From Longimicrobium sp. (GTDB taxonomy: Bacteria > Gemmatimonadota > Gemmatimonadetes > Longimicrobiales > Longimicrobiaceae): DNA of 64,000 nucleotides. Shown in pieces: positions 1-64,000 of the stretch. The stretch spans positions 1-64,000 of the forward strand of contig DASVTZ010000186.1 of NCBI GenBank assembly GCA_036387335.1. The letters are read 5' to 3'. Below the pieces are notes generated by a model. The model was not told the DNA's origin. It made no database searches and was given only the letters and a program-made list of their open reading frames with translations. The translations under genes were made by a program, and so were the position numbers. The stretch's first letter is position 1. The number at the start of each line of letters is the position of its first letter.

Positions 1-175
1 AAAGCCCGCCCGCGGTCATCCTGAGCGAGCCCGCCCCACCGGCCGGCCTGCTGCGGCGCGCCAAGGATCCAGCCACCGACGACAAGCCCCCCGCCACGCG
101 CAGTAGATCCTTCGCTCCGCGCCGAAGATCCCGGACCGGGCCAGGCCGGAGCCGCGCGTCGCTCAGGGTGACCAA
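1..175. repeat. Family A interspersed palindromic repeat, left copy
   Basis: The segment opens with GTCATCCTGAGCGAG near base 17 and closes with GCTCAGGGTGAC near base 170, forming terminal inverted ends. Inside it has AAGGATCCAGCC and TAGATCCTTCGCTCCGCG. The same architecture returns at about 14390-14590 and 18929-19110. No coding potential is evident. It looks like a REP/MITE-type non-autonomous repeat. Confidence 0.75.
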
Positions 176-198
176 CGGGTGCGAATGCGCGCCTCTCG

Positions 199-345
199 AG
201 CCGGCTTCAGCCGCCTTCGCGTAGTTCCAGCCGGGGGCTTTAGCCCCCGGCGACCCGGCCCCGGCGCCCCCCTTCCCGCCGACCCGCCCCCCAACCTGCG
301 AAGGCAGGTTTCCCGCGGTTGTTGCAGCGGTTTCAACCGCCGGTC
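199..345. repeat. Family B interspersed repeat
   Basis: Two linked motifs are present: a stem around GTTCCAGCCGGGGGCTTTAG, and CTGCGAAGGCAGG followed by GCAGCGGTTTCAACCGCC. The same pair recurs at 3385-3558, 24000-24060 and (reversed) 31320-31465. No gene is visible between 1 and about 510. Confidence 0.7.
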
Positions 346-510
346 CCCCCACCATTTCCCTGTCCCGCCCCACCATGTGACCGGGCACGCCCCTTGCCCG
401 TCCATGCTGATGGAGGGGTGCCGCCGAGCACGCTTGCGCGGTCGTGCACCCTGACTCATGTTGCGGTAAACGCATGTCCGGCCCGGGAGAGCAGCGCACC
501 CGGGCGCCTA

Positions 511-596
511 CGACAAACGGCAAACCCGGCGAAAGCCGGCGACGCAAAGCTACGAGGCTACCGCCGCACCAGCGGCCACGCCAGTCGAGCCGCCGA
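511..596 (+). promoter_or_regulatory. c-di-GMP riboswitch (GEMM-I class)
   Basis: The element has the conserved GEMM core: GGCAAACC at 519-526, a CCGGC-GAAA-GCCGG tetraloop stem at 526-539, then GACGCAAAGC at 541-550. A second GC stem follows around 561-576. The 3' block GCCAGTCGAGCCGCCGA at about 580-596 matches the spacing of the closing strand of known GEMM-I RNAs. It lies on the same strand about 96 nt before the ATG of a GGDEF-EAL gene, the expected kind of target. The class normally binds cyclic di-GMP. I could not decide the expression platform by eye, nor rule out a cGAMP-binding variant. Confidence 0.85.
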
Positions 597-692
597 ACAG
601 GTCACGAAAATGCGCACCAGCGGTACGCGCTCCCTCTCCCCGGCCAGGCCGCCCGCGCGCGCGGCCCGCACCCCCAGGCCCGGGGCCGTCCG

Positions 693-2855
693 ATGAGCCC
701 GCGGACGCCGTTCGCCACCGGCGACGAGCTGGCCGCACCCGGCCCGCAGACCTTTCCCCCCGCAATCCGCGACCTGCTGTCGGGCGCGGTCCGCCGCCTG
801 GGCGCGACCGCGGCCGTCTTCGTGCCCGCGAACGCCGAGATCGGCTTCCACGGCGTGCCGGACGCACCGGAGCAGGCCGTCCTCACCCGCGCCCTGGGCG
901 AGCTGCGCCCGCTGGCGAACGAGGCGGTCGCGACCGACGCCGCGCGCTACGTCCCGCTCCCGCGCGCCGAGCCGGGCTCGGCGGCCACCGTCGCACTGGT
1001 GCCGGTGTGCTGCGTGCGCGAAGAGCCGCTCGGCTGCCTGATCGCGCTCGGCGGCAAGGGGTGGTCGGGGCCGGAGCGGATCGCGCTGGTGTGCATGGCG
1101 GAAGCGGCCGCGGCCGAGACTGCTCGCGAGGAAGAAGCCGCCGCACGCAAGCGCGCCGAGCATCGCGTGAGGCTGCTGGAGGGTGCGCTGCGGACGGCGC
1201 AGGTGGGCGTCACCATCGCGGACGAGCGGGGGCGGATCGTCTACGCCAACCCGGCCGAAGCGCGCATGCACGGCTACAAGGTGGAGGACCTGTACGGGCG
1301 GGAGGCGCGCTCGCTGGCGCCGCCGGAGCTGTGGAGCTTCGACGGCGGCAACGCCGCGCGCCGCCTGCCACGCTGGACGCGCGAGCGCACCAACGTGCGC
1401 AGCGACGGCACGCGCTTCCCCGTCCGCCTCTGCTCCGACCCCATCGTGGACGAGGCGGCGCGCCCCGTGGGCCTGGTCACCTGGTGCGAGGACCTGACCG
1501 CGCACACGTCGGAAGAAGCCGAGCAACCCGTCGCCGAGAGCCGCGACGCGCTCACCGGCACGCTGGACCGCGCGAGCTTCCTGCACCGCCTGCGGCTGGC
1601 CTGCGCCGCGCGCGAGCGGGGCACGGGCGATGAGTTCACCCTCCTCTTCATCGACCTGGACCGCTTCAAGGCCGTGAACGACCGCCACGGCCACGCCGCC
1701 GGCGACGCGCTCCTCTCCACCATCGGCCAGCGGCTGCTGGCATGCGTGCGGCCCACCGACATCGTGGGCCGCGTGGGCGGCGACGAGTTCGGCGTCCTGG
1801 TGCGCGGCACGGGGCGCCAGGCGGAGGTGGTGCCCGTGGTGCACCGAATCCAGCGCACCCTTGCCGCCGCCACCACTGCGGGCTCGGTCCAGATCCACCC
1901 GTCCGCGAGTATCGGCATCGCCCTCAGCTCCGAGTGCGAGGAGCCGGAGGACCTGCTCGCCAGCGCCGACCGCGCCATGTACCGGGCAAAGGCGCTGGGC
2001 CCCGGCCACTACGGAGCGGGCGATACGACCCTCCGCACGCACGACTCGGCCGTCGGCGCCATGGAGTCGGACCTGCGCCGCGCGCTGGACCACGACGAGC
2101 TCGCGCTCCGCTTCCAGCCCATCATCTCCCTGCGTGACGGGCGGCTGTCAGGCTTCGAGGCGCTGGTCCGCTGGGATCACCCGGTGCGGGGTCTGCTGGG
2201 CCCGCAGGCCTTCCTGCCCGTCGCCGAGCGGAGCGACCTGATCGTGGACATCGACCGCTGGGTGCTGCGCGCCGCCGCCCGCCAGCTTCGCGAGTGGACG
2301 TCGCTCTACCCGGTGGCCCTTCCCGTGTCGCTGAGCGTCAACTTCTCGGGCCGCCACGTGGTGCGCCCGGACGTGGCGGAGCACACGCGCGCGGTGCTGC
2401 GCGAGTTCGGCGTGGGCTCGGGGCGGCTGATGGTGGAGGTCACGGAGACTTCGATGGTGGAGGACGCCGAAGCCGCCGCCGCCACCCTCACCGCCCTGCG
2501 CGAGGGAGGCGTTCGCCTGGCTCTGGACGACTTCGGCACCGGCTACTCGTCGCTCTCGTACCTGCGGCAGCTCCCCTTCGACGTGCTCAAGATCGACCGC
2601 TCGTTCGTGCAGCGCGTCGGCCAGTCCGCGTCGGACCGCGCCATCGTGCGCAGCGTGGTGTCGCTGGCCCGCACGCTGGGCCTCAGCGTCACCGCCGAGG
2701 GCGTGGAGACCGCCGAGCAGCAGAGCGCCCTGCGCCGGCTGGACTGCGAGCACGGGCAGGGCTTCCTCTTCTCCGAGCCGGTCACCGCGGCCGAGGCGGC
2801 GGGGTGGATAGAGCGCGGCGCCCACGCCTTCCCCGGGAGGGCGCGCGCGGGGTGA
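693..2855 (+). CDS. GAF/PAS-GGDEF-EAL cyclic-di-GMP turnover protein
   Basis: This 720-residue cytoplasmic protein is predicted to make and degrade cyclic di-GMP. An N-terminal GAF-like region (about 1-160) is followed by a PAS domain (about 170-290), a GGDEF domain with intact GGDEF at 362-366, and an EAL domain with EALVRW from 489 and DDFGTGYSSL further on. An RxxD inhibitory site (RPTD, 353-356) lies five residues before GGDEF, so product inhibition is expected. No membrane segment is seen. The frame is open upstream to 444, but that start would translate through the riboswitch, so ATG 693 is preferred. With the upstream GEMM riboswitch this looks like feedback control by its own product. 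Its stop shares the palindrome TGATCA with the stop of the convergent csoR-like gene. Confidence 0.9.
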   Translation: MSPRTPFATGDELAAPGPQTFPPAIRDLLSGAVRRLGATAAVFVPANAEIGFHGVPDAPEQAVLTRALGELRPLANEAVATDAARYVPLPRAEPGSAATVALVPVCCVREEPLGCLIALGGKGWSGPERIALVCMAEAAAAETAREEEAAARKRAEHRVRLLEGALRTAQVGVTIADERGRIVYANPAEARMHGYKVEDLYGREARSLAPPELWSFDGGNAARRLPRWTRERTNVRSDGTRFPVRLCSDPIVDEAARPVGLVTWCEDLTAHTSEEAEQPVAESRDALTGTLDRASFLHRLRLACAARERGTGDEFTLLFIDLDRFKAVNDRHGHAAGDALLSTIGQRLLACVRPTDIVGRVGGDEFGVLVRGTGRQAEVVPVVHRIQRTLAAATTAGSVQIHPSASIGIALSSECEEPEDLLASADRAMYRAKALGPGHYGAGDTTLRTHDSAVGAMESDLRRALDHDELALRFQPIISLRDGRLSGFEALVRWDHPVRGLLGPQAFLPVAERSDLIVDIDRWVLRAAARQLREWTSLYPVALPVSLSVNFSGRHVVRPDVAEHTRAVLREFGVGSGRLMVEVTETSMVEDAEAAAATLTALREGGVRLALDDFGTGYSSLSYLRQLPFDVLKIDRSFVQRVGQSASDRAIVRSVVSLARTLGLSVTAEGVETAEQQSALRRLDCEHGQGFLFSEPVTAAEAAGWIERGAHAFPGRARAG

Positions 2856-3221
2856 TCAGCGGGCGTGCTTGTACATCATGTCCACGAGCTCGTCGTACAT
2901 GGAATCGGCCGCCGCGCCGTCGCTGCCCGTGATGGCGGCGGCGGCGCAGTGCTTGAGGTGGTTGCGCATCAGCTCGCGTCCCACCCCGCGCAGCGCCTCG
3001 TGCACCGACGAGATCTGCGTCATGACGTCGGCGCAGTAGCGGTCCTCCTCCACCATCTTCTGGAGCCCGCGGACCTGCCCCTCGATGCGCCGCAGCCGCT
3101 TGAGGTTGCGCTCCTTGATCCCGGCGTCCACCGCGAGGGCTTTCCGCTCCCCGTCCTCCTCCCCATGCGCCACCCCGCACGCGCAGGCGGCGGGGCGGTC
3201 GTCGTTCGTGCTGGCCGGCAT
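2856..3221 (-). CDS. csoR: CsoR-family metal-sensing repressor
   Basis: This 121-residue protein of the DUF156/CsoR family is an all-helical repressor that leaves DNA when it binds Cu(I) or a related signal. The family core is clear: RRIEGQVRGLQKMV, then YCADVMTQI with the first Cys ligand and HLKHC with the His and second Cys. That Cys-His-Cys set is the copper-sensing type rather than RcnR. A His/Cys-containing N-terminal tail (ACACGVAHGEE) could add metal binding. It lies beside copA but behind a repeat block, so it is probably transcribed separately. The likely target is the G-rich spacer of the copZ promoter at 6587-6615. The RBS-like GAGG touches an octamer repeat. Confidence 0.88.
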   Translation of the reverse strand: MPASTNDDRPAACACGVAHGEEDGERKALAVDAGIKERNLKRLRRIEGQVRGLQKMVEEDRYCADVMTQISSVHEALRGVGRELMRNHLKHCAAAAITGSDGAAADSMYDELVDMMYKHAR

Positions 3222-3558
3222 TGGACCTCAGTGCGTGAGTGCGTTAGTGCGTGAGTGCGGCGGGCCCCCTCCCCGCTCGTTCCTCGCTGCCCCTCCCCCA
3301 AACTGCTGGGGGAGGGGCGTTTAGCGTGCATCTGTCCCGTACTTCCTACTTTGTCGCCGCGCCGATCTCCACAGCGCCCGAGACCGCTTCAGCGGTCTTC
3401 GCGTAGTTCCAGCCGGGGGATTTATCCCCCGGTGCCGTTCATCCCCCGGTGCTGTTCCCCCGGTGCTGTTCATCCCCCCGGTGCTCGATCCCCCGCGCCC
3501 CCGCAACCTGCGAAGGCAGGTTTCCCGCCGTTGTTGCAGCGGTTTCAACCGCCGGGGC
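3222..3558. repeat. Repeat-filled gap between csoR-like gene and copA
   Basis: No gene is visible. The gap holds an octamer array (GTGCGTGA/GTGCGTTA, 3230-3259), a family C hairpin (CCCCTCCCCCAAACTGCTGG, about 3290-3322) and a family B copy (about 3385-3558) that ends at the copA stop codon. Confidence 0.75.
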
Positions 3559-5934
3559 CTAACCCAGCCGCACCCGCCGCAGCCGCAGGCTGTTCGCCAC
3601 CACGCTCACCGAGCTGAACGCCATCGCGGCGCTCGCCAGAATCGGGGAGAGCAGCAGCCCGAACGCCGGGTACAGCACGCCGGCCGCGACCGGGATCCCC
3701 ACGACGTTGTAGATGAAGGCCCAGAAGAGGTTCTGCTTCATCGTGCGCATCGTGCGGCGCGAGAGGTGGATGGCGGCGGCGACGCCGTCGAGGTCGCCGC
3801 GCATCAGCACCACGTCCGCGGCCTCGGCGGCGATGTCCGTGCCGGTGCCGATCGCGATCCCCACATCGGCGCGGGCCAGGGCGGGCGCGTCGTTGATGCC
3901 ATCGCCCACCATCGCCACCACCCTGCCGGCCCCCTGCAGCCGCTCGATCTCCGCCACCTTCCCCTCAGGAAGCACCTCGGCGACGACGCGGTCGATCCCC
4001 GCCTCGCGCGCGACCGCCTCGGCCGTGTGGCGGTTGTCGCCGGTCAGCATCACCACCTCAAGGCCCATCGCATGGAGCCGCCGCACCGCGGCGCGCGAGC
4101 TCTCCTTGATGGGATCGGAGACGGCCACCAGCCCCGCCAGCCGCCCGTCCACCGCCACGAACATCGGCGTCTTCCCCTCGGTCGCGAGCCGCGCGGCGTC
4201 GCCCTGGAGCGGGTCGATGACGATGGCATAGTCGGACATCAGCAGCGCGTTCCCCACCGCGACCGCCCGCCCCTCCACCACCCCGACCGCGCCGCGCCCC
4301 GTCACCGATTCGAACGCATCGGGCGCGGCGAGCGCGAGGCCCGCATCCTTTGCGCGCGTCACGATGGCGTCCGCCAGCGGGTGCTCCGAGCGCGTCTCCA
4401 GCGATGCGACCAGGCGCAGGAGCTCGTCTTCCGATGCGACCACGCCGCCGGCAGCCAGCGCCATCTCGGTGACCGTCGGGCGCCCCTCGGTGACGGTGCC
4501 CGTCTTGTCCAGCACGACGGTGGTCAGGTCGCCGGCGCGCTGGAGCGCCTCGCCGCCCTTGATCAGCACACCGTACTCGGCGCCCTTGCCCGTGCTCACC
4601 ATCACCGCGGTCGGCACGGCGAGCCCCATGGCGCAGGGGCAGGCGATGATCAGCACCGCCACCGCGGCCGCGAATGCGCGCACCCCTGGCGCCACGTCGG
4701 CCACCACGAACCACGCCACAAAGGTGGCGATGGCGATGGAGAGGACGACCGGGACGAAGACGGCGCTGATGCGATCGGCCAGGCGCTGGATGGGCGCCCG
4801 CGAGCCCTGCGCGTCGCGCATCAGCTTGACGATGCGCGCCAGCACGCTGTCCGCGCCGAGGGTGGTGGCGCGGTACTGGAAGGCGCCCGTGCGGTTGATG
4901 GTGCCGCCGATCACCCGGTCGCCCGTGCCTTTCTGCACCGGCATCGACTCGCCGGTGAGCATCGACTCGTCCACCGCGCTCCCCCCGGACACGACCTCGC
5001 CGTCCACCGGGATGCGCTCGCCGGGGCGCACGACCACGGTGTCGCCGTGCCGCACGTCCTCGACGGGGACGTCGATCTCCGCGTCGCCGCGCAGGACGCG
5101 CGCGGTCTTCGGCTGGAGCTCGGCGAGCGCGCGCAGGGCGGCGGAGGTCTGGCGCTTGGCGCGGGCCTCCATCGCGTTGCCGGCCAGGATCAGGGCGATG
5201 ATGAACACCACCGCCTCGTAGTACACGTCCGGCTGCACGCCGCGGCTCAGAAAGAAGCCCGGCGCCACCGTCGCGGCCACCGAGTACACGAACGCCGCGC
5301 CCGTCCCCACCGCCACCAGCGTGTTCATGTCGGCGGAATGGTGGCGGAAGGCGGCCCAGGCGCGCGTGTAGAAGTGCCGGCCCGCCCACGCCATCACCGC
5401 TACGGTGGCCACGAGCAGCCCCCACGCCAGCACCGCGCGCGGGATCGCGTAAAGCCACGGAAGCGCGGATCGCAGCGGGGGGCTCAGCCACTCCATCGCC
5501 CAGCGCATGAAGGGATCGACGGTGGCGCCGTGCCCGTGCTCCCCCACCGCCATCAGCGGCATGGCGACGAGCATCGAGAGCATCGCCACGGCGAAGCTGA
5601 CACCGGCCTTCACCCGCAGCTCGCGGAACTCATCGTCGTGCGCGCGGTCCTGCGCCTCCTGCTCGTCGAACGCGGAGCGATCCGGATGCGCCAGCTCGGC
5701 ACCATACCCGGTCGCCCGGATCGCATCCACCAGCGCGTCCGCAGACGTCGAAGCGGGATCGAAGTCGACCGTCGCGTTGCGGAGCATCAGGTTGACGGCG
5801 GCCTGCTGCACCCCCGGCTGCTTCTCCAGCGCCCGCTGCACGCGGCCGGAGCAGGCGGCGCACGTCATCCCGCTCACGGGGATGGTGACCTTTTCGCGCG
5901 CCGTCTCCCGCTCCGGCGATACATGGGTGTGCAT
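3559..5934 (-). CDS. copA: Copper-exporting P1B-type ATPase CopA
   Basis: This 791-residue inner-membrane pump couples ATP hydrolysis to Cu(I) export. One N-terminal HMA domain has the metal motif GMTCAAC (residues 22-28). The membrane CPC metal site is at 432-434, the phosphorylated Asp of DKTGT is D476, and TGES, HP and GDGIND motifs are all present. Length is normal for the family. It is the third gene of a minus-strand run copZ, cupredoxin, copA, with one base between the cupredoxin stop and the copA ATG, so translation is probably coupled. The start ATG 5934 fits the HMA domain beginning at about residue 15. Confidence 0.95.
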
Positions 5935-5935
5935 C

Positions 5936-6330
5936 TCACCCCTCCTGTTCTTCCACCGTGATGCGCCCGCGGAGCATTCCCATGCCGCAGGTGAACTCGT
6001 AGCTCCCGGCGCGCTCGGGCGTGAACTCGACGGGCGTCTGCTGGTTGGCGGGAAGGAAGCGCCTGATCCCGAAATCGGGGATCACCACCTCTTCCGAGCA
6101 CCCCGACGTCTCCTGCCGGTCGAAGAGCAGCCGCACGGGCGCACCCGCCTTCACCCGCACGTGCGCGGGCGAGTAGCCCCCCTGCACCACCACCGTCACC
6201 TCCTGCCGTCCGCCCGCCACCGCCCCGACCGCGGCGTGCGCCGGCGAGCGCCCCGCCACGAAGAAGTACCAGTGACCCACGCGATGGCGGCCGCGCCGCC
6301 AAAGATCACCGCCCATTCGCTGGCATCCAT
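5936..6330 (-). pseudogene. Cupredoxin-domain protein gene, frameshifted near its N-terminus
   Basis: The C-terminal part is a cupredoxin-like domain (motifs [27 protein letters not shown]) that would bind copper outside the membrane. A start at ATG 6330 has a perfect GGAGG Shine-Dalgarno and encodes MDASEWAVIFGGAAAIAWV, a membrane anchor. After that the frame breaks. Around 6272-6276 the DNA reads GTCACTGGTAC, and one extra A (GTCAACTGG) would join the anchor to WYFFVAGRSP and the domain. The domain frame itself has no good start of its own. Either a real one-base deletion inactivated the gene or the assembly has an error. It sits between copZ and copA, so a copper role is expected. Confidence 0.75.
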
Positions 6331-6332
6331 GA

Positions 6333-6545
6333 TCACCTCCCGGCCACGCGGGCCTGGTATCCTTCTTCCTCGATGGCCGCGCCGATCCGCTCCGGACTCG
6401 CCACCGCGGGATCATACTCCACGGTCGCGCCCCCGATCTTCACTTCCTCGACCTTCACCCCATCTATGCCGCCGAGCGCCTGCTCCACCGCCCTCACGCA
6501 GTGCCCGCAGCTCATCCCCCCGATCTCGATCGTCACCCGTTCCAT
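6333..6545 (-). CDS. copZ: Copper chaperone CopZ (single HMA domain)
   Basis: The protein is a 70-residue heavy-metal-associated domain with the Cu(I) site GMSCGHC (Cys13 and Cys16). It is expected to carry Cu(I) in the cytosol to the neighbouring CopA. It is the first gene of the copper operon. Its stop codon lies two bases before the ATG of the cupredoxin reading frame. An RBS (CGGAGGGAACG) precedes ATG 6545, and the promoter at 6587-6615 is just upstream. Confidence 0.92.
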   Translation of the reverse strand: MERVTIEIGGMSCGHCVRAVEQALGGIDGVKVEEVKIGGATVEYDPAVASPERIGAAIEEEGYQARVAGR

Positions 6546-6579
6546 CGTTCCCTCCGTTCGTTTCGATATACCCCCTGCC

Positions 6580-6615
6580 CGTATCCATAATAGGTACCCC
6601 CACCCCCTATGTCAA
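6580..6615 (-). promoter_or_regulatory. sigma-70-type promoter of the copper operon with CsoR-like operator
   Basis: Read on the minus strand, TTGACA (6615-6610) and TATTAT (6592-6587) are separated by exactly 17 bases. The spacer is made of two G-tracts with flanking TA steps (TAGGGGGTGGGGGTACC), the composition typical of CsoR operators. ATAGG and CCTAT form an imperfect dyad across it. A CsoR-like protein bound here would cover the promoter. Confidence 0.75.
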
Positions 6616-6624
6616 CCCCAACAG

Positions 6625-6702
6625 CAGTCTCACGCGGAGACGCGGAGCCGCGGGGAGAGGACGCGAAGTTCTCTCTGCGTCTCCGCGTCTCCGCGTGAGG
6701 CC
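6625..6702. repeat. Inverted repeat with CACGCGGAGACGCGGAG arms
   Basis: Two imperfect arms read outward-inward as CTCACGCGGAGACGCGGAG and its complement, with TTCTCTCTGCG in the loop side. Related ACAGAG-type sequences occur at 21826-21850, 61742-61770 and 62877-62905. It lies between the copper operon promoter and the protease terminator. Confidence 0.55.
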
Positions 6703-6710
6703 ATGCAGTT

Positions 6711-6746
6711 AAAAAAAGGCCGGCCACCCAAGCGGGTGGCCGGCCT
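6711..6746 (-). terminator. Rho-independent terminator of the trypsin-like protease gene
   Basis: On the minus strand a GGCCGGCCACCC stem with a short CTTG-type loop is followed by TTTTTTT. It lies 22 bases after the stop codon of the protease gene. Confidence 0.9.
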
Positions 6747-6767
6747 CGGTCCGTCAGGCGGGGTGCG

Positions 6768-7595
6768 TCAGGGAAGCTTGACGAAGGGCGCCAGGAACGC
6801 GCGCGCTTCGGGCGTGTCCAGACGCCAGTCCCAGGTGGTCGCGCGGCAGTTGTAGTCGCCGGTAGTGACGGTGGCGACGATGGTGGTGGGGTCGCCGTCG
6901 ATGAACTTGGGGCCGCCCGAGTCGCCGTAGCAGTCGCCGCCCTCGCCGGTGGCGCTGGTGTTCATCAGCAGGCCGAGCCAGGTCGGCTGCAGGCCCATGA
7001 ACTCGGACCGCGAATAGCTGCGCTTACCGTCGAACGAGAAGCCCGGAACGCCCGTGCGCGTGGCCGACACGCCGTACCCCACGTTCACGAAAAGCTGCTT
7101 GCTCAGGCTGCCCTTCGCCGCCAGCGCATCCAGGTAGCCGGCGGTGGGGAGCTTGAGCGGCGTCATCCCGCGCGTGGCGGCGGCCGGCAGAAAGATCACC
7201 GCCAGGTCGTGCAGGTTCGCCTGGTCGTGCCCGTACTGCGGGTCGGCCTTGTAGCCGGTCGCGGCGATGGCGCGGAATCCCTTGCCGAACAGGTCCGGCG
7301 AGAACGACACGTAGAACTGCGACCCCGGCGGCGTGTACGGCGTGATGACGCAGTGCGCCGCCGTCACGAACACCGTGGGCGACACCAGGCTGCCGGTGCA
7401 CCACTGGTCGTTGCCGTCCACTCCGTTGCCGTTGTAGTCGAAGAGGAGCGCGCCCACCGACGGATAGGCGTTGCCCGTGGGCGCGCCGTTGACGATGCGG
7501 CTGGAACCGGCGGAGGGCGCGAGCGGCGCGTCGCTGCCGGAGCAGGCGGCCAGCGATAGCGCGGCGAGGGTGGACAGGACTGCGAGGTGGCGCAT
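6768..7595 (-). CDS. Secreted trypsin-like serine protease (S1 family), lipoprotein
   Basis: The protein has 275 residues. The N-terminus is a lipoprotein signal (LSLAACSGS), so the mature protein is probably anchored after export. The chymotrypsin fold starts with RIVNGAP, has the catalytic His in VTAAHCV, a HDLAV segment with the catalytic Asp, and the nucleophile Ser in GDCYGDSGGP. The domain is nearly full length with little else, so this is a simple secreted protease. It stands alone with its own terminator and is divergent from the small ORF at 7897. Confidence 0.9.
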   Translation of the reverse strand: MRHLAVLSTLAALSLAACSGSDAPLAPSAGSSRIVNGAPTGNAYPSVGALLFDYNGNGVDGNDQWCTGSLVSPTVFVTAAHCVITPYTPPGSQFYVSFSPDLFGKGFRAIAATGYKADPQYGHDQANLHDLAVIFLPAAATRGMTPLKLPTAGYLDALAAKGSLSKQLFVNVGYGVSATRTGVPGFSFDGKRSYSRSEFMGLQPTWLGLLMNTSATGEGGDCYGDSGGPKFIDGDPTTIVATVTTGDYNCRATTWDWRLDTPEARAFLAPFVKLP

Positions 7596-7896
7596 GAAGG
7601 TTCTCCGGGGCTGCGTGGAACGGGGGGAGGCCGCGCCGGCCCGGACGAGCCGGCGCGTTGCACGTTCGATTCACCGCCCCGCGCACGCGACACCGAGGGG
7701 CCGGAACCGACACGATTTGGAAGATGGCGGCGCGCCGCCGTTCCTACAAGGGTCTCCCCGCACCGAGCGTCACGCGCGTACCCGCAGTTCCTTACCGACT
7801 CCTACAAACCAGCGCCCCCGAGCCGGGGACGCGGGTTACCCTTCTGGTCACGGGCGGCGCCAGCCCGTTTCCGAACCCCAGCCACTCGCGGGAACC

Positions 7897-8010
7897 ATGA
7901 GCCTTGTCAGAACTCTGGCACCCGTCCTCACCCTTGTCGCCGCGGGCACACCATTAATCGCGCAGACGCCCGATCCGTGTGCTGCGGCGAAGCACGTGAC
8001 CAATCGCTAA
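7897..8010 (+). CDS. Short signal-peptide ORF, possible gene remnant
   Basis: ATG 7897 opens a 37-codon frame: MSLVRTLAPVLTLVAAGTPL, then IAQTPDPCAAAKHVTNR and a stop. The first 24 residues look like a Sec signal peptide with an AQ cleavage site, a style common in this genome, but almost no mature protein follows. It may be the beginning of a truncated secreted-protein gene or a very small secreted peptide. The rest of the gap from 7596 to 8054 shows nothing else that I can recognise. Confidence 0.3.
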   Translation: MSLVRTLAPVLTLVAAGTPLIAQTPDPCAAAKHVTNR

Positions 8011-8054
8011 GACCCTGGCCGGGGCCGGGGCCTCAGGTCCGTCAGACGCGGCTA

Positions 8055-8940
8055 GTCAGGCATGTGTGAAGCCCACACGCGCGGCCAGGATGACGTCTAG
8101 GTACTCGCCGCGTCAACCCGCGGGCGCCAATCCCGCGAAACGCGGTCGAGCAGCACTCCTAGGGCGGCCCCGGTCCCGTACAGGCGCCACTCATCAGCCG
8201 CGCATCCGCCTCCGGAAAGTCGCCGTGGTCGGACAGGGCGCGGATGAGCTCGCTCCGCGCGCAGGCGGCGGCGCGCGTCGCAGGCGGGTCGCCCATGGCC
8301 TCGTGGCGGCCCCGTAACCCACCAGCGTCGCGGTCCCCTCCATCCGCGCCATGCTGCGCTCAACGGCGCGTACCGGCGGACGGGCGGCCGTGCGCCGCTC
8401 TCGAAGCGCGAGGTACGCCCGCGCCAGCGAGCGCACCCTGTCCGGCGAGGCGGCATGGAGCGCGGCTACGAGCGCGCGCCGTTCCGCCTCGGCCGTCGCG
8501 ATGAACTCCGGTGCCGTCAAGACCGCGGAGTCCACCAGTTGGTCCCAGAAGCGCGCCCTGGGGTCGCGGTCGCGCGATGGGGCGAAGCGGCGCCTCTGGT
8601 AGCCGTGGAACGCCTCGTGGAAATAGAAGTTGAGGCGGTCGAAGCCGCTCGTCCCTTTCGCCTCCACCGCGTGGATGGTGTCGCCGCCGAGGTCGTAGGC
8701 CGTCGAGAAGCGGTTCGGCCCCAGGCCGGGAGGGTACCCGGCAAAGCGGTAGAGCAGGCTCGCCAGTCCGAACTAAAGCCCCGCTCCGGCGGAGCGAACG
8801 TACCTGTGCGAGGGGATACGCTGCGTCACCGGAGGGCGCGTCCGGCGGGGTTGACGAGGAGGAAAGCCTGGTCCGTGCCCCAGAAGCCGGGCCACACGCG
8901 CCCCACCCGCACCGCCGAGCGGTTCAGGGTGGCGGTCATA
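8055..8940 (-). pseudogene. Decayed paralogue of the secreted HExxH protein at 10929-12062
   Basis: Pieces in three frames match the neighbouring intact gene in order. WPGFWGTDQAFLLVNPAG (about 8840-8900) matches WPGFWPVDQAFILTRYP. NFYFHEAFHGYQ matches the HESFHLFQ motif region. RSELIRALSDHG..EADARLM matches RRELARPLEEF..TDARLM. WRLYGTGAALGVLLDR matches HRLYATGASLGVVLDR. RGEYLDVILA matches RGEYLDAILA. A stop codon follows the first block and at least two frameshifts separate the others. The gene is therefore dead. With the intact copy it brackets the ECF sigma / anti-sigma pair. Confidence 0.8.
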
Positions 8941-9032
8941 CGCACCAGCGCGGCATCCGCCGTGTCCGGCCAGTGCAGCGGCGGGTGCGGGTCCCGGGGG
9001 GTGAAGGAGAGCGCAGACGGCGCCGGAGGGGG

Positions 9033-10103
9033 TCACGGTTTCCGTGGAAATTCAGGGGGAGGGATGAAGCGGAGGCGGAGCGACTCGCCTCCGCGGAGCA
9101 CCGACATCTCGAACGGCCCGTGCTGCATCTTCATGAGCGCGGGGATGATCCAAGAGTCGCCCACGGGCCCCCCGTTCACGGCGGTGATAATGTCGCCGGC
9201 GCGCAGGCCGCCGCGGCCGAACAGGTAGGGTAGCGGCGCCAGCAGCGAACGCTCGGACTGCTCGCGGGTGGGCTCGAGCGCCACGCGCACTCCCGACGTG
9301 ATCCCGAGCCGGGCCGTCACAGAATCGGGTAGGTTCTCGAACACCGCCAGCACGTCCACCCCACCTGGCGGCACCCGGTTCAGAGATGCGCGGAGCGCTG
9401 GGCTCCACTCCAGGTCGAAGGGATGGCGAGGGCCGAGACGGCGCTCCGCCAGCTCAACTACCGCCACGCGCACAGCCTTGCCAGAGCGGAACGCAACTCT
9501 CACCCGTTCGCCTACGTCGCGCCCGCCGAAGGCGATGTACATCTCCTCCGTGCGGCGCACGGGGCGTCCTTCCACCGACACCAGGACGTCGCCTGCACGC
9601 GCGCCCGCACTCCCGAGCGGGCCACGCGGAGCCAGCGCACACAGATAGATCCCATCCCCCGGTGGAACGATCCAGTCGGCGCAGCCGACGAACCCGAGCC
9701 AGGGCACCTCCGGCCGCACCGCGCCGGCCCGTACGCCGGGCTCCGCGATGGCGCGGGCGAGGACCGCATCGGCGGCCACCGCTTCGCCCACCGTCCACCC
9801 GCCTGGGCTCCTGCGCCCCGGGAACACCAGGAGGAGGACGGCCGCCGCAGCGATCGCCAGTGCCACGGCGGCCCAGCGCCTGCGGGACGGCACCCAGCGC
9901 TCCTTGCGAGACGGTGTCTCGTACTGCGGGAGCATGAGCAGAAGGGCGTCGAGGCGCCGCTGCCGGCCAACCGCGTCGCGGCACGCGCCGCACTCGTCGA
10001 GGTGCTCGGCATATACCGCGCGCTCGTCCGAGACCATGTCGCCCGCCTGGTAGCGGGCAGGCGCGAGCTCGTCAAAGTCCGAGCATCCCTGTGGCTCGCT
10101 CAT
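9033..10103 (-). CDS. Membrane anti-sigma factor with zinc-binding N-terminus and periplasmic PDZ domains
   Basis: The protein has 356 residues. Its cytoplasmic N-terminus carries an anti-sigma zinc finger of the HxxxCxxC type (His34, Cys38, Cys41). One membrane helix follows (about 76-97, AAVALAIAAAAVLLLVF). Two PDZ-like regions lie outside: about 140-230 (LGSAGARAGDVLVSVEGRPV) and about 280-345 (GGLRAGDIITAVNG). The ATG overlaps the stop of the ECF sigma gene (ATGA), so the two are coupled. It probably holds the sigma factor at the membrane. PDZ domains on the sensor itself, rather than on the protease, are unusual and suggest that it senses unfolded C-termini or peptides directly. A longer start at 10166 would overlap the sigma gene and is unlikely. 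Confidence 0.85.
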   Translation of the reverse strand: MSEPQGCSDFDELAPARYQAGDMVSDERAVYAEHLDECGACRDAVGRQRRLDALLLMLPQYETPSRKERWVPSRRRWAAVALAIAAAAVLLLVFPGRRSPGGWTVGEAVAADAVLARAIAEPGVRAGAVRPEVPWLGFVGCADWIVPPGDGIYLCALAPRGPLGSAGARAGDVLVSVEGRPVRRTEEMYIAFGGRDVGERVRVAFRSGKAVRVAVVELAERRLGPRHPFDLEWSPALRASLNRVPPGGVDVLAVFENLPDSVTARLGITSGVRVALEPTREQSERSLLAPLPYLFGRGGLRAGDIITAVNGGPVGDSWIIPALMKMQHGPFEMSVLRGGESLRLRFIPPPEFPRKP

Positions 10104-10687
10104 CAATCTTCCTCCGCCAGCGTTCCGGCCAGCCGCATCCGTGCGCGGTGAAGGCGCTGACGGCACGCGGCCTCAGAGATCCCCAGGAGCTCCGCGACTT
10201 CCGGATGCGAGTACCCCTCCACAGCATGAAGCACCAGCACACTGCGCAGCGCCTCTGGAAGCGCCCGGATGGCACGGTCCAGCTCCAACGCATCCAACGA
10301 CACGGGTCGGACCGCCGCCGGACCGGCCGTCTCGTCTTGCTGGAAACCGGTCATCCATCGCTCGCGGCGCAGCTGCTTGAGCGCTAAGTTGATCCCGATT
10401 CTCGTAATCCAGGTGCCCAGCCCCGCCTCGCCCCGGAAGTAAGCGGCACTCTCCCACGCTCGCACAAAGGCGTCGTGAGTCACGTCGGCCGCCGCGGCAG
10501 CGTCGCCCAGCAGCCGGTACAGCGTCCCGAAAATGCGGGTGTGGTGGGCGCGGTAGACGGTCGCCAGCGCCACCCGGTCTCCGTCTGCGATCCGCCGGGC
10601 GGTCTCGGCGTCCCCGGGATGTCGGTCGTCCGGGCCTCTCATGCCTGCCGGCCTCGGAGTTCCGCTCCGCGGTGAGTCGATATGCAC
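10103..10687 (-). CDS. ECF-type RNA polymerase sigma factor
   Basis: This is an extracytoplasmic-function sigma-70 protein of about 180-194 residues. Region 2 is recognisable in DVTHDAFVRAWESAAYFRGEAGLGTWI, which binds core polymerase and the -10 element. Region 4 has the helix-turn-helix YSHPEVAELLGISEAACRQRLHRAR. A start at ATG 10642 (MRGPDD) is as likely as 10687. The gene is translationally coupled to the anti-sigma gene downstream, the usual pairing. The target regulon cannot be read from the window. The flanking HExxH protein gene and its pseudogene are candidates. Confidence 0.9.
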   Translation of the reverse strand: MHIDSPRSGTPRPAGMRGPDDRHPGDAETARRIADGDRVALATVYRAHHTRIFGTLYRLLGDAAAAADVTHDAFVRAWESAAYFRGEAGLGTWITRIGINLALKQLRRERWMTGFQQDETAGPAAVRPVSLDALELDRAIRALPEALRSVLVLHAVEGYSHPEVAELLGISEAACRQRLHRARMRLAGTLAEED

Positions 10688-10928
10688 ATCTGATCCGCTG
10701 CGGGTGGTTCCTGTGACACGGGGCCGATCAGGCGGGAGTGGGGCTCGCCCTCGACACAGTCCAGCCGGCTTATAGGCCGATGTCCGGCGGTTTTCCTTAG
10801 TTCCAGAGCTGGAGCCAGCGGGCGGTCGCTGACGCAGGCGAAGTTCCTCGAACTACTGCAGGCACGTGGCTCCTCCACCGGAGCTGTGCGCGCCGAAATC
10901 GGCATCCCCGTGCGATCCCCGATGCGCC

Positions 10929-12062
10929 TCAGCGCGGAATCGCCCGCTCCCTCCCGACGACGTCCGCGTTGCCGAAGCGCACGAGCGCGGCGCGCGAGAG
11001 GACACGCGTGCGGCGGGGGTCGAAGGCTAGTGCCCTTGCGAGGATCGCGTCCAGGTACTCTCCCCGTTGCACGCGGTCGCGCCATGGGATTCCGAGACGG
11101 TCCAGCACCACCCCTAGGGAGGCTCCCGTTGCGTACAACCGGTGACGCATCAGCCGCGCGTCAGTCTCGGGGCCGCGGGAGAACTCTTCCAGAGGCCTCG
11201 CGAGTTCGCGGCGCAGAAACGCGACGACAGTGTCGCGCCCCGCCCCCGTCGCCGTGGACGCAGCGGACAGGCCTACGTAACGTGCGGTGCCCTCCTGGCG
11301 CTCCATCATCCTCTCGACGGCCTGCACATCGGCCAGTCCGTCGCTCCGCGCTCGGCGCGTGGCCAGGTACAGGTGCAGAAGGGAGCGCAGCGAATCCGCT
11401 CGCGAGCTCGCGAGCGCGGCAGACAGGATCCGCCTCTCCACTTCCACCTTCGCGGTGAACTCCAGAGGGGCGATGTGGACCGAATCGACCAGGGGTTTCC
11501 CGAACTCGCCCCGCGGCTCGCCGGGGACTCGGGCGAAACGCTCGATCTGGAACAGGTGGAAAGACTCGTGATAGAGGAGGTCGAGCGTTTTGAACAGCGT
11601 TGGCTGGAGCGGGACCGCGGTGACACGCCTGCCATTCACGGGGAAGGCGATATGGAACCCCCTGCTCTGTTCGAGTCCTGCTGGCATCCCGAGATAGAGA
11701 TATCCCCTCGCGCGCAACTCTTCCGGAGCGGCCTCGCCGCTCAGCGGCGTATAGCCGGGGGGTGGGGGAGTGGACGAGACCAGAAGCGCAGCGTCTGGAT
11801 ACCGGGTGAGGATAAACGCCTGGTCCACAGGCCAGAACCCCGGCCAGGCCTCTCCTGCTCGTGTCGCGACCCGGGCCGCCACGGCTGCAGCCTGCACGAG
11901 CGCCGAATCGGACGTCGGAGCGGGGGCGGTCGCGGCACCGGAGCGAAGCGGTGATCTCTGCGCGCTTCCGGAAGGGCTTCCCAGAACGCTGGCTCCCACT
12001 ACCAGAAAGAGCACCGCGGTCACGCGAGCGATGCGGCATCCGGATGTACTTATCGCTGGCAT
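10929..12062 (-). CDS. Secreted zincin-like protein with HESFH motif, function unknown
   Basis: The preferred start, ATG 12062, has the RBS GGGAGGG and gives 377 residues with a signal peptide (VTAVLFLVVGASVLGSPSG). The protein contains LLYHESFHLFQIERFA, an HExxH motif, and later ERMMERQEGTARYVG, a conserved Glu at a plausible distance for a third zinc ligand. This suggests a gluzincin-like metallopeptidase fold, but I do not recognise a named family. A decayed paralogue sits on the other side of the ECF sigma pair. Conservation of the HExxH region in both copies argues that it matters for function. Confidence 0.6.
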   Translation of the reverse strand: MPAISTSGCRIARVTAVLFLVVGASVLGSPSGSAQRSPLRSGAATAPAPTSDSALVQAAAVAARVATRAGEAWPGFWPVDQAFILTRYPDAALLVSSTPPPPGYTPLSGEAAPEELRARGYLYLGMPAGLEQSRGFHIAFPVNGRRVTAVPLQPTLFKTLDLLYHESFHLFQIERFARVPGEPRGEFGKPLVDSVHIAPLEFTAKVEVERRILSAALASSRADSLRSLLHLYLATRRARSDGLADVQAVERMMERQEGTARYVGLSAASTATGAGRDTVVAFLRRELARPLEEFSRGPETDARLMRHRLYATGASLGVVLDRLGIPWRDRVQRGEYLDAILARALAFDPRRTRVLSRAALVRFGNADVVGRERAIPR

Positions 12063-12837
12063 GTTACATCCCTCCCATTCAGGACCTAAAGGTGAATTGG
12101 GCATTACCCCGCCGGCTCAAAGCTGAGTCGGAGCGACCCAGCTCGGCGGCAGGGCGCCGGCTCGACAACGGTGTTCTGCAGCTTTCCCCAACAGGCGGAG
12201 AAACCGGGAAGCGCCCCCCGGAGAGGCCCGCTACTCCGTGATCAGATCGCCTCTACGCGGGCCGCCGCTCTCGCGAGCGGATCGATCTGGTACTTCGATC
12301 CGTGGCGGGCGGCTTCTGTGACATGGAGAGAAAAGCAACAAAGTCCCGGGGTCACCGGCCCGAGCCCTTCGATCGCATCTCTGCCGCTTCTCCGGCGCCG
12401 GGGCCGGGCACACCGTCCTGTAATATCGACGCACTGAAATCGCCGCCTCGCGGCTCGACCCTTCGCCACAGCCGGGCGTCTACCCGCGGATCCGATCGGT
12501 GCTAATTCCTGATCGCCAGCGCCAGGCCGGAGGTCCTTCCCAGGCTCGTGCTAAGATTGGCGGGCGGCAAGACAGTCCCGCAGGTGCTGGCCCACGGGGA
12601 GGGGGTTTGAGCTCCTGCGCGAGCTGTGGGGGCACTCAGCGGCCGCGCTCACGCGAAGCGTGGACCACTACTTCGCCAAGCTGCGGCGGAAGCGGCGAAC
12701 GATGCTGCCGGCCCGCCACAGCCTTACCGTGCGCCAGCCGTCGATCACTTCGAAGGATAGCTCGGCACGCGCCGCCACCAGACGTCCGGAATCGAGCCGT
12801 CCCGCTCGGGGACGGCCGCGTGCACTCCGCACGCACG
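12063..12837. other. Gap with no intact gene
   Basis: Apart from the response-regulator remnant around 12575-12700 I see no supported gene. No family A-D repeat is obvious, and composition is a little less extreme than in the flanking genes. It may be old, decayed coding DNA. Confidence 0.5.
12575..12700 (+). pseudogene. Remnant of an OmpR/PhoB-type winged-helix domain
   Basis: Translation gives VLAHGEGV, then a frame jump, then ELLRELWGH, seven residues, RSVDHYFAKLRRK. The spacing from WG to RxVDxxxxxLRxK equals that in OmpR/PhoB C-terminal DNA-binding domains (LLxxVWG, seven residues, RTVDVHIxxLRxK). No receiver domain and no continuous frame is present. I read it as a fragment of a lost response-regulator gene. 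Confidence 0.4.
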
Positions 12838-14271
12838 CTACCTGCCGGGCATCGGGTACACCGCGATGCTCTCGTGCCCCTCGCGGTCCACCGCCACCAC
12901 GCCGAAGAAGTAGTTGTCGATGATGACGTTCTCCAGCGTCGCCTCGGTGACGTTGCCGACCCAGCGGGAGCGCGTCCAGGTGGCCTCCGTGGGCTCGCGC
13001 CAGTACACGCGGTAGCCCGCCAGGTCCGGCGCGTCCACCGCCTTCCAGCGCAGCACCGTGTTAGGCGACACGCCGCCCGCCACCGTCACCGAGTCCGGCG
13101 CCGCGGGGGCCCAGGCCAGCGAGGCGAGGGACGCGGCGTTGAGCGCGGTCATCTTGGCGACGTACGGGTAGTCCACCATGTCCGGCGTGTCGCCGTAGCG
13201 GATGCCGTTCTCCACGCGGACGTTCTGGTGCTGGCGCGTGTAGTCCTCGAACGTCTCGGTGATGCGCACGGCGGGGTAGCCCGCCAGAAAGAAGGGCGTA
13301 TGGTCGCCGCCGCGGCCAAAGCGGTCCAGGCGGTAGATCATCTGCACGTCCAGGTCGTTGACGTACTGGTCCGCCACCCGGTCCACGTACCGCGCCAGCT
13401 GCCGCGAGGGCGTGTCCAGCTCGCCGCCGCTGTACAGGTAGCGCCGCAGCTCCGTCGCCGGCGCGTCCGGCGCGATGCCGGGGCCGAAGACGCGCGCCGT
13501 CGTGTTGCCGGTCGCCCCCGTCTGCCCGCGGGTGTTGCCGATGATGTCGTTGTTGAGCACCCCCGCGATCCGCCACCCGTTGGCCTTCGCGAAGCGAGAA
13601 AGGATCTCGCCGCCCAGCAGCCCCTGCTCCTCGCCGGCCAGCGCTCCGTACACGATCGTCCCGTCGAACCGGTGCTTCGACAGGACGCGCGCCGCCTCCA
13701 GCGCCGCCGCGACTCCCGACGCGTCGTCGTTGGCGCCGGGTGCCTCGCTGGTGGCGTCCATCACGTCGTTGACGCGCGAGTCGTAGTGCCCGGTGATCAG
13801 CACGTGGCGGTTGGGATCGGTCTGCCCGCGCTGGATGGCGACCACGTCGACCACGTTGGTGGGCACGCGGACGCGGCTCTGTGGATTGGCGGGGATCACC
13901 TCGCCCACGTAGCGCACCTCCAGGCATCCGCCGCACTCCCGCGAGATCCTCTGGAACTCCGCGTACAGCCACCTGCGCGCCGCCCCGATCCCGCGCGTCT
14001 GCGAGACGGTGTCGCTCATCGTGTGCCGCGTCCCGAACGCCGCCAACCGCCGGATGTCGGCCTCGATCCGCTGCGCCGACACCCCCGCCACGATCTGCCG
14101 GATGCGCGCGTCCTCCCCCGCCACTCCGTTGTCCGGCGCGCTCACCGTCTGCCCCGGCCGCGCCGCCGGGTCGCGCGTGGCGGGCCTGTTCGGAACCTGC
14201 ACCTGCGCCTGCGCCGCCCCCGCAATGGCGACCGCGAGCATGACGGCGAAAGAACGGGATGTACGGGTCAC
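12838..14271 (-). CDS. Secreted M28-family aminopeptidase with C-terminal fibronectin-III-like domain
   Basis: The protein has 477 residues and a Sec signal (MLAVAIAGAAQAQ). The M28 di-zinc core is intact: HYDSR (first His/Asp), GANDDASG (bridging Asp), EEQGLLG (catalytic Glu pair) and NNDIIGN (Asp). The residue after GGDHTPFF supplies the last His. The C-terminal 90 residues (SPNTVLRWKAVDAPDLAGY and following) resemble a fibronectin-III module that may bind a surface or substrate. M28 enzymes release N-terminal amino acids from peptides. With the other secreted peptidases in the window it fits a proteolytic, nutrient-scavenging lifestyle. Confidence 0.9.
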   Translation of the reverse strand: MTRTSRSFAVMLAVAIAGAAQAQVQVPNRPATRDPAARPGQTVSAPDNGVAGEDARIRQIVAGVSAQRIEADIRRLAAFGTRHTMSDTVSQTRGIGAARRWLYAEFQRISRECGGCLEVRYVGEVIPANPQSRVRVPTNVVDVVAIQRGQTDPNRHVLITGHYDSRVNDVMDATSEAPGANDDASGVAAALEAARVLSKHRFDGTIVYGALAGEEQGLLGGEILSRFAKANGWRIAGVLNNDIIGNTRGQTGATGNTTARVFGPGIAPDAPATELRRYLYSGGELDTPSRQLARYVDRVADQYVNDLDVQMIYRLDRFGRGGDHTPFFLAGYPAVRITETFEDYTRQHQNVRVENGIRYGDTPDMVDYPYVAKMTALNAASLASLAWAPAAPDSVTVAGGVSPNTVLRWKAVDAPDLAGYRVYWREPTEATWTRSRWVGNVTEATLENVIIDNYFFGVVAVDREGHESIAVYPMPGR

Positions 14272-14296
14272 GGATGGTCTCCAGGAAGAAGAAGAA

Positions 14297-14679
14297 AGTG
14301 CGTTAGTGCGTGAGTGCGTATAGTCCTAAGTCCTCAGTGCTAAGTGCTAAGTCCTGAACAGCACGCCAGTGGTTGCGTGCACCCCCATTTTGTCATCCTG
14401 AGGGAGCCGCCGACTCCAACGCCCGCAACGCGCCCCGTACTCCCTGCGGCGACCAAAGGATCTAGCCGGCGAGGCAGGAGGACGGCGCCGTACCACGGTC
14501 CCCTCGCCACGCGCAGTAGATCCTTCGCTCCGCGCCAGAGTTCGGTGGCCGTGCAAGTTCTGCGCAGCGCGTCGCAGGATGACAAAATGGGGGATGGGCT
14601 GATAGAGGGCGGTAACGCCCTGCCCGATACCCTGCCTCCAGTATTCAACGCACTCACGCACTAACGCACTCACGCACTT
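14297..14679. repeat. Composite element: octamer inverted ends around a family A repeat
   Basis: The left end is an AGTGCGTTAGTGCGTGAG-type array (14297-14320). The right end is the inverse, CGCACTCACGCACT and so on (14647-14679). Between them lies a family A copy (about 14390-14590, GTCATCCTGAGGGAG to CAGGATGACA). The right array runs into the HAD gene and contributes its stop codon and last two codons. Confidence 0.75.
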
Positions 14680-15365
14680 CCCTTCACCACCCTCTCCAGC
14701 AGCTCCCCCAACTCCACGCCCGCCAGCGATTCCAGCCGCAGCGAGTGGTCTCCGAAGGCGAGGGCGGCGGTCACGGGGTTGGGGACGACGACACAATACA
14801 TCCCCGCGCGGCGCGCGGCCAACGCACCGTTCGGCGAGTCCTCGATGGCGACCGCGCGCGATGCGTCCACGCCCAGGCACTCCAGTGCGCTCAGGTACAG
14901 GTCCGGCTCCGGCTTCACGCGCTCCACATCGTCGGCGGTGCGGACGCAGTCGAAGTAGCGGCGCAGTCCCAGGCGCTCGAGCTGCCCCTCCACCCACACG
15001 CGCGACCCGCTGGACGCGATCCCCAGCCGCAGCCCCTGCAAGTGTGCGGCGGCAAGCGCATCCTCCACGCCCGGGAGCGGGCCGACCTCGCGGATGCGCT
15101 CGAAGAAGCGCTCGCGGCGCAGGCGGTTCAACGCATCCCGGTCGTGCTTCCTCCCCGTGCACTCCTCGAGGTAGCCGATCGGATCGAAGTACCCCGACTC
15201 GCGCCCCACGCAGTCCGCCCACACCTCCAGCGGCAGCACCGCACCGTGCTCGGCGAAGAGGTCGCGCGCCACGCCGTACACGTGGCTCTCGCTGTCGAGG
15301 ATGGTCCCGTCGAAGTCGAACACCACCGCCTGGATCACCGCCCGCTCCGCGCCGAGGGAAAACAT
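14670..15365 (-). CDS. HAD-superfamily phosphatase (beta-phosphoglucomutase/phosphoglycolate type)
   Basis: This cytoplasmic protein of about 231 residues has HAD motif I FDFDGTILDSE with the nucleophile Asp, motif II in GIASSGS, the Lys of motif III in ERVKPEPDLY and motif IV EDSPNG. The helical cap between motifs I and II is that of subfamily I phosphatases acting on small phosphorylated metabolites. The substrate is not predictable. The start is uncertain: ATG 15365 has a weak RBS and a GTG about nine codons later is possible. The stop codon TGA and the last Ser-Ala codons are supplied by an octamer repeat, so the native C-terminus may have been replaced. It is divergent from the flavoprotein gene. 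Confidence 0.85.
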   Translation of the reverse strand: MFSLGAERAVIQAVVFDFDGTILDSESHVYGVARDLFAEHGAVLPLEVWADCVGRESGYFDPIGYLEECTGRKHDRDALNRLRRERFFERIREVGPLPGVEDALAAAHLQGLRLGIASSGSRVWVEGQLERLGLRRYFDCVRTADDVERVKPEPDLYLSALECLGVDASRAVAIEDSPNGALAARRAGMYCVVVPNPVTAALAFGDHSLRLESLAGVELGELLERVVKGSA

Positions 15366-15440
15366 CTGTGCTGCCCGCCGGGCCCACCGCTTGCACGCAT
15401 CGGGCCCTCCTTTTTCGACACCCGCATGCAAGGGCTGGGG

Positions 15441-16373
15441 ATGGCCGACGAACAGAAGTACGACGTGATCGTGGTGGGAGGCGGCCCCGCGGGGCTGATG
15501 GCGGGGCAGTGGCTGGCGCGCTACCAGCGCCGCGTGCGCATCGTCGACGCCGGCGACGGGCGCAACGCCGTCACCTACGGCGTGCACGGCTACTTCGGCG
15601 TCTCGGACCCCACGCCAGCCGAGCTGCGCCGCATCGGACAGGAGCAGGCGCGCGGCGCCGGCGCCGAGTTCGGGCACGGCTGCGTGGAGAGCATCGAGGG
15701 CGAAAAAGATGACTTCACCGTCACCCTCTCCGGCGGCGCCACCGTCCAGGCCCGCCGCATCCTCCTGGCCACCGGCCTCAAGGACATCGTCCCCGAAACG
15801 CCGGGGCTGACGGACTTCTACGGCCAGAGCATCTGGCACTGCCCCGACTGCGACGGACCCGAAGTGGTCGGCAAGCGCATCGCCGTCATGGGATGGGGCG
15901 AGGGGATCGCCAAGTTCTGCATGTACATCATGACCTGGACGCGCGACATCGTCCTCCTCACCGACAGCCACGCCGCCGACATGAGCAGCGAGGCGCTCGA
16001 AGCGCTGGCGGAGCACGACATCCCCATCCGCCGCGAGGCCGTCATCCGGCTCGAAGGCGAGGGCAAGCAGGTCCAGCGTGCCATCTTCCACGAGGGCCCG
16101 CCGGAAGAGATCGAGGCGCTCTTCTTCCACATCGCCAGCGGCGCCGCATCCCCGCTCGCCGCCGACCTTGGCTGCAAGCTCGACGAAGACGGCGCCCTGG
16201 AGGGTATCCTTGACGTGGACAAGGAGTTCCAGACGAGCGTCCCCGGCGTCTACGCGGCGGGCGACATCGTCCCCGGCTCCCGCCTCGTCATCCGCGCCGC
16301 CTCCGAGGGCGCCCGCGCCGCCCTCGGCATTCACAAGTCGCTCATCGTGGAGGCGCGGAAGATTCGCACCTAA
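15441..16373 (+). CDS. NAD(P)/FAD-dependent oxidoreductase, thioredoxin-reductase-like
   Basis: The protein has 310 residues. The FAD dinucleotide motif VIVVGGGPAGLMAG is at the N-terminus and a redox-type CPDC follows (IWHCPDCDGP). The C-terminal FAD contact VPGVYAAGDIV is also present. This is the thioredoxin reductase fold and length, but the second nucleotide loop reads VMGWGEG instead of GGGxxA. Cofactor preference may therefore differ, and the real partner may be a small dithiol protein other than thioredoxin. ATG 15441 has the RBS AGGGCTGGGG; a start at 15426 is also possible. No thioredoxin gene is adjacent. Confidence 0.85.
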   Translation: MADEQKYDVIVVGGGPAGLMAGQWLARYQRRVRIVDAGDGRNAVTYGVHGYFGVSDPTPAELRRIGQEQARGAGAEFGHGCVESIEGEKDDFTVTLSGGATVQARRILLATGLKDIVPETPGLTDFYGQSIWHCPDCDGPEVVGKRIAVMGWGEGIAKFCMYIMTWTRDIVLLTDSHAADMSSEALEALAEHDIPIRREAVIRLEGEGKQVQRAIFHEGPPEEIEALFFHIASGAASPLAADLGCKLDEDGALEGILDVDKEFQTSVPGVYAAGDIVPGSRLVIRAASEGARAALGIHKSLIVEARKIRT

Positions 16374-16379
16374 GCGGGC

Positions 16380-16680
16380 GCCGAAAGGCCCCCTCCCCCC
16401 GGCCCCCTCCCCCGCCTGCGGGGGCGCAGGGCGGGTGAGGGGGAGAACTGCATTCCCCGCAGCGCAGATCCGGTAGGGGCAGACCTGCGTGTCTGCCCTC
16501 CTCTGCCCTGTCCCAATCCCCGCCCTTGCGTACCCAACACCCGTAGGGGCAGCCCTGCGTGGCTGCCCGTGCCCTCCCCCGCGCCGAACCACGCGACGCG
16601 CAGGGATGCACGCGTGCGCCCCTCCCCCAGGTTGTTTTGGGGGAGGGGCCGCGAGGAACGAGCGGGGGAGGGGGCCCGCC
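16380..16680. repeat. Family C and D repeats between two genes
   Basis: The segment holds two family D hairpins with GTAGGGGCAG arms (about 16477-16500 and 16542-16570) and two C-rich/G-rich family C blocks (about 16385-16445 and 16617-16680). No gene is seen. Confidence 0.65.
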
Positions 16681-16684
16681 GCCC

Positions 16685-17758
16685 CTAGCGCGACTGCGTA
16701 TCCGCCCTTCTCTCGATGGGCGCTTCCTCCGGCCACAAGCGGTTGCGGCCCTTGAGCATCGGGGCGAGAGCCGCTAGCATACCGGAGATGGTCTGGAAGC
16801 GGGCGCGGGGATCGGAGTCCAGCGCGCGCAAGATCATCCCCTCCAGCTCGGCCGGGATCTGCGGGTTGTGCTGGCGCGGCGAGACCGGCGCCTGGCAGAT
16901 CTGCGGGTAGCGCGACTCCAGCTCGCGCGTGGTGAGCGCGCGCGGCGTGTCGTCCGGGTTCGGCGCCGCCTTGCTCGCGGCCGGCTCCTCCCAATCTTCG
17001 TCCTCGTCCCAGAAGTCCTCGTCGTCCTCCTCCGGCTCCTCGTTGGGCCAGCGCCCCGTCAGCAGCTCGTAGAGAAGCGCCCCCAGCCCGTACACGTCGG
17101 TGGCGGGGGAGAGCGGCTCCTGCCTCACCTGCTCCGGGGCCATGTACGGCGCCGTCCCCAGCCGGTCCGTGGGGCGGCTGGTGAGCTTGATGGGACGCAC
17201 CACGTCGAAGTCCAGCAGCACCGGCACCCCTTCGCGCAGGTGGATGTTGGCCGGCTTCAGGTCGCGGTACAGGTAGCCGCAGCGGTGGAGGTAGTGCACG
17301 GCGGCGCCCACGTTCATCACCGCGCGGATGGCGTCGGGCACGTGAAGGCGGCGCTTGGGCATCGCCTCCAGGACATCGAAGAGCGAGGGGCCCGCCAGGT
17401 ACTCCATCAGCAGGTACGACCTCCCCTCCGCCACCCCGCTCCCGAAGAGCTGCACGATGTTGGGGTGGCGCAACCGGTGGAGGACGCGCGCCTCGTTGCG
17501 AAAGGAGGCCGGCGCCTTCGCCCCCGCGAACTCGGGGTGCACCACCTTGCCGGTGAGGGCGCACCAGTGGCGATTGCTCCACACCTGGTACAGCTCCGTC
17601 ATCCTGCCGCGCGCCAGGTGCCCGATCACGGTGAGCTCGCCGATGCGGTCGCCCACGGCGAGGGAAAAGTCCGCCGTGGGGCGGGCGGGGTCGTGGGTCC
17701 AGCGGCGCGCCGCCACCAGCCCCTGGTAGCGGGCCCGCGCGATCCCGGGATCGGCCAT
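16685..17758 (-). CDS. Serine/threonine protein kinase with divergent active-site motifs
   Basis: This 357-residue soluble protein has a Hanks-type kinase domain (about 35-330). The VAIK lysine is probably in ALTGKVVH. The catalytic loop reads YRDLKPANIH (catalytic Asp166), so the His of HRD is Tyr. The metal loop reads DFDVV (183-185) instead of DFG. The APE motif is intact (GTAPYMAPEQV). The glycine-rich loop is weak (HLARGRMTELYQV). An acidic insert of about 25 residues (EEPEEDDEDFWDEDEDWEE) interrupts the C-lobe. There is no transmembrane helix or sensor domain, which is unusual for bacterial kinases. Catalytic Lys, Asp and metal Asp are present, so activity is possible. Confidence 0.88.
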   Translation of the reverse strand: MADPGIARARYQGLVAARRWTHDPARPTADFSLAVGDRIGELTVIGHLARGRMTELYQVWSNRHWCALTGKVVHPEFAGAKAPASFRNEARVLHRLRHPNIVQLFGSGVAEGRSYLLMEYLAGPSLFDVLEAMPKRRLHVPDAIRAVMNVGAAVHYLHRCGYLYRDLKPANIHLREGVPVLLDFDVVRPIKLTSRPTDRLGTAPYMAPEQVRQEPLSPATDVYGLGALLYELLTGRWPNEEPEEDDEDFWDEDEDWEEPAASKAAPNPDDTPRALTTRELESRYPQICQAPVSPRQHNPQIPAELEGMILRALDSDPRARFQTISGMLAALAPMLKGRNRLWPEEAPIERRADTQSR

Positions 17759-17907
17759 CTGATTGGTCCTTCGTGAGATCCGCGGTGAACGTCCGGAGCG
17801 GCCGTCCGTGAGCGTTCTCCCCCACGCAACGGCCGTACCCCGTGCGGAACCCTGGCGCCGGCCCCGGGGTAGCTTGTATCGTGAACCTTCACCCAGGAGA
17901 GGTCCCC

Positions 17908-18339
17908 ATGAAGCGCAAACACGTCGTCGCGGCCGTGGCCGCCGGAGCCGTGCTGCTCGCCTTCGCCGCCCGCCCCGCGCGGGCGCAGGATTGGCGGCCC
18001 GCCAGCAGGTCGATGCCCGCCATGCCCGCTCCCGGCGAGGTGAACGAAGCGTGGGTGGGGCAGCAGGCGGGCTGGCTGGCCGGCGGCGCCAGCGGTGTGA
18101 GCGCGCGTCCCGAGGGGGTGGCGGGCGGCAAGGCGCGCTTCGTTCGCTTCAACGGCAAGGACATGCGCATGGCTGGCGCCTGGTCCGACCGCAACGGCGA
18201 CGGCCGCTGCGACATGCTGGAGGTCTACAACAGCGACGGCGCCCTCACCGCACAGCTCCTGGACCCGTCCTACTCCGGCACTGCGTCGGTGCTGCGCGTG
18301 TATGCGGATGGGAAGCTGGTCCGCGAAGAGCGGCTGTAG
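17908..18339 (+). CDS. Small secreted protein with one EF-hand-like loop
   Basis: The protein has 143 residues and a clear signal peptide (VAAGAVLLAFAARPARAQD). ATG 17908 follows an AGGAGAGG Shine-Dalgarno. The mature part contains DRNGDGRCDMLEVY, a DxNxDG calcium-binding-loop pattern as in dockerin and related repeats, followed by YNSDGAL. A calcium-stabilised secreted protein is likely. I do not recognise a family. It lies 17 bases before the DUF3293-like gene. Confidence 0.65.
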   Translation: MKRKHVVAAVAAGAVLLAFAARPARAQDWRPASRSMPAMPAPGEVNEAWVGQQAGWLAGGASGVSARPEGVAGGKARFVRFNGKDMRMAGAWSDRNGDGRCDMLEVYNSDGALTAQLLDPSYSGTASVLRVYADGKLVREERL

Positions 18340-18356
18340 CTCCCTCGCTTCCGCCC

Positions 18357-18794
18357 GTGTGCGGCCCTGACGAGGCGCTGCGGGCGGCGTACCTGGAGAC
18401 CTCCTGGTCGGTCCGCGTCCCCGGGGGCACGCTCCGCCTGGCCCCCGGCAGTCCCGCTCCGCGCCCGCTCCGTCCCGCCGCCATCGTCACCGCCTACAAC
18501 CCGGCCTCCGTGCATGCTTCGGCGGCCGAGAACCGCGTCGCCGCGCGCCGCCTGCTCACTCAGGTGGTGGCGCTGGGCGTTCCGTGCCTCCCCGCACGCG
18601 CCCACGCTCCCGACCCGCGCTGGAACGAGCCCGGCACCGCCCTCCTCGGCCCCGCCGCCCTCGACGCCGCCGTACGCCTCGGAATCGAATGGGGCCAGAA
18701 CGCCATCCTCGCGGTCGACGATGCCGGCCTCGTCTCGCTCGTCGCCACGCGGCCCGGCTTCTGCGGGCGCGAGCCGGGGGACGTGATCGGGTGA
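18357..18794 (+). CDS. DUF3293-like protein
   Basis: A GTG start at 18357 gives 145 residues. The pattern AYLETSW, then AAIVTAYNPAS, SAAENRVAARRLL, and finally GIEWGQNAILAV matches my memory of DUF3293 (ITAWNP, EN, FGQNA). The function of that family is unknown. The frame is open far upstream, but that part overlaps the preceding secreted-protein gene. The stop TGA lies at the edge of a long octamer array, so the repeat may have defined the end of the gene. Confidence 0.6.
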   Translation: MCGPDEALRAAYLETSWSVRVPGGTLRLAPGSPAPRPLRPAAIVTAYNPASVHASAAENRVAARRLLTQVVALGVPCLPARAHAPDPRWNEPGTALLGPAALDAAVRLGIEWGQNAILAVDDAGLVSLVATRPGFCGREPGDVIG

Positions 18795-19440
18795 GAGTGC
18801 GTGAGTGCGTGAGTGCGTGAGTGCGTGAGCGTGAGTGCGTGAGTGCGTGAGTGCGTGAGTGCGTGAGTGCGTGAGTGCGTGAGTGCGTCGGGGGTGGGGT
18901 GTGGAACGTGGGGCCGTCAATTCCTTTGTCATCCTGAGGGAGCCGCCCGACGGATGTCTACGCTGCGCCGTACTCCTGCGGCGACCGAAGGATCTAGCCG
19001 GCGTGGCAGGAGGACGGCGACGTACCACGGGCCTCGCGCCACGCGCAGTAGATCCTTCGCTCCGCGCCATACTCTTGCGCACGGGCTAGGACGGAGTCGC
19101 GCGTCGCTCAGGATGACAGGATGGTGGGTATGCGCGCCGGCGTATGCGTGAGCAGGCGGGCTTCGCGTTGTTCCGGCGGCCTTCATTCGCTCCTGAATGC
19201 GGGCTGCGGCGCAGCGGCGGACACGGGCAGCCACATGGGGCTGCCCCTACAGGATGGCGGTGCCGACGGCCGGGCCGCGTGGCGGTGAGGACGGCGGGAC
19301 GCATGGCGGTGGGGACGGCAGGCCGCGTGGCGGTGGGGACAACGGGCGGCGGCGCGCGGGAGGGCGCGGGCGTGATGAATCACGCCCCTACGAGGTCGCG
19401 GCGCCAAAACGCACTAACGCACTCACGCACTAACGCACTT
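18793..19440. repeat. Long composite repeat: octamer array, family A, family D, 24-bp tandem repeat, inverted octamers
   Basis: An array of about eleven GTGCGTGA octamers (18793-18888) is followed by a family A copy (18929-19110), a family D hairpin (about 19222-19252) and three copies of an approximately 24-bp unit ending GTGGCGGTGGGG (about 19270-19345). The inverse octamers (CGCACTAACGCACTCACG, 19408-19440) close it. The last octamer touches the TTG start of the next gene. No coding sequence is supported. Confidence 0.75.
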
Positions 19441-20111
19441 TGCTGGTAAAGAACCGCATGACCCGCGACCCCGTCGCGGTGCCGGCCGGCGCGACGCTGG
19501 GGGAGGCGCTCCGCCTGATGCGCGAGCACCGCGTGCGCCACCTGCCCGTCGTCGAGGGCGGCGAGGTGGTGGGGATGATCAGCGACCGCGACCTGCGCCT
19601 CGCCATGCCCTCGCCGCTGGGGATGGAGAGCGCCGAGGACGTCGCCGCCGTCGAGGGGACGCCCGTGGCCGACGTCATGGCGCGCGGCGCGATCACCGTG
19701 GGGCCTTTCGACACCGTCGAGGACGCCGCCGTGCGCATGCGCCGCCATCGCGTGGGTTCGCTCCCGGTGGTGGATGCGGAGGGCGCGCTCCTGGGAATCC
19801 TCACCGAGACGGACATCCTGCAGGCGTTCGTGGAGATCCTGACCGCCTCCGGGCCCTCCTCGAGGCTGGAGATCTCCCTTCCCGACCGCCCCGGCGAACT
19901 CTCGCGCGCCATGCGGGTGATCGGCGAGGAGCTGAAGATCAACGTCAACAGCGTGATGGTGACTGGAGTGGACGCGGAGGGGCGCAAGACCGCCGTGGTG
20001 CACCTGGCCACCATCGACCCGCGCGAGGCGATCGCGGCGCTGGAGCGGGCGGGGGCGCGCGTGGGCTGGCCGTCGCTGGAGAACGACCTGCGGCGGATGG
20101 AGGGCGCTTGA
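19440..20111 (+). CDS. acuB: CBS-CBS-ACT domain protein, AcuB-like
   Basis: The protein has 223 residues. Two CBS domains (about 1-60 and 75-140; HRVRHLPVVEGGEVVGMISD and HRVGSLPVVDAEGALLGIL) form an adenosine-nucleotide-binding module. A C-terminal ACT domain follows (about 145-205, SRLEISLPDRPGELSRAM), a small-ligand sensor. This is the AcuB layout. TTG 19440 directly abuts an octamer repeat. A Met a few codons later (KNRMTRDPV) is the alternative start. It overlaps acuC by four bases (TTGA), so the two are co-translated. In Bacillus the acu genes adjust acetyl-CoA synthetase activity. Confidence 0.85.
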   Translation: MLVKNRMTRDPVAVPAGATLGEALRLMREHRVRHLPVVEGGEVVGMISDRDLRLAMPSPLGMESAEDVAAVEGTPVADVMARGAITVGPFDTVEDAAVRMRRHRVGSLPVVDAEGALLGILTETDILQAFVEILTASGPSSRLEISLPDRPGELSRAMRVIGEELKINVNSVMVTGVDAEGRKTAVVHLATIDPREAIAALERAGARVGWPSLENDLRRMEGA

Positions 20112-21292
20112 GCGCGGTGAAGACGGCGCTGGTGTGGGACCCGGCGGTCACCGCCTACCGATTCCGCCCCGACCATCCCTTCAACCCCAAGCGGCTGGAG
20201 CTCACCGTCTCGCTGATGGAGGCGATGGGGCTGCTGGAGGCGGAGCACGTCGGCATCGTCGCACCCCGCCAGGCCACGGAGGAGGAGCTGCTGCGGGTGC
20301 ACACGCCGGAGTACGTGGAGGCGGTGCGGCGCTTCAGCGAGCCGGGCGCGCGCGCCGCGGATGGCTGGAAGTGGGGGCTTGGGACGGACGACACGCCGCT
20401 CTTCCCCGGGATGCACGACGTGACCGCGCTGGTGACCGGCGCCACCCTGCGCGCCGCCGAGCTGGTGATGAGCGGCGAGTACACGAGGGCCTTCAACATC
20501 GCCGGCGGGCTGCACCACGCGCACCGCGACCGCGGCTCCGGCTTCTGCGTGTACAGCGATCTGGCGGCGGCCATCGCGTGGATACGCGAGGCGCATGGGG
20601 CGCGGGTGATGTACATCGACTACGACGCCCACCACGGCGACGGCGTGCAGGGGATCTTCTACGATGATCCCGAGGTACTCACGCTCTCCATTCACGAGTC
20701 GGGGCGCTACCTCTTTCCCGGCACCGGCTTCGTGGACGAGCTGGGCGAGGGGGAGGGGTACGGCTACTCGCTCAACGTGCCGCTGGAGCCGTTCACGGAA
20801 GACGATTCGTGGATCGGCCTCTATGAGCGCCTCCTCCCCGACATCGCGGACGCGTTTCGGCCGGACGTTATCGTGCTGCAGAACGGGTGCGACGGGCACA
20901 CGTACGATCCGCTCACCCACCTGCGCGCCACCACGCGGCTGTACGAGGAGACGGTGCGGATCACCTGCGAGGTGGCCGACCGGCACTGCGGCGGCCGGGT
21001 GATCGCGACGGGCGGAGGAGGGTACGCGGTGTGGACGGCGGTGCCGCGCGCCTGGGCGCTGGTGTGGGCCGCGCTCTCCGGCCAGTCCGCGCCGGACGTC
21101 ATCCCCCACGCATGGAACGACCGCTGGCAGGGGGAGTCGCCCGACCTGCTCCCCGAACGGCTGCGCGACCCGGAGGGGCTCTTCCCCGCCGTGCCGCGGC
21201 GCGCCGAGATCGAGGCGACCAACCGCCGAACCGTCGAATCGCTTCGCCGCCAGGCCCTCCCGCTCCTCCGCGGGTGGGGGCTCGGCTTCTGA
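20108..21292 (+). CDS. acuC: Class II histone-deacetylase-fold enzyme, AcuC-like
   Basis: The protein has 394 residues. The zinc-dependent deacetylase core is complete: ARVMYIDYDAHHGDGVQG with the paired His and the zinc Asp, an IHESGRYLFPGTG segment, VLQNGCDGH with another Asp ligand, and GGGGYAVW at the C-terminal active site. In the acu system this enzyme removes acetyl groups from acetyl-CoA synthetase. The partner gene acuB overlaps the start, and an acetyltransferase follows. The family also contains acetylpolyamine deacetylases; the acuB neighbour favours the AcuC assignment. The start TTG 20108 is inferred from the overlap. Confidence 0.88.
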   Translation: MSAVKTALVWDPAVTAYRFRPDHPFNPKRLELTVSLMEAMGLLEAEHVGIVAPRQATEEELLRVHTPEYVEAVRRFSEPGARAADGWKWGLGTDDTPLFPGMHDVTALVTGATLRAAELVMSGEYTRAFNIAGGLHHAHRDRGSGFCVYSDLAAAIAWIREAHGARVMYIDYDAHHGDGVQGIFYDDPEVLTLSIHESGRYLFPGTGFVDELGEGEGYGYSLNVPLEPFTEDDSWIGLYERLLPDIADAFRPDVIVLQNGCDGHTYDPLTHLRATTRLYEETVRITCEVADRHCGGRVIATGGGGYAVWTAVPRAWALVWAALSGQSAPDVIPHAWNDRWQGESPDLLPERLRDPEGLFPAVPRRAEIEATNRRTVESLRRQALPLLRGWGLGF

Positions 21293-21372
21293 ACCAGGTG
21301 CCCACCGAACCCGACGCGCCCGCCACCCCGCAGGGGCTGCTCCCCGCCGCGGTGTACGACAAGGAGAACCGA

Positions 21373-21822
21373 TTGTCCGCCGTACGTCCGTACCGCCCCG
21401 ACGACCGCGAGTCGCTGGAGCGGTTCTACGCCGAATTCACCCCGAAGCGCGAGGCGCAGGGGCTCCCGCCGGAGGGGGCGCCCCGCGTGGCGCGCTGGCT
21501 GGACTCCATCCTCCGCGCCGGCACGCACCTCCTGGTGGAGCACGAGGGGCGGCTGGTGGGGCACGCCATGATCATGCCCACCGACCGGCCCGGCGTGTCC
21601 GAGTACGCCATCTTCCTGGAAGAGGCCGTGCGCGGGCAGGGGCTCGGCACCGAGGTCAACATCCTGACGGCGCAGGTGGCGCGCACGATGCGCATCGACC
21701 GGCTCTGGCTCTCGGTGGAGCCGCGCAACCGGCCCGCCGTGCGCTCGTACGAGAAGGCCGGCTTCCGCTTCAAGCCGGAGACGGTGTTCACGCCGGAGCT
21801 GGAGATGGAACTGGTGCTGTAA
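21373..21822 (+). CDS. GNAT-family N-acetyltransferase
   Basis: The protein has about 149 residues from TTG 21373, which is preceded by an AAGGAG site. A GTG at 21298 would add 25 residues outside the fold. The GNAT core is clear: VRPYRPDDRESL, a beta-strand with HLLVEHEGRLVGHAMI, the acetyl-CoA loop VRGQGLGTEV, and VEPRNRPAVRSYEKAGF. It lies 80 bases after acuC in the same direction. A deacetylase plus an acetyltransferase suggests a reversible lysine-acetylation pair, with this protein in the place of AcuA. That role is inferred from position only. Confidence 0.8.
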   Translation: MSAVRPYRPDDRESLERFYAEFTPKREAQGLPPEGAPRVARWLDSILRAGTHLLVEHEGRLVGHAMIMPTDRPGVSEYAIFLEEAVRGQGLGTEVNILTAQVARTMRIDRLWLSVEPRNRPAVRSYEKAGFRFKPETVFTPELEMELVL

Positions 21823-21866
21823 CAGCGGCCTCACACAGAGCCACAGAGGGGTACGGAAAGAAAAAG

Positions 21867-21898
21867 AAGAGGGCGGCGCGGAGATGCGCCGCCCTCTT
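21867..21898. terminator. Terminator hairpin after the acu operon
   Basis: GAGGGCGGCGC and GCGCCGCCCTC form an 11-bp stem with a six-base loop. It is flanked by an A-rich stretch (AAGAAAAAGAA) on the left and CTTCG on the right. The T-run is better on the minus strand, so it may act mainly as a transcription barrier. Confidence 0.6.
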
Positions 21899-22006
21899 CG
21901 TGGCAGGAACATTGGGAGCGTGGACGGGATAGGATTCGGGCGCTGGCCCGCGTTTTGATCCGCCTGGGCTGGCTTGCCCGCCCGTACCCTTACGCGGAGA
22001 CCGCTC

Positions 22007-23989
22007 TTGAGGAACTTCGTCAGCCACGCGGCTGTCCTTGCCACGCTCGCCATCGCCGGGGCCTGCGCGCCGGTGGCGGAACCGATCGTACGGCCGCTTC
22101 CCACCGGGCCCGCGCTGGACACGGCGGGGCGCACCTTCGTGCAGCGCGTGATCCCTCCGCCGGAGTTCCAGGCGGCGGTGCAGCGCGGCACCCGCAGCGA
22201 GACGGGCGCGCCCGGCCGGCGCTACTGGCAGAACCGGGTGCGCTACACTATCCGCGCCGAGCTGGACCCCCGCACGCCGCGAGTGACGGGGTCGGAGCGG
22301 ATCGTGTACGTCAACAACTCGCCCGACTCGCTCCCCGTCATCACCATGAACTTCTACCAGAACCTGTTCCGGCAGGTGACGGGGGGGCTCACCATCACTC
22401 GCTTCCAGGTGGCGGGGCAGACACTGGGCGAGGTGTCGCAGCCGGACTACGAGGCCAACCTGCGCGAGGGGCGCCGCACCGCCGGCTACCTGGTGAACGG
22501 CACGCTGGCCCGCGTGCTCCTGCAACGCGCGCTGCCCGCGGGCGACAGCATCGCCTTCGACATCGATTGGAACTTCAAGGTGCCGCCGGCCCAGGCGCCG
22601 CGCACCGGCTTCGAGGACGCGCTCGGCGGGCGCGTGCTGCAGGTGGCGCAGTGGTATCCGCAGATCGCCGTGTACGACGACGTGGTGGGGCAGGACGTGA
22701 CGCCGTACCAGGAACAGGGCGAGTTCTACCTGGACTACGGCGACTGGGACGTGCAGCTCACCCTTCCCGCGCAGTACCTGATCACGGCGACGGGCACGCT
22801 GCAGAACCCCGAGCAGGTGCTGGCGCCCGAGACGCGCGCGCGCCTCGCCCGCGCCATGCAGACGGACTCGGTGACGCACGTGGTGACGCGGGCGGACCTG
22901 GAGCGGTCCACGCTCGCCGGCACCGGCGGCAAGGTGACCTGGCGCTTCCGGGCGGAGAACGTGCGCGACTTCGCCTTCGCCACCTCCAACCGCTACCTGT
23001 GGGACGTCACCCGCGGCACCATCCCCACGGCCGGCGGCGGGACGCGCCACATCCCGGTGCACGCCATGTACAGGGCCGGCGCGCCGTTCTGGGACCGCGC
23101 GGTGCGCCACGCGGACCAGTCGATCGAGTTCCTGAGCCGGCAGATGGTGCCGTACATCTACCCGCACATCAGCGTAAGCGAGGGGCCGATCTACGGGATG
23201 GAGTACCCGATGCTCGTCTTCGTGGGGAAGCCGACCGGCCAGGAGGAGCGGCTGTACGAGGTGATCGCGCACGAGGTGGGGCACGAGTGGCTCCCCATGA
23301 TGGTGGGCCAGGACGAGGCCGCGTTCCCCTGGATGGACGAGGGGATCAACACCTACCAGGAGGCGCTGGCGTTCCACGACTACTATCCGCGCTCCAACCA
23401 CTGGGCGGACCCGCGCGCCGCCACGCTGGGGGCCAGCGGTCCCGCCGCCCGCCTGCAGCCGTTGATGACGCACGGCGACCAGCAGAACGCGGTGCTCTAC
23501 GGCGTCACGGCCTACTACAAGCCGGGCCTCCTGATGCGCTCGCTGCAGGCGACGCTGGGCGACGACGTTTTCTTTCGCGGGATGCGCACCTACATGAACG
23601 AGTGGCAGTTGAAGCACCCGTATCCGTGGGACTTCTTCAACACGATGGAGCGGGTGTCGGGGCGCGACCTCGACTGGTTCTGGTACCCGTACTTCTTTCG
23701 CAACGCGACGTTCGACCAGGGGATCGCGGCGGTGTCGACGGGCGCGGACTCGGTGCGCGTCTCGGTGCGCGACTACGGCCAGGCGCCCGGCCCCACCTTC
23801 GTGACGGTGACGATGCGCGACGGCACCACCGCCCGCGCCACCATCCCGGTGGAGCGCTGGCTGCAGCCCTCCACCCGCCTGCAGACGGTCACGGTGCGGG
23901 TGAACGGCCCGGTTGCCCGCGTGGAGCTGGACCCGGAGCAGTACTTTCTGGACGTGAACCGGCGGAACAACGTGTGGGCTGGGAAGTAG
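22007..23989 (+). CDS. M1-family metallopeptidase, secreted lipoprotein
   Basis: The protein has 660 residues from TTG 22007, preceded by GCGGAGA (TTG 21974 is the alternative). The signal LATLAIAGAC looks like a lipoprotein signal. The gluzincin site is complete: HEVGHE with His422, Glu423 and His426, then Glu445 (WMDEG) exactly 18 residues after the HEXXH motif, as in M1 aminopeptidases. An N-terminal beta domain (residues 60-250) and a GMEYPM segment before the active site replace the classic GAMEN, as in many bacterial M1 relatives. The C-terminal domain ends RVELDPEQYFLDVNRRNN. It is expected to cleave N-terminal residues from peptides in the envelope. Confidence 0.9.
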   Translation: MRNFVSHAAVLATLAIAGACAPVAEPIVRPLPTGPALDTAGRTFVQRVIPPPEFQAAVQRGTRSETGAPGRRYWQNRVRYTIRAELDPRTPRVTGSERIVYVNNSPDSLPVITMNFYQNLFRQVTGGLTITRFQVAGQTLGEVSQPDYEANLREGRRTAGYLVNGTLARVLLQRALPAGDSIAFDIDWNFKVPPAQAPRTGFEDALGGRVLQVAQWYPQIAVYDDVVGQDVTPYQEQGEFYLDYGDWDVQLTLPAQYLITATGTLQNPEQVLAPETRARLARAMQTDSVTHVVTRADLERSTLAGTGGKVTWRFRAENVRDFAFATSNRYLWDVTRGTIPTAGGGTRHIPVHAMYRAGAPFWDRAVRHADQSIEFLSRQMVPYIYPHISVSEGPIYGMEYPMLVFVGKPTGQEERLYEVIAHEVGHEWLPMMVGQDEAAFPWMDEGINTYQEALAFHDYYPRSNHWADPRAATLGASGPAARLQPLMTHGDQQNAVLYGVTAYYKPGLLMRSLQATLGDDVFFRGMRTYMNEWQLKHPYPWDFFNTMERVSGRDLDWFWYPYFFRNATFDQGIAAVSTGADSVRVSVRDYGQAPGPTFVTVTMRDGTTARATIPVERWLQPSTRLQTVTVRVNGPVARVELDPEQYFLDVNRRNNVWAGK

Positions 23990-23994
23990 GGGGC

Positions 23995-24260
23995 AGCCCG
24001 GGTTAGCCGGGGGCTGAAGCCCCCGGCTGGAACCACGCGAAGGCGGCTGAAGCCGGCTGGGGAACATGGCATTTGACCCGGGGTCCGCGAAGGCGGACTC
24101 CGGGTTTTTGCAGGTGGAGGATTCATGCGCTCCTGGAGCGGGCCTCCGCGTGTAGCCGGACACGGGCAGCCACGCGGGGCTGCCCCTACAGGGGTTCGGG
24201 CGCGGGGCGGCGGTTCCTGAAGGGAGCCCGGGGTAGGGGCGTTCGGGACGGGCCGAGATC
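23995..24260. repeat. Family B and D repeats
   Basis: GCCGGGGGCTGAAGCCCCCGG with adjoining GGCGGCTGAAGCCGGC stems at 24005-24058 are a family B copy. A family D hairpin (ACGGGCAGCCACGCGGGGC) is at 24160-24190. The rest to 24425 shows GTCCGCGAAGGCGGAC short palindromes and no gene. Confidence 0.6.
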
Positions 24261-24425
24261 TCGTCCGGGAGTCCGCGAAGGCGGACTTTGTGCTGTTGTT
24301 GCCGCGAGTTCACTCGCCTGGGCCAGTCCGGGCCAGCCCCCCCGGCCAGCCATCCGCCGCAAACATCCCTTTCGCGTCGTGGCGCCTGCCCCTATCCTTC
24401 GGGGACACCTCTCGTACCCCACGGC

Positions 24426-26027
24426 ATGCCCCACCGCGACACCCTGCTGCGCATCTATGAGTGCGGAGAGCCCGATGCGGCGCTCCGCGAGCTTGCGCTC
24501 GCCCTGGCGGGGCCGGAGGCGCGCCGGCGGGCGTGGTGGGTGGGGGCAAAGGGCGAGCTCAAGGGCGCCGAGCCCGCGGCTTGCCCCCCGCCCCAGGAGG
24601 TGCTCCAGGGGGTGGCGCGCGGCGCGGAGAGCGTCACGCTGGCGGACGGGCGCGAAGTGCGCATCCTCCCCCTCCGCGAGGGGGGCGCGCTGGCGCTGGC
24701 CGCCACCGCGTGGGAGGGCGAGGGGTGGAGCGAGATCGCCGATGCGTTCGGGCGGGTGGCCGGGCGCGCGGACGAGCTGAGGCGCGCGGAGGAGGAGCGC
24801 GACGAGCTCCGCCAGCGCGCCGAGGAGAGCGAGGCGCTGCACGTGCTCGGCCTGGCCGCCAACCGTACGCTGGACCCCGACGAGGTGCTGGCGCTGGTGG
24901 CCCGCTTCGCCCGCGCGCTGCTGGGCGCCCACTACGTCACCGTCAACACGGCGGCGCTGGATGGGGCGCTGCGCACCACGGCGTCGGTGGGGCTGCGTGC
25001 GCACGACGGCGAATCGGACGACCCCTTTGCGCTACGCGTGGCCGAGGCGGGGAAGCCGGTGGTGCTGGAGGGCGAAGAGGTCGACGCCGAGCCCTTCCAC
25101 GCCGCCGAGGGGATGCAGGCGGGGGTGGGCGTGCCGCTCTCCCTCTTCGGCGAGACGTTCGGGGCGCTGGTGATCGGCTACCGGCGCGCCTACGAGCCCG
25201 CCCCGCGCGACGTGCGCCTGGCCCTGACGCTGGCGGGGCACGCGGCGGTCGCCATCGGCAACGCGCGCCTGCACCGCACGCTGGCCGAGCGCGGCGGCGA
25301 GCTGGAGCGCGCGAACGAGGAGCTGCGCTGGAGCACCGAGGCCAAGGAGCGCTTCTTCGCCTCCATGAGCCACGAGCTGCGCACACCGCTCAACTCCATC
25401 CTGGGCTACCAGGACCTCCTGCTGGACGGCGTCGTGGGGCCCATTCCGGCGGGGGCGCGCTCGTTCCTGGAGCGGGCGCAGCGGGCCACGCGCTCGCTCC
25501 TCCTGCTGGTGAACGACGTGCTGGACCTCTCCAAGCTCGCCGCCGGCAAGATGGACCTCGTCTGCCACCCGGCACGCGTGCGCGCCATCGTGGACGAGGC
25601 GCTCGCCACCGTCGAGCCGCTCGCCGTGGCGCAGGAGATCACCGTGGAGGTGGTGTCGGCCGATGCCGTTCCGCTGATCTCCACCGACTCGGACCGTGTA
25701 CGCCAGATCCTTCTGAACCTCCTCTCCAACGCGGTCAAGTTCACCGACCGCGGACGGATCACCGTGTCCATCGAGCCGGTGGCGGAGGGGGTGGAGGTGC
25801 ACGTGGCGGACACGGGGCGCGGGATCGCGCCGGAGCACCAGGAGCGCATCTTCCACGAGTTCGAGCAGGTCCCGGGCTCCAGGGTGAGCGGCGGCACGGG
25901 GCTGGGGCTCCCCATCTCCCGCAAGCTGGCGCGGCTGCTGGGGGGCGAGCTGCGGGTGAAGAGCACGCCGGGCGAGGGCTCCGTCTTCACCCTGCGCCTT
26001 CCGCACGCGGTGCCGGCGGATGACTGA
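24426..26027 (+). CDS. GAF-domain sensor histidine kinase (cassette 1)
   Basis: This soluble histidine kinase has 533 residues. A coiled-coil-like stretch (about 115-140, RRAEEERDELRQRAEESEAL) precedes a GAF domain (about 145-290). The H-box SHELRTPLNSILGY has the phospho-acceptor His316. The N-box (LLNLLSNAVKFTD), G1 (DTGRGI), F and G2 (GGTGLGLPIS) motifs are intact. There is no membrane helix, so it senses an internal ligand or works through a partner. The stop overlaps the start of the TPR gene by eight bases. No receiver domain or response regulator is encoded nearby. A close paralogue is at 28000-29697. Confidence 0.92.
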   Translation: MPHRDTLLRIYECGEPDAALRELALALAGPEARRRAWWVGAKGELKGAEPAACPPPQEVLQGVARGAESVTLADGREVRILPLREGGALALAATAWEGEGWSEIADAFGRVAGRADELRRAEEERDELRQRAEESEALHVLGLAANRTLDPDEVLALVARFARALLGAHYVTVNTAALDGALRTTASVGLRAHDGESDDPFALRVAEAGKPVVLEGEEVDAEPFHAAEGMQAGVGVPLSLFGETFGALVIGYRRAYEPAPRDVRLALTLAGHAAVAIGNARLHRTLAERGGELERANEELRWSTEAKERFFASMSHELRTPLNSILGYQDLLLDGVVGPIPAGARSFLERAQRATRSLLLLVNDVLDLSKLAAGKMDLVCHPARVRAIVDEALATVEPLAVAQEITVEVVSADAVPLISTDSDRVRQILLNLLSNAVKFTDRGRITVSIEPVAEGVEVHVADTGRGIAPEHQERIFHEFEQVPGSRVSGGTGLGLPISRKLARLLGGELRVKSTPGEGSVFTLRLPHAVPADD

Positions 26028-27066
26028 GGCGCTCTCCCCCGTCCGGCTCACGCAGCTCGCGTCGGACCAGGAGCGGCTGGGGCACTGGGACGAGGCGGCC
26101 GGGCTGTACGCGCGCGCCTTCCGCGAATCGCTCCACTCCGGCGCGGTGGAGCACGCGTCCGATGCCCTGCGCGGGCAGGCGCGGGTGCGCAACCGCGAGC
26201 GGCGCTGGGACGAGGCGGAGGAGCTGGCCGAGCTGAGCCGCGAGATCGCGGAGCGGGCCGGGCTCGCGCGCGCCGCCGCCCGCGCCGTCAACGTCGTCGG
26301 CCTCATCCGCCACGCCCGCGGCGACTGGAGGGGGGCGCACGCCTTGTTCGCTCGCGCCCATGAGCTGGCGCTGGACCTGGGCGACGACGAGCTGGCCGGC
26401 TTCGCCCTCCAGAACACCGGGGTGATCGCCAACCTGATGGGCGACCTGCGCGAGGCGCGCACGCTGTACCTGGAGTGCATCGGCTCGTTCGTGCGCTCGG
26501 GGAGCAGCGCGAGCGCCGCGCTGGCGTACAACAACCTGGGGATGGTCTGCGGCGACCTGCACGAGTGGATGGAAGCGGAAATCTTTTACGCGCGCGGCAT
26601 CGAGATCGCGGAGCGGATCGGCGACTCCCCCGCCCTCGCCTTTCTCCTGTCGAACCGCTCGCAGCCGCTGATCGAGGTGGGAGACACGGAAAGCGCTCTC
26701 GCATCGCTCAACCGCGCCGAAGAGATCGCCGCGAAGATCGGAGAACGGGGGGTGCTCTCCGACGTGGCGCGCTACCGGGGCGTGCTGGCGCTGCGCACGG
26801 GCGACGAGGCCGGCGCCGAGGAGTCGCTGAATCAGGCCCTGGATCTGGCCATGGGGCCCGGCCAGGAGGTGGAGCGCGCGGCCGCGCTCCGCGAGCTGGG
26901 GGAGCTCCACCGCAGGCGCGGGCACACGGCCCAAGCACGAAACGCGTTCACGGAAGCGCGCACTCTTTTCGCGGGGCTGGGCGCCGGGCGAGACGTCGCG
27001 GAGATCGACAATCGCCTCGCGCGGCTTCGCGAATCAGAGCCAACCCTCCAGACCGTAGAGACTTAG
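26020..27066 (+). CDS. Tetratricopeptide-repeat protein (cassette 1)
   Basis: The 348 residues are nearly all TPR helices. Repeats are visible from about residue 10 to 335, for example RLGHWDEAAGLYARAF, RGDWRGAHALFARAHELA, MGDLREARTLYLECI and RRGHTAQARNAFTEAR. There is no signal peptide, so it is cytoplasmic. The eight-base overlap with the histidine-kinase gene implies coupled translation and probably a physical partnership. The protein at 30279-31325 is the same length and shares long motifs (AYNNLGMVC, LYLECI, ARAAARAVNV). It most likely acts as a ligand- or protein-binding regulator of the kinase; that is inference. Confidence 0.85.
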   Translation: MTEALSPVRLTQLASDQERLGHWDEAAGLYARAFRESLHSGAVEHASDALRGQARVRNRERRWDEAEELAELSREIAERAGLARAAARAVNVVGLIRHARGDWRGAHALFARAHELALDLGDDELAGFALQNTGVIANLMGDLREARTLYLECIGSFVRSGSSASAALAYNNLGMVCGDLHEWMEAEIFYARGIEIAERIGDSPALAFLLSNRSQPLIEVGDTESALASLNRAEEIAAKIGERGVLSDVARYRGVLALRTGDEAGAEESLNQALDLAMGPGQEVERAAALRELGELHRRRGHTAQARNAFTEARTLFAGLGAGRDVAEIDNRLARLRESEPTLQTVET

Positions 27067-27119
27067 CTTCTCACCCACCCCACCGTCCGTTTCCCGCCGT
27101 AGCACTTGGGCACACCTCC

Positions 27120-27128
27120 TGCTATACT
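27120..27128 (+). promoter_or_regulatory. Extended -10 promoter element of the small lipoprotein gene
   Basis: TGCTATACT matches the extended -10 pattern TGnTATAAT, 41 bases before the ATG at 27169. No convincing -35 is present at 17 bases, which is acceptable for an extended -10 promoter. Confidence 0.5.
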
Positions 27129-27168
27129 GATTTTCACACGCAGGAAACGATGTACCAAGGAGGGCTCA

Positions 27169-27426
27169 ATGGTCCGTGGGACGCGCATTGCGATGGTGCT
27201 GGGGGCGGTGGTTCTTCTCGCCTCGGCATGTGGTACGGACGGGGAAACGCCGTTCTCGCCGGAAGCGAAGCCGGCGTTCGACGGACTTCCGACGGGCGGG
27301 AACGTGACGGGCGGGGGGAGTACCGGACCGCAGTCCACCACGTCGTCGAGCACCACGTCCGGGACGACTGCGCCGGCCGACACCACCCTCACAGTGGGTC
27401 GCGGGCTCCCGACGGGCGGGAACTAG
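27169..27426 (+). CDS. Small lipoprotein with a duplicated GLPTGGN motif (cassette 1)
   Basis: ATG 27169 follows a strong AAGGAGGG site and gives 85 residues. The N-terminus is a lipoprotein signal (MVLGAVVLLASACGTDG). The mature part is a low-complexity Ser/Thr/Gly linker, with GLPTGGN once at the start of the linker and again as the last seven residues. The motif resembles a short attachment or recognition tag, but I know no family with it. It has its own promoter and terminator. It lies directly after the first kinase-TPR pair. Confidence 0.7.
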   Translation: MVRGTRIAMVLGAVVLLASACGTDGETPFSPEAKPAFDGLPTGGNVTGGGSTGPQSTTSSSTTSGTTAPADTTLTVGRGLPTGGN

Positions 27427-27449
27427 ACGGCACGGATTCGAAAACCGGC

Positions 27450-27485
27450 AAGAGGCCCGCGCACCAGCTGCGCGGGCCTCTTTTG
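27450..27485 (+). terminator. Rho-independent terminator
   Basis: GAGGCCCGCGCA and TGCGCGGGCCTC form a 12-bp stem with a five-base loop followed by TTTT, 24 bases after the lipoprotein stop. Confidence 0.88.
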
Positions 27486-27494
27486 CGTGCGGGC

Positions 27495-27735
27495 GGGCGG
27501 GCCCCCTCGCCCGCTCGTCACCTCGCGGCCCCTCCCCCAAAACTGCCTGGGGGAGGGGCGGATGCGTGCATCCCCGCCCGTCGCGCGAACCTGTGCGGCG
27601 CACCCATCCGCGATGTGCACCGAAAACCCGTAGGGGCGGACCTGCGTGTCCGCCCTCCCTCTCCCCCGCCGCGATCTCCGCGCATCACACAAAAACCCGT
27701 AGGGGCGGTCCCGCGTGGCCGCCCGTGCCCCGCCT
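27495..27735. repeat. Family C and D repeats
   Basis: A family C copy with CCCCTCCCCCAAAACTGCC and its complement spans about 27500-27560. Two family D hairpins (GTAGGGGCGGACCTGCG and GTAGGGGCGGTCCCGCG) lie at 27630-27660 and 27700-27725. Between 27735 and 27999 I see no gene or repeat. Confidence 0.65.
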
Positions 27736-27999
27736 CGCTCCGCCCTTCCGCCCCGCGCGCCGATACCTGGTGCGGCACTCGTGTCCCAGCGGCGCGCATG
27801 CACCCCGCAGCTTCCCGCCGCAAATTTACGCCCCGGCAAACAGCCGTGTCCGTCGCGGGAGCATAAATCCATCAGTAACGAACACTTGCGATCTACGCAC
27901 CACCCGGAAACCGTGGCGTCGTCAAAGGGGCGAACACGGCACGGAACGTGTAGCCCCTCCAAACCGCCCGTCGGCAGATCCTCACACTCGGGTGGTACC

Positions 28000-29697
28000 A
28001 TGCTTTCCGCCCTAGCTCCACGCTCCACGCCCCCCCAAGAGGGGGACCTCCTCCGTGCCGCCCTTCGCGCCGGGTGCCAGGACGACCCCGAGAGCGCGCT
28101 CTGGACGCTCGCCGAGTCGCTCCACGACGCGCTCGGCCTCCACTGCGCGCTGTGGGTGGACGCGGACGCGGAGAGCGTCGCCGCCTATCCGAGCGGGATG
28201 GAGGCGGGGGCCGGGGTGCGCGGGGTAGCGGCCCAGGCCGTGGTCGCGGAGAGCTACTCCGCGCACTCGCTGGGGAGGGAGATGGAGACGCGCTTCCCTG
28301 GCGCCGAGATCCAGGTGCTCCCGCTGGCCAACTCCCAGGGCGCGCTCCTGCTGGCCGCCCCGGCGGGAGCGTTCGAGGATCCGGACGCGTGGGCGCCGCT
28401 GGCCGAGACGCTGGCGACGGTGCGCGCGCGGCACACGCAGCTCGTGGAGGCGCGCGAGGAGTGCAGCCGCCTGCGCGAGCGCGCCGAAGAGACCGAGGCG
28501 CTCGACGTGCTGGGCCTCGCCGCCAACCGCACGCTCGATCCGGACGAGGTGGTGGGGCTGGTGGCGCGCTTCACCCGCACCCTGCTCGGCGCCGACTACG
28601 CCGTCGTCAGCACGGGAGAGGGCGGGCACCTGCGCGCCTGCGCGGGGGTGGGCATCCAGGCGGCGCTCCCCTCCCCCGAGGACGATCCGCTCGCCCGCTG
28701 CGTGGTGGAAGCCGGCAAGCCCGTGTACCTGGGCGACGGCGAGGAGCTGCGCGCGGACGACTTCACTCTGCACGCCACGGAGGGGATGCGGGCGGGGCTG
28801 GGCGTGCCGCTCTCCCTCTTCGGCGAGCACTTCGGCGCGCTGGTGATCGGCTACCGCGAGCCGTACCGCATCACCCGGCAGGACGCGCGGCTCGCCGTAA
28901 CGCTGGCCCGCCACGCCGCCGTCGCCATCAGCAACGCGCAGCTCCACCGCGCCGTCGAAGAGCGCTCGCGCGAGCTGGAGGGCGCGTACGAGAAGCTGAG
29001 CGAGCTGTCGGCGGTGAAGGAGCGCTTCTTCAACATGGTGAGCCACGAGCTGCGCACCCCCATCAACTCCGTGAAGGGGTACGGCGACCTCCTGCTGCGC
29101 GGGGCGGCGGGCCCGCTTCCGGACCGGGCGAAGCTCTACCTGGAGAGGTCGCGGACCGCCACGCTGACCCTGATGGAGCTGATCAACGACCTGCTGGACT
29201 TCGCCAAGCTGGACGCGGGGCGGATGGAGGCGTCGCTGGAGCCCTGCCCCCTGCGCGAGCTGATGGATGCGTCCATCGCCGTGGCGGAGCCGCTCGCCAG
29301 CGCCCGCGGCCTGCGCCTCCGCTCCGAGCCGGGGGAGGGCGCGCCGGTCCTGCGCACCGACTCGAGGCGGGTGAAGCAGATCCTCACCAACCTCCTCTCC
29401 AACGCCATCAAGTTCACGCCCGACGGCGAGGTGGTGCTCGCCGCGCGCGCGGATGGGGAGTGGATGGAGCTACGCGTCTCCGACACGGGGCGCGGCATCC
29501 CCGCCGAGCACCTGGACCGCATCTTCGAGGAGTTCCATCAGCTCCCCGGCTCGGAGGGGACGGGGCTGGGGCTCCCCATCTCGCGAAAGCTGGCGCGCCT
29601 GCTGGGCGGCGACCTGCGCGTGGAGAGCGAGGTGGGCGCCGGATCGACCTTCATCCTCCGCATCCCCGGCGTGCTCCCCCCGCGCCACGACGACTAG
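28000..29697 (+). CDS. GAF-domain sensor histidine kinase (cassette 2)
   Basis: This 565-residue soluble histidine kinase is paralogous to the one at 24426. It has the same order: N-terminal variable region (1-145), short coiled coil, GAF domain (about 165-320), H-box SHELRTPINSVKGY with His349, then N, G1, F and G2 motifs. The GAF regions share LGLAANRTLDPDEV and GVPLSLFGE. ATG 28000 is the first start consistent with the homologous N-terminus. No response regulator is adjacent. The downstream order differs from cassette 1: lipoprotein first, then TPR protein. Confidence 0.92.
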   Translation: MLSALAPRSTPPQEGDLLRAALRAGCQDDPESALWTLAESLHDALGLHCALWVDADAESVAAYPSGMEAGAGVRGVAAQAVVAESYSAHSLGREMETRFPGAEIQVLPLANSQGALLLAAPAGAFEDPDAWAPLAETLATVRARHTQLVEAREECSRLRERAEETEALDVLGLAANRTLDPDEVVGLVARFTRTLLGADYAVVSTGEGGHLRACAGVGIQAALPSPEDDPLARCVVEAGKPVYLGDGEELRADDFTLHATEGMRAGLGVPLSLFGEHFGALVIGYREPYRITRQDARLAVTLARHAAVAISNAQLHRAVEERSRELEGAYEKLSELSAVKERFFNMVSHELRTPINSVKGYGDLLLRGAAGPLPDRAKLYLERSRTATLTLMELINDLLDFAKLDAGRMEASLEPCPLRELMDASIAVAEPLASARGLRLRSEPGEGAPVLRTDSRRVKQILTNLLSNAIKFTPDGEVVLAARADGEWMELRVSDTGRGIPAEHLDRIFEEFHQLPGSEGTGLGLPISRKLARLLGGDLRVESEVGAGSTFILRIPGVLPPRHDD

Positions 29698-29748
29698 GAC
29701 CCGCCCCGCGGGGCGCCTTCTCCTCCCCTTTTCCCACCGGATTCCACT

Positions 29749-30261
29749 ATGCGTACCCTTCATCGCGCCATTCTCGCCTCGCTGCTCCTCGCCGCGTGCA
29801 ACGGGTCCAACAACCCCGTCGCCCGCGGCCCGTACATCGCCCAGTGCGCGAGCACCGCGGGGCCGGCCGGGACCGACTCCGTCGTCGCCAACGATGCGGG
29901 GAGCGCCACGCTGCAGGTGCGCGGCGCCGCCGGACAGCACGTGCTGCAGGTGCCCGCGGGCGCGGCGCAGCCGGGGACGGTCTTCATCCTCACCGCGCTG
30001 CCGGCCCCGCGGGTGGGGGTGGAGGCGCACGTGCGCGGGCAGGAGAGCTACAGCTTCCTGAACGGCCGGCGCGCCACGCTCCGCATCAGCGCGCAGCAAT
30101 GCACCCCGGAGGAATACGGGAGGCTGGCCTCTCCGACGATCCTGCGCCAGGAGCGCGACGGCTCGCTCAAAGCGGTTTCCAGCCTTCCCGTACAGGGCGA
30201 GCCGCGCGTCCTGACCGCCGAGCTCCCGTCCCTCAGCGGGTACCTGGTGGGATCCAACTGA
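29749..30261 (+). CDS. Lipoprotein, possible ZU5-like beta domain (cassette 2)
   Basis: This 170-residue protein has a lipoprotein signal (LASLLLAACNGS). The mature part includes GQHVLQVPAGAAQPGTVFIL, a pattern resembling ZU5 domains (a Gly/Pro-rich strand followed by PxGA..GT), then a Cys-containing linker (SAQQCTPEEYG) and DGSLKAVSSLPV. It lies between the histidine kinase and its TPR partner, in the same direction. It is likely an envelope component of the same pathway. Sequence similarity to the cassette 1 lipoprotein is not evident. Confidence 0.65.
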   Translation: MRTLHRAILASLLLAACNGSNNPVARGPYIAQCASTAGPAGTDSVVANDAGSATLQVRGAAGQHVLQVPAGAAQPGTVFILTALPAPRVGVEAHVRGQESYSFLNGRRATLRISAQQCTPEEYGRLASPTILRQERDGSLKAVSSLPVQGEPRVLTAELPSLSGYLVGSN

Positions 30262-30278
30262 ACCGCGGGCGTAGCGTG

Positions 30279-31325
30279 ATGTCTGCCGTGGAAGTTCCGC
30301 AAGCGATGTCCGAGCCCCTTTCCGCGCTGGCGGCGCGCGGCAAGGAGCTGGAGGTGGCCGGCCGGTGGAAGGAGGCGGACCGGCTGTACGCGGCCCTCTT
30401 CCGCCGCGCGCTGGCGGAGCGCGACCCCTCCGCCGCGGTGGACGCGCTGCGGCGGCAGGCCAGCGTGCGCGGCGGGCTCGGCAGCGTGGAGGAGGCCGAA
30501 GAGCTGGCGGAGCTGAGCTTCGAGATCGCGGAGCGCTGCGGCCTGGCGCGCGCGGCGGCCCGGGCCGTCAACGTTCGTGCGCTCCTCCTCTACACCCGCG
30601 AGGAGCTGCCCCGCGCCGCGGCGCTCTACCGCGATGCGCTGGCGCGTGCGCGCGCCGTGCGCGACGACGAGCTCACCGGGCTGGTGTGCCAGAACCTGGG
30701 GGTGATCGCCAACATCCACGGCGAGCTGGCCGAGGCGCGGGCGCTCTACCTGGAGTGCATCGCGTCCACCATCCGCTCCGGCGACCGCACCGCGGCGATG
30801 ATGGCGTACAACAACCTGGGGATGGTGTGCGCGGATCTGCGCGAGTGGCTGGAGGCGGAGCTGTACATGGACCGCGCGCTGGACGTGGCGGAGCGGATCG
30901 GGCACCGTCCCGCCGCCACGCGCCTGTACCTGAACCGCGCCGAGCCGCTGATCCAGATGGGCGAGCTGCGCCGCGCCCGCGCCACGCTGGACCGCGCCGA
31001 GGAGCTGGCGGGTCCGCTGGACGACCGCGGCACGCTGGCCGGGGTGCGCCGCTTCCGCGCCGTCATCGCGCGCCTGGAGGGCGACTTCGCCGCCGCGGAC
31101 CGCGAGCTGGCCGATGCCGCCATGCTCGTGGCTGGCGAGGGCCACGAGCTGGAGCGCGCCGAGATCCTGGGCGCCATCGCCCGCCTGCGCTGGGAGCAGG
31201 GCCGCCGCGACGAGGCCCGCGACGCGCTGCACCGTGCCCGCGGCTGCTTCGCCGCCCTCGGCGCCGCCCGCGAGATCCGGCGGCTGGATGAGGTGCTGGA
31301 GGGGTGGGGGGAGCCCGGCGGTTGA
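30279..31325 (+). CDS. Tetratricopeptide-repeat protein (cassette 2)
   Basis: The 348 residues are the same length as the TPR protein at 26020 and clearly paralogous throughout, for example AEELAELSFEIAERCGLARA and ALYLECIAS. The start could be ATG 30279 or ATG 30306 (MSEPLSAL). It is a cytoplasmic all-helical TPR solenoid. It begins 17 bases after the lipoprotein stop, so kinase, lipoprotein and TPR protein probably form one transcript. The role is unknown; a regulator of the paired kinase is the simplest reading. Confidence 0.85.
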   Translation: MSAVEVPQAMSEPLSALAARGKELEVAGRWKEADRLYAALFRRALAERDPSAAVDALRRQASVRGGLGSVEEAEELAELSFEIAERCGLARAAARAVNVRALLLYTREELPRAAALYRDALARARAVRDDELTGLVCQNLGVIANIHGELAEARALYLECIASTIRSGDRTAAMMAYNNLGMVCADLREWLEAELYMDRALDVAERIGHRPAATRLYLNRAEPLIQMGELRRARATLDRAEELAGPLDDRGTLAGVRRFRAVIARLEGDFAAADRELADAAMLVAGEGHELERAEILGAIARLRWEQGRRDEARDALHRARGCFAALGAAREIRRLDEVLEGWGEPGG

Positions 31326-31640
31326 AACCGCTGCAACAACCGCGGGAAGCCTGCCTTCGCAGGCTCGGGGTGGGCGGGATTGGTGCGGGACGGCAATGGG
31401 TCGGCCCCGCCGCCGGGGGATGAATCCCCCGGCTGGAACTACGCGAAGACCGCTGAAGCGGTCTCGGGGACGCGGGTTGCGGTGCGCACCCTACGGGGCA
31501 TCCGCGCGAACGCACGCGGAGTTCTCCCCCTCCCCCGCCCTGCGCCCCCGCAGGCGGGGGAGGGGGCCGGGGGGAGGGGGCCATGATCTCCGCCCCCTCT
31601 CTCGATGACAGGAGGGCGGAGCCCTCTCCTGTTATCGGGA
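31320..31640. repeat. Family B and C repeats
   Basis: A reversed family B copy starts right at the TPR stop (GCGGTTGAAACCGCTGCAAC, then CCCCCGGCTGGAACTACGCG). A C-rich/G-rich family C block follows at about 31525-31585, then a CTCCTGTTATCGGGAGAGG hairpin near 31630. No gene is seen before 31691. Confidence 0.65.
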
Positions 31641-31690
31641 GAGGGGGCAGGCGAGTGTAACGAGCCGGGGGTGAGGGCCTGGGTGAGGGC

Positions 31691-32989
<1,299 letters not shown>

Positions 32990-32997
32990 GGGGAGGT

Positions 32998-33059
32998 GCG
33001 TAAGTGCGTAAGTGCGTGAGTGCGCCCGGCTCAGGAGGCACCGGGCCGCTCACGCACTT
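32998..33059. repeat. Short octamer palindrome upstream of the aminotransferase
   Basis: GTGCGTAAGTGCGTAAGTGC and GTGAGTGCGCCCGG face CCGGG and CTCACGCACTT across a loop of about twelve bases. This is the compact form of the octamer element, without an internal family A repeat. A similar compact copy is inside thiC. Confidence 0.7.
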
Positions 33060-33075
33060 TCCCCGCCCGCCCGAC

Positions 33076-33122
33076 AAAAAGACCCGGAGGCACGGAGAGC
33101 GGATCTCCGTGCCTCCGGGTCT
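33076..33122 (-). terminator. Rho-independent terminator after the thioredoxin-like gene
   Basis: On the minus strand GACCCGGAGGCACGGAGA pairs with its complement (18-bp stem, short loop) and is followed by TTTTTGTC. It lies 24 bases after the stop of the gene at 33146. Confidence 0.85.
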
Positions 33123-33145
33123 CTCCGCACCCAGGCGGGTACGGC

Positions 33146-33745
33146 TCAGCTACTCGGCAGCGCGGCGCCACCCCGGGCCCACTGCGCGATCGCGGCCACG
33201 CCGCGAAGACGGCGCAGCAACCGCTCGGAGGTCACGTTCACGTCGCCGTCCTTCTCCGTGACGCTCCTCTGGATCACCAGGATCTGGGGCGTGGCGGCGT
33301 CACCCGGCATGTCTTCATAGACGTACTTGACGAAGGCGGAGTTGTAGTGGCCGTTCCCCGCCGTAACCTCATCGAAGTAGCCGAACCGCTTCAAGTAGTT
33401 CACACCCTTGCGGAAGTCGCTGTCGATCGCGACCCCGATCGTCGCAAAGCCGGTTTCCCTCCGCTTCGCCTCGGCGGCGACCTTCATCTTCAGATCCTCC
33501 ACCAGACCGGGAAGCTCCGGCACGCTGGAGAACCTGCACGCCGAGGACCCCACGAACACGAAGAGCACCTGCTCTCCAGACGCCGAGGGCGGCGTCGGAG
33601 TGTAGTGGGCGCCCGAAGGCTCTGGCCACCCGTAGCTGCTCTGCACCCGAGGAAGCTTCCCTGCGTACGACGCGGTGCCGGACAGCAGGCAGATCACCAG
33701 GAGGAGCCCGAGCCGCGTGTAGATGCTGTTAATTCTTGGCAGCAT
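33146..33745 (-). CDS. Secreted thioredoxin-fold-like protein with a single active-site-type Cys
   Basis: This 199-residue protein has a signal peptide (LGLLLVICLLSGTASYAG). The mature part has VLFVFVGSSACRFSSVPEL, resembling the thioredoxin strand plus CxxC position but with one Cys, then a long helix and ATPQILVIQR with a cis-Pro-like TP. A peroxiredoxin/thioredoxin fold is plausible but not proven. It overlaps the end of the propeller gene by 17 bases and is the last gene before a terminator, so the peptide, propeller and this protein probably act together. Confidence 0.6.
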   Translation of the reverse strand: MLPRINSIYTRLGLLLVICLLSGTASYAGKLPRVQSSYGWPEPSGAHYTPTPPSASGEQVLFVFVGSSACRFSSVPELPGLVEDLKMKVAAEAKRRETGFATIGVAIDSDFRKGVNYLKRFGYFDEVTAGNGHYNSAFVKYVYEDMPGDAATPQILVIQRSVTEKDGDVNVTSERLLRRLRGVAAIAQWARGGAALPSS

Positions 33746-34895
33746 GGACCACCACCCTCGGGAAGGGAGCGTTCTCGCTCACGGCGAACCGGTTCGCGGT
33801 CCCCGCCAGAGTCAGGGGAAGCGCGTCTCCGGCGAACGCGCCCGCGCCGGTGCGCGCGGAGACGACGTAGCTTCGCAGCTTGAACGTGGTGCCCTCCGGG
33901 GTGCGGTTCCGCCGCAGCACCTGGAAGAGGACGTGCTCATTGCCGAGATCGATGAAATTCCACCCGGCGTCCGTCTCGCCCGTCGACTTGCGCTTGAACG
34001 CGTCCTCCTGGCCGTCGCGGTGGAAGGAGGTCAGTTCCATGGACTTCCAGTCCGGCACCCGGGAAGTCCAGAGGAGCCGCCCCTCGGGCGAGTAGCCGTA
34101 AACGTACGGCACGTGCGTGTTCATCACGAGCACCGTTCCCGTGGACGCGTTGCAGCCGATGACGAGCTTGTTCATCATCATCTGAACGAGTTCGCTGCTG
34201 TCACGGTACGCCTGCCCGAAAGAACGGACCCGCCGGCCATCCAGCGTGAGCTGGTGGACCACGTGCGGAGAACCGGGCGTCCACCCGGCAGCGTACATGT
34301 GGTCGCCGCTCACGCACACGTCCTGCACCGCCGAGAGTGAGGGAAGCGTGCGGTCCAGCTCGTACCCGCCGGCTCCGCGCCGGAACACCTTCATAACCCC
34401 CGCGCGGTCGGCGACGAACACCCTTCCCCGGCTGATCGCGAGATCGTTGGGGTTGAGGAACTCGTCCGGACCCCGTCCAGGCCGGCCGAACTGTTCGGAC
34501 AGCCGTCCGTCTTTCGAGTAGACCATCACCCGGTTGTAGGTGCCGTCCAGGACGAAGAGGTTGCCCAACGAGTCGAAGGCAGCGCCCTTCACCTCGCCCA
34601 GCATCTCCGCCGCCGTCCCTTTTTCCTTGCCAACCGAGAATTCCGGGGCGGCCCCCGCTAGGCGCTGCACTATCCTGGCGGCGTCGCTCCCCGGCTCTTG
34701 GGCGGCGGGGAGAAAGGTGTTCCCCACCTGGGCGGGGAGGGGAAGGTTGGCGCGGGTCGGGTGGTGGACGGCCCCGGAGGGCGCATCGGCCGATGCGCCG
34801 CAGGCAGTCAGCCAGGGGAGTGCCGCAAGGGCGAGTGCCCACAGACACGCCGGCCCTCGGCGGTGTCGCACGTGTTTCGCGTTCATGAGGTTCAA
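33729..34895 (-). CDS. Six-bladed beta-propeller lipoprotein (NHL/BF-type)
   Basis: The protein has 388 residues (385 if ATG 34886 is used). The signal ends ALPWLTACGAS, so it is an exported lipoprotein. Propeller strands repeat as GAAFDSLGNLFVLDGTYNRV, VYSKDGRLSEQFGRPGRGPD, NDLAISRGRVFVADRAG and VHQLTLDGRRVRSFG, the pattern of six-bladed propellers of Bacteroidota type. In that phylum such proteins are often coded next to small NVEALA-type secreted peptides. Here a small Cys-rich secreted peptide is just upstream, a suggestive parallel. It overlaps the thioredoxin-like gene downstream. Confidence 0.8.
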   Translation of the reverse strand: MNLMNAKHVRHRRGPACLWALALAALPWLTACGASADAPSGAVHHPTRANLPLPAQVGNTFLPAAQEPGSDAARIVQRLAGAAPEFSVGKEKGTAAEMLGEVKGAAFDSLGNLFVLDGTYNRVMVYSKDGRLSEQFGRPGRGPDEFLNPNDLAISRGRVFVADRAGVMKVFRRGAGGYELDRTLPSLSAVQDVCVSGDHMYAAGWTPGSPHVVHQLTLDGRRVRSFGQAYRDSSELVQMMMNKLVIGCNASTGTVLVMNTHVPYVYGYSPEGRLLWTSRVPDWKSMELTSFHRDGQEDAFKRKSTGETDAGWNFIDLGNEHVLFQVLRRNRTPEGTTFKLRSYVVSARTGAGAFAGDALPLTLAGTANRFAVSENAPFPRVVVHAAKN

Positions 34896-35106
34896 GGCAG
34901 AGTGTCCGGTTGGGGCGGGAACATCGGGAGGGGGCCGTCCCAGAGTCGGGGACTCGCGGCATTCGTTGCCGCGGCCCGCCGAAAGGGGTTCAAAATCGCT
35001 GCCGCACTGTCGCGGGGTATGGTGAGCCGGCCGGGCCGTGCTCTGGTGAAGCCGGAACGAGCCGCGGCAGCCTACGCCGAGACGTCCGCTCCCTGGCGTC
35101 TCGGTG

Positions 35107-35340
35107 CTACTCCGTGCCCGAACACTTCTCGGTCATGCAGGTATCCTCGCCCAACGCATTGCACTTGGTGTTGTCGTTCCCCGACTTGCAGTAGTCACCG
35201 AACCAGCCGTCGTAACAGTAGTCCTTCTCGCATTCGGCACTGGCGTGGAGCGGCGTCGGTCCGCGGAGGACTTCGCCTCCCAGTACGGCAAGACCCACCG
35301 CCGCGACAATTCCCACGACTTTCATGAGTTGCTTGATCAT
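35107..35340 (-). CDS. Secreted Cys-rich peptide (six cysteines)
   Basis: The protein has 77 residues. ATG 35340 follows TAGGGAG. A hydrophobic leader (KVVGIVAAVGLAVLGGEVL) and a plausible cleavage after PLHASA leave about 43 residues with six cysteines: ECEKDYC, GDYCKSG, TKCNAL, DTCMTEKC. Three disulfides could form, fitting an exported, stable peptide. It has its own promoter and an upstream dyad, and is followed by the propeller lipoprotein and a thioredoxin-like protein. A decayed second copy lies immediately upstream. I do not recognise the family; a peptide hormone, toxin or propeller ligand are all possible. Confidence 0.65.
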   Translation of the reverse strand: MIKQLMKVVGIVAAVGLAVLGGEVLRGPTPLHASAECEKDYCYDGWFGDYCKSGNDNTKCNALGEDTCMTEKCSGTE

Positions 35341-35394
35341 TTAGGGCTCCCTAGAGAGAAAAAATGGGTTGCAACAGTGTGGCAGCGTTTCGAC

Positions 35395-35423
35395 ATTGTA
35401 CGTGCACGATCTTGTCTTTGCAA
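35395..35423 (-). promoter_or_regulatory. sigma-70-type promoter of the Cys-rich peptide gene
   Basis: On the minus strand TTGCAA (35423-35418) and TACAAT (35400-35395) are separated by exactly 17 bases, 55 bases before the ATG. The surrounding 200 bases are distinctly AT-richer than the rest of the window. Confidence 0.7.
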
Positions 35424-35443
35424 GGTTTTTGTCGCATGTAGTA

Positions 35444-35482
35444 TGTACAACGCTATCGGAAGGGGACGTTCACCGTTGTACA
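35444..35482. promoter_or_regulatory. Perfect 9-bp dyad upstream of the peptide promoter
   Basis: TGTACAACG and CGTTGTACA are perfect inverted arms separated by 21 bases. The centre lies about 40 bases upstream of the -35 box. Its place and symmetry suggest an activator or dimeric repressor site. Confidence 0.5.
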
Positions 35483-35586
35483 GCAGGCGCTTAGCGAAAA
35501 CCACCGGAAGATTTTTTGTCGCTTTCAGAGTAGAAATCTCGAGCTGACACGAAGTGAGTCACGATCTCTGCTCCTGGGCATCGGTG

Positions 35587-35826
35587 CTACTCGATGCCCG
35601 GACACTTCTCGGTACTACAGGTATCCTCCTCCATCGCGCTGCACTGGATTTGTCGTTCCCCGCCACCCAGTAGTCGCCGAAACGACCCCTCGTGGCGGTA
35701 GAGCTTCGGGCAATCAGCGCTGGCGTTGCGTGGAGCGGCGTCGGTCCACGAAGGACCTCACCTCCCAGAAACGCGAGGCCCACCGCCGCCACGATCCCCT
35801 ATGACCTTTGTGAGGTGCTTGATCAC
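35587..35826 (-). pseudogene. Decayed second copy of the Cys-rich peptide gene
   Basis: Read on the minus strand it follows the intact copy: GTGATCAAGCACCTCAC start, GGAGGTGAGGTCCTTCGTGG leader, ACGCCGCTCCACGC before the cleavage site, then CGACTACTGG and GATACCTGTAGTACCGAGAA to the stop TAG. An extra G near the start (GGGG for GGG) and further indels break the frame at least three times. Restoring the frames gives ADCPKLYRHEG and EEDTCSTEKCPGIE, so the Cys positions were once similar. Confidence 0.8.
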
Positions 35827-35888
35827 TTTTGGCTCTCGAGAGAAAAATGGATCCGAAAATGGCGGGTGCCACGGGTCGGTAGGCGTTC

Positions 35889-37514
35889 CTACGGCCGGCC
35901 CTGCAGCCAGGGAGAGGCGCACTTCTTCCGCATCTTAGCGATGGCACTCGCGGACGGAATCCACGCTTCGGCGGCGTCGATGTGAGCCGCGGCCTCGTCA
36001 CAGCGTTTCGTGGCGACGAGCTCGTTGGCGAGGAGGATTCGCGCGCGGTAGTCCCGGGGATTGATCCGCAGCCCGCGCTCCAGGGCCTCCGCACCGCCGC
36101 CGGCGTACTCTCGAACCGCGGCGAGCTCCCCCACGGACAGCGTTCCGATGGTAGCCGTGAGCAGCAGGAGCGGAACCAAGCAGGCCGCCCGCCCAGCGCG
36201 GGGCACATGCACCGCTCTGCTCCAGCCGGAAGTGGACGCACACACACCCAGCGCCAGCGCCATCCAGAACGCCGCCCCGGGCGTCATGACGAGCGCGTCC
36301 ACAGTGCCCATCACGATCGCGCCGAGCGCAACGCTCCCCCCCAGCAGCACCGCGCGTAGCCGCTCGGGTGGTACGGCGTGCTCTTGCTTGACGAGCCCGG
36401 CGCATGGGGCGACAGCCGCAAGCAGGAGGAGCAGCCAGCAGAGCGCGGCCGGAATACCGCGCTCGGCGGCGAGCCCGAACCAGTCGCTCTGCGGGAGCCG
36501 AGTGACGGGGAGCAGGTTGGCGTGTTCGAAGTTGGGGTCGCCGGAGGGGCTATATTCTGGGTAGCGGATCGTCCACTGGCCCGGCCCAACTCCCAGAAGC
36601 GGGTGGTCGAAGATCATCCGGCTCGTGTTGCGGTACTGCAGCAGCCGGCCCGCGCCCGTTCCCGTTCTGCCGTCCAGCAGAGTCTCCAGCGAGTGCCGGT
36701 ACGGGTGGGCGCCCCGCCAATCCAGGTCGTTGGGAAGGAGGATGGCGGCGGCGGCGGACCCGGCCGCCAGCGCCATGAGGATTGCCAAGCGCCGCGGTGC
36801 CGCCGCCCGCGCCGGCCCGGCCTCGCCGCGCCGCCAGAGCCAGAGCGTGAGGGGGACCACCACAAGCGTGCTGAGCCAGGCTCCACGGCAGCGCGACAGC
36901 GCCAGCGCGGCCATCACCGGCACCAGCGCAACCGAGTACGCCGTGAACCGGCGCCGCGTCTCCGCCGACAGGGCCTGTACCAGCAGCAAGGGCAGCCCCA
37001 GGGCCAGAATGTGGGCCAGGCGGTTGCGGTTGCCAAAGGTGCCACCGGGCCTGGACTCAATGGCCGCTACCCCCGGCGCTCCATACGCGTCGAGCAGCGA
37101 CACCACGGCCGCGAGCACCACCGCGGCGGCGGCCAGGGCGAGCAGCAGCCCACCGCGGCCGGCACGCACGGCCCCTCGGCAGCTCCAGAAGACGACCGCG
37201 AAAGACACGGCGATTCCGCTGGCCGTGAGCCCGGTTGCAGGGGCGGGGGAGTTCAGCGCCGCCAGTACCGTGAGCAGCAGCGATCCCAGCACGAACAGGT
37301 CGGCCGGACCGGCGCGCAGCTCCCGGGCGGACCACGCTCCCACCAGCAGGCAGGCGAAGGCGGTGGCGTTGAGGGCGGCCGCCTTGGGGATGAGATACTC
37401 CGACACGCCGGAGTCCCCTCCCGCCACAAAGCCGAGGAAGGTCGCGCTCAGACCCAGCACGAGAATGCCGTAGCGAACGGCCTCCCGGCCCTGTCCACGC
37501 GTGTACGCCATCAT
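35889..37514 (-). CDS. O-antigen-ligase/Wzy-like membrane protein with C-terminal TPR-like tail
   Basis: This 541-residue protein has 11 or more hydrophobic segments. The Wzy_C/O-antigen ligase domain is marked by TFGNRNRLAHILALGLPLLL and by MIFDHPLLGVGPGQW with a large extracytoplasmic loop. Such proteins transfer or polymerise sugar chains on lipid carriers or link glycans to proteins. The last 80 residues (EALERGLRINPRDYRARILL, CDEAAAHIDAAEAWIP) look like TPR helices, seen in several protein O-glycosylation ligases. ATG 37514 or 37511 starts nine bases after the permease stop, so the two are co-transcribed. The substrate cannot be told. Confidence 0.8.
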   Translation of the reverse strand: MMAYTRGQGREAVRYGILVLGLSATFLGFVAGGDSGVSEYLIPKAAALNATAFACLLVGAWSARELRAGPADLFVLGSLLLTVLAALNSPAPATGLTASGIAVSFAVVFWSCRGAVRAGRGGLLLALAAAAVVLAAVVSLLDAYGAPGVAAIESRPGGTFGNRNRLAHILALGLPLLLVQALSAETRRRFTAYSVALVPVMAALALSRCRGAWLSTLVVVPLTLWLWRRGEAGPARAAAPRRLAILMALAAGSAAAAILLPNDLDWRGAHPYRHSLETLLDGRTGTGAGRLLQYRNTSRMIFDHPLLGVGPGQWTIRYPEYSPSGDPNFEHANLLPVTRLPQSDWFGLAAERGIPAALCWLLLLLAAVAPCAGLVKQEHAVPPERLRAVLLGGSVALGAIVMGTVDALVMTPGAAFWMALALGVCASTSGWSRAVHVPRAGRAACLVPLLLLTATIGTLSVGELAAVREYAGGGAEALERGLRINPRDYRARILLANELVATKRCDEAAAHIDAAEAWIPSASAIAKMRKKCASPWLQGRP

Positions 37515-37523
37515 GGCCGCCCG

Positions 37524-40058
37524 CTACTCGGCCCGCAACGACGCCATGGGGTCCACACGGGTGGCGCGCCGTGCGGGGACCAGGGTGGCGACGAGGGTGG
37601 CGGCCATGAGGATCGCCGCGACGCCCGCGAAGAGAGCGGGATCGAAAGGCTGCATTCCGTCGACGGCCGAGCGGATGAGCATCCCCGCCCCGAGCGCGAG
37701 GGTGCCGCCGATCACCACCCCAATGACGGTAAGCCGCATACCGTCGCGGAGGAACACCCTCACCACGTCCGAGTCGCGGGCACCCACGGCCATGCGGACC
37801 CCGATCTCGCGAGCGCGGCCCGCCACAGTGAAGGCGATGACGCCGTACAACCCGCAGGCGGCCAGCAGCAGCGCCAGGCCTCCGAACGCGGTGATCGCCG
37901 CGGTGAAGCCGCGCTGCAGGCGGATTTGCCGCTCGGCGGCGCTGGCCAGCGTGCGCACCTCGATTACGGGGAGGCTCGGGTCCATCCCACGAACCACGTT
38001 GCGAACCGACCGTACCACATACCCTGGATCGCCGGTGGTGCGCAGCAGCAGGTTCTCGGTGGAGCGGTCGATCTGCGTGGCGGGCGTGTAGACGTGCGGC
38101 TCGTTCCCGGCCCCCACCCGGTTCGAGTTGATCTCCCCGGCCACCCCTACCACCTCGATCAGCGTGTCGCCGGTCGCCCGCTGCACGATGAACTTGCCGA
38201 TGGGGTCCTCGCCCGGCCAGAATCGGTTCGCCACCGACTGGCTCACCACCGCGACCCGCGCGGCGCCTTGCACGTCCCGCTCTTCGATGCCGCGGCCTCG
38301 GAGCACGGGGATACCCAGCGTCCGGAAGAAGCCGGGCCCCACGTTGGCCGACCAGAACGCGTTGGCATAGCCCTGTGACTCCCTGGTCGCCGGCGCGGCG
38401 GACGAGGGGTTGAAGACTCCGCGGTACATCTGCTGTCGGCCGAGCGGCACCACGGTGGGAGCGGTGGCCGACATCACGCCGGGCAGCCGCTCGCTGCGTC
38501 CACGCAGCTCTTGATAGAAGTTGCGCCGCGCCGCCTCCGAATGCCCGCGGCTACCGAGGTCCAGGGAAACGGCCAGCACGTTCTCGGTGTCGTAGCCCAG
38601 GTTGGAGCCGCTCATTCCCTGCAGCTTCCTGACGAAGAAGCCCGCCGAGACGAGCAGCACCAGCGACAGTGCGGTCTGCGCCACGACGAGCGCCCCTTGC
38701 AGCCGGGTGCGGCGCAGCCCCGTCGCCCCGTTCCCCTTGAGCACGGCCATGACGTCGCCGCGCGCCGCGTACAGCGCCGGCACGAGGCCGAACAGGAGCC
38801 CCGTGGCGGTGGTAAGCGCGATCGCGAATAGGAGGGTGGACAGGTCGGGTGAGATGTCCAGCGGCGCCACGGCCCCCTCGAAGTCGCGGAGGAGCCGCGC
38901 CTGGAAGAGCTCGGCGGCCCAAAGGGAGGCCGCCAGCCCCAGTGCACCCCCGGAGAGGGCGAGTAGAAAGGTTTCGGTCAGGAGGAGCCGCACCAGCCTT
39001 CCCTGCGCCACACCGAGCGCCAGGCGAATGCCGATCTCGCGGCGCCGCGCAATCGCGCGGGCCAACAGGAGGTTTGCCAGGTTGGCGCACGACACCAGCA
39101 GCACCAGCCCGGTGACGAGCCATGCGAAGGCGAGGAGCGGGAGGGCCCGCCGCGCGGCGGAGACGGGGAACCAGCCACGCATCGCCTCCGCGCGCAGCAG
39201 CAGCGGCTCGTACCCATCCTTTTCGCGCTCCGGTGATTCCAGGTCGATGCGGCGGCTGACGCGCGCGAGCTCGGCCTCGGCCCGCTCCATCTCCACGCCG
39301 CCGCGTATCCTGCCGGCCAGCGCGAATCCGTCGAAGCCGCGGTCCCGGAGCAGTTCCGGGCTGCCAGGTAGGAGGCCCGGGAGCATCGTGGCGGGGATCC
39401 AGAGCTCCGCCGGCTTCTCAAAGTGGGTGCCCACGAACCCTCGGGGCGCCACTCCTACTACCGTGAGCCCCACGCCGTTCACCACGACGGACTTTCCCAC
39501 GACGCGCGGATCGGCACCGAAGCGGCGCTCCCACAGCCCGTGGCCGAGCACCGCGACGGCACCCTCCCCCTCCGCGCGGCTCTCGCCAGGGAAGAAGCCG
39601 CGGCCGAGAGCGGGACGCACCCCCAGGACGGCGAAGTAGTTGGCGCTGGCGAGCGCGCTGTTCACGCGCACCGGCTCCCCGCCGGAGCCGAGGTCAAGCT
39701 CGGTGGACCAGGAGGCGGAGAGGCCGTCGAACGAGCGGGTGCCCTCCACCAATTCCAGGTACTCGGGGTATGACACGTCCCCCGGCACCGCCTGCTGCAC
39801 CACCCGCAGCAGGCGATCCGTGTGCGTGAGGCCGGCCGGCGCACGGAAGAAGAGCGCGTTCACTAGCCCGAACAGCCCGCCGTTCGCGCCGATGCCAAGC
39901 GCTAGCGTCAGCAGGGCGACGGCGGTGAACGCCGGTGTCTTGCGCAGCCCGCGCGCCGCGTAGCCCAGATCGCGCACGAGATCCTCCATCGCGCCTCTGA
40001 ACCAGCCCGCGCGCGAGGGCTCGTCGCGCACGTGCTTCGCGGCATCACTTCCGATCAT
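37524..40058 (-). CDS. ADOP-type ABC transporter permease (MacB/FtsX family)
   Basis: ATG 40058 has the site CGGAGA and gives 844 residues. After a short soluble N-terminus (DLVRDLGYAARGLRKTPAFT, typical of the acidobacterial duplicated orphan permease family) come two MacB-periplasmic plus FtsX-membrane units: first membrane helix near TAVALLTLALGIGAN, FtsX core ARAIARRREIGIRLALGVAQ, and the second AGRAREIGVRMAVGARDSD. No ATPase gene is adjacent, as is normal for this orphan family. It may act in lipoprotein or drug efflux. It is followed closely by the ligase-like gene. Confidence 0.9.
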   Translation of the reverse strand: MIGSDAAKHVRDEPSRAGWFRGAMEDLVRDLGYAARGLRKTPAFTAVALLTLALGIGANGGLFGLVNALFFRAPAGLTHTDRLLRVVQQAVPGDVSYPEYLELVEGTRSFDGLSASWSTELDLGSGGEPVRVNSALASANYFAVLGVRPALGRGFFPGESRAEGEGAVAVLGHGLWERRFGADPRVVGKSVVVNGVGLTVVGVAPRGFVGTHFEKPAELWIPATMLPGLLPGSPELLRDRGFDGFALAGRIRGGVEMERAEAELARVSRRIDLESPEREKDGYEPLLLRAEAMRGWFPVSAARRALPLLAFAWLVTGLVLLVSCANLANLLLARAIARRREIGIRLALGVAQGRLVRLLLTETFLLALSGGALGLAASLWAAELFQARLLRDFEGAVAPLDISPDLSTLLFAIALTTATGLLFGLVPALYAARGDVMAVLKGNGATGLRRTRLQGALVVAQTALSLVLLVSAGFFVRKLQGMSGSNLGYDTENVLAVSLDLGSRGHSEAARRNFYQELRGRSERLPGVMSATAPTVVPLGRQQMYRGVFNPSSAAPATRESQGYANAFWSANVGPGFFRTLGIPVLRGRGIEERDVQGAARVAVVSQSVANRFWPGEDPIGKFIVQRATGDTLIEVVGVAGEINSNRVGAGNEPHVYTPATQIDRSTENLLLRTTGDPGYVVRSVRNVVRGMDPSLPVIEVRTLASAAERQIRLQRGFTAAITAFGGLALLLAACGLYGVIAFTVAGRAREIGVRMAVGARDSDVVRVFLRDGMRLTVIGVVIGGTLALGAGMLIRSAVDGMQPFDPALFAGVAAILMAATLVATLVPARRATRVDPMASLRAE

Positions 40059-40200
40059 GGATTCTCCGTTAAGCCCTGAAGGCGCATTTCGCTGCGGATA
40101 GACGGTCTGGCGGGGGGAGGGCGGCTGCCAGCGGTCCCGCTGCTTGCGGGGCATCGCTGCAGTCAGCGCACGACGCAGGTATGAGATTCTGTACCAGACA

Positions 40201-41802
40201 TTATAAAATCTTCCTCCTATCTGCGCCAGACTTGCGTCTCCGCCCCGCCCCGGGCGCAACCCGCGCCCCCGGCGCCTGCGCTCCCCGTCCGGAGTTCGTG
40301 CCCGTGGCACGGAAGAATTCCTCCAGGCCATCCGCGATCCCCTTCGCGTATGCCGCCTGAAAGCGTGGATCGCGCAGGGCCGCTTCGTGCTCCGGCAGGA
40401 TGATCACGGCCCCCTCGCAGAGGATGGTGGGCATCCACGTGGAGCGCAGCACGGCAAAATCGCGGTGCACGACGCCGCCGTCGGACAGCCGCAGCCGCTG
40501 CACCATCCCCGCCTGGACAGCACGTGCCAGCGTGCGAGAAGCAGAGTTGAGGAAGAACGTGCGCGTGCCGGCTCCTAGATACGGATCGGTCTGGCCGGGA
40601 CGCGAGTCGACGTGAACGGAGACCATCGCGTGTGCGTCCGCCACGCGCGCATGGCGGACGCGGGCTTCGAGCTCCACGGCCCCCGCGCCGTCGCGGGTGA
40701 GCACCACCCTGGCGCCACGCGCCTCCAGGTCACGCCGGAGCTGCCGCGCCACCGCGAGCGTCACCGACGCCTCCTGCAGCCCTGTGGGGCCGGTCGCGCC
40801 GCCGGGGGGATGCCCCGCGTCCACTGCCACCGTCAGCCCCACCAGCGGGGTGCCGCCCCGCACCGGCGGCGCGCGGCGGACCCGGAGCACGACGGCTCCG
40901 CCCTCCCAGTCCACGGCGTATCCGAAAGGCTCCGGTGCCGTCCGTATCCGGATCTGCACCCGGTCGTCCGTCACCGAGAACGCTGACACGTCGTGGACCA
41001 GCGTGTAAGCGTTTCCGCGCGCCGTGCGGCTGCCGCCGGTGCCCAAGCGGGTGCCGTAGAGGGTGAGGACGAATCCGTCCGGATCCTCCTCCACCAGCAG
41101 AGGCGGGCGGGCACTCAGGGGCACGACCACGTCCACCGACTGCGGGGTGCTTACAATGCGCGGCGCACGGGCCCGGCGGGCCAGCGTCGCGCCGTGAGGG
41201 GCGGCGTGGACGTCCGCGCTCCTGACCCAGACCTCCTGTTCCGGATCCAGGCGTACCCGGGTGAAGCCGTCGCGCTCTCCCGTGACCGTCACCAACGTCT
41301 CCGGCAGGAGGAACCAGCCTGGCGCTCCATCCGGCGACGGACGGGCGGCGACCCGCTGATCCGGGCCACCGGCCCGCGACAGCAGGGCAAGGCGTTCCAC
41401 CGTGCTGGCGCGGGGCGCCTCGGGCGAACCGCCGCCCGCGGGCGCGGCGATGCGGACTAGGAGCACCACGCGCGCGGTATCCCTTCCCAGGATCGATTCG
41501 ACCCGGAAGGCGGGCGCCCCCGCGTGCGGCACGGGCACACGCACCAGGAAGCTTCCGTTCGGGTGCACGCGCGCGCGCGTTCCGTTCACCGACACTCGCG
41601 CCCGGCCGCTCCCCGCCGATCCCAGCACGGTAAAGAGCCCGGCGGACGGCACGGTCTCACCGGCCTGGGGATAGACGACGCGCAGCCGCAGCGGCCCGTC
41701 GACCTGCTCGATGGGCGGCAGGGCGCCCGGCGCGCCGGTGCAGGCCACGAAGAGCGCGGCACCGACGACCGCGGCCGAAAGCCGCCGCGTAAAGCGGCGC
41801 AC
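40201..41802 (-). CDS. N-acetylmuramoyl-L-alanine amidase (Amidase_3) with N-terminal SH3/AMIN-like regions
   Basis: GTG 41802 lies ten bases after the S9 peptidase stop with a GGCGGGG site, giving 533 residues. The signal is lipoprotein-like (AALFVACTGAP). Middle domains include an SH3-like segment (about 150-215) and an AMIN-like beta region. The C-terminal zinc amidase domain begins LVGLTVAVDAGHPPGG, with the zinc His, then a Glu in GLQEASVTL, SVHVDSRP and the final CEGAVIILPEHE. It cuts the bond between MurNAc and the stem peptide. It belongs to the cell-wall operon that starts with mtgA. Confidence 0.88.
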   Translation of the reverse strand: MRRFTRRLSAAVVGAALFVACTGAPGALPPIEQVDGPLRLRVVYPQAGETVPSAGLFTVLGSAGSGRARVSVNGTRARVHPNGSFLVRVPVPHAGAPAFRVESILGRDTARVVLLVRIAAPAGGGSPEAPRASTVERLALLSRAGGPDQRVAARPSPDGAPGWFLLPETLVTVTGERDGFTRVRLDPEQEVWVRSADVHAAPHGATLARRARAPRIVSTPQSVDVVVPLSARPPLLVEEDPDGFVLTLYGTRLGTGGSRTARGNAYTLVHDVSAFSVTDDRVQIRIRTAPEPFGYAVDWEGGAVVLRVRRAPPVRGGTPLVGLTVAVDAGHPPGGATGPTGLQEASVTLAVARQLRRDLEARGARVVLTRDGAGAVELEARVRHARVADAHAMVSVHVDSRPGQTDPYLGAGTRTFFLNSASRTLARAVQAGMVQRLRLSDGGVVHRDFAVLRSTWMPTILCEGAVIILPEHEAALRDPRFQAAYAKGIADGLEEFFRATGTNSGRGAQAPGARVAPGAGRRRKSGADRRKIL

Positions 41803-41812
41803 CCCCGCCGGG

Positions 41813-43582
41813 TCAGGACGTTCCGTCCAAGTCGTCGATGATGTCGGCATAGACCCGGGCCCAGCTCTCGTTGCGGTGGAAGGTGTGGCCCTCGTGCTCG
41901 AACACGCGCCAGCGCGCGCGCAGACGCTGGAAGGGTCCCCACCCGAAGAGGCCGGCGATCCTCCGCCGGGCCTCGTGGGGCGAAAGTCCGTGGTCGTTGG
42001 CACCGTGGTAGGCGCGGAGCCGCGAGGGAACCCACGCGCCCCCGGAACGCTGGCTGCACCCGGGGGCGAACTCCTCGTTCCCCGCCACCACCGACACCAC
42101 GACCACCGCCCCGACCGGCTCGCGCATCTCCCTCGCGGCCTTGCCCACGAGCAGAGCGCCGTAGCTGTGGCCATACAACACGATCCGCTCGCGCGGCACG
42201 CCCATTTCCCGCTCGGCCGCCGCCACGGCCGCGAGCACGTCCCGCACACGCGCGCAGTCACCGCCGGGCGCGCGCTCAAACGACGCGCCGTAGCCGGTGG
42301 AGCCGCGGTAGTTCAGCTGTACGACGTCGATGCCGCTGCGCAGCAGGTACTCGGTCGTGCGGTCCCATCCCCGTTCCGCCTGCACCGCGGGGCCTCCATG
42401 CACACGGATGACCACCGCGCGGGCGCCGGCCCGAGGCCGCAGCGCCCGCCAGGCATACGCCGGCACCGCGAGCCCGTCCGCGGCGCGCAGGTCGATGCGC
42501 TCCGCCTGCGGAGGCGCTCCGGCGGGCCCTGTGCGTGGCGCGAGATCGCCCCGGTCTGGCACCACCGGGAGCACGCGGGCCGGGGTGATCCGCCCGCGGT
42601 GCGAGACCAGGATCGTGTCTGTGCCGCGAACCGAGCCGAGGATCCGCGCGCTCCCGGGCGGGAGCGAGAGCCTGCGGCACGCGGCCGCGCCGCCGCCGCA
42701 TACCACCGGAGCAAGCTCGCTGTCCACATTCGCGTGGAACGCCCAGGCGCCGCCGCTGAGCGGCTGCAGCTCTGCGGCGTCCCAGGAGCCGCTTGCCAGG
42801 CGTTGGACGCTGCCAGTGCCCAGCTCAATGTCCACGACGCTAAAGAACTGCCTCCCCGCCTCGCGCACGGTGGCCAGCATCCGCCCTTCCCCAATCCACG
42901 CGAGCTCGTGGATCTCGGCACCCCGCGCCACCGTGTACTCGCGGGCGGAGCCGTCCAGCGAGACCACCGAGACCACGCCCCCGCTCTCCTTGCGGACCGC
43001 TGCCAGGCCGCGCCCGTCCGGCGACCAGGCGAAGCCCGTTCGGGGCTCCACGTCGGGGAGAAGCGCCTGCCAGCTACCCGAAGCCTCCGCCACTACCAGG
43101 CGGCGCGACGCCGACCGCCGTCCCGCCTGCAGGTACGCAAGCCGGTTCCCATCCGGCGACCACAGCAGCGGACCCGGGATGGAGGTGGCCGGCGCGCCGA
43201 GCGGCCGGGACGTTCCCGGCCGCACCTCCATCACCGTGGGCACGTACTCCTGGTCGCCGCCGCGGTCCATCAGGAAAGCGACCGCGTCGCCGTCCGGGCG
43301 CAGAGTGGCAGCGAGCGGCGGGTCGCCGAGGCTCCGCCGAGCGACCGTCGCACCAGTCGCCCGATCCAGCACCGCGAGCGTGAAAGCGGCGTTCTCCGCC
43401 GACTTCATGAGGAGCCTCCGTCCGTCCGGCGTCGTCCCGAGCGGTACCGGCGGGGCGGACGCCAATGAGCGCAGCGCCTCGGCCGTCCGCGCCGCGCTCG
43501 CGCCGCGGCCGCCGCACGCGGCCAGTGCGAACGCCAGGAGCGCGGCGCGGCGGAGCACCGCGGGGGGTCGGGTTCTCCGCAC
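41813..43582 (-). CDS. Prolyl-oligopeptidase-like serine peptidase (S9), lipoprotein
   Basis: The protein has 589 residues with a lipoprotein signal (LLAFALAACGGRG). An N-terminal beta-propeller of WSPDGNRLAYL-type repeats (about 40-330) is followed by an alpha/beta hydrolase domain. The nucleophile Ser473 is in YGHSYGALL, the catalytic Asp in YHGANDHGLS and the His in FEHEGHTF. The family cuts small peptides or acyl-peptides; the propeller limits substrate size. It is the third gene of the mtgA-GH18-S9-amidase run, with six bases to the GH18 stop. Confidence 0.9.
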   Translation of the reverse strand: MRRTRPPAVLRRAALLAFALAACGGRGASAARTAEALRSLASAPPVPLGTTPDGRRLLMKSAENAAFTLAVLDRATGATVARRSLGDPPLAATLRPDGDAVAFLMDRGGDQEYVPTVMEVRPGTSRPLGAPATSIPGPLLWSPDGNRLAYLQAGRRSASRRLVVAEASGSWQALLPDVEPRTGFAWSPDGRGLAAVRKESGGVVSVVSLDGSAREYTVARGAEIHELAWIGEGRMLATVREAGRQFFSVVDIELGTGSVQRLASGSWDAAELQPLSGGAWAFHANVDSELAPVVCGGGAAACRRLSLPPGSARILGSVRGTDTILVSHRGRITPARVLPVVPDRGDLAPRTGPAGAPPQAERIDLRAADGLAVPAYAWRALRPRAGARAVVIRVHGGPAVQAERGWDRTTEYLLRSGIDVVQLNYRGSTGYGASFERAPGGDCARVRDVLAAVAAAEREMGVPRERIVLYGHSYGALLVGKAAREMREPVGAVVVVSVVAGNEEFAPGCSQRSGGAWVPSRLRAYHGANDHGLSPHEARRRIAGLFGWGPFQRLRARWRVFEHEGHTFHRNESWARVYADIIDDLDGTS

Positions 43583-43588
43583 GCCGTC

Positions 43589-44677
43589 TCAGCGCCCCCG
43601 AAGCGCCTGGAACCGCAGCACCTTCCACACACCCGGATCCTCGTGCCCCATCCGCCAGGCGGAGAACCCACGCAGCCCGTAGCGCCGCACCAGGGCCAGC
43701 CGCGAGCGAAAGGTGCGCGCGTCTTCCAGCGCCAGGTGTTCGTTCACCCCATCCGTCTGCCACACCGCCGAGTACGACCTGGAGCGCGCGTCCCAGCGCG
43801 GCGCGGCTCCGTGCTCCACCATCAGCCGCACGGCCTGGCCATGGGTGAGGCCCGCCGCCCACAGCCCGGCGGTGGGCGCCTCCCCCGGCTCCGTTGGCAC
43901 GGCGGACCACGCGCGCGAATACGCGGGGACCCCCAGCAGCACCTTCCCCGGAGGCACCCCCTCCGCGAGCAGGTACTTCACCGTGCTCTCCACCCAGTCG
44001 AGACCGGCGACAGGGCCGGGAGGGGTGTAGCGGGTGTGCTGGTCGTAGGCCATCAGGGTCAGGAAGTCACCCGCGTCAGCGAGCGCGCGGTAGTCGTACG
44101 CCCCGCGCCACAGGGTGTGCATCCATTGGTGATACGGCGACGCGCCTCCGGTGGCGCTCGTGCGCGGGACCACGGCGGCGCTAGCCACGCAGCCGGAGCC
44201 ATGCAGCGCCCGGGCGGCCTCGCGGTAGAAGCCGGTGAAGGCGTCGCGGTCGTCCACGTGGATGTGCTCGAAGTCGAACTGCATCCCCCAGAACCGCTCC
44301 GCCGCGCAGAGGCGCGCCATCTCGCTGGCGGCGCGAGCCCGGGCGGCGGGGTCGTGCAGGAGGCGGTTGAGGACGGCGCGATCGAAGCCGGGCTGCGTCA
44401 CCACCGGCATCACCCTGATCCCCCCTTCGCGCGCGACGCGCAGCAGCGCCGCGCTCACCCGCCCAGTGACCGCGCCCTGCGCGTCAACGCGGAGGGCATG
44501 CGGGGCCACGATGGTGACGTGGCGGGCGTTGCGGATGAATGATCGGACGCTGGCGTCGGAATTGACCACATACCACATGCTCTCCATGGGATAGCGCGCG
44601 GTCGCGGTGGCGGACGCACCCAGCCCCACGGCCGCCGCCAGCACGAGCACGGCCAGCGCCATGCGCCGCGGAGTCAT
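43589..44677 (-). CDS. Glycoside hydrolase family 18-like protein
   Basis: The protein has 362 residues with a signal (LAVLVLAAAVGLGASATATA). The GH18 barrel has the active-site strand WGMQFDFEHI with the catalytic acid Glu137; the usual first Asp of DxxDxDxE is replaced by the M/Q region, but the Asp-Phe-Glu part remains. SAWRMGHEDPGVW is the terminal strand and Trp. Such proteins resemble spore-coat YaaH/YdhD or chitinase-type enzymes acting on GlcNAc polymers. Its ATG overlaps the mtgA stop (ATGA), tying it to peptidoglycan work. Confidence 0.85.
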   Translation of the reverse strand: MTPRRMALAVLVLAAAVGLGASATATARYPMESMWYVVNSDASVRSFIRNARHVTIVAPHALRVDAQGAVTGRVSAALLRVAREGGIRVMPVVTQPGFDRAVLNRLLHDPAARARAASEMARLCAAERFWGMQFDFEHIHVDDRDAFTGFYREAARALHGSGCVASAAVVPRTSATGGASPYHQWMHTLWRGAYDYRALADAGDFLTLMAYDQHTRYTPPGPVAGLDWVESTVKYLLAEGVPPGKVLLGVPAYSRAWSAVPTEPGEAPTAGLWAAGLTHGQAVRLMVEHGAAPRWDARSRSYSAVWQTDGVNEHLALEDARTFRSRLALVRRYGLRGFSAWRMGHEDPGVWKVLRFQALRGR

Positions 44678-45561
44678 TCGCCCAGTTCCCGCGCGAGCCC
44701 GCATCCCTCGGCGACCGCATGCGCGGCCGGGATGGCCGCCCCCATGCCGTCGTCGTGAAGCTCGGGGGCGCCGCTGCGCGCATCGGCGAGCGCCGCGCGC
44801 AGCGACACTCCGCGCCGCAGCGCGTCGTGCAGCCTGCCGGCCTGCTCCGTCGCGGCCCACCGCTCTGCCGCCCCGATGAGGCCCGACCGATACAGCTGCT
44901 CCAGGGTGCGCCGCTGGACTCGCTCGGCGCGTGACCCGTAGCCGCCGTGCAGCGAACGCCTCGGCGCGGCAATCAGGCTGGCGAGGAAGGTCGCCTCGAA
45001 CGCGCCGGAGCTGGACGGCGGCTCGCCGAGGTAGTGGCGGCTGGCGGCGTCCACTCCCCACACGCCGTCCCCCCACTCAATCGTGTTCAGGTAAATCTCC
45101 AGGATCCGCTCCTTGCCCAGCCGCTGCTCCAACCTCTTCGCGATCACCGCTTCCTTTACCTTCCTTCGCATGGAGCGCTCCGGCCCCAGGAAGACGTTGC
45201 GCGCCGTCTGCTGCGTAATGGTGCTGCCGCCCATCACCGGCCCCCCCGATAGGGCGCGCGACGCAGCTTTGCGCAGCTGAGCCCATTCGAACCCCCCATG
45301 GCGGAAGAACGTGCGGTCCTCAGCCTTCAACACCGCGCACACCAGCAGGGGCGAGATGCGGTCGAGCCTAGTCCACCGGGTGATCCGGGCAGGACCCGCC
45401 GTTGCGGATTCAGCGTCGCCTAGTCGCATGTAGGCGGTGCTCCCGGGGTTCTGGCGCGCAAGTTTGTCCACGTTTGGCGGCCACAACGCCAGCACGCACG
45501 TGGCGGCCAAGCCCAGTGCCGCCGCGCACGCCAGTCGGGCCGGGGTGCAATAACGTAGCAT
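44674..45561 (-). CDS. mtgA: Monofunctional peptidoglycan glycosyltransferase (GT51)
   Basis: The protein has 295 residues (314 if ATG 45618 is used). One N-terminal membrane helix is followed by the GT51 domain: catalytic Glu81 in KAEDRTFFRHGGF, then GGSTITQQTARNVFLGP, RKVKEAVIAKRLEQ and KERILEIYLNTIEWG with the second Glu. There is no penicillin-binding domain, so it only makes glycan strands from lipid II. It is the first gene of a four-gene cell-wall operon. The C-terminal 70 residues have no clear match and may be specific to this lineage. Confidence 0.92.
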   Translation of the reverse strand: MLRYCTPARLACAAALGLAATCVLALWPPNVDKLARQNPGSTAYMRLGDAESATAGPARITRWTRLDRISPLLVCAVLKAEDRTFFRHGGFEWAQLRKAASRALSGGPVMGGSTITQQTARNVFLGPERSMRRKVKEAVIAKRLEQRLGKERILEIYLNTIEWGDGVWGVDAASRHYLGEPPSSSGAFEATFLASLIAAPRRSLHGGYGSRAERVQRRTLEQLYRSGLIGAAERWAATEQAGRLHDALRRGVSLRAALADARSGAPELHDDGMGAAIPAAHAVAEGCGLARELGE

Positions 45562-45856
45562 TGTCAGGATGTAGCGTTGGGAGATCAAGGCTGAAAAAAT
45601 TGCGGTGGGCCATCCCATCCTTTAGCGCCACGAGCATCCTTTCACTCTAATTGTCGCATTCCAGTATGGCAAGTATATCGTTGCGCACCCGATCTGAAGG
45701 GGATGACCAAGCCTGAGACGGTGGGGTGTGGCGCGAGTGCGTGGAGGGATCCGTCGCCGCTTCCTCCGGAGCGGCGACATCGCCTTGACCCGGCACGCGC
45801 GCTGGCTGTATTGTCGCGCTCCACACTCGCCGGGCCCCGCCACTGAAATCCGTACC

Positions 45857-47191
45857 ATGTCCCAGACCTCCGACCGGCTGCGCGCGCTCCGCGAGGCCGT
45901 GCGCATCGCGCCGGACGACGCCACGCTCCGCCGCCTGCTGGCCGACGCGCTGCTGGGCGACGGCTTCCACGAAGAGGCGGAGGCCGAGTTCCGCGCCCTC
46001 CTGCGCCTGAGCCCCGACGACGACGCGGCGCGGCTGGGGCTGGTGCGCGCCTTCCTGCGTCAGAACAAGACCTCCGCCGCGCTTGTCGTCCTCGAGGAAG
46101 AGGTACGCGCGGGCCGCGGCGGCGCGGAGGTGCACCTCCTGCTCGTGCGTACGCTGCTGGACGCGGGGGAGATGCAGCGCGCCCGCGAGGCGTACGAGGC
46201 CGCCGTCGCCGCCCACCCCGGCGCCGCGGACGTGGAGCTCGCCGCGCGTCTGGGCGCAATGCGCGCCGGCCCGCAGCGTCCATCCGCGGTCGAGGGACCC
46301 GACGACGAGGACGACGACGACATCGCGCTCGGCATCGTGGAGCGGCCGCACGTGACGTTCGCGGACGTGGGCGGAATGGAGGCGCTCAAGGAGCAGATCG
46401 GCCTCAAGATCATCCACCCGCTCAAGCACCCGGAGCTGTACCGCGCCTACGGCAAGCCGATCGGCGGGGGGCTGCTGATGTACGGGCCTCCGGGGTGCGG
46501 CAAGACGCACCTGGCCCGCGCCACCGCCGGCGAGGTGGAGGCCGCGTTCATGGCGGTGGGGATCGACGAAGTGCTGGAGATGTGGATCGGGCAGAGCGAA
46601 AAGAACCTGGCGTCGCTCTTCACCGAGGCGCGCAGGCAGGCGCCGTGCGTCCTCTTCTTCGACGAAGTGGACGCCCTGGCCGGCCGCCGCAGCGACTTCC
46701 GGAGCGGCGCGGGAAGGTCGCTCATCAACCAGTTCCTCGCGGAGATGGACGGCATCGACGGCGGGAACGACGGCCTCCTGGTGCTGGCGGCCACCAACGC
46801 GCCCTGGCACCTGGACCCCGCCTTCCGCCGGCCGGGGCGCTTCGACCGCGTCCTCTTCGTGCCGCCGCCGGACGCCACCGCGCGCGCCGCCATCCTGGAC
46901 ATCCTCACCCGCACCCGCCCCGTCGAGCGGCTGGACCTGGCCAAAGTGGCCGGCAAAACGGAGGGCTTCTCCGGCGCGGACCTCAAGGCGGTGGTCGACC
47001 TGGCGGTGGAGGGGAAGCTGAACGAGGCGATCCGCGCCGGGCGCGCCATCCCCATCACCACCGCCGACCTGCTGAACGCGGCCAAGGCGATGCGTCCCAG
47101 CACGAAGGAGTGGTTCTCCACCGCGCGCAACTACGTGATGTACGCCAACGAGAGCGGCCTGTACGACGACGTGAAGCCCTGGCTGCGCTGA
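45857..47191 (+). CDS. TPR-AAA ATPase, CDC48/VPS4-like
   Basis: The protein has 444 residues. An N-terminal TPR region (about 5-125) is joined by an acidic linker (EGPDDEDDDDIA) to an AAA ATPase core. Walker A GPPGCGKT is at 210-217, Walker B is LFFDEVDAL, and sensor and arginine-finger regions are ATNAPW and RRPGRFDRV, as in CDC48/VPS4-type ATPases. The end KEWFSTARNYVMYANESG is typical of this prokaryotic subgroup. It overlaps the next gene by one base, so the TPR membrane protein is the likely partner. It probably remodels or extracts proteins. Confidence 0.9.
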   Translation: MSQTSDRLRALREAVRIAPDDATLRRLLADALLGDGFHEEAEAEFRALLRLSPDDDAARLGLVRAFLRQNKTSAALVVLEEEVRAGRGGAEVHLLLVRTLLDAGEMQRAREAYEAAVAAHPGAADVELAARLGAMRAGPQRPSAVEGPDDEDDDDIALGIVERPHVTFADVGGMEALKEQIGLKIIHPLKHPELYRAYGKPIGGGLLMYGPPGCGKTHLARATAGEVEAAFMAVGIDEVLEMWIGQSEKNLASLFTEARRQAPCVLFFDEVDALAGRRSDFRSGAGRSLINQFLAEMDGIDGGNDGLLVLAATNAPWHLDPAFRRPGRFDRVLFVPPPDATARAAILDILTRTRPVERLDLAKVAGKTEGFSGADLKAVVDLAVEGKLNEAIRAGRAIPITTADLLNAAKAMRPSTKEWFSTARNYVMYANESGLYDDVKPWLR

Positions 47192-48447
47192 TGGACGCTC
47201 CTTCGCAGCACCGGGAGCGCGGCTGGATCCTCGCCACGCAGGGACGCCACGAGCTGGCCGAGCGCGAGTACCGCCTGGCGCTCGCGGAGGACCCGCACGA
47301 CCCGGTGACGCACGCGCTGCTCGCCATCCTGCTGGCGGAGCTGGACGAGCGCGGTGTGGAGGCGCTGGTCGAGGCGCGCGTCGCGATCCGGCTCGACCCC
47401 GAGGACGCCTTCGCGCACTTCGCCGAGGCGCACGTGCACCTGCAGGCGGAGCGCTGGGACGAGGCGGAGCGGGCCGCCCTCACCGCGATCGACATCGATC
47501 CCGACGAGCCGCGCAACTACACGGCGCTCTCCTTCGCCCACCTGGGCCGCAGGCGCTGGAAGGAGTCGCTGGCCGCCGCGGACGAGGCGCTGGCGCTGGA
47601 CCCGGGGCACGCCCCGGCGCTCAACATGCGCGCCACCGCCCTGGTACACCTGGGGCGCAAGGACGAGGCAGACGCCACCCTGCACGGCGCCCTGGCCCGT
47701 GACCCGGAGAACGCGGACACGCACGCCAACCAGGGCTGGGCGCTCCTTCACCGCGGCGACCGCAAGGGCGCGCTGGAGCACTTCCGCGAGTCGCTGCGGC
47801 TGGACCCCGAGGGCGAGTGGGCGCGCGAAGGCCTGGCGGAGGCGCTCAAAGCGCGCAACCCGCTGTACGCGGGAATGCTGCGCTACTTCCTCTGGATGAA
47901 CCGGCTGGACAAGCGCACGCAGTGGATGGTGATCGTGGGCGGGGTCTTCGGCTACAACGTGGTGCGCACCGTGGCGCGCAACAACCCGGAGCTCGCCCCC
48001 TGGCTGACGCCGCTCATGGTGGCTTACGGGGCCTTCGTGGTGCTGAGCTGGGCCGCGCCGCAGATCTTCAACGCCGTGCTCATGGCCAGCCGCGACGGCC
48101 GCTACGTCCTCTCGCCGGAGCAGCGGCGGTCGGGGGCGTGGATGATGGCCGGTCTGGGGGCCGTGCTGGCGCTGTGCGTGGCGGCGCTCGTCGCCCGCGG
48201 GGAGTGGGCGACCAGCGGCGCCATGCTCTTCGCCGGACTGCTGATCCCCCTGGCCGCCGCCTTTCGCGGACCGCGGGGGCGGCCCACCCCCAAGCTGGCC
48301 GCGGCGGCGGGGGTGCTGTACGCGATGGCGGCGCTCTACGTGGCCCTCACCTTCAGGGGGATCGAGGCGGCCGGCCCGCTCCTGCACCTGCCCGTCCTGC
48401 TGGGGATCATCGCCATCTCGTGGATCTCCAACCTGCGCGCCCGCTGA
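47191..48447 (+). CDS. TPR protein with C-terminal membrane domain, partner of the AAA ATPase
   Basis: The protein has 418 residues. The first 230 residues form TPR repeats (RHELAEREYRLALAEDP, RRWKESLAAADEALALDP, RGDRKGALEHFRESLRLDP). The rest holds about five or six membrane helices (VIVGGVFGYNVVRTVA, LMVAYGAFVVLSW, LYAMAALYVALTF, LPVLLGIIAISWI). The ATG is inside the stop of the AAA gene (TGATG). It may recruit clients to the ATPase at the membrane. I do not know a named family. Confidence 0.8.
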   Translation: MDAPSQHRERGWILATQGRHELAEREYRLALAEDPHDPVTHALLAILLAELDERGVEALVEARVAIRLDPEDAFAHFAEAHVHLQAERWDEAERAALTAIDIDPDEPRNYTALSFAHLGRRRWKESLAAADEALALDPGHAPALNMRATALVHLGRKDEADATLHGALARDPENADTHANQGWALLHRGDRKGALEHFRESLRLDPEGEWAREGLAEALKARNPLYAGMLRYFLWMNRLDKRTQWMVIVGGVFGYNVVRTVARNNPELAPWLTPLMVAYGAFVVLSWAAPQIFNAVLMASRDGRYVLSPEQRRSGAWMMAGLGAVLALCVAALVARGEWATSGAMLFAGLLIPLAAAFRGPRGRPTPKLAAAAGVLYAMAALYVALTFRGIEAAGPLLHLPVLLGIIAISWISNLRAR

Positions 48448-48525
48448 GGGGGTCGCTGGATGCCGTGCGGCGCCTGCCCCGCGGCCGGTCCGCCTCTGGC
48501 CAGAGCCGCGTGAGCGATTCCGCCA

Positions 48526-48927
48526 TCAGCGAAGCCTGCGCGTCATCCCCGAGAAGATGATGCCGGAGTAGTCGTCCTCCGCGAAGACGTGGGTGGCCAT
48601 GCGCCGGCGGGTGTACACGATCACCCGTGTCTTCCGCTCCTCCTGGCGCGCGACGGAGACGCGGACGATCTCGCCGTAGCTGACGAAGTTGGGTCCGGTG
48701 GTGCCGATGATGATCCAGTTCCCGGGCTCCGCCTCCCGCGCGCTCTCGATCCTGATGCGGGCGGCGCCCATCGCCTCTCGCGCGGCTGCGAGCGTGGAAT
48801 CGAACGGGGCTTCGAAGACGCGGACGACGCCGGCATCCGGCGGCGCGTTCTGCACGCTGCCCACCGTGGCGCAGGCGGACGCCAGGAGCCCGGCGAGGAG
48901 CAGGATGGCGATGGTGATGCGGTTCAC
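48526..48927 (-). CDS. Small lipoprotein, unknown function
   Basis: GTG 48927 gives 133 residues with a lipoprotein signal (AILLLAGLLASACATVGS). The mature part has alpha/beta character with VRVFEAPFDSTLAAAREAMG and later TRVIVYTRRRMATHVFAED, resembling small outer-membrane-associated BamC/DUF-type lipoprotein folds, but I cannot assign a family. A longer frame from 48975 exists, but the signal peptide supports the GTG start. It faces the TPR gene convergently. Confidence 0.6.
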   Translation of the reverse strand: MNRITIAILLLAGLLASACATVGSVQNAPPDAGVVRVFEAPFDSTLAAAREAMGAARIRIESAREAEPGNWIIIGTTGPNFVSYGEIVRVSVARQEERKTRVIVYTRRRMATHVFAEDDYSGIIFSGMTRRLR

Positions 48928-49069
48928 GCGTGTGCCTGTCTGACGAGTGGATGATGCGGCCGGCTTCCGGCGCACGCCGCTCGCGGCAGACTAGCCCCAG
49001 CGTTCGCCGGGCGCCACCCCTTCCTTCCGGGGTGGCGCCCTTTAGCGCTCGTGGGGATCCGGTGGATGG

Positions 49070-49882
49070 TTATCGGGCGGCAGGCTCTCCGGCGAACTCG
49101 GACAGCGTCCGCACCCGCACCGTTCCGTCGTGCCGGAAGTTCTCCCGGAGCCAGCCGAGGTGGCCGGCGCCGTAGATCACGAGAATCCGTTCTTCCGGGG
49201 ACGTGATCAGCGCGCGGATGTTGTGGTGGATGCGGATGTTGCGCTGGAACCAGGCGGCGATCAGGTCGGCGCCCGCGTACTCGTACGGCTCGCCGAACTG
49301 GATCAGGGCGTAGTCGTCCGCCATGCCCTGGGCCGCCACGGACTCGGCGTTCATGTAGCGCAGCATTTCCAGGAGGGTGTGGGTCCGCAGGAAGTCGTCC
49401 TGCGCCTTCACCCGCGCGGCCACCTGCGCCTGCACCGCCGCGAACTGCTCCTGCCGGCCGTTGGCCACCGCGTAATTCCGCACGCGCAAAAAGGGGAAGT
49501 CGCCGTCCACGTCTACCGGGTACACCGCCGTGTGCCCCAGCTCCCGCGCCAGCCGAAACGCGATCTGGTCGGTCTCGTTGCGCGTCAGGGTGTACTTCCC
49601 CGCCAGATAGTCCGTGTAGCGCTGCGCGACCGCTCTGCTCCCCACGGCGGCTTCGATCGCGATCCGGGTGGGGCGGAACCTCCTGAGCACCGCGGCCAGC
49701 TCCGCCATCTCCTGCTGGCGTTTCGGCGAAAGCACGTCGTCCGCCTGCATGTTGTGGACGTCGCGCCCCGGGTTGCCCATGTGAAACGTGCCGACGATCA
49801 GGACCTCGGGACGTGCCACCGTTTGGGCCGACACCGCCGCCGGCAACGCCAGCGTCCACAGCAATACGAAGGTCTTCTTCAT
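49070..49882 (-). CDS. DUF5694-like secreted protein (TraB/erythromycin-esterase-like fold)
   Basis: ATG 49882 with GGAGCGGAG gives 270 residues and a signal peptide (FVLLWTLALPAAVSAQ). The core starts VLIVGTFHMGNPGRD, then RFRPTRIAIEAAVGSRAV and ends RILVIYGAGHLGWL. This is the GTFH..E..GxGH layout of TraB-like and DUF5694 proteins. It is probably hydrolytic, but no substrate is known. It is divergent from the TPP riboswitch and thiC. Confidence 0.65.
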   Translation of the reverse strand: MKKTFVLLWTLALPAAVSAQTVARPEVLIVGTFHMGNPGRDVHNMQADDVLSPKRQQEMAELAAVLRRFRPTRIAIEAAVGSRAVAQRYTDYLAGKYTLTRNETDQIAFRLARELGHTAVYPVDVDGDFPFLRVRNYAVANGRQEQFAAVQAQVAARVKAQDDFLRTHTLLEMLRYMNAESVAAQGMADDYALIQFGEPYEYAGADLIAAWFQRNIRIHHNIRALITSPEERILVIYGAGHLGWLRENFRHDGTVRVRTLSEFAGEPAAR

Positions 49883-50031
49883 CTCCGCTCCAGTCACTCG
49901 TGAATTCCAGGACCCTGGCGCTGAGATGCCGGACTCCGCCCAAACGTTTGAAGCTCGGGGGCGGCATGCGGTACGAGCCGCTCCCGCGCACTGGTGCGCC
50001 CGGCGCGCCGCGATTACCTTCACATCACCAA

Positions 50032-52093
<2,062 letters not shown>

Positions 52094-52122
52094 CGCCGGC
52101 TGCGAGGTTGAGGACCCCGGAA

Positions 52123-52152
52123 CGCGGGGGGCACCGGCTGGTGCCCCCCGCG
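52123..52152 (+). terminator. Hairpin after thiC
   Basis: CGCGGGGGGCACC and GGTGCCCCCCGCG form a 13-bp stem with loop GGCT. A weak T-run follows (GCCGTTTGTCG). It separates thiC from the restriction-modification operon. Confidence 0.65.
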
Positions 52153-52303
52153 CCGTTTGTCGCCGTTTGTCGCCGTCCGGCGTCGGGTTCTCGCCGTGCA
52201 CCGCCCCGGCGACTTGCCGCGAGAGGATCTTCATGCTTTTTTACCAACGATGTTTCGCGTCTGACCCCTTCCGAGCGGCCTCCAAACCCCATCCGCCGTA
52301 CAG

Positions 52304-53992
52304 ATGACCACAGAGCAAGAATTTCTAAACGAGCTCGATAGAACGCTCTGGACTTCAGCGAACAAGCTCCTGCCCTCGCTGGATGCTGCTGTCTACAAGC
52401 ACGTCATCTTGGGACTCGTGTTCCTGAAATACGTCAGCGACGCATTTGAAGAGCGCCAGGAGGAGTTGCGGGGGCATTTTACGAGCCCCGAGCACGACTA
52501 CTATCTGCCGCGCGAGGACTACGACAGCGACGCGGCTTGGCAGGACGCCGTGGCCGCCGAACTGGAGCAGCGCGATTACTACGCGGAGAAGAACGTATTC
52601 TGGGTACCCGTGGAGGCTCGCTGGCAGTCACTGCGCGATTCCGCCAAGATCCCATCGGGCGCAGAGCTGCCGTGGATGCGGGCCGATGGAACACCTGAGC
52701 GGATGCGCAACGTCGGCTGGCTGCTCGACAACGCCATGGAAGCCATCGAGCGCGAGAACCCCAAGCTGAAGAACGTCCTGAACAAGGACTATGCCCGTCT
52801 GCAGGTCGACGGGGACAAGCTGGGAGAGCTGATCGACCTGTTCAGCAGGGCCAACTTCCATGCAAAGGAGCACAACGGCAATCCGCTGAACCTGAAGGGT
52901 AAGGACATCCTTGGCCACGTGTACGAATACTTCTTGGGGCAGTTTGCGCTGGCCGAAGGAAAGAAGGGCGGCCAGTACTACACGCCTAAAACGATCGTTT
53001 CATTGATCGTGCATATGCTGCGCCCATTCCGCGGCCGCGTATTCGACCCCGCAATGGGGTCAGGCGGCTTCTTTGTTCAGAGCGAAGAATTTGTTGAGGA
53101 GTTCGGCGGAAAGCTGGGGCAGATCTCCGTGTATGGGCAGGAGAGCAACCCCACCACCTGGCGGCTGGCGGCCATGAACATGGCCATCCGCGGCATCGAG
53201 TTCGATTTCGGCGAAGGCCCGGCAGACTCGTTCAACGCCGACCAGCATCCGGACCTGCGCGCGGACTTTGTGATGGCCAATCCGCCCTTCAATATGAAGG
53301 AGTGGTGGAACGCCAAGCTGGAGAACGACCCACGCTGGCAGTTCGGCACTCCGCCGCAGAACAACGCGAACTTTGCGTGGATCCAGCACATGCTTTACCA
53401 CCTCGCGCCGGGCGGGAGCATGGCCCTTCTGCTGGCGAACGGGTCAATGAGTAGCAGCACGGGCGGGGATGGCGAGATCCGGACGGCGCTGGTGGAGCAC
53501 GACCTCGTAGAGTGCATGCTGGCGCTCCCAGGGCAGATGTTCACGAACACGCAGATCCCCGCGTGCATCTGGTTCCTTACCCGCATGAAGGCTGCGCGTG
53601 AGGTGGACGGTCGCCAGTTCGCCGACCGCAGGCGCCAGTTTCTCTTTATCGACGCTCGGCAGATGGGATACATGAAGGACCGGGTACTGCGCGACTTTAC
53701 CCGCGAGGACATCCAGCGCATCGCACGTACCTTCCATGAATGGCAGCAGGGTGAGGGCTACGAGGACGTGCCGGGCTTCTGCAAGAGTGCCACTTTGGAA
53801 GAGGTACGTGTGCACGAGCACGTGCTCACGCCCGGGCGTTACGTGGGTGCGAAGGACATTGAGAGTGACGATGAGCCGTTTGGGGAAAAGATGGTACGAT
53901 TAACGGGGATATTACAGGAACAGTTCGCGGAGGGGGCGCGGTTGGATGAGCGCATCCGGGAGAATCTGGCGGCGTGTGGTTATGCGGTTTGA
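52304..53992 (+). CDS. hsdM: Type I restriction-modification methyltransferase subunit
   Basis: The protein has 562 residues. The HsdM N-terminal helical domain (about 5-150) precedes an N6-adenine methyltransferase with the AdoMet motif FDPAMGSGGFF (about 247) and the catalytic NPPF at 326-329. GGQYYTPKTIVSLIV is the typical linker. It modifies adenines at the site read by HsdS and is needed for restriction too. The hsdS gene overlaps its end by 11 bases. ATG 52304 is the start, in a more AT-rich context than thiC. Confidence 0.95.
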   Translation: MTTEQEFLNELDRTLWTSANKLLPSLDAAVYKHVILGLVFLKYVSDAFEERQEELRGHFTSPEHDYYLPREDYDSDAAWQDAVAAELEQRDYYAEKNVFWVPVEARWQSLRDSAKIPSGAELPWMRADGTPERMRNVGWLLDNAMEAIERENPKLKNVLNKDYARLQVDGDKLGELIDLFSRANFHAKEHNGNPLNLKGKDILGHVYEYFLGQFALAEGKKGGQYYTPKTIVSLIVHMLRPFRGRVFDPAMGSGGFFVQSEEFVEEFGGKLGQISVYGQESNPTTWRLAAMNMAIRGIEFDFGEGPADSFNADQHPDLRADFVMANPPFNMKEWWNAKLENDPRWQFGTPPQNNANFAWIQHMLYHLAPGGSMALLLANGSMSSSTGGDGEIRTALVEHDLVECMLALPGQMFTNTQIPACIWFLTRMKAAREVDGRQFADRRRQFLFIDARQMGYMKDRVLRDFTREDIQRIARTFHEWQQGEGYEDVPGFCKSATLEEVRVHEHVLTPGRYVGAKDIESDDEPFGEKMVRLTGILQEQFAEGARLDERIRENLAACGYAV

Positions 53993-55388
53993 TAGAGTGC
54001 TCCTTCGGACTCTGATCGAGGAAACGCGGGATGGTGACTGGGGACCTCAGCACGAGGCTCCTGGGAGTGTGCCGTGCCGCGTAATAAGAGGTGGTGATTT
54101 CCCCGATGTTGAGAACGGGGCTGTTTCAGGCGTCCCACTTTGTTATCTGAAACCCTCATCCATCGCACGACGGACACTCCAGCCTAACGACATAGTCATT
54201 GAGACGGCCGGCGGTGCTCGCGAAAGACCCACGGGGCGCGTGCTGCTTATTTCCGCCGATCTCCTAGAGGAGTTCGAGTATCCAGCGACTTGCGCAAGCT
54301 TCGCTCGGTTCATCCGTATAGATTCGAGGAAAGTTAATCCAAAATATGTGTTCTGGTATCTGCGATGGATGTACAATGCCGGGATGATGTGGGAGCACCA
54401 GGTCCAACACACGGGCGTTGCTCGGTTTCAGTTTACGAAGTTTGCTGACACTGTAGAAATTGCGCTCCCATCTCGAGAACACCAGGATTCGGCAGTCGAC
54501 ATTCTCGACTCGTTGCATCACTCCTTGCTCCAAAACCGACGGTTCAATAAGACACTCGAAGACATCGCGCAAACTATTTTCCGAGCTTGGTTTGTCGATT
54601 TTCTACCGGTGCGCGCAAAGATGGTTGCGCGGAGCGAGGGGCGCGACGTGGTACGCGCCGCCATGTGCGTGTTGAGCAGCAAGGCTGAGGATGAGCTAGA
54701 CGAAATGCCGAAGGAGCGATATGAGAAGTTGGCCGAGCTTGCGCAACTATTTCCAGAAGCATTGGACGATTCGGAGATTGGAAAGATCCCGCGAACGTGG
54801 CAAGTTGAAGCTCTACAGACTGTAACAGCCAGCTTAGCTCGCGGCATTTCGCCTAAGTATACAGACAAGGCGGGTATACTTGTGATAAATCAGAGGTGTA
54901 TCCGCGATAACGTGCTCGACTTGTCCAAAGCTAGACGGCACGATTCAAATGTGCGTGGCATTCGCGGACGGGAGCTCTGCGTTGGAGATGTGCTCGTGAA
55001 TTCAACTGGAGTTGGAACTCTGGGGCGTGTTGCCCAAGTGTTCCATCTAGATGAACCTACAATTGTCGATTCCCATGTAACCGTCGTGCGTAGTGGCCCG
55101 TCGATTACATGGAACTTCCTTGGTCTTGAACTCGCTCGCCGCCAATCTGAGATAGAGCAGCTAGGAGAGGGATCCACCGGACAAACGGAACTGAACCGCT
55201 CAAAGCTGGCCGGGCTACTGACTATTGTCCCTCCTTGTGAGGTTTTGGGACACTTCGACGCGCTTACTACGCCCTTGCGGGAGCGTATCTCGTTGGGCCT
55301 CAGGCAAAATGAAACGTTATCTGAGCTCCGGGACAGCGTGCTACCCAAGTTGATTTCAGGGGAAATCCCCCTGAGACACCCGATTTGA
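53982..55388 (+). CDS. hsdS: Type I restriction-modification specificity subunit
   Basis: The protein has 468 residues with two target-recognition domains (about 5-165 and 255-415). Each is followed by a conserved helical spacer (EHQDSAVDILDSLHHSLLQN with TLEDIAQTIFRAWFVDF in the centre; LGLRQNETLSELRDSVLPKL at the end). The central part is extended by about 40 residues (VRAAMCVLSSKAEDELDEMP). Codon use and AT content differ from flanking housekeeping genes, consistent with horizontal transfer. The start at ATG 53982 overlaps hsdM. A start at 53946 is less likely. Confidence 0.92.
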   Translation: MRFDRVLLRTLIEETRDGDWGPQHEAPGSVPCRVIRGGDFPDVENGAVSGVPLCYLKPSSIARRTLQPNDIVIETAGGARERPTGRVLLISADLLEEFEYPATCASFARFIRIDSRKVNPKYVFWYLRWMYNAGMMWEHQVQHTGVARFQFTKFADTVEIALPSREHQDSAVDILDSLHHSLLQNRRFNKTLEDIAQTIFRAWFVDFLPVRAKMVARSEGRDVVRAAMCVLSSKAEDELDEMPKERYEKLAELAQLFPEALDDSEIGKIPRTWQVEALQTVTASLARGISPKYTDKAGILVINQRCIRDNVLDLSKARRHDSNVRGIRGRELCVGDVLVNSTGVGTLGRVAQVFHLDEPTIVDSHVTVVRSGPSITWNFLGLELARRQSEIEQLGEGSTGQTELNRSKLAGLLTIVPPCEVLGHFDALTTPLRERISLGLRQNETLSELRDSVLPKLISGEIPLRHPI

Positions 55389-55399
55389 GGAGCGGTTCA

Positions 55400-56416
55400 G
55401 TGGAATTCCTCCGCTCCCTCTACCACGACGAGTTGAACAGTGAAGGCGATGTCAACATCGTCGGATCTGTCTTCCAGCGTAGTCGTATCTTGTCTGAACT
55501 TGAACCGGCGACGTACAAGCTCTCGTACGATGAGTGGGTTGGACAACGCAAACAGCGGATGCTCGAACGGTCTGAGGACATCCTTGCCTCGCACGTTAAT
55601 GCAGATCGCTTTGCAGCACTCAAGCGCGCTTATCAAAGAGGGACGGTGTTGCCATTCGTGGGAGCTGGGATGTCGATGCCTAGCGGGTATCCAGATTGGA
55701 CTTCCTATCTCTGGAGTGTTCAGGCGGACTCACATGTAGCGGAAGACGACATCGAGAGGCTCTTGAGCAATGAGGACTACGAAGGTGCTGCGCAGACTTT
55801 GTATGATGATTTGGGCTCGAACCTCTTTTCGGAGCATTTGCAGGCCCGATTTGGGTGCGATAACGAGATCTGTGGGCCCATTCAATGGCTTCCCGTCCTG
55901 TTTCCCGATTCGCACGTAGTTACCACCAACTTCGATACCGTCCTTGAACGGGTTTTCGCTCGCTCACAACAAGGATTTGACCGTGTGGTACTCGGCAACT
56001 CGCTACCCGAGGCCGTTCGGTTGGTAGCCGAAGGGGGGCGCGTGCTAATCAAGATGCACGGCAGTTGCGAGGCCACCGCCGATCGTGTCTTGCTCGCGAG
56101 TGAATACGGCCGCGTATACGCCGACGAGGGGGCGGTGAGGCGGTTTTTTTCACGCTTCATATTCGGCCGTTCGCTGCTGTTTCTAGGGTGTCGACTTACT
56201 GTCGATCGGACGCTACGCGCGATGCAGGACGTTGTCGCGGAGGAAGGCGGCGCGAACCTCCCACGCCACTACGCCCTCATGGAACTTGCTGACGGAGTCG
56301 ATCGCGTCGCCCGTACGAAGGAACTCGCCACTTCCAACATCTTCCCGATCTGGTATCCAGCGGGTGAGCACGATGAATCCATTGAAGCTTTGTTAGTAGC
56401 GCTAACGGAGGCGTGA
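55400..56416 (+). CDS. SIR2-domain protein inside the type I RM operon
   Basis: GTG 55400 with GAGGAG seven bases upstream gives 338 residues (TTG 55385 would give 343). A SIR2-like NAD-binding domain is visible: [15 protein letters not shown] (Gly-Ala-Gly at 88-90, Ser92), [13 protein letters not shown] (Thr176-Asn177, Asp179) and IKMHGSCE with His220, the catalytic-type His. There is no zinc-binding CxxC pair, so it belongs to the bacterial defence-type SIR2 group, whose members degrade NAD+. The N-terminal 80 residues are of unknown fold. The start lies 11 bases after the hsdS stop, and the end overlaps hsdR by four bases (GTGA). The gene is thus embedded in the operon. Confidence 0.85.
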
Positions 56417-59400
56417 TACGTCAGTCGAATAACGCCGAGCCCCATTCGGGGCACCTCGGCAATGAGCTTACGGCGCAAATGATGACCGAGCACGAACTCG
56501 AGCAACTCTGCCTCCAATGGTTTCGCAGCGAAGGCTGGCAGACCGCGCATGGGCCAAATTTGACGGCAGACGGCGATTCCCCTGAACGCAACGACTTTCG
56601 AGAGGTGGTGCTTCAGCGCCGGCTGCGCAGTGCCGTTGCTCGGATCACACCGCATCTCCCTGATGCCGCCATCGAACAGGCGGCGCATGCCGCGGCCCAC
56701 GTAAGCCATCCGCTGCTGATCGAGCGCAACCGGCTCTTCCATCGCCTGCTCCTGGACGGCGTGCCGGTGGAGTACATCGACCGAGAGCGGAAGCGCACGG
56801 ATCTGGCGCGGCTGATCGACTTCGAGCACCCGGCGCGCAACGATTTCCTGGTCGTGAGCCAGTTCACCGTGAAGGGCACCAAGCAACTGCGCCGCCCGGA
56901 CCTGGTGGTGTTCGTGAACGGGCTTCCGCTGGCGCTAATCGAGCTCAAGAACCCGGCGGACGAGAACACCGACGTCTGGGACGCGTTCAACCAGGTCCAG
57001 ACCTACAAGGACGAGCTCCCGGACCTCTTCACGACCAACGAGGCGCTGGTCGTGAGCGACGGCGTGACCGCGCGTATCGGATCGCTGAGCGCCGACCCGG
57101 AGCGGATGCTCCCGTGGCGTACCATGCGGCACGAACGCGACCGCCCGCTGCTGGAGTTCGAACTGGAAACGCTGGTCCGGGGCTTCTTTATGCCGGAGTT
57201 GTTCCTGGACTACGTCAGGTATTTCGTCCTGTTCGAGCAGGACGGCGGCACGCTCACTAAGAAGATCGCGGGCTACCACCAGTTCCACGCCGCGCGAGAG
57301 GCGGTGCGGGCCACCGTTGTCGCCACGGCTTCGCCCGCATCGGGCGTGGAAGTGCACGAGCCGATCTGGGTGCGTGACCACGAGGTGCTGCCCGGGTCGC
57401 ACAAGGCAGGTGTCGTGTGGCACACGCAGGGCTCGGGCAAGAGCATCACCATGGCGTTCTACGCGGGCAAGCTGCTGCAGCAGCCTGAAATGCGGAACCC
57501 GACTCTCGTGGTGGTCACTGACCGCAACGACCTAGACGGACAGCTCTTCGGCACTTTCAGCGCCGCCGCCGAACTTCTGAAGCAGACGCCGGAGCAGGCC
57601 AACAGCCGCGAAGAACTCCGTGAGATGCTGGCCGCCCGCACGGCTGGCGGGATCATCTTCACGACCGTTCAGAAGTTCACGCTGCTGGAAGGCGAGGCCG
57701 CGCATCCGCGGCTCACCGACCGCGGAAACGTAGTCGTGATCTCGGACGAGGCGCACCGCAGCCAGTACGGCAAGGCCGCGCGCCTCGATCCCAGGACGGG
57801 CCGTTACGTCTACGGGTACGCCAAGCATCTGCGCGATGCCTTGCCGAACGCGACGTTCATCGGCTTCACCGGAACGCCCGTGTCGCTGGAGGACCGGGAC
57901 ACCCGCGCGGTGTTCGGCGACTATGTCAGCATTTACGACATCCAGGATGCGGTGACCGATGGGTCCACGGTCCCCATCTACTACGAAAGCCGCCTGGCGA
58001 AGCTCGACATCAACCAGGCCGAGATCGAGCGCCTGAGCCGGGAGGTGGAGGAGGTTGTCGAGGACGAGGAGGACGTCGCCGCCCGGGAGCGGGCCAAGAG
58101 CGAGTGGGCCACGCTCGAAAAGCTGGTCGGGGCGGAGCCACGGCTCAACCAGGTAGCCGCTGATCTCGTGCAGCACTTCGAGGCACGGCTGGAGGTGCTG
58201 GAGGGCAAGGGGATGATCGTGTGCATGAGCCGTGACATTTGCGCGAGCCTTTACAACGAGATCGTCGCGCTTCGTCCCGACTGGCACGACCCGGATCCTG
58301 AAAAAGGCGCCATAAAGGTGGTGATGACCGGCTCCGCGTCCGACAAGAAGCTGCTGCAGCCGCACCTGTACACGAAGCAGGTGAAGAAGCGGCTTGAGAA
58401 GCGGTTCAAGGACCCCGCCGATCCGCTCCGGCTCGTGATTGTCCGCGACATGTGGCTCACCGGCTTCGATGCTCCGCCGTGCCACACGATGTACGTGGAC
58501 AAGCCGATGAAGGGGCACAGCCTGATGCAGGCCATCGCCCGCGTCAACCGCGTCTTCCGCGATAAGCCGGGCGGTCTGGTGGTGGATTACATCGGCATCG
58601 CCAACGAACTGAAGAGCGCGCTGAAGACCTACGCAGATGCCCGGGGACGCGGAGACGCCACGCTCCGGAGCGAAGAGGCGCTCGCCATCGTGCTGGAAAA
58701 GCTGCACGTGCTCGCGGGGATGATGCACGGCCTGGATTATCGCGCGTACGAAACGCAGGCGCTCAAGCTTTTGGTGCCCACGGCCAACCACATCCTGGGC
58801 CTGAAGGACGGAAAGACGCGGTTCTTGGACACGATGGCGGCGCTCATGCCCGCGTATGCGCTCTGCGCGACGCTCGATGATGCCGCCGAAGTACGCACGG
58901 AGGTCGCATTTTTCTCGGCGGTCCGGGCCGCCATCCTCAAGTTCACCACGGTGGAGCGGAAGCGCACGGAGGCGGAGAAGCACAGCGCGCTCAAGCAGAT
59001 CCTCGACAATTCCATCGTCGCGACGGGCGTAGACGACATCTTCGCCCTGGCTGGGTTGGAGAAGCCGAATATCGGCCTCCTCTCCCCGGAGTTCCTGGAG
59101 GATCTGAGGCACATGCCGGCCCGAAATCTCGCCGTGGAGCTGCTCGAAAAGCTGCTCCGGGACGAGATCCGCTCCCGCAGCCGTACGAACGTGTTGCAGG
59201 AGAAGAAGTACGACGAAAGGTTACGGGAGGCGCTGCGCAAGTACCACAATCGTGCAATCGAGACGGCGCAGGTCATTGAGGAACTGATCCAGATGGCCAA
59301 GGAGTACCAGGCCGAGCTGGAGCGTGATGCGAACCTCGGTCTGTCCGCTGACGAAATCGCGTTCTACGATGCGCTCGCGAACAACGAGAGTGCCGTTCGG

Positions 59401-59625
59401 GAACTCGGCGACGAGGTGCTGAAGAAGCTCGCTGTCGAGATCACACAGAAGCTCCGTGAGAGCGTGACGATCGACTGGCAGAAGCGCGAAGCCGTGCGCG
59501 CGCGGCTCCGCATTCTGGTTCGACGGTCACTCCAGAAGTGGAAATATCCGCCTGACAAGCAGCCTGGCGCTGTGGAGCTCGTTTTGGAACAGGCGGCTGC
59601 CCTATCCGACCGCTGGACCCGGTAA
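56413..59625 (+). CDS. hsdR: Type I restriction endonuclease subunit (translocase/nuclease)
   Basis: The protein has 1070 residues from GTG 56413, or 1048 from ATG 56479. The N-terminal nuclease has the PD-ExK pattern Asp163 (RRPDLVVF) and Glu177-x-Lys179 (IELKNP). The SF2 helicase motor has Walker A TQGSGKS (340-344 region), DEAH at 445-448 and GFTGTP. The C-terminal helical region contacts HsdM/HsdS. It translocates and cuts unmodified DNA. It ends the operon. The next bases after its stop begin a decayed thiC tail. Confidence 0.95.
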
Positions 59626-59629
59626 GCCG

Positions 59630-59752
59630 CTGCCGTACGACGATGAGACGCTGTTGGCGGAAGGCGCCAGGATCGCGCACTTCTGCAGCATGTGCATCCC
59701 CAAGTTCTGGTCCATGAAGACCACCTATGGCGTCCGCGACTACGCCGCCCGA
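59630..59752 (+). pseudogene. Decayed copy of the thiC 3' region
   Basis: Over about 123 bases this aligns without gaps to thiC 51848-51970, roughly 80% identical by hand count. Translation gives [20 protein letters not shown] then [10 protein letters not shown] and VRDYAAR, against thi[38 protein letters not shown]. The third iron-sulfur Cys is Trp, so it cannot be a working end. It starts four bases after the hsdR stop. Downstream sequence to 59843 has no gene. Confidence 0.85.
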
Positions 59753-59843
59753 GCCGCCGCTCGAGGCCCAGCTGCTCGGGCGTGTCGTCGCGCCGGTCCT
59801 GCTCCGACGCATCCGCGGTCTGCCCTGCCGCGCCCACACGCAG

Positions 59844-60689
59844 TCATGTCCGCGGACCAGACACGGCTTGGAAGTCAGCCATCTCATGAAGCCACTTGAG
59901 GATCGCACTGTTGGTAGAGTCTGAATAGATATCGTTGAGGACAGTCGCCGCGTCGGCCACCTGCGGCATGGTGTCGTCCAGTTTGGGACGTGCGGCCAGC
60001 GTATTGTCCGCCAGATCGGCTGTCCGCACGTAGATCTGGCTGAACGTCGCTACAACGGCTGTAGAGCCCAAACGTATCGCAGGCGCAATTGGCAGAAGGC
60101 TATAGAACAACAGCTCAGTGACGAACGCGAAGAAGGCAAGGTCGTACGGCACTCCCCAGACTACGTCGACACTTCTCATGTAGACCCGGCAGTTGAGGTA
60201 GTCGTCCGCAACGAAAAAGTGCGCCGCCACTGCGCACGGGAAATCGGCGCCGTCCGGGTCCTTGTGCCATGGCTGATTGATGTTGATCAGAGCCCTGCGA
60301 GACTGGAGATTCCGCGAGAGGCAGTCCAGCACCCACTGGAACTGAGATTGGCCCCTGGGCCGCTCGTGAAAGACGTAATAGCCGTAGTTCGAATTCACAT
60401 ATCCATACTGGTCAGCAATTTCACGCCAGCGCCTGGCAGCCTGCTGAAGTCCATCGCGAGCCCGTAGAGATCCGCGAAAATACGCCAAAAACTCTCGCGC
60501 CAGATACTTGAGCGAATCCGGGGCACGCAAGGTGAGCAGCCGGCGCCTCGAATCGGAAAGGAGGAGGGTAAGATCGTGCACCTGCTGGGCCGGCCCCTGC
60601 CTGGTCTTCACCGCATACCCGTGCGTTTTGATAAATTTAATCGCTTCAATACACAAGACGTCCATGGAGCTGGCCGTAATCACGTTCAT
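59844..60689 (-). CDS. Thymidylate-synthase-superfamily enzyme with dCMP-type active site
   Basis: ATG 60689 gives 281 residues. Aligned on E. coli ThyA, the nucleophile is Cys152 ([11 protein letters not shown]), the phosphate Arg/Ser are Arg172-Ser173 (YMRSVD), and the motif residue Asp175 is kept. The Asn that selects dUMP (ThyA Asn177) is Asp183 in GVPYDLAFF. The His after the Cys is Ala, and the THLY motif reads SQIY. An Asn-to-Asp change at this place is found in T4 dCMP hydroxymethylase and shifts preference to cytosine nucleotides. A deoxycytidylate (or CMP, as MilA/BcmA) hydroxymethylase or methylase is likely. It lies next to the RM island on the opposite strand, so a link to base modification or antiphage defence is possible. 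Confidence 0.7.
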
Positions 60690-60769
60690 GCGTAGCGTCT
60701 CCGGAGATCTGGACGGTGTAGACGAGCGGTGAGAAGGGGCGGGGCCCCGCTGAGGGTGCTGGTATCTAC

Positions 60770-61060
60770 TTGCGGCAAGCGTGGGCGTCAACCCGAGGCC
60801 TGCGTTCGCACTTCGCCTGCGACTGTACAACTCCAAAGTATGGCACGAATGGGCGCCATGAATCGAAAAGAGGACGAAGGGATGGACTCCAGGACGTACG
60901 TGGGGGTCTGGACCCGGCGGGCTTACTGGCCGTCGCGCAGGCGGAGAGCACGATGGGGCAGGACGTAACGGTCCGACTGCTGCATGCGGCCGATTTCTGG
61001 CTGTGCGGACAACCCGGCTGGCTCGCGGACCGGCTCGCCCCTCTCGTGCTCCCGGAGTGA
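60770..61060 (+). other. Uncertain short ORF or remnant before the CAT-like gene
   Basis: A frame ending in GQDVTVRLLHAADFWLCGQP and closing LAPLVLPE overlaps the GTG of the CAT-like gene as GTGA, the way real coupled genes do. Its N-terminal half looks like out-of-frame DNA and no start is convincing. It could be the 3' end of a lost gene. The rest of 60690-61056 holds nothing recognisable. Confidence 0.25.
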
Positions 61061-61701
61061 ACGCGGTGGCGCACTACATCGACCTAGACCGCTGGGCCCG
61101 GCGGGAGCACTTCCACCTGTTCCGCGGCTACGACCGCCCGCACTTCAGCGTCTCGACCGAAGTAGACGTGACGGCGCTGTACGAGGCATCGCGCCGCCCC
61201 GACGGCCCGTCGTTCATCCTGGCGACGCTCTTCGCCGGGATGCACGCGGCGAGCGCGACCGAGGCGTTCCGGCTGCGCATTCGCGGCGAGCGCGTGTGGT
61301 GCCACGACACGGTGTCGATCGGGTGCACGGTGCTCCGTCCGGACCGCACCTTTGGCTTCGGGTACTTTCCGCACGATCCGTCGTTCTCGCGCTTCGCCGC
61401 CGCCGGACGCGCGGAGCTGGAGAGGGCGCGCGCGGGGACGGCGCTGCTGGAGGACGCGCGCGAGGACGACGATGCCTACCTCCACAGCACGGTGCTGCCG
61501 TGGATCCGCTTCACCTCCTTCACCAACGCGCTCCGCCGCGAGGACTCCGTTCCCAAGCTCGTCTTCGGCAAGCGGTTCGCGGACGGAGATACGTGGCGCA
61601 TGCCCGTGGCCATCGAGGTGCACCACGCGCTGGTGGATGGCATCGACGTGGGCGAGTTCCTAGAGCGATTTCAGGCGCTGCTCGCGAATCCGCCGGGTTG
61701 A
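61057..61701 (+). CDS. Chloramphenicol-acetyltransferase-like protein
   Basis: The GTG 61057 frame encodes 214 residues, the usual CAT length. The catalytic motif is IEVHHALVDGIDVGEFLERF, corresponding to HHAVCDG of CAT, with the catalytic His. Other landmarks fit: FHLFRGYDRPHFSVSTEVDV, FRLRIRGERVW and IRFTSFTNAL. The trimeric family O-acetylates chloramphenicol, but many environmental members act on unknown substrates. It follows the decayed stretch after the TS-like gene and ends before a hairpin. Confidence 0.85.
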   Translation: MNAVAHYIDLDRWARREHFHLFRGYDRPHFSVSTEVDVTALYEASRRPDGPSFILATLFAGMHAASATEAFRLRIRGERVWCHDTVSIGCTVLRPDRTFGFGYFPHDPSFSRFAAAGRAELERARAGTALLEDAREDDDAYLHSTVLPWIRFTSFTNALRREDSVPKLVFGKRFADGDTWRMPVAIEVHHALVDGIDVGEFLERFQALLANPPG

Positions 61702-61709
61702 TAAGACAG

Positions 61710-61738
61710 AGGCGCGGAGGGGGTTCCCTCCGCGCCTT
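61710..61738 (+). terminator. Hairpin after the CAT-like gene
   Basis: AGGCGCGGAGGG and CCCTCCGCGCCT form a 12-bp stem with a short GGTT-type loop followed by TGTAGTTCTCT. It lies nine bases after the stop. It adjoins ACAGAG-family repeat sequence to 61770. Confidence 0.65.
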
Positions 61739-61781
61739 GTAGTTCTCTCTGTGCCCTCTGTGTGACGCGCTGTTCCCTCCC

Positions 61782-62297
61782 TCAGCGAACTTCGACGTAC
61801 TTCTCGAGGCGCGCGACTTCCGCCTTGTCCACGTACTTGCCGATCTCGCGGCGGAACTGCTCGATGTTGCGGTACGGGCGGTACTCCTCGAACTCGTGCT
61901 GCATGCGCGGGCCGACGCCGGGGATCAGGAGGATCTCCTCCTTAGTCGCGCTGTTGAGGGCGATCGGCTTCCACACCCTGGCGTACACGGCCTTGCGCTG
62001 CGGCTCGCCCAGGCGCGCGGCGAGCACGCGATCGACGGCGAGCATGTCGGCGTAGGGGCGGCCCTGGATCAGCGCATCGGCGGCGGCGGCGTCCAGGCCG
62101 GCGGCGGTGAGCTGCTCGCGCGTGGCGGTGTTCGGATCGACCATCGCGCCCTCCGCGGCCGGAGCGGCGGTGGTGTCCGCGGCGGGCGCGGGGGCGGGCG
62201 GCGTGGCGTCCGGGGTGGCGGTGTCCTGCTCCGGTGCGTCGCTGCCGCACGCGGCGAGGAGCGTGGCGAGTACGAGGGCGGCGGCGGTTCTGTGCAT
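61782..62297 (-). CDS. Helix-hairpin-helix lipoprotein (ComEA-like)
   Basis: The protein has 171 residues with a lipoprotein signal (LVLATLLAACGSDAP) and a Pro/Ala/Thr-rich linker (about 22-50). Two helix-hairpin-helix modules follow: DPNTATREQLTAAGLDAAAA and ALNSATKEEILLIPGVGPRM, the latter with the classic GVGPR hairpin that contacts DNA backbone. This is the ComEA DNA-receptor design, but other HhH exported proteins of unknown role exist. It is followed upstream (on the strand) by a membrane protein gene with 24 bases between. Confidence 0.8.
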   Translation of the reverse strand: MHRTAAALVLATLLAACGSDAPEQDTATPDATPPAPAPAADTTAAPAAEGAMVDPNTATREQLTAAGLDAAAADALIQGRPYADMLAVDRVLAARLGEPQRKAVYARVWKPIALNSATKEEILLIPGVGPRMQHEFEEYRPYRNIEQFRREIGKYVDKAEVARLEKYVEVR

Positions 62298-62321
62298 CGG
62301 TCCTCCGTAGTTGGATGAAGT

Positions 62322-62798
62322 TCAGCGCTTCGTGCGGCGCAGCGCGGGGTGCCGGTACGCCAGCGCCAGCCCCACGAGCCCCAGCTGCGCCAGCGCGCCG
62401 GGGGCGAGCGCGGGAGTGGCGCCGCTGAGCGATTCCCAGAGCAGCGCCGTTCCCGTGAGCGCGGGATCGGACTCGCGCTCGAACTCGGCGTTGCCCAGCA
62501 GGTGAAGATACGCGCCGAGCGCCCCGGCCACGACGTACACGGCCATCACGGCCCGGAACGCCAGCAGCACCACGCGCCCCGGCCGCAGCGCCACCGCGGC
62601 CGCCACGACGAGGCCGGCGGCGAGGAGGGCGAGCGGCGTCCACTGCCACACGTCCTCGTAATGCTCCAGCAGGAGCAGCTCGGCGGTGAGTCCCACGATC
62701 CCCACCAGCACCACCGCGAGCAGGATGCGGCGCAGCACCGACAGCGCCTCGGGCTCGTGCGGCGGCGGAGATCCGGTGGTGAGCTGCGACTCGTACAT
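62322..62798 (-). CDS. Small integral membrane protein, unknown
   Basis: The protein has 158 residues with four hydrophobic helices (ILLAVVLVGIVGLTAELLLL, LALLAAGLVVAAAVAL, AFRAVMAVYVVAGALGAYLH and the last one near LAQLGLVGLALAY). The first loop carries EHYEDVWQWTPL. No family is recognised. It is in the same direction as, and 24 bases upstream of, the HhH lipoprotein gene, so the two may be co-transcribed. Confidence 0.7.
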   Translation of the reverse strand: MYESQLTTGSPPPHEPEALSVLRRILLAVVLVGIVGLTAELLLLEHYEDVWQWTPLALLAAGLVVAAAVALRPGRVVLLAFRAVMAVYVVAGALGAYLHLLGNAEFERESDPALTGTALLWESLSGATPALAPGALAQLGLVGLALAYRHPALRRTKR

Positions 62799-62874
62799 TC
62801 GACTATCTCGGAACGGTTCGGCATCGCGATCCGCCGGAGAATATCCCGCGCGGACGGATCAGGCAAAGACAACG

Positions 62875-62910
62875 GCGCATCACACAGAGCCACAGAGGGA
62901 TACAGCGAGA
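62875..62910. repeat. ACAGAG-type short repeat
   Basis: CATCACACAGAGCCACAGAG and GGATACAGCGAG repeat sequence seen also at 21826-21855 (CTCACACAGAGCCACAGAGG). The remainder of 62799-63036 holds no gene. Confidence 0.5.
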
Positions 62911-63036
62911 ACGGCGGGAGGGTTCGTCATCAGGCTCGCCAAACGTTTGGAGCGGGGTGGTTGTAAGGAAGTGGGAAAGCACGAAGGGCGGCGCGGTTTC
63001 GTTCGGGACCCGCGGCGCCCCGGACCCTCATGCGGG

Positions 63037-64000
63037 ATGTCTGAGTTGAGATATACGGGAACGATTGCACTCATAGTGGCGCTGGGCGCGGGCGGCGAGC
63101 TGGCCGCGCAGGGCACGCCGGGGGGACGGACGGGAGCGCAGGCACCGCAGGCCGCCGGGCAAATTCGCGGGACGGTGGTGGATGCGGCGACGGGCCAGCC
63201 GATCCGCTCCGCCTCGGCCGAGGTGCGCAGCGCGGCCGACTCCTCGCTCGTCAACGGGGCACTCACCGGGGCGGACGGGGCGTTTCGCATCGAAGGGGTG
63301 CGCCCCGGGCGGTACTACCTGCGGGTGACCGCGCTCGGGCACCAGGCGTCCACGCGGCCCGGCATCGCCGTCAGCGCGGAGACGCCGGTCGCCACGCTGG
63401 GGACGATCCGGCTGGCCGCGAGCGCCGTGCAGCTCGAAGGCGTGACCGTCACCGCCGCGCGGCGCGAGGCGGCGCTGGCGCCGGACCGCAACACCTACAC
63501 GCTGCGCGACATGCCCGCGGCGGCCGGCGGCAACGCGGTCGATGCGCTGCGCAACGTGCCGTCGGTCGAGGTGGACATCGACGGGCGCGTGAGCCTGCGC
63601 GGCAACGAGAACGTCGTCGTGCAGATCAACGGCCGCCCGTCGCCGATGCGCGGCGAGCAGCTCGGCGCCTTTCTCGCGCAGCTCCCCGCCAACATGGTGG
63701 ACCGCGTGGAGGTGATCCCCAACCCGTCCGCCAAGTTCGATCCGGAGGGGATGGCGGGGATCGTCAACGTCGTCCTGCGCCAGAACACGGACCTGGGGAC
63801 GAGCGGCGGCATCACGGCCGGCGGGGGCACCACGGGACAGGTGAACGTCTCCGGCAACCTGGGCTTCCAGAAAGGGCCGCTGACGCTGTTCGGCAACTAC
63901 GGCTTCATGCGCGACGACCGGGAGACGACGGGCTTCACCTTCCGCGAGAACCGCTACCTCACGCCGCTCACCTACCTGGAGCAGGACGCGGCGGGTGCGT
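63037..64000 (+). CDS. TonB-dependent receptor, N-terminal part (cut by window end)
   Basis: ATG 63037 opens a frame that runs off the window (321 residues seen). A signal peptide (IALIVALGAGGELAAQ) is followed by a carboxypeptidase-regulatory-like domain (about 40-125: IRGTVVDAATGQPIRSASAE, ADGAFRIEGVRPGRYYLRV). A plug domain then begins GNAVDALRNVPSVEVDIDGR, VSLRGNENVVVQINGRP and IPNPSAKFDPEGMAGIVNVV, and the first barrel strands follow (GTSGGITAGGGT, LTLFGNYGFM). This is an outer-membrane active-transport receptor of the type common in Bacteroidota and Gemmatimonadota. Ligand unknown. Confidence 0.9.
   Translation, partial: MSELRYTGTIALIVALGAGGELAAQGTPGGRTGAQAPQAAGQIRGTVVDAATGQPIRSASAEVRSAADSSLVNGALTGADGAFRIEGVRPGRYYLRVTALGHQASTRPGIAVSAETPVATLGTIRLAASAVQLEGVTVTAARREAALAPDRNTYTLRDMPAAAGGNAVDALRNVPSVEVDIDGRVSLRGNENVVVQINGRPSPMRGEQLGAFLAQLPANMVDRVEVIPNPSAKFDPEGMAGIVNVVLRQNTDLGTSGGITAGGGTTGQVNVSGNLGFQKGPLTLFGNYGFMRDDRETTGFTFRENRYLTPLTYLEQDAAGA

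What the first reader, a model, noticed from the sequence alone, without database searches (positions are those of the whole stretch)
55400..56416. SIR2-domain protein in the PrrC position of a type I RM operon
The gene order is hsdM-hsdS-sir2-hsdR with overlaps on both sides, so the SIR2 gene is an operon member. E. coli prr places the anticodon nuclease PrrC between the hsdS-like and hsdR-like genes, where it stays silent until a phage inhibitor blocks the restriction enzyme. Catalytic-type residues are present (GAG at 88-90, TTN..D at 175-179, His220) and there is no zinc site. Other defence systems with SIR2 (Thoeris ThsA, DSR, SIR2-pAgo) deplete NAD+. I infer an RM-guard that depletes NAD+ when the RM complex is inhibited. 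I do not recall this exact gene set being described, but I cannot search.
Basis: partly seen in the sequence, partly recalled or inferred. Interest (0 to 1): 0.88.

Follow-up and report, generated by a model that had tools for sequence, protein, structure and literature searches.

The report
NAD-destroying gene in restriction operon
A gene for a probable NAD-destroying "cell-suicide" enzyme sits as a fixed fourth gene inside a bacterial type I restriction (DNA-cutting antivirus) operon; the same arrangement recurs in several bacterial phyla and an archaeon, which suggests, but does not prove, that the restriction machinery controls the suicide enzyme.

Summary
The window carries an intact type I restriction-modification operon, hsdM-hsdS-sir2-hsdR, with tight or overlapping junctions. 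N177 and H220 are invariant in all 37 relatives aligned and match the NADase dyad of ThsA (N112/H152) and DSR2 (N133/H171). A confident AlphaFold2 model matches ThsA, DSR2 and KomC. The protein has no zinc motif and no recognised sensor domain.

The gene recurs. Its close relatives form one clade (SH-aLRT 97) directly downstream of hsdS in six other bacterial phyla and an archaeon, including a second type I family with the order hsdR-hsdM-hsdS-sir2. Selection is purifying (dN/dS 0.03-0.12). However, sir2 has been swapped between RM backbones (Mantel r 0.43, against 0.97 for hsdM-hsdR), and the hsdS-hsdR gap carries other defence modules elsewhere, so passive cargo remains a serious rival.

Best reading: a sensor-less NADase effector coupled to the RM complex, working like PrrC but not a PrrC relative. 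Sir2 linkage to type I RM, and the toxin-coupling idea, were published in 2012. New here are the defined family, its hsdS-adjacent position in two RM types, and its conserved NADase site. Trigger and activity are untested.

The parts
52304..53992 (+). hsdM, N6-adenine methyltransferase subunit (562 aa)
   Evidence: PF02384 1.8e-106, PF12161 4.9e-19; NPPF and DPAMGSGGF motifs
53982..55388 (+). hsdS, specificity subunit (468 aa; ATG at 53982, 11-bp overlap with hsdM)
   Evidence: PADLOC Specificity_I 2.3e-93; Pfam Methylase_S only sub-threshold, 20.2 bits; overlap read from sequence
55400..56416 (+). sir2: ThsA/DSR-type SIR2 protein, 338 aa (GTG start; alternative TTG start at 55385)
   Evidence: PF13289 1e-22; AF2 model pLDDT 92.4, Foldseek best BcThsA 8e-14
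55661..55675 (+). codons 88-92, GAGMS: predicted NAD-binding loop of SIR2
   Evidence: G88, A89, G90 and S92 invariant in 37 relatives; position
55922..55936 (+). codons 175-179, TTNFD: predicted catalytic N177 (ThsA N112, DSR2 N133)
   Evidence: T, T, N, D invariant in 37 relatives; HMM alignment to DSR2; residue roles PMC11263360
56057..56062 (+). codons 220-221, HG: predicted catalytic H220 (ThsA H152, DSR2 H171)
   Evidence: invariant in 37 relatives; aligned with DSR2 H171; roles PMC11263360
56413..59625 (+). hsdR, restriction/translocase subunit (1070 aa from GTG; 4-bp overlap with sir2)
   Evidence: TIGR00348 2.5e-185; PF11867 3.5e-121; PD-ExK, Walker A, DEAH intact
59618..59749 (+). 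partial duplicate of the thiC 3' end (intact thiC ends at 52093), marking the likely right edge of the inserted block
   Evidence: blastn 122 bp at 83%, E 7e-28; tblastn 59618-59743, E 4e-13

Best explanation
This is a four-gene type I RM defence operon in which sir2 encodes a sensor-less NAD+-degrading effector whose activity is controlled by the Hsd complex. In the resting cell the SIR2 protein is silent. When the Hsd complex is perturbed (blocked by an anti-restriction protein, or engaged on unmodified DNA), SIR2 is released or assembled, hydrolyses NAD+, and stops phage growth at the cost of the cell. Shown here: gene order, tight junctions, NADase-type fold and dyad, recurrence, one supported clade, purifying selection. 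Inferred: NADase activity, silence at rest, control by the RM complex (HsdS or HsdM2S is the likeliest partner, since hsdS is the constant neighbour), and the trigger. It works like PrrC but is unrelated to it.
For: (1) All 37 aligned RM-linked SIR2s keep GAG.S, TTN.D and HG, which match the ThsA and DSR2 dyads; the model (pLDDT 92) matches ThsA, DSR2 and KomC. (2) RM-linked SIR2s are one clade against 31 other SIR2 rows (SH-aLRT 97, one change against 22.6 in shuffles). (3) sir2 starts -20 to +16 nt from the hsdS stop in nearly every locus; the two exceptions carry one extra gene between hsdS and sir2. (4) The position after hsdS is kept in a second type I family whose order is hsdR-hsdM-hsdS-sir2. 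(5) sir2 dN/dS is 0.03-0.12 in close pairs, in the range of hsdM and hsdR. (6) At 338 aa it lacks the SLOG domain of ThsA and the long C-terminal region of DSR2, so a sensor must come in trans; the operon offers only Hsd proteins. Other short SIR2 effectors also work with partner proteins from their operons (own knowledge; KomBC complexes in PDB).
Against: The sir2 tree agrees poorly with hsdR and hsdM (Mantel 0.43 and 0.40; hsdM-hsdR 0.97), so there is no tight co-evolution with one RM backbone. The same slot carries apparently self-sufficient defence modules in related operons. sir2 has lower GC3 than hsdM/hsdR in 30 of 30 loci, which fits separate, cargo-like acquisition. No complex, activity or trigger was tested.
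Confidence: 0.5

Rival explanations
1. Independent abortive-infection NADase carried as cargo: sir2 senses a phage protein on its own (as DSR2 does) and only shares the promoter and recombination hotspot of the RM operon.
For: The hsdS-hsdR gap is a cargo site: 13 of 33 related operons in the host phylum carry at least one forward ORF of 150 aa or more there, many of them known defence types, none of them SIR2. Published: DarTG2 in the same slot, site called a potential recombination hotspot (PMC12255303). sir2 swaps between RM backbones.
Against: Cargo should also be found outside RM loci, but the whole clade is RM-linked, in two RM families with different gene orders and always after hsdS. 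The protein has no recognised sensor domain.
Confidence: 0.3
2. Addiction variant: SIR2 is a toxin restrained by HsdM/HsdS or by host methylation, so loss of the RM operon kills the cell. The benefit is to the operon, not to the host.
For: Mobility of the unit: plasmids, IMG/VR contigs, and the thiC 3'-end insertion in this window. Type I RM is not normally addictive (own knowledge).
Against: sir2 lies in the same operon as the Hsd genes, so loss removes the toxin gene too; nothing is known of a toxin protein more stable than its restrainer.
Confidence: 0.08
3. Regulatory sirtuin: SIR2 deacylates or ADP-ribosylates an Hsd subunit or DNA to tune restriction.
For: Operon membership. Makarova 2012 suggested ADP-ribosylation or nuclease roles for such Sir2 proteins (PMC3506569).
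Against: No zinc Cys4 motif; nearest relatives by sequence and fold are NADases.
Confidence: 0.07

Closest known systems
PrrC / EcoPrrI (anticodon nuclease in a type IC RM operon)
   Same: Effector gene between hsdS and hsdR of a type I RM operon; PrrC acts when the RM enzyme is blocked (PMC3506569, PMC12707154).
   Different: PrrC is an ABC-ATPase plus HEPN tRNA nuclease; this is a SIR2-fold protein with no detectable relation. Coupling is shown for PrrC, not here.
Thoeris ThsA
   Same: SIR2 domain with the same N/H dyad; best PADLOC hit (1e-17) and best PDB fold hit.
   Different: No SLOG domain and no TIR (ThsB) gene; different operon. RM-linked SIR2s are a separate clade.
DSR1/DSR2
   Same: SIR2 NADase dyad aligned with DSR2 N133/H171.
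   Different: No long C-terminal sensor region; far below the NCBIfam cut-off (Dsr1 35.7 against 1400 bits).
Sir2-type I RM association of Makarova et al. 2012
   Same: States that Sir2 enzymes are linked to type I RM and proposes coupled suicide (PMC3506569).
   Different: No family definition, position rule, NADase assignment or phylogeny in the passages read; suggested nuclease or ADP-ribosylating roles.
DarTG2 embedded in an E. coli type I RM operon (RptR island)
   Same: Toxic NAD-using defence module between hsdS and hsdR (PMC12255303).
   Different: DarTG is a toxin-antitoxin pair with its own antitoxin; the SIR2 here has none in view.

Membership tests
Type I restriction-modification system | HsdM, HsdS and HsdR with intact catalytic motifs | tested here: met
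SIR2 NADase effectors (ThsA/DSR2/KomC type) | SIR2 fold with Asn/His dyad, no zinc-binding cysteines | tested here: met
   dyad roles from PMC11263360
SIR2 NADase effectors (ThsA/DSR2/KomC type) | NAD+ hydrolysis | not testable with these tools
   needs a biochemical assay
PrrC | ABC-ATPase domain and HEPN anticodon-nuclease domain | tested here: not met
   only PF13289 found
PrrC | gene between hsdS and hsdR | tested here: met
PrrC | kept silent by, and activated through, the RM complex | not testable with these tools
   needs co-purification and infection experiments
Thoeris | ThsA with a C-terminal SLOG domain plus a TIR (ThsB) gene | tested here: not met
   protein ends after the SIR2 domain; neighbours are Hsd genes
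DSR1/DSR2 | SIR2 plus long C-terminal helical sensor region (about 1000 aa in all) | tested here: not met
   338 aa; 35.7 bits against a cut-off of 1400
SIR2-HerA, SIR2-pAgo, Kongming | HerA, pAgo or KomA/KomB partner gene next to sir2 | tested here: not met
   neighbours are hsdS and hsdR in the window and relatives
Protein-deacylase sirtuin | zinc-binding Cys4 motif | tested here: not met
   no CxxC in the protein

The most novel reading that the evidence does not exclude
Type I RM complexes of these two families are two-output immune sensors: the HsdM2S complex (or HsdR bound to it) directly controls a SIR2 NADase subunit, so the cell first cuts foreign DNA and, if the complex is inhibited or over-engaged, depletes its own NAD+. 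This would be an old, single-origin RM-NADase coupling spread across several bacterial phyla and an archaeon.
Probability: 0.35. Interest if true: 0.75.

Novelty: new variant of a known kind. Interest (0 to 1): 0.52.

Why it matters
If the coupling is real, one of the oldest known classes of prokaryotic immunity (type I RM) has a built-in suicide arm that uses NAD+, a second example beside PrrC with an unrelated effector. That would turn the 2012 immunity-suicide coupling hypothesis into a testable system with a defined family, defined catalytic residues and a defined partner candidate (HsdS/HsdM). Even if sir2 is only cargo, the family is a well-marked probable NADase for which neither PADLOC v2.0.0 nor NCBIfam gave a dedicated matching model.

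Tried and rejected
(a) First genome-contig scan with the single window protein found no relatives; the alignment query then found 43 loci. (b) L055 looked like a SIR2-HsdR fusion; it is a 970-aa SIR2 protein (no HsdR domain found) beside a truncated hsdR, not a fusion. (c) L037, a close relative not seen in an RM context, is on a 5.9-kb MAG contig with the SIR2 frame joined to the start of a short-chain dehydrogenase, so probably a rearranged or chimeric contig; it nests inside the EcoEI-type subclade. (d) Co-divergence of sir2 with hsdR as proof of coupling: tested, weak. (e) Other SIR2 genes from the host phylum showed no adjacent hsd genes, but those loci show only about 1.5 kb each side. 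(f) A SIR2-Hsd complex prediction was not possible with the single-chain tool. (g) Literature: I found no paper in the library that joins this SIR2 with hsdS/hsdR beyond Makarova 2012. The Payne 2024 preprint on defences embedded in immune systems (cited in PMC12255303) is not held and could list this gene.

Full report
OBSERVATION. The four genes lie on the + strand at 52304-59625: hsdM, hsdS, sir2, hsdR. One correction: with the GTG start at 55400 there is an 11-bp gap after hsdS; only the alternative TTG start (55385) overlaps. The hsdM/hsdS overlap (11 bp) and sir2/hsdR overlap (4 bp) are real. HsdM and HsdR motifs are intact, so the operon looks functional.

WHAT THE PROTEIN IS. Pfam gives SIR2_2 (PF13289, 1e-22), PADLOC gives ThsA (1e-17) and weaker LmuA and Dsr1, NCBIfam gives only sub-threshold Dsr1/Dsr2. 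A profile of four members finds DSR2, ThsA, KomC and FAM118B in the PDB. In that alignment the TTN.D and HG motifs of the family fall on DSR2 N133 and H171; these correspond to the ThsA catalytic dyad N112/H152 (PMC11263360). In 37 family members GAG.S, TTN.D and HG are invariant. AlphaFold2 gives pLDDT 92.4, and Foldseek puts BcThsA first (E 8e-14), then DSR2 and KomC. The protein is a SIR2 core plus an N-terminal piece of about 65 residues, mostly helical. No SLOG, HEAT-like, TPR, CHAT or STAND domain was found.

RECURRENCE. Three full-length plasmid relatives (Ketogulonicigenium, Vibrio maritimus, Photobacterium damselae) are all in hsdM-hsdS-(x)-sir2-hsdR. The genome scan returned 43 loci. 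Close relatives lie in the order M-S-sir2-R in alpha-, beta- and gammaproteobacteria, Desulfurivibrionaceae, a Flavobacteriaceae MAG, a Cloacimonadota MAG and the archaeon Methanoperedens, and on three IMG/VR contigs. A second group (L034, L035, L038-L041, L047) has another type I family with sir2 after hsdS; where the contig reaches far enough the order is R-M-S-sir2, and the HsdR is of EcoEI type where tested (L038). Its members come from Gammaproteobacteria, Nitrosomonadales, Armatimonadota and Verrucomicrobiota. The query alignment came from RM-linked members, but candidates were accepted by similarity of the SIR2 protein alone, so the context is an independent result. Close relatives without a full operon in view are explained by contig ends or damage (L022, L034, L035, L037, L045, L046). 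More distant SIR2 proteins (L050-L056, L060, L061; Thoeris L011-L013) are not in RM operons; one, L055, lies beside a truncated hsdR.

POSITION AND SELECTION. The hsdS stop to sir2 start distance is -20 to +16 nt in all measured loci but L010 and L045, which share an extra gene of 266-270 aa, weakly like PD-T7-5. Since hsdS is the constant neighbour in both RM families, HsdS or HsdM2S is the natural partner candidate (inference). Close pairs that could be measured give dN/dS 0.03-0.12 for sir2, in the range of hsdM and hsdR, so the protein is maintained.

EVOLUTION. RM-linked SIR2s are one side of a supported branch (SH-aLRT 97) with three subclades (quick tree, midpoint root, several long branches among the others). 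Patristic distances of hsdM and hsdR agree almost perfectly (0.97), those of sir2 with hsdR only at 0.43. For example, the closely related HsdRs of L014, L015, L023, L024, L026, L049 and L059 carry SIR2s from three different parts of the SIR2 tree. sir2 therefore moves between RM backbones but stays in RM operons. sir2 GC3 is below that of hsdM/hsdR in 30 of 30 loci, and hsdS shares the shift (correlation 0.78).

THE SLOT. In the host phylum, 33 operons with related HsdR had hsdS and hsdR resolved on the same strand: 13 had a gap under 100 nt and 13 had a forward ORF of at least 150 aa in the gap, none of them SIR2. Named occupants include AAA_21, KwaB+Abi_C, AAA_14/DUF4143, M78 peptidase, SLFN_AlbA_2, Abi_C+DUF6119 and DUF3800. 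In SIR2 loci, further genes between sir2 and hsdR are SLFN_AlbA_2 (L014), HEC-01 (L015), HEC-02 (L049) and AbiD (L026; its L059 counterpart looks the same by sequence). DarTG2 occupies the same gap in an E. coli island (PMC12255303). This makes the cargo reading a strong rival. What distinguishes SIR2 is that its whole clade stays with RM and next to hsdS even where the gene order differs.

MECHANISM. Likely steps: (1) SIR2 made together with the Hsd proteins by translational coupling (the tight junctions support this); (2) kept silent by the Hsd complex (inferred); (3) triggered by anti-restriction proteins or by DNA engagement (inferred); (4) NAD+ hydrolysis (predicted from dyad and fold); (5) abortive infection (inferred from ThsA and DSR2). 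My probabilities: NADase effector about 0.85; RM-controlled about 0.5; guard of the Ocr type specifically about 0.25.

KNOWN AND NEW. The Sir2-type I RM link and the coupling idea are from 2012 (PMC3506569). PrrC and PARIS are named as RM guardian systems in a recent review (PMC12707154; PARIS itself PMC9122126). I found no later description of this family in the library, but most subscription papers and preprints are not held. I rate it a new variant of a known kind: known concept, an effector family and rule of position that I could not find reported, no demonstrated mechanism.

Noticed in passing
window 50738-52093 and 59618-59749; L166-L171: The hsdM-hsdS-sir2-hsdR block lies between an intact thiC and a diverged fragment of the thiC 3' end. 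All six same-genus loci examined also hold extra thiC fragments, mostly of the 3' end, near or apart from the intact gene, so the thiC 3' end looks like a recurrent integration site in this genus.
   Followed up: partly
window 59844-60836 (-): Divergent thymidylate-synthase-like protein (PF00303 2.9e-19, below all NCBIfam cut-offs) just right of the RM block; no match in 20 other genomes of the family.
   Followed up: partly
L015:9020-10794, L049:9019-12381: HEC-01 and HEC-02 defence candidates (AAA ATPase plus DUF4276 or small partner) are embedded between sir2 and hsdR; the ATPases also match PARIS AriA more weakly.
   Followed up: partly
L010:8007-8807, L045:6996-7808: Uncharacterised 266-270 aa protein between hsdS and sir2 in Vibrionaceae, weakly like PD-T7-5; no Pfam match for the L010 copy.
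   Followed up: partly
all 30 complete loci, window included: sir2 GC3 is lower than that of hsdM/hsdR in every locus (mean -0.20), across hosts of very different G+C; recent acquisition alone does not easily explain such uniformity.
   Followed up: no
G000:C192:4952-5374 and G000:C179:15201-15497: Two further SIR2_2 genes in the same genome, not of the RM-linked clade.
   Followed up: partly
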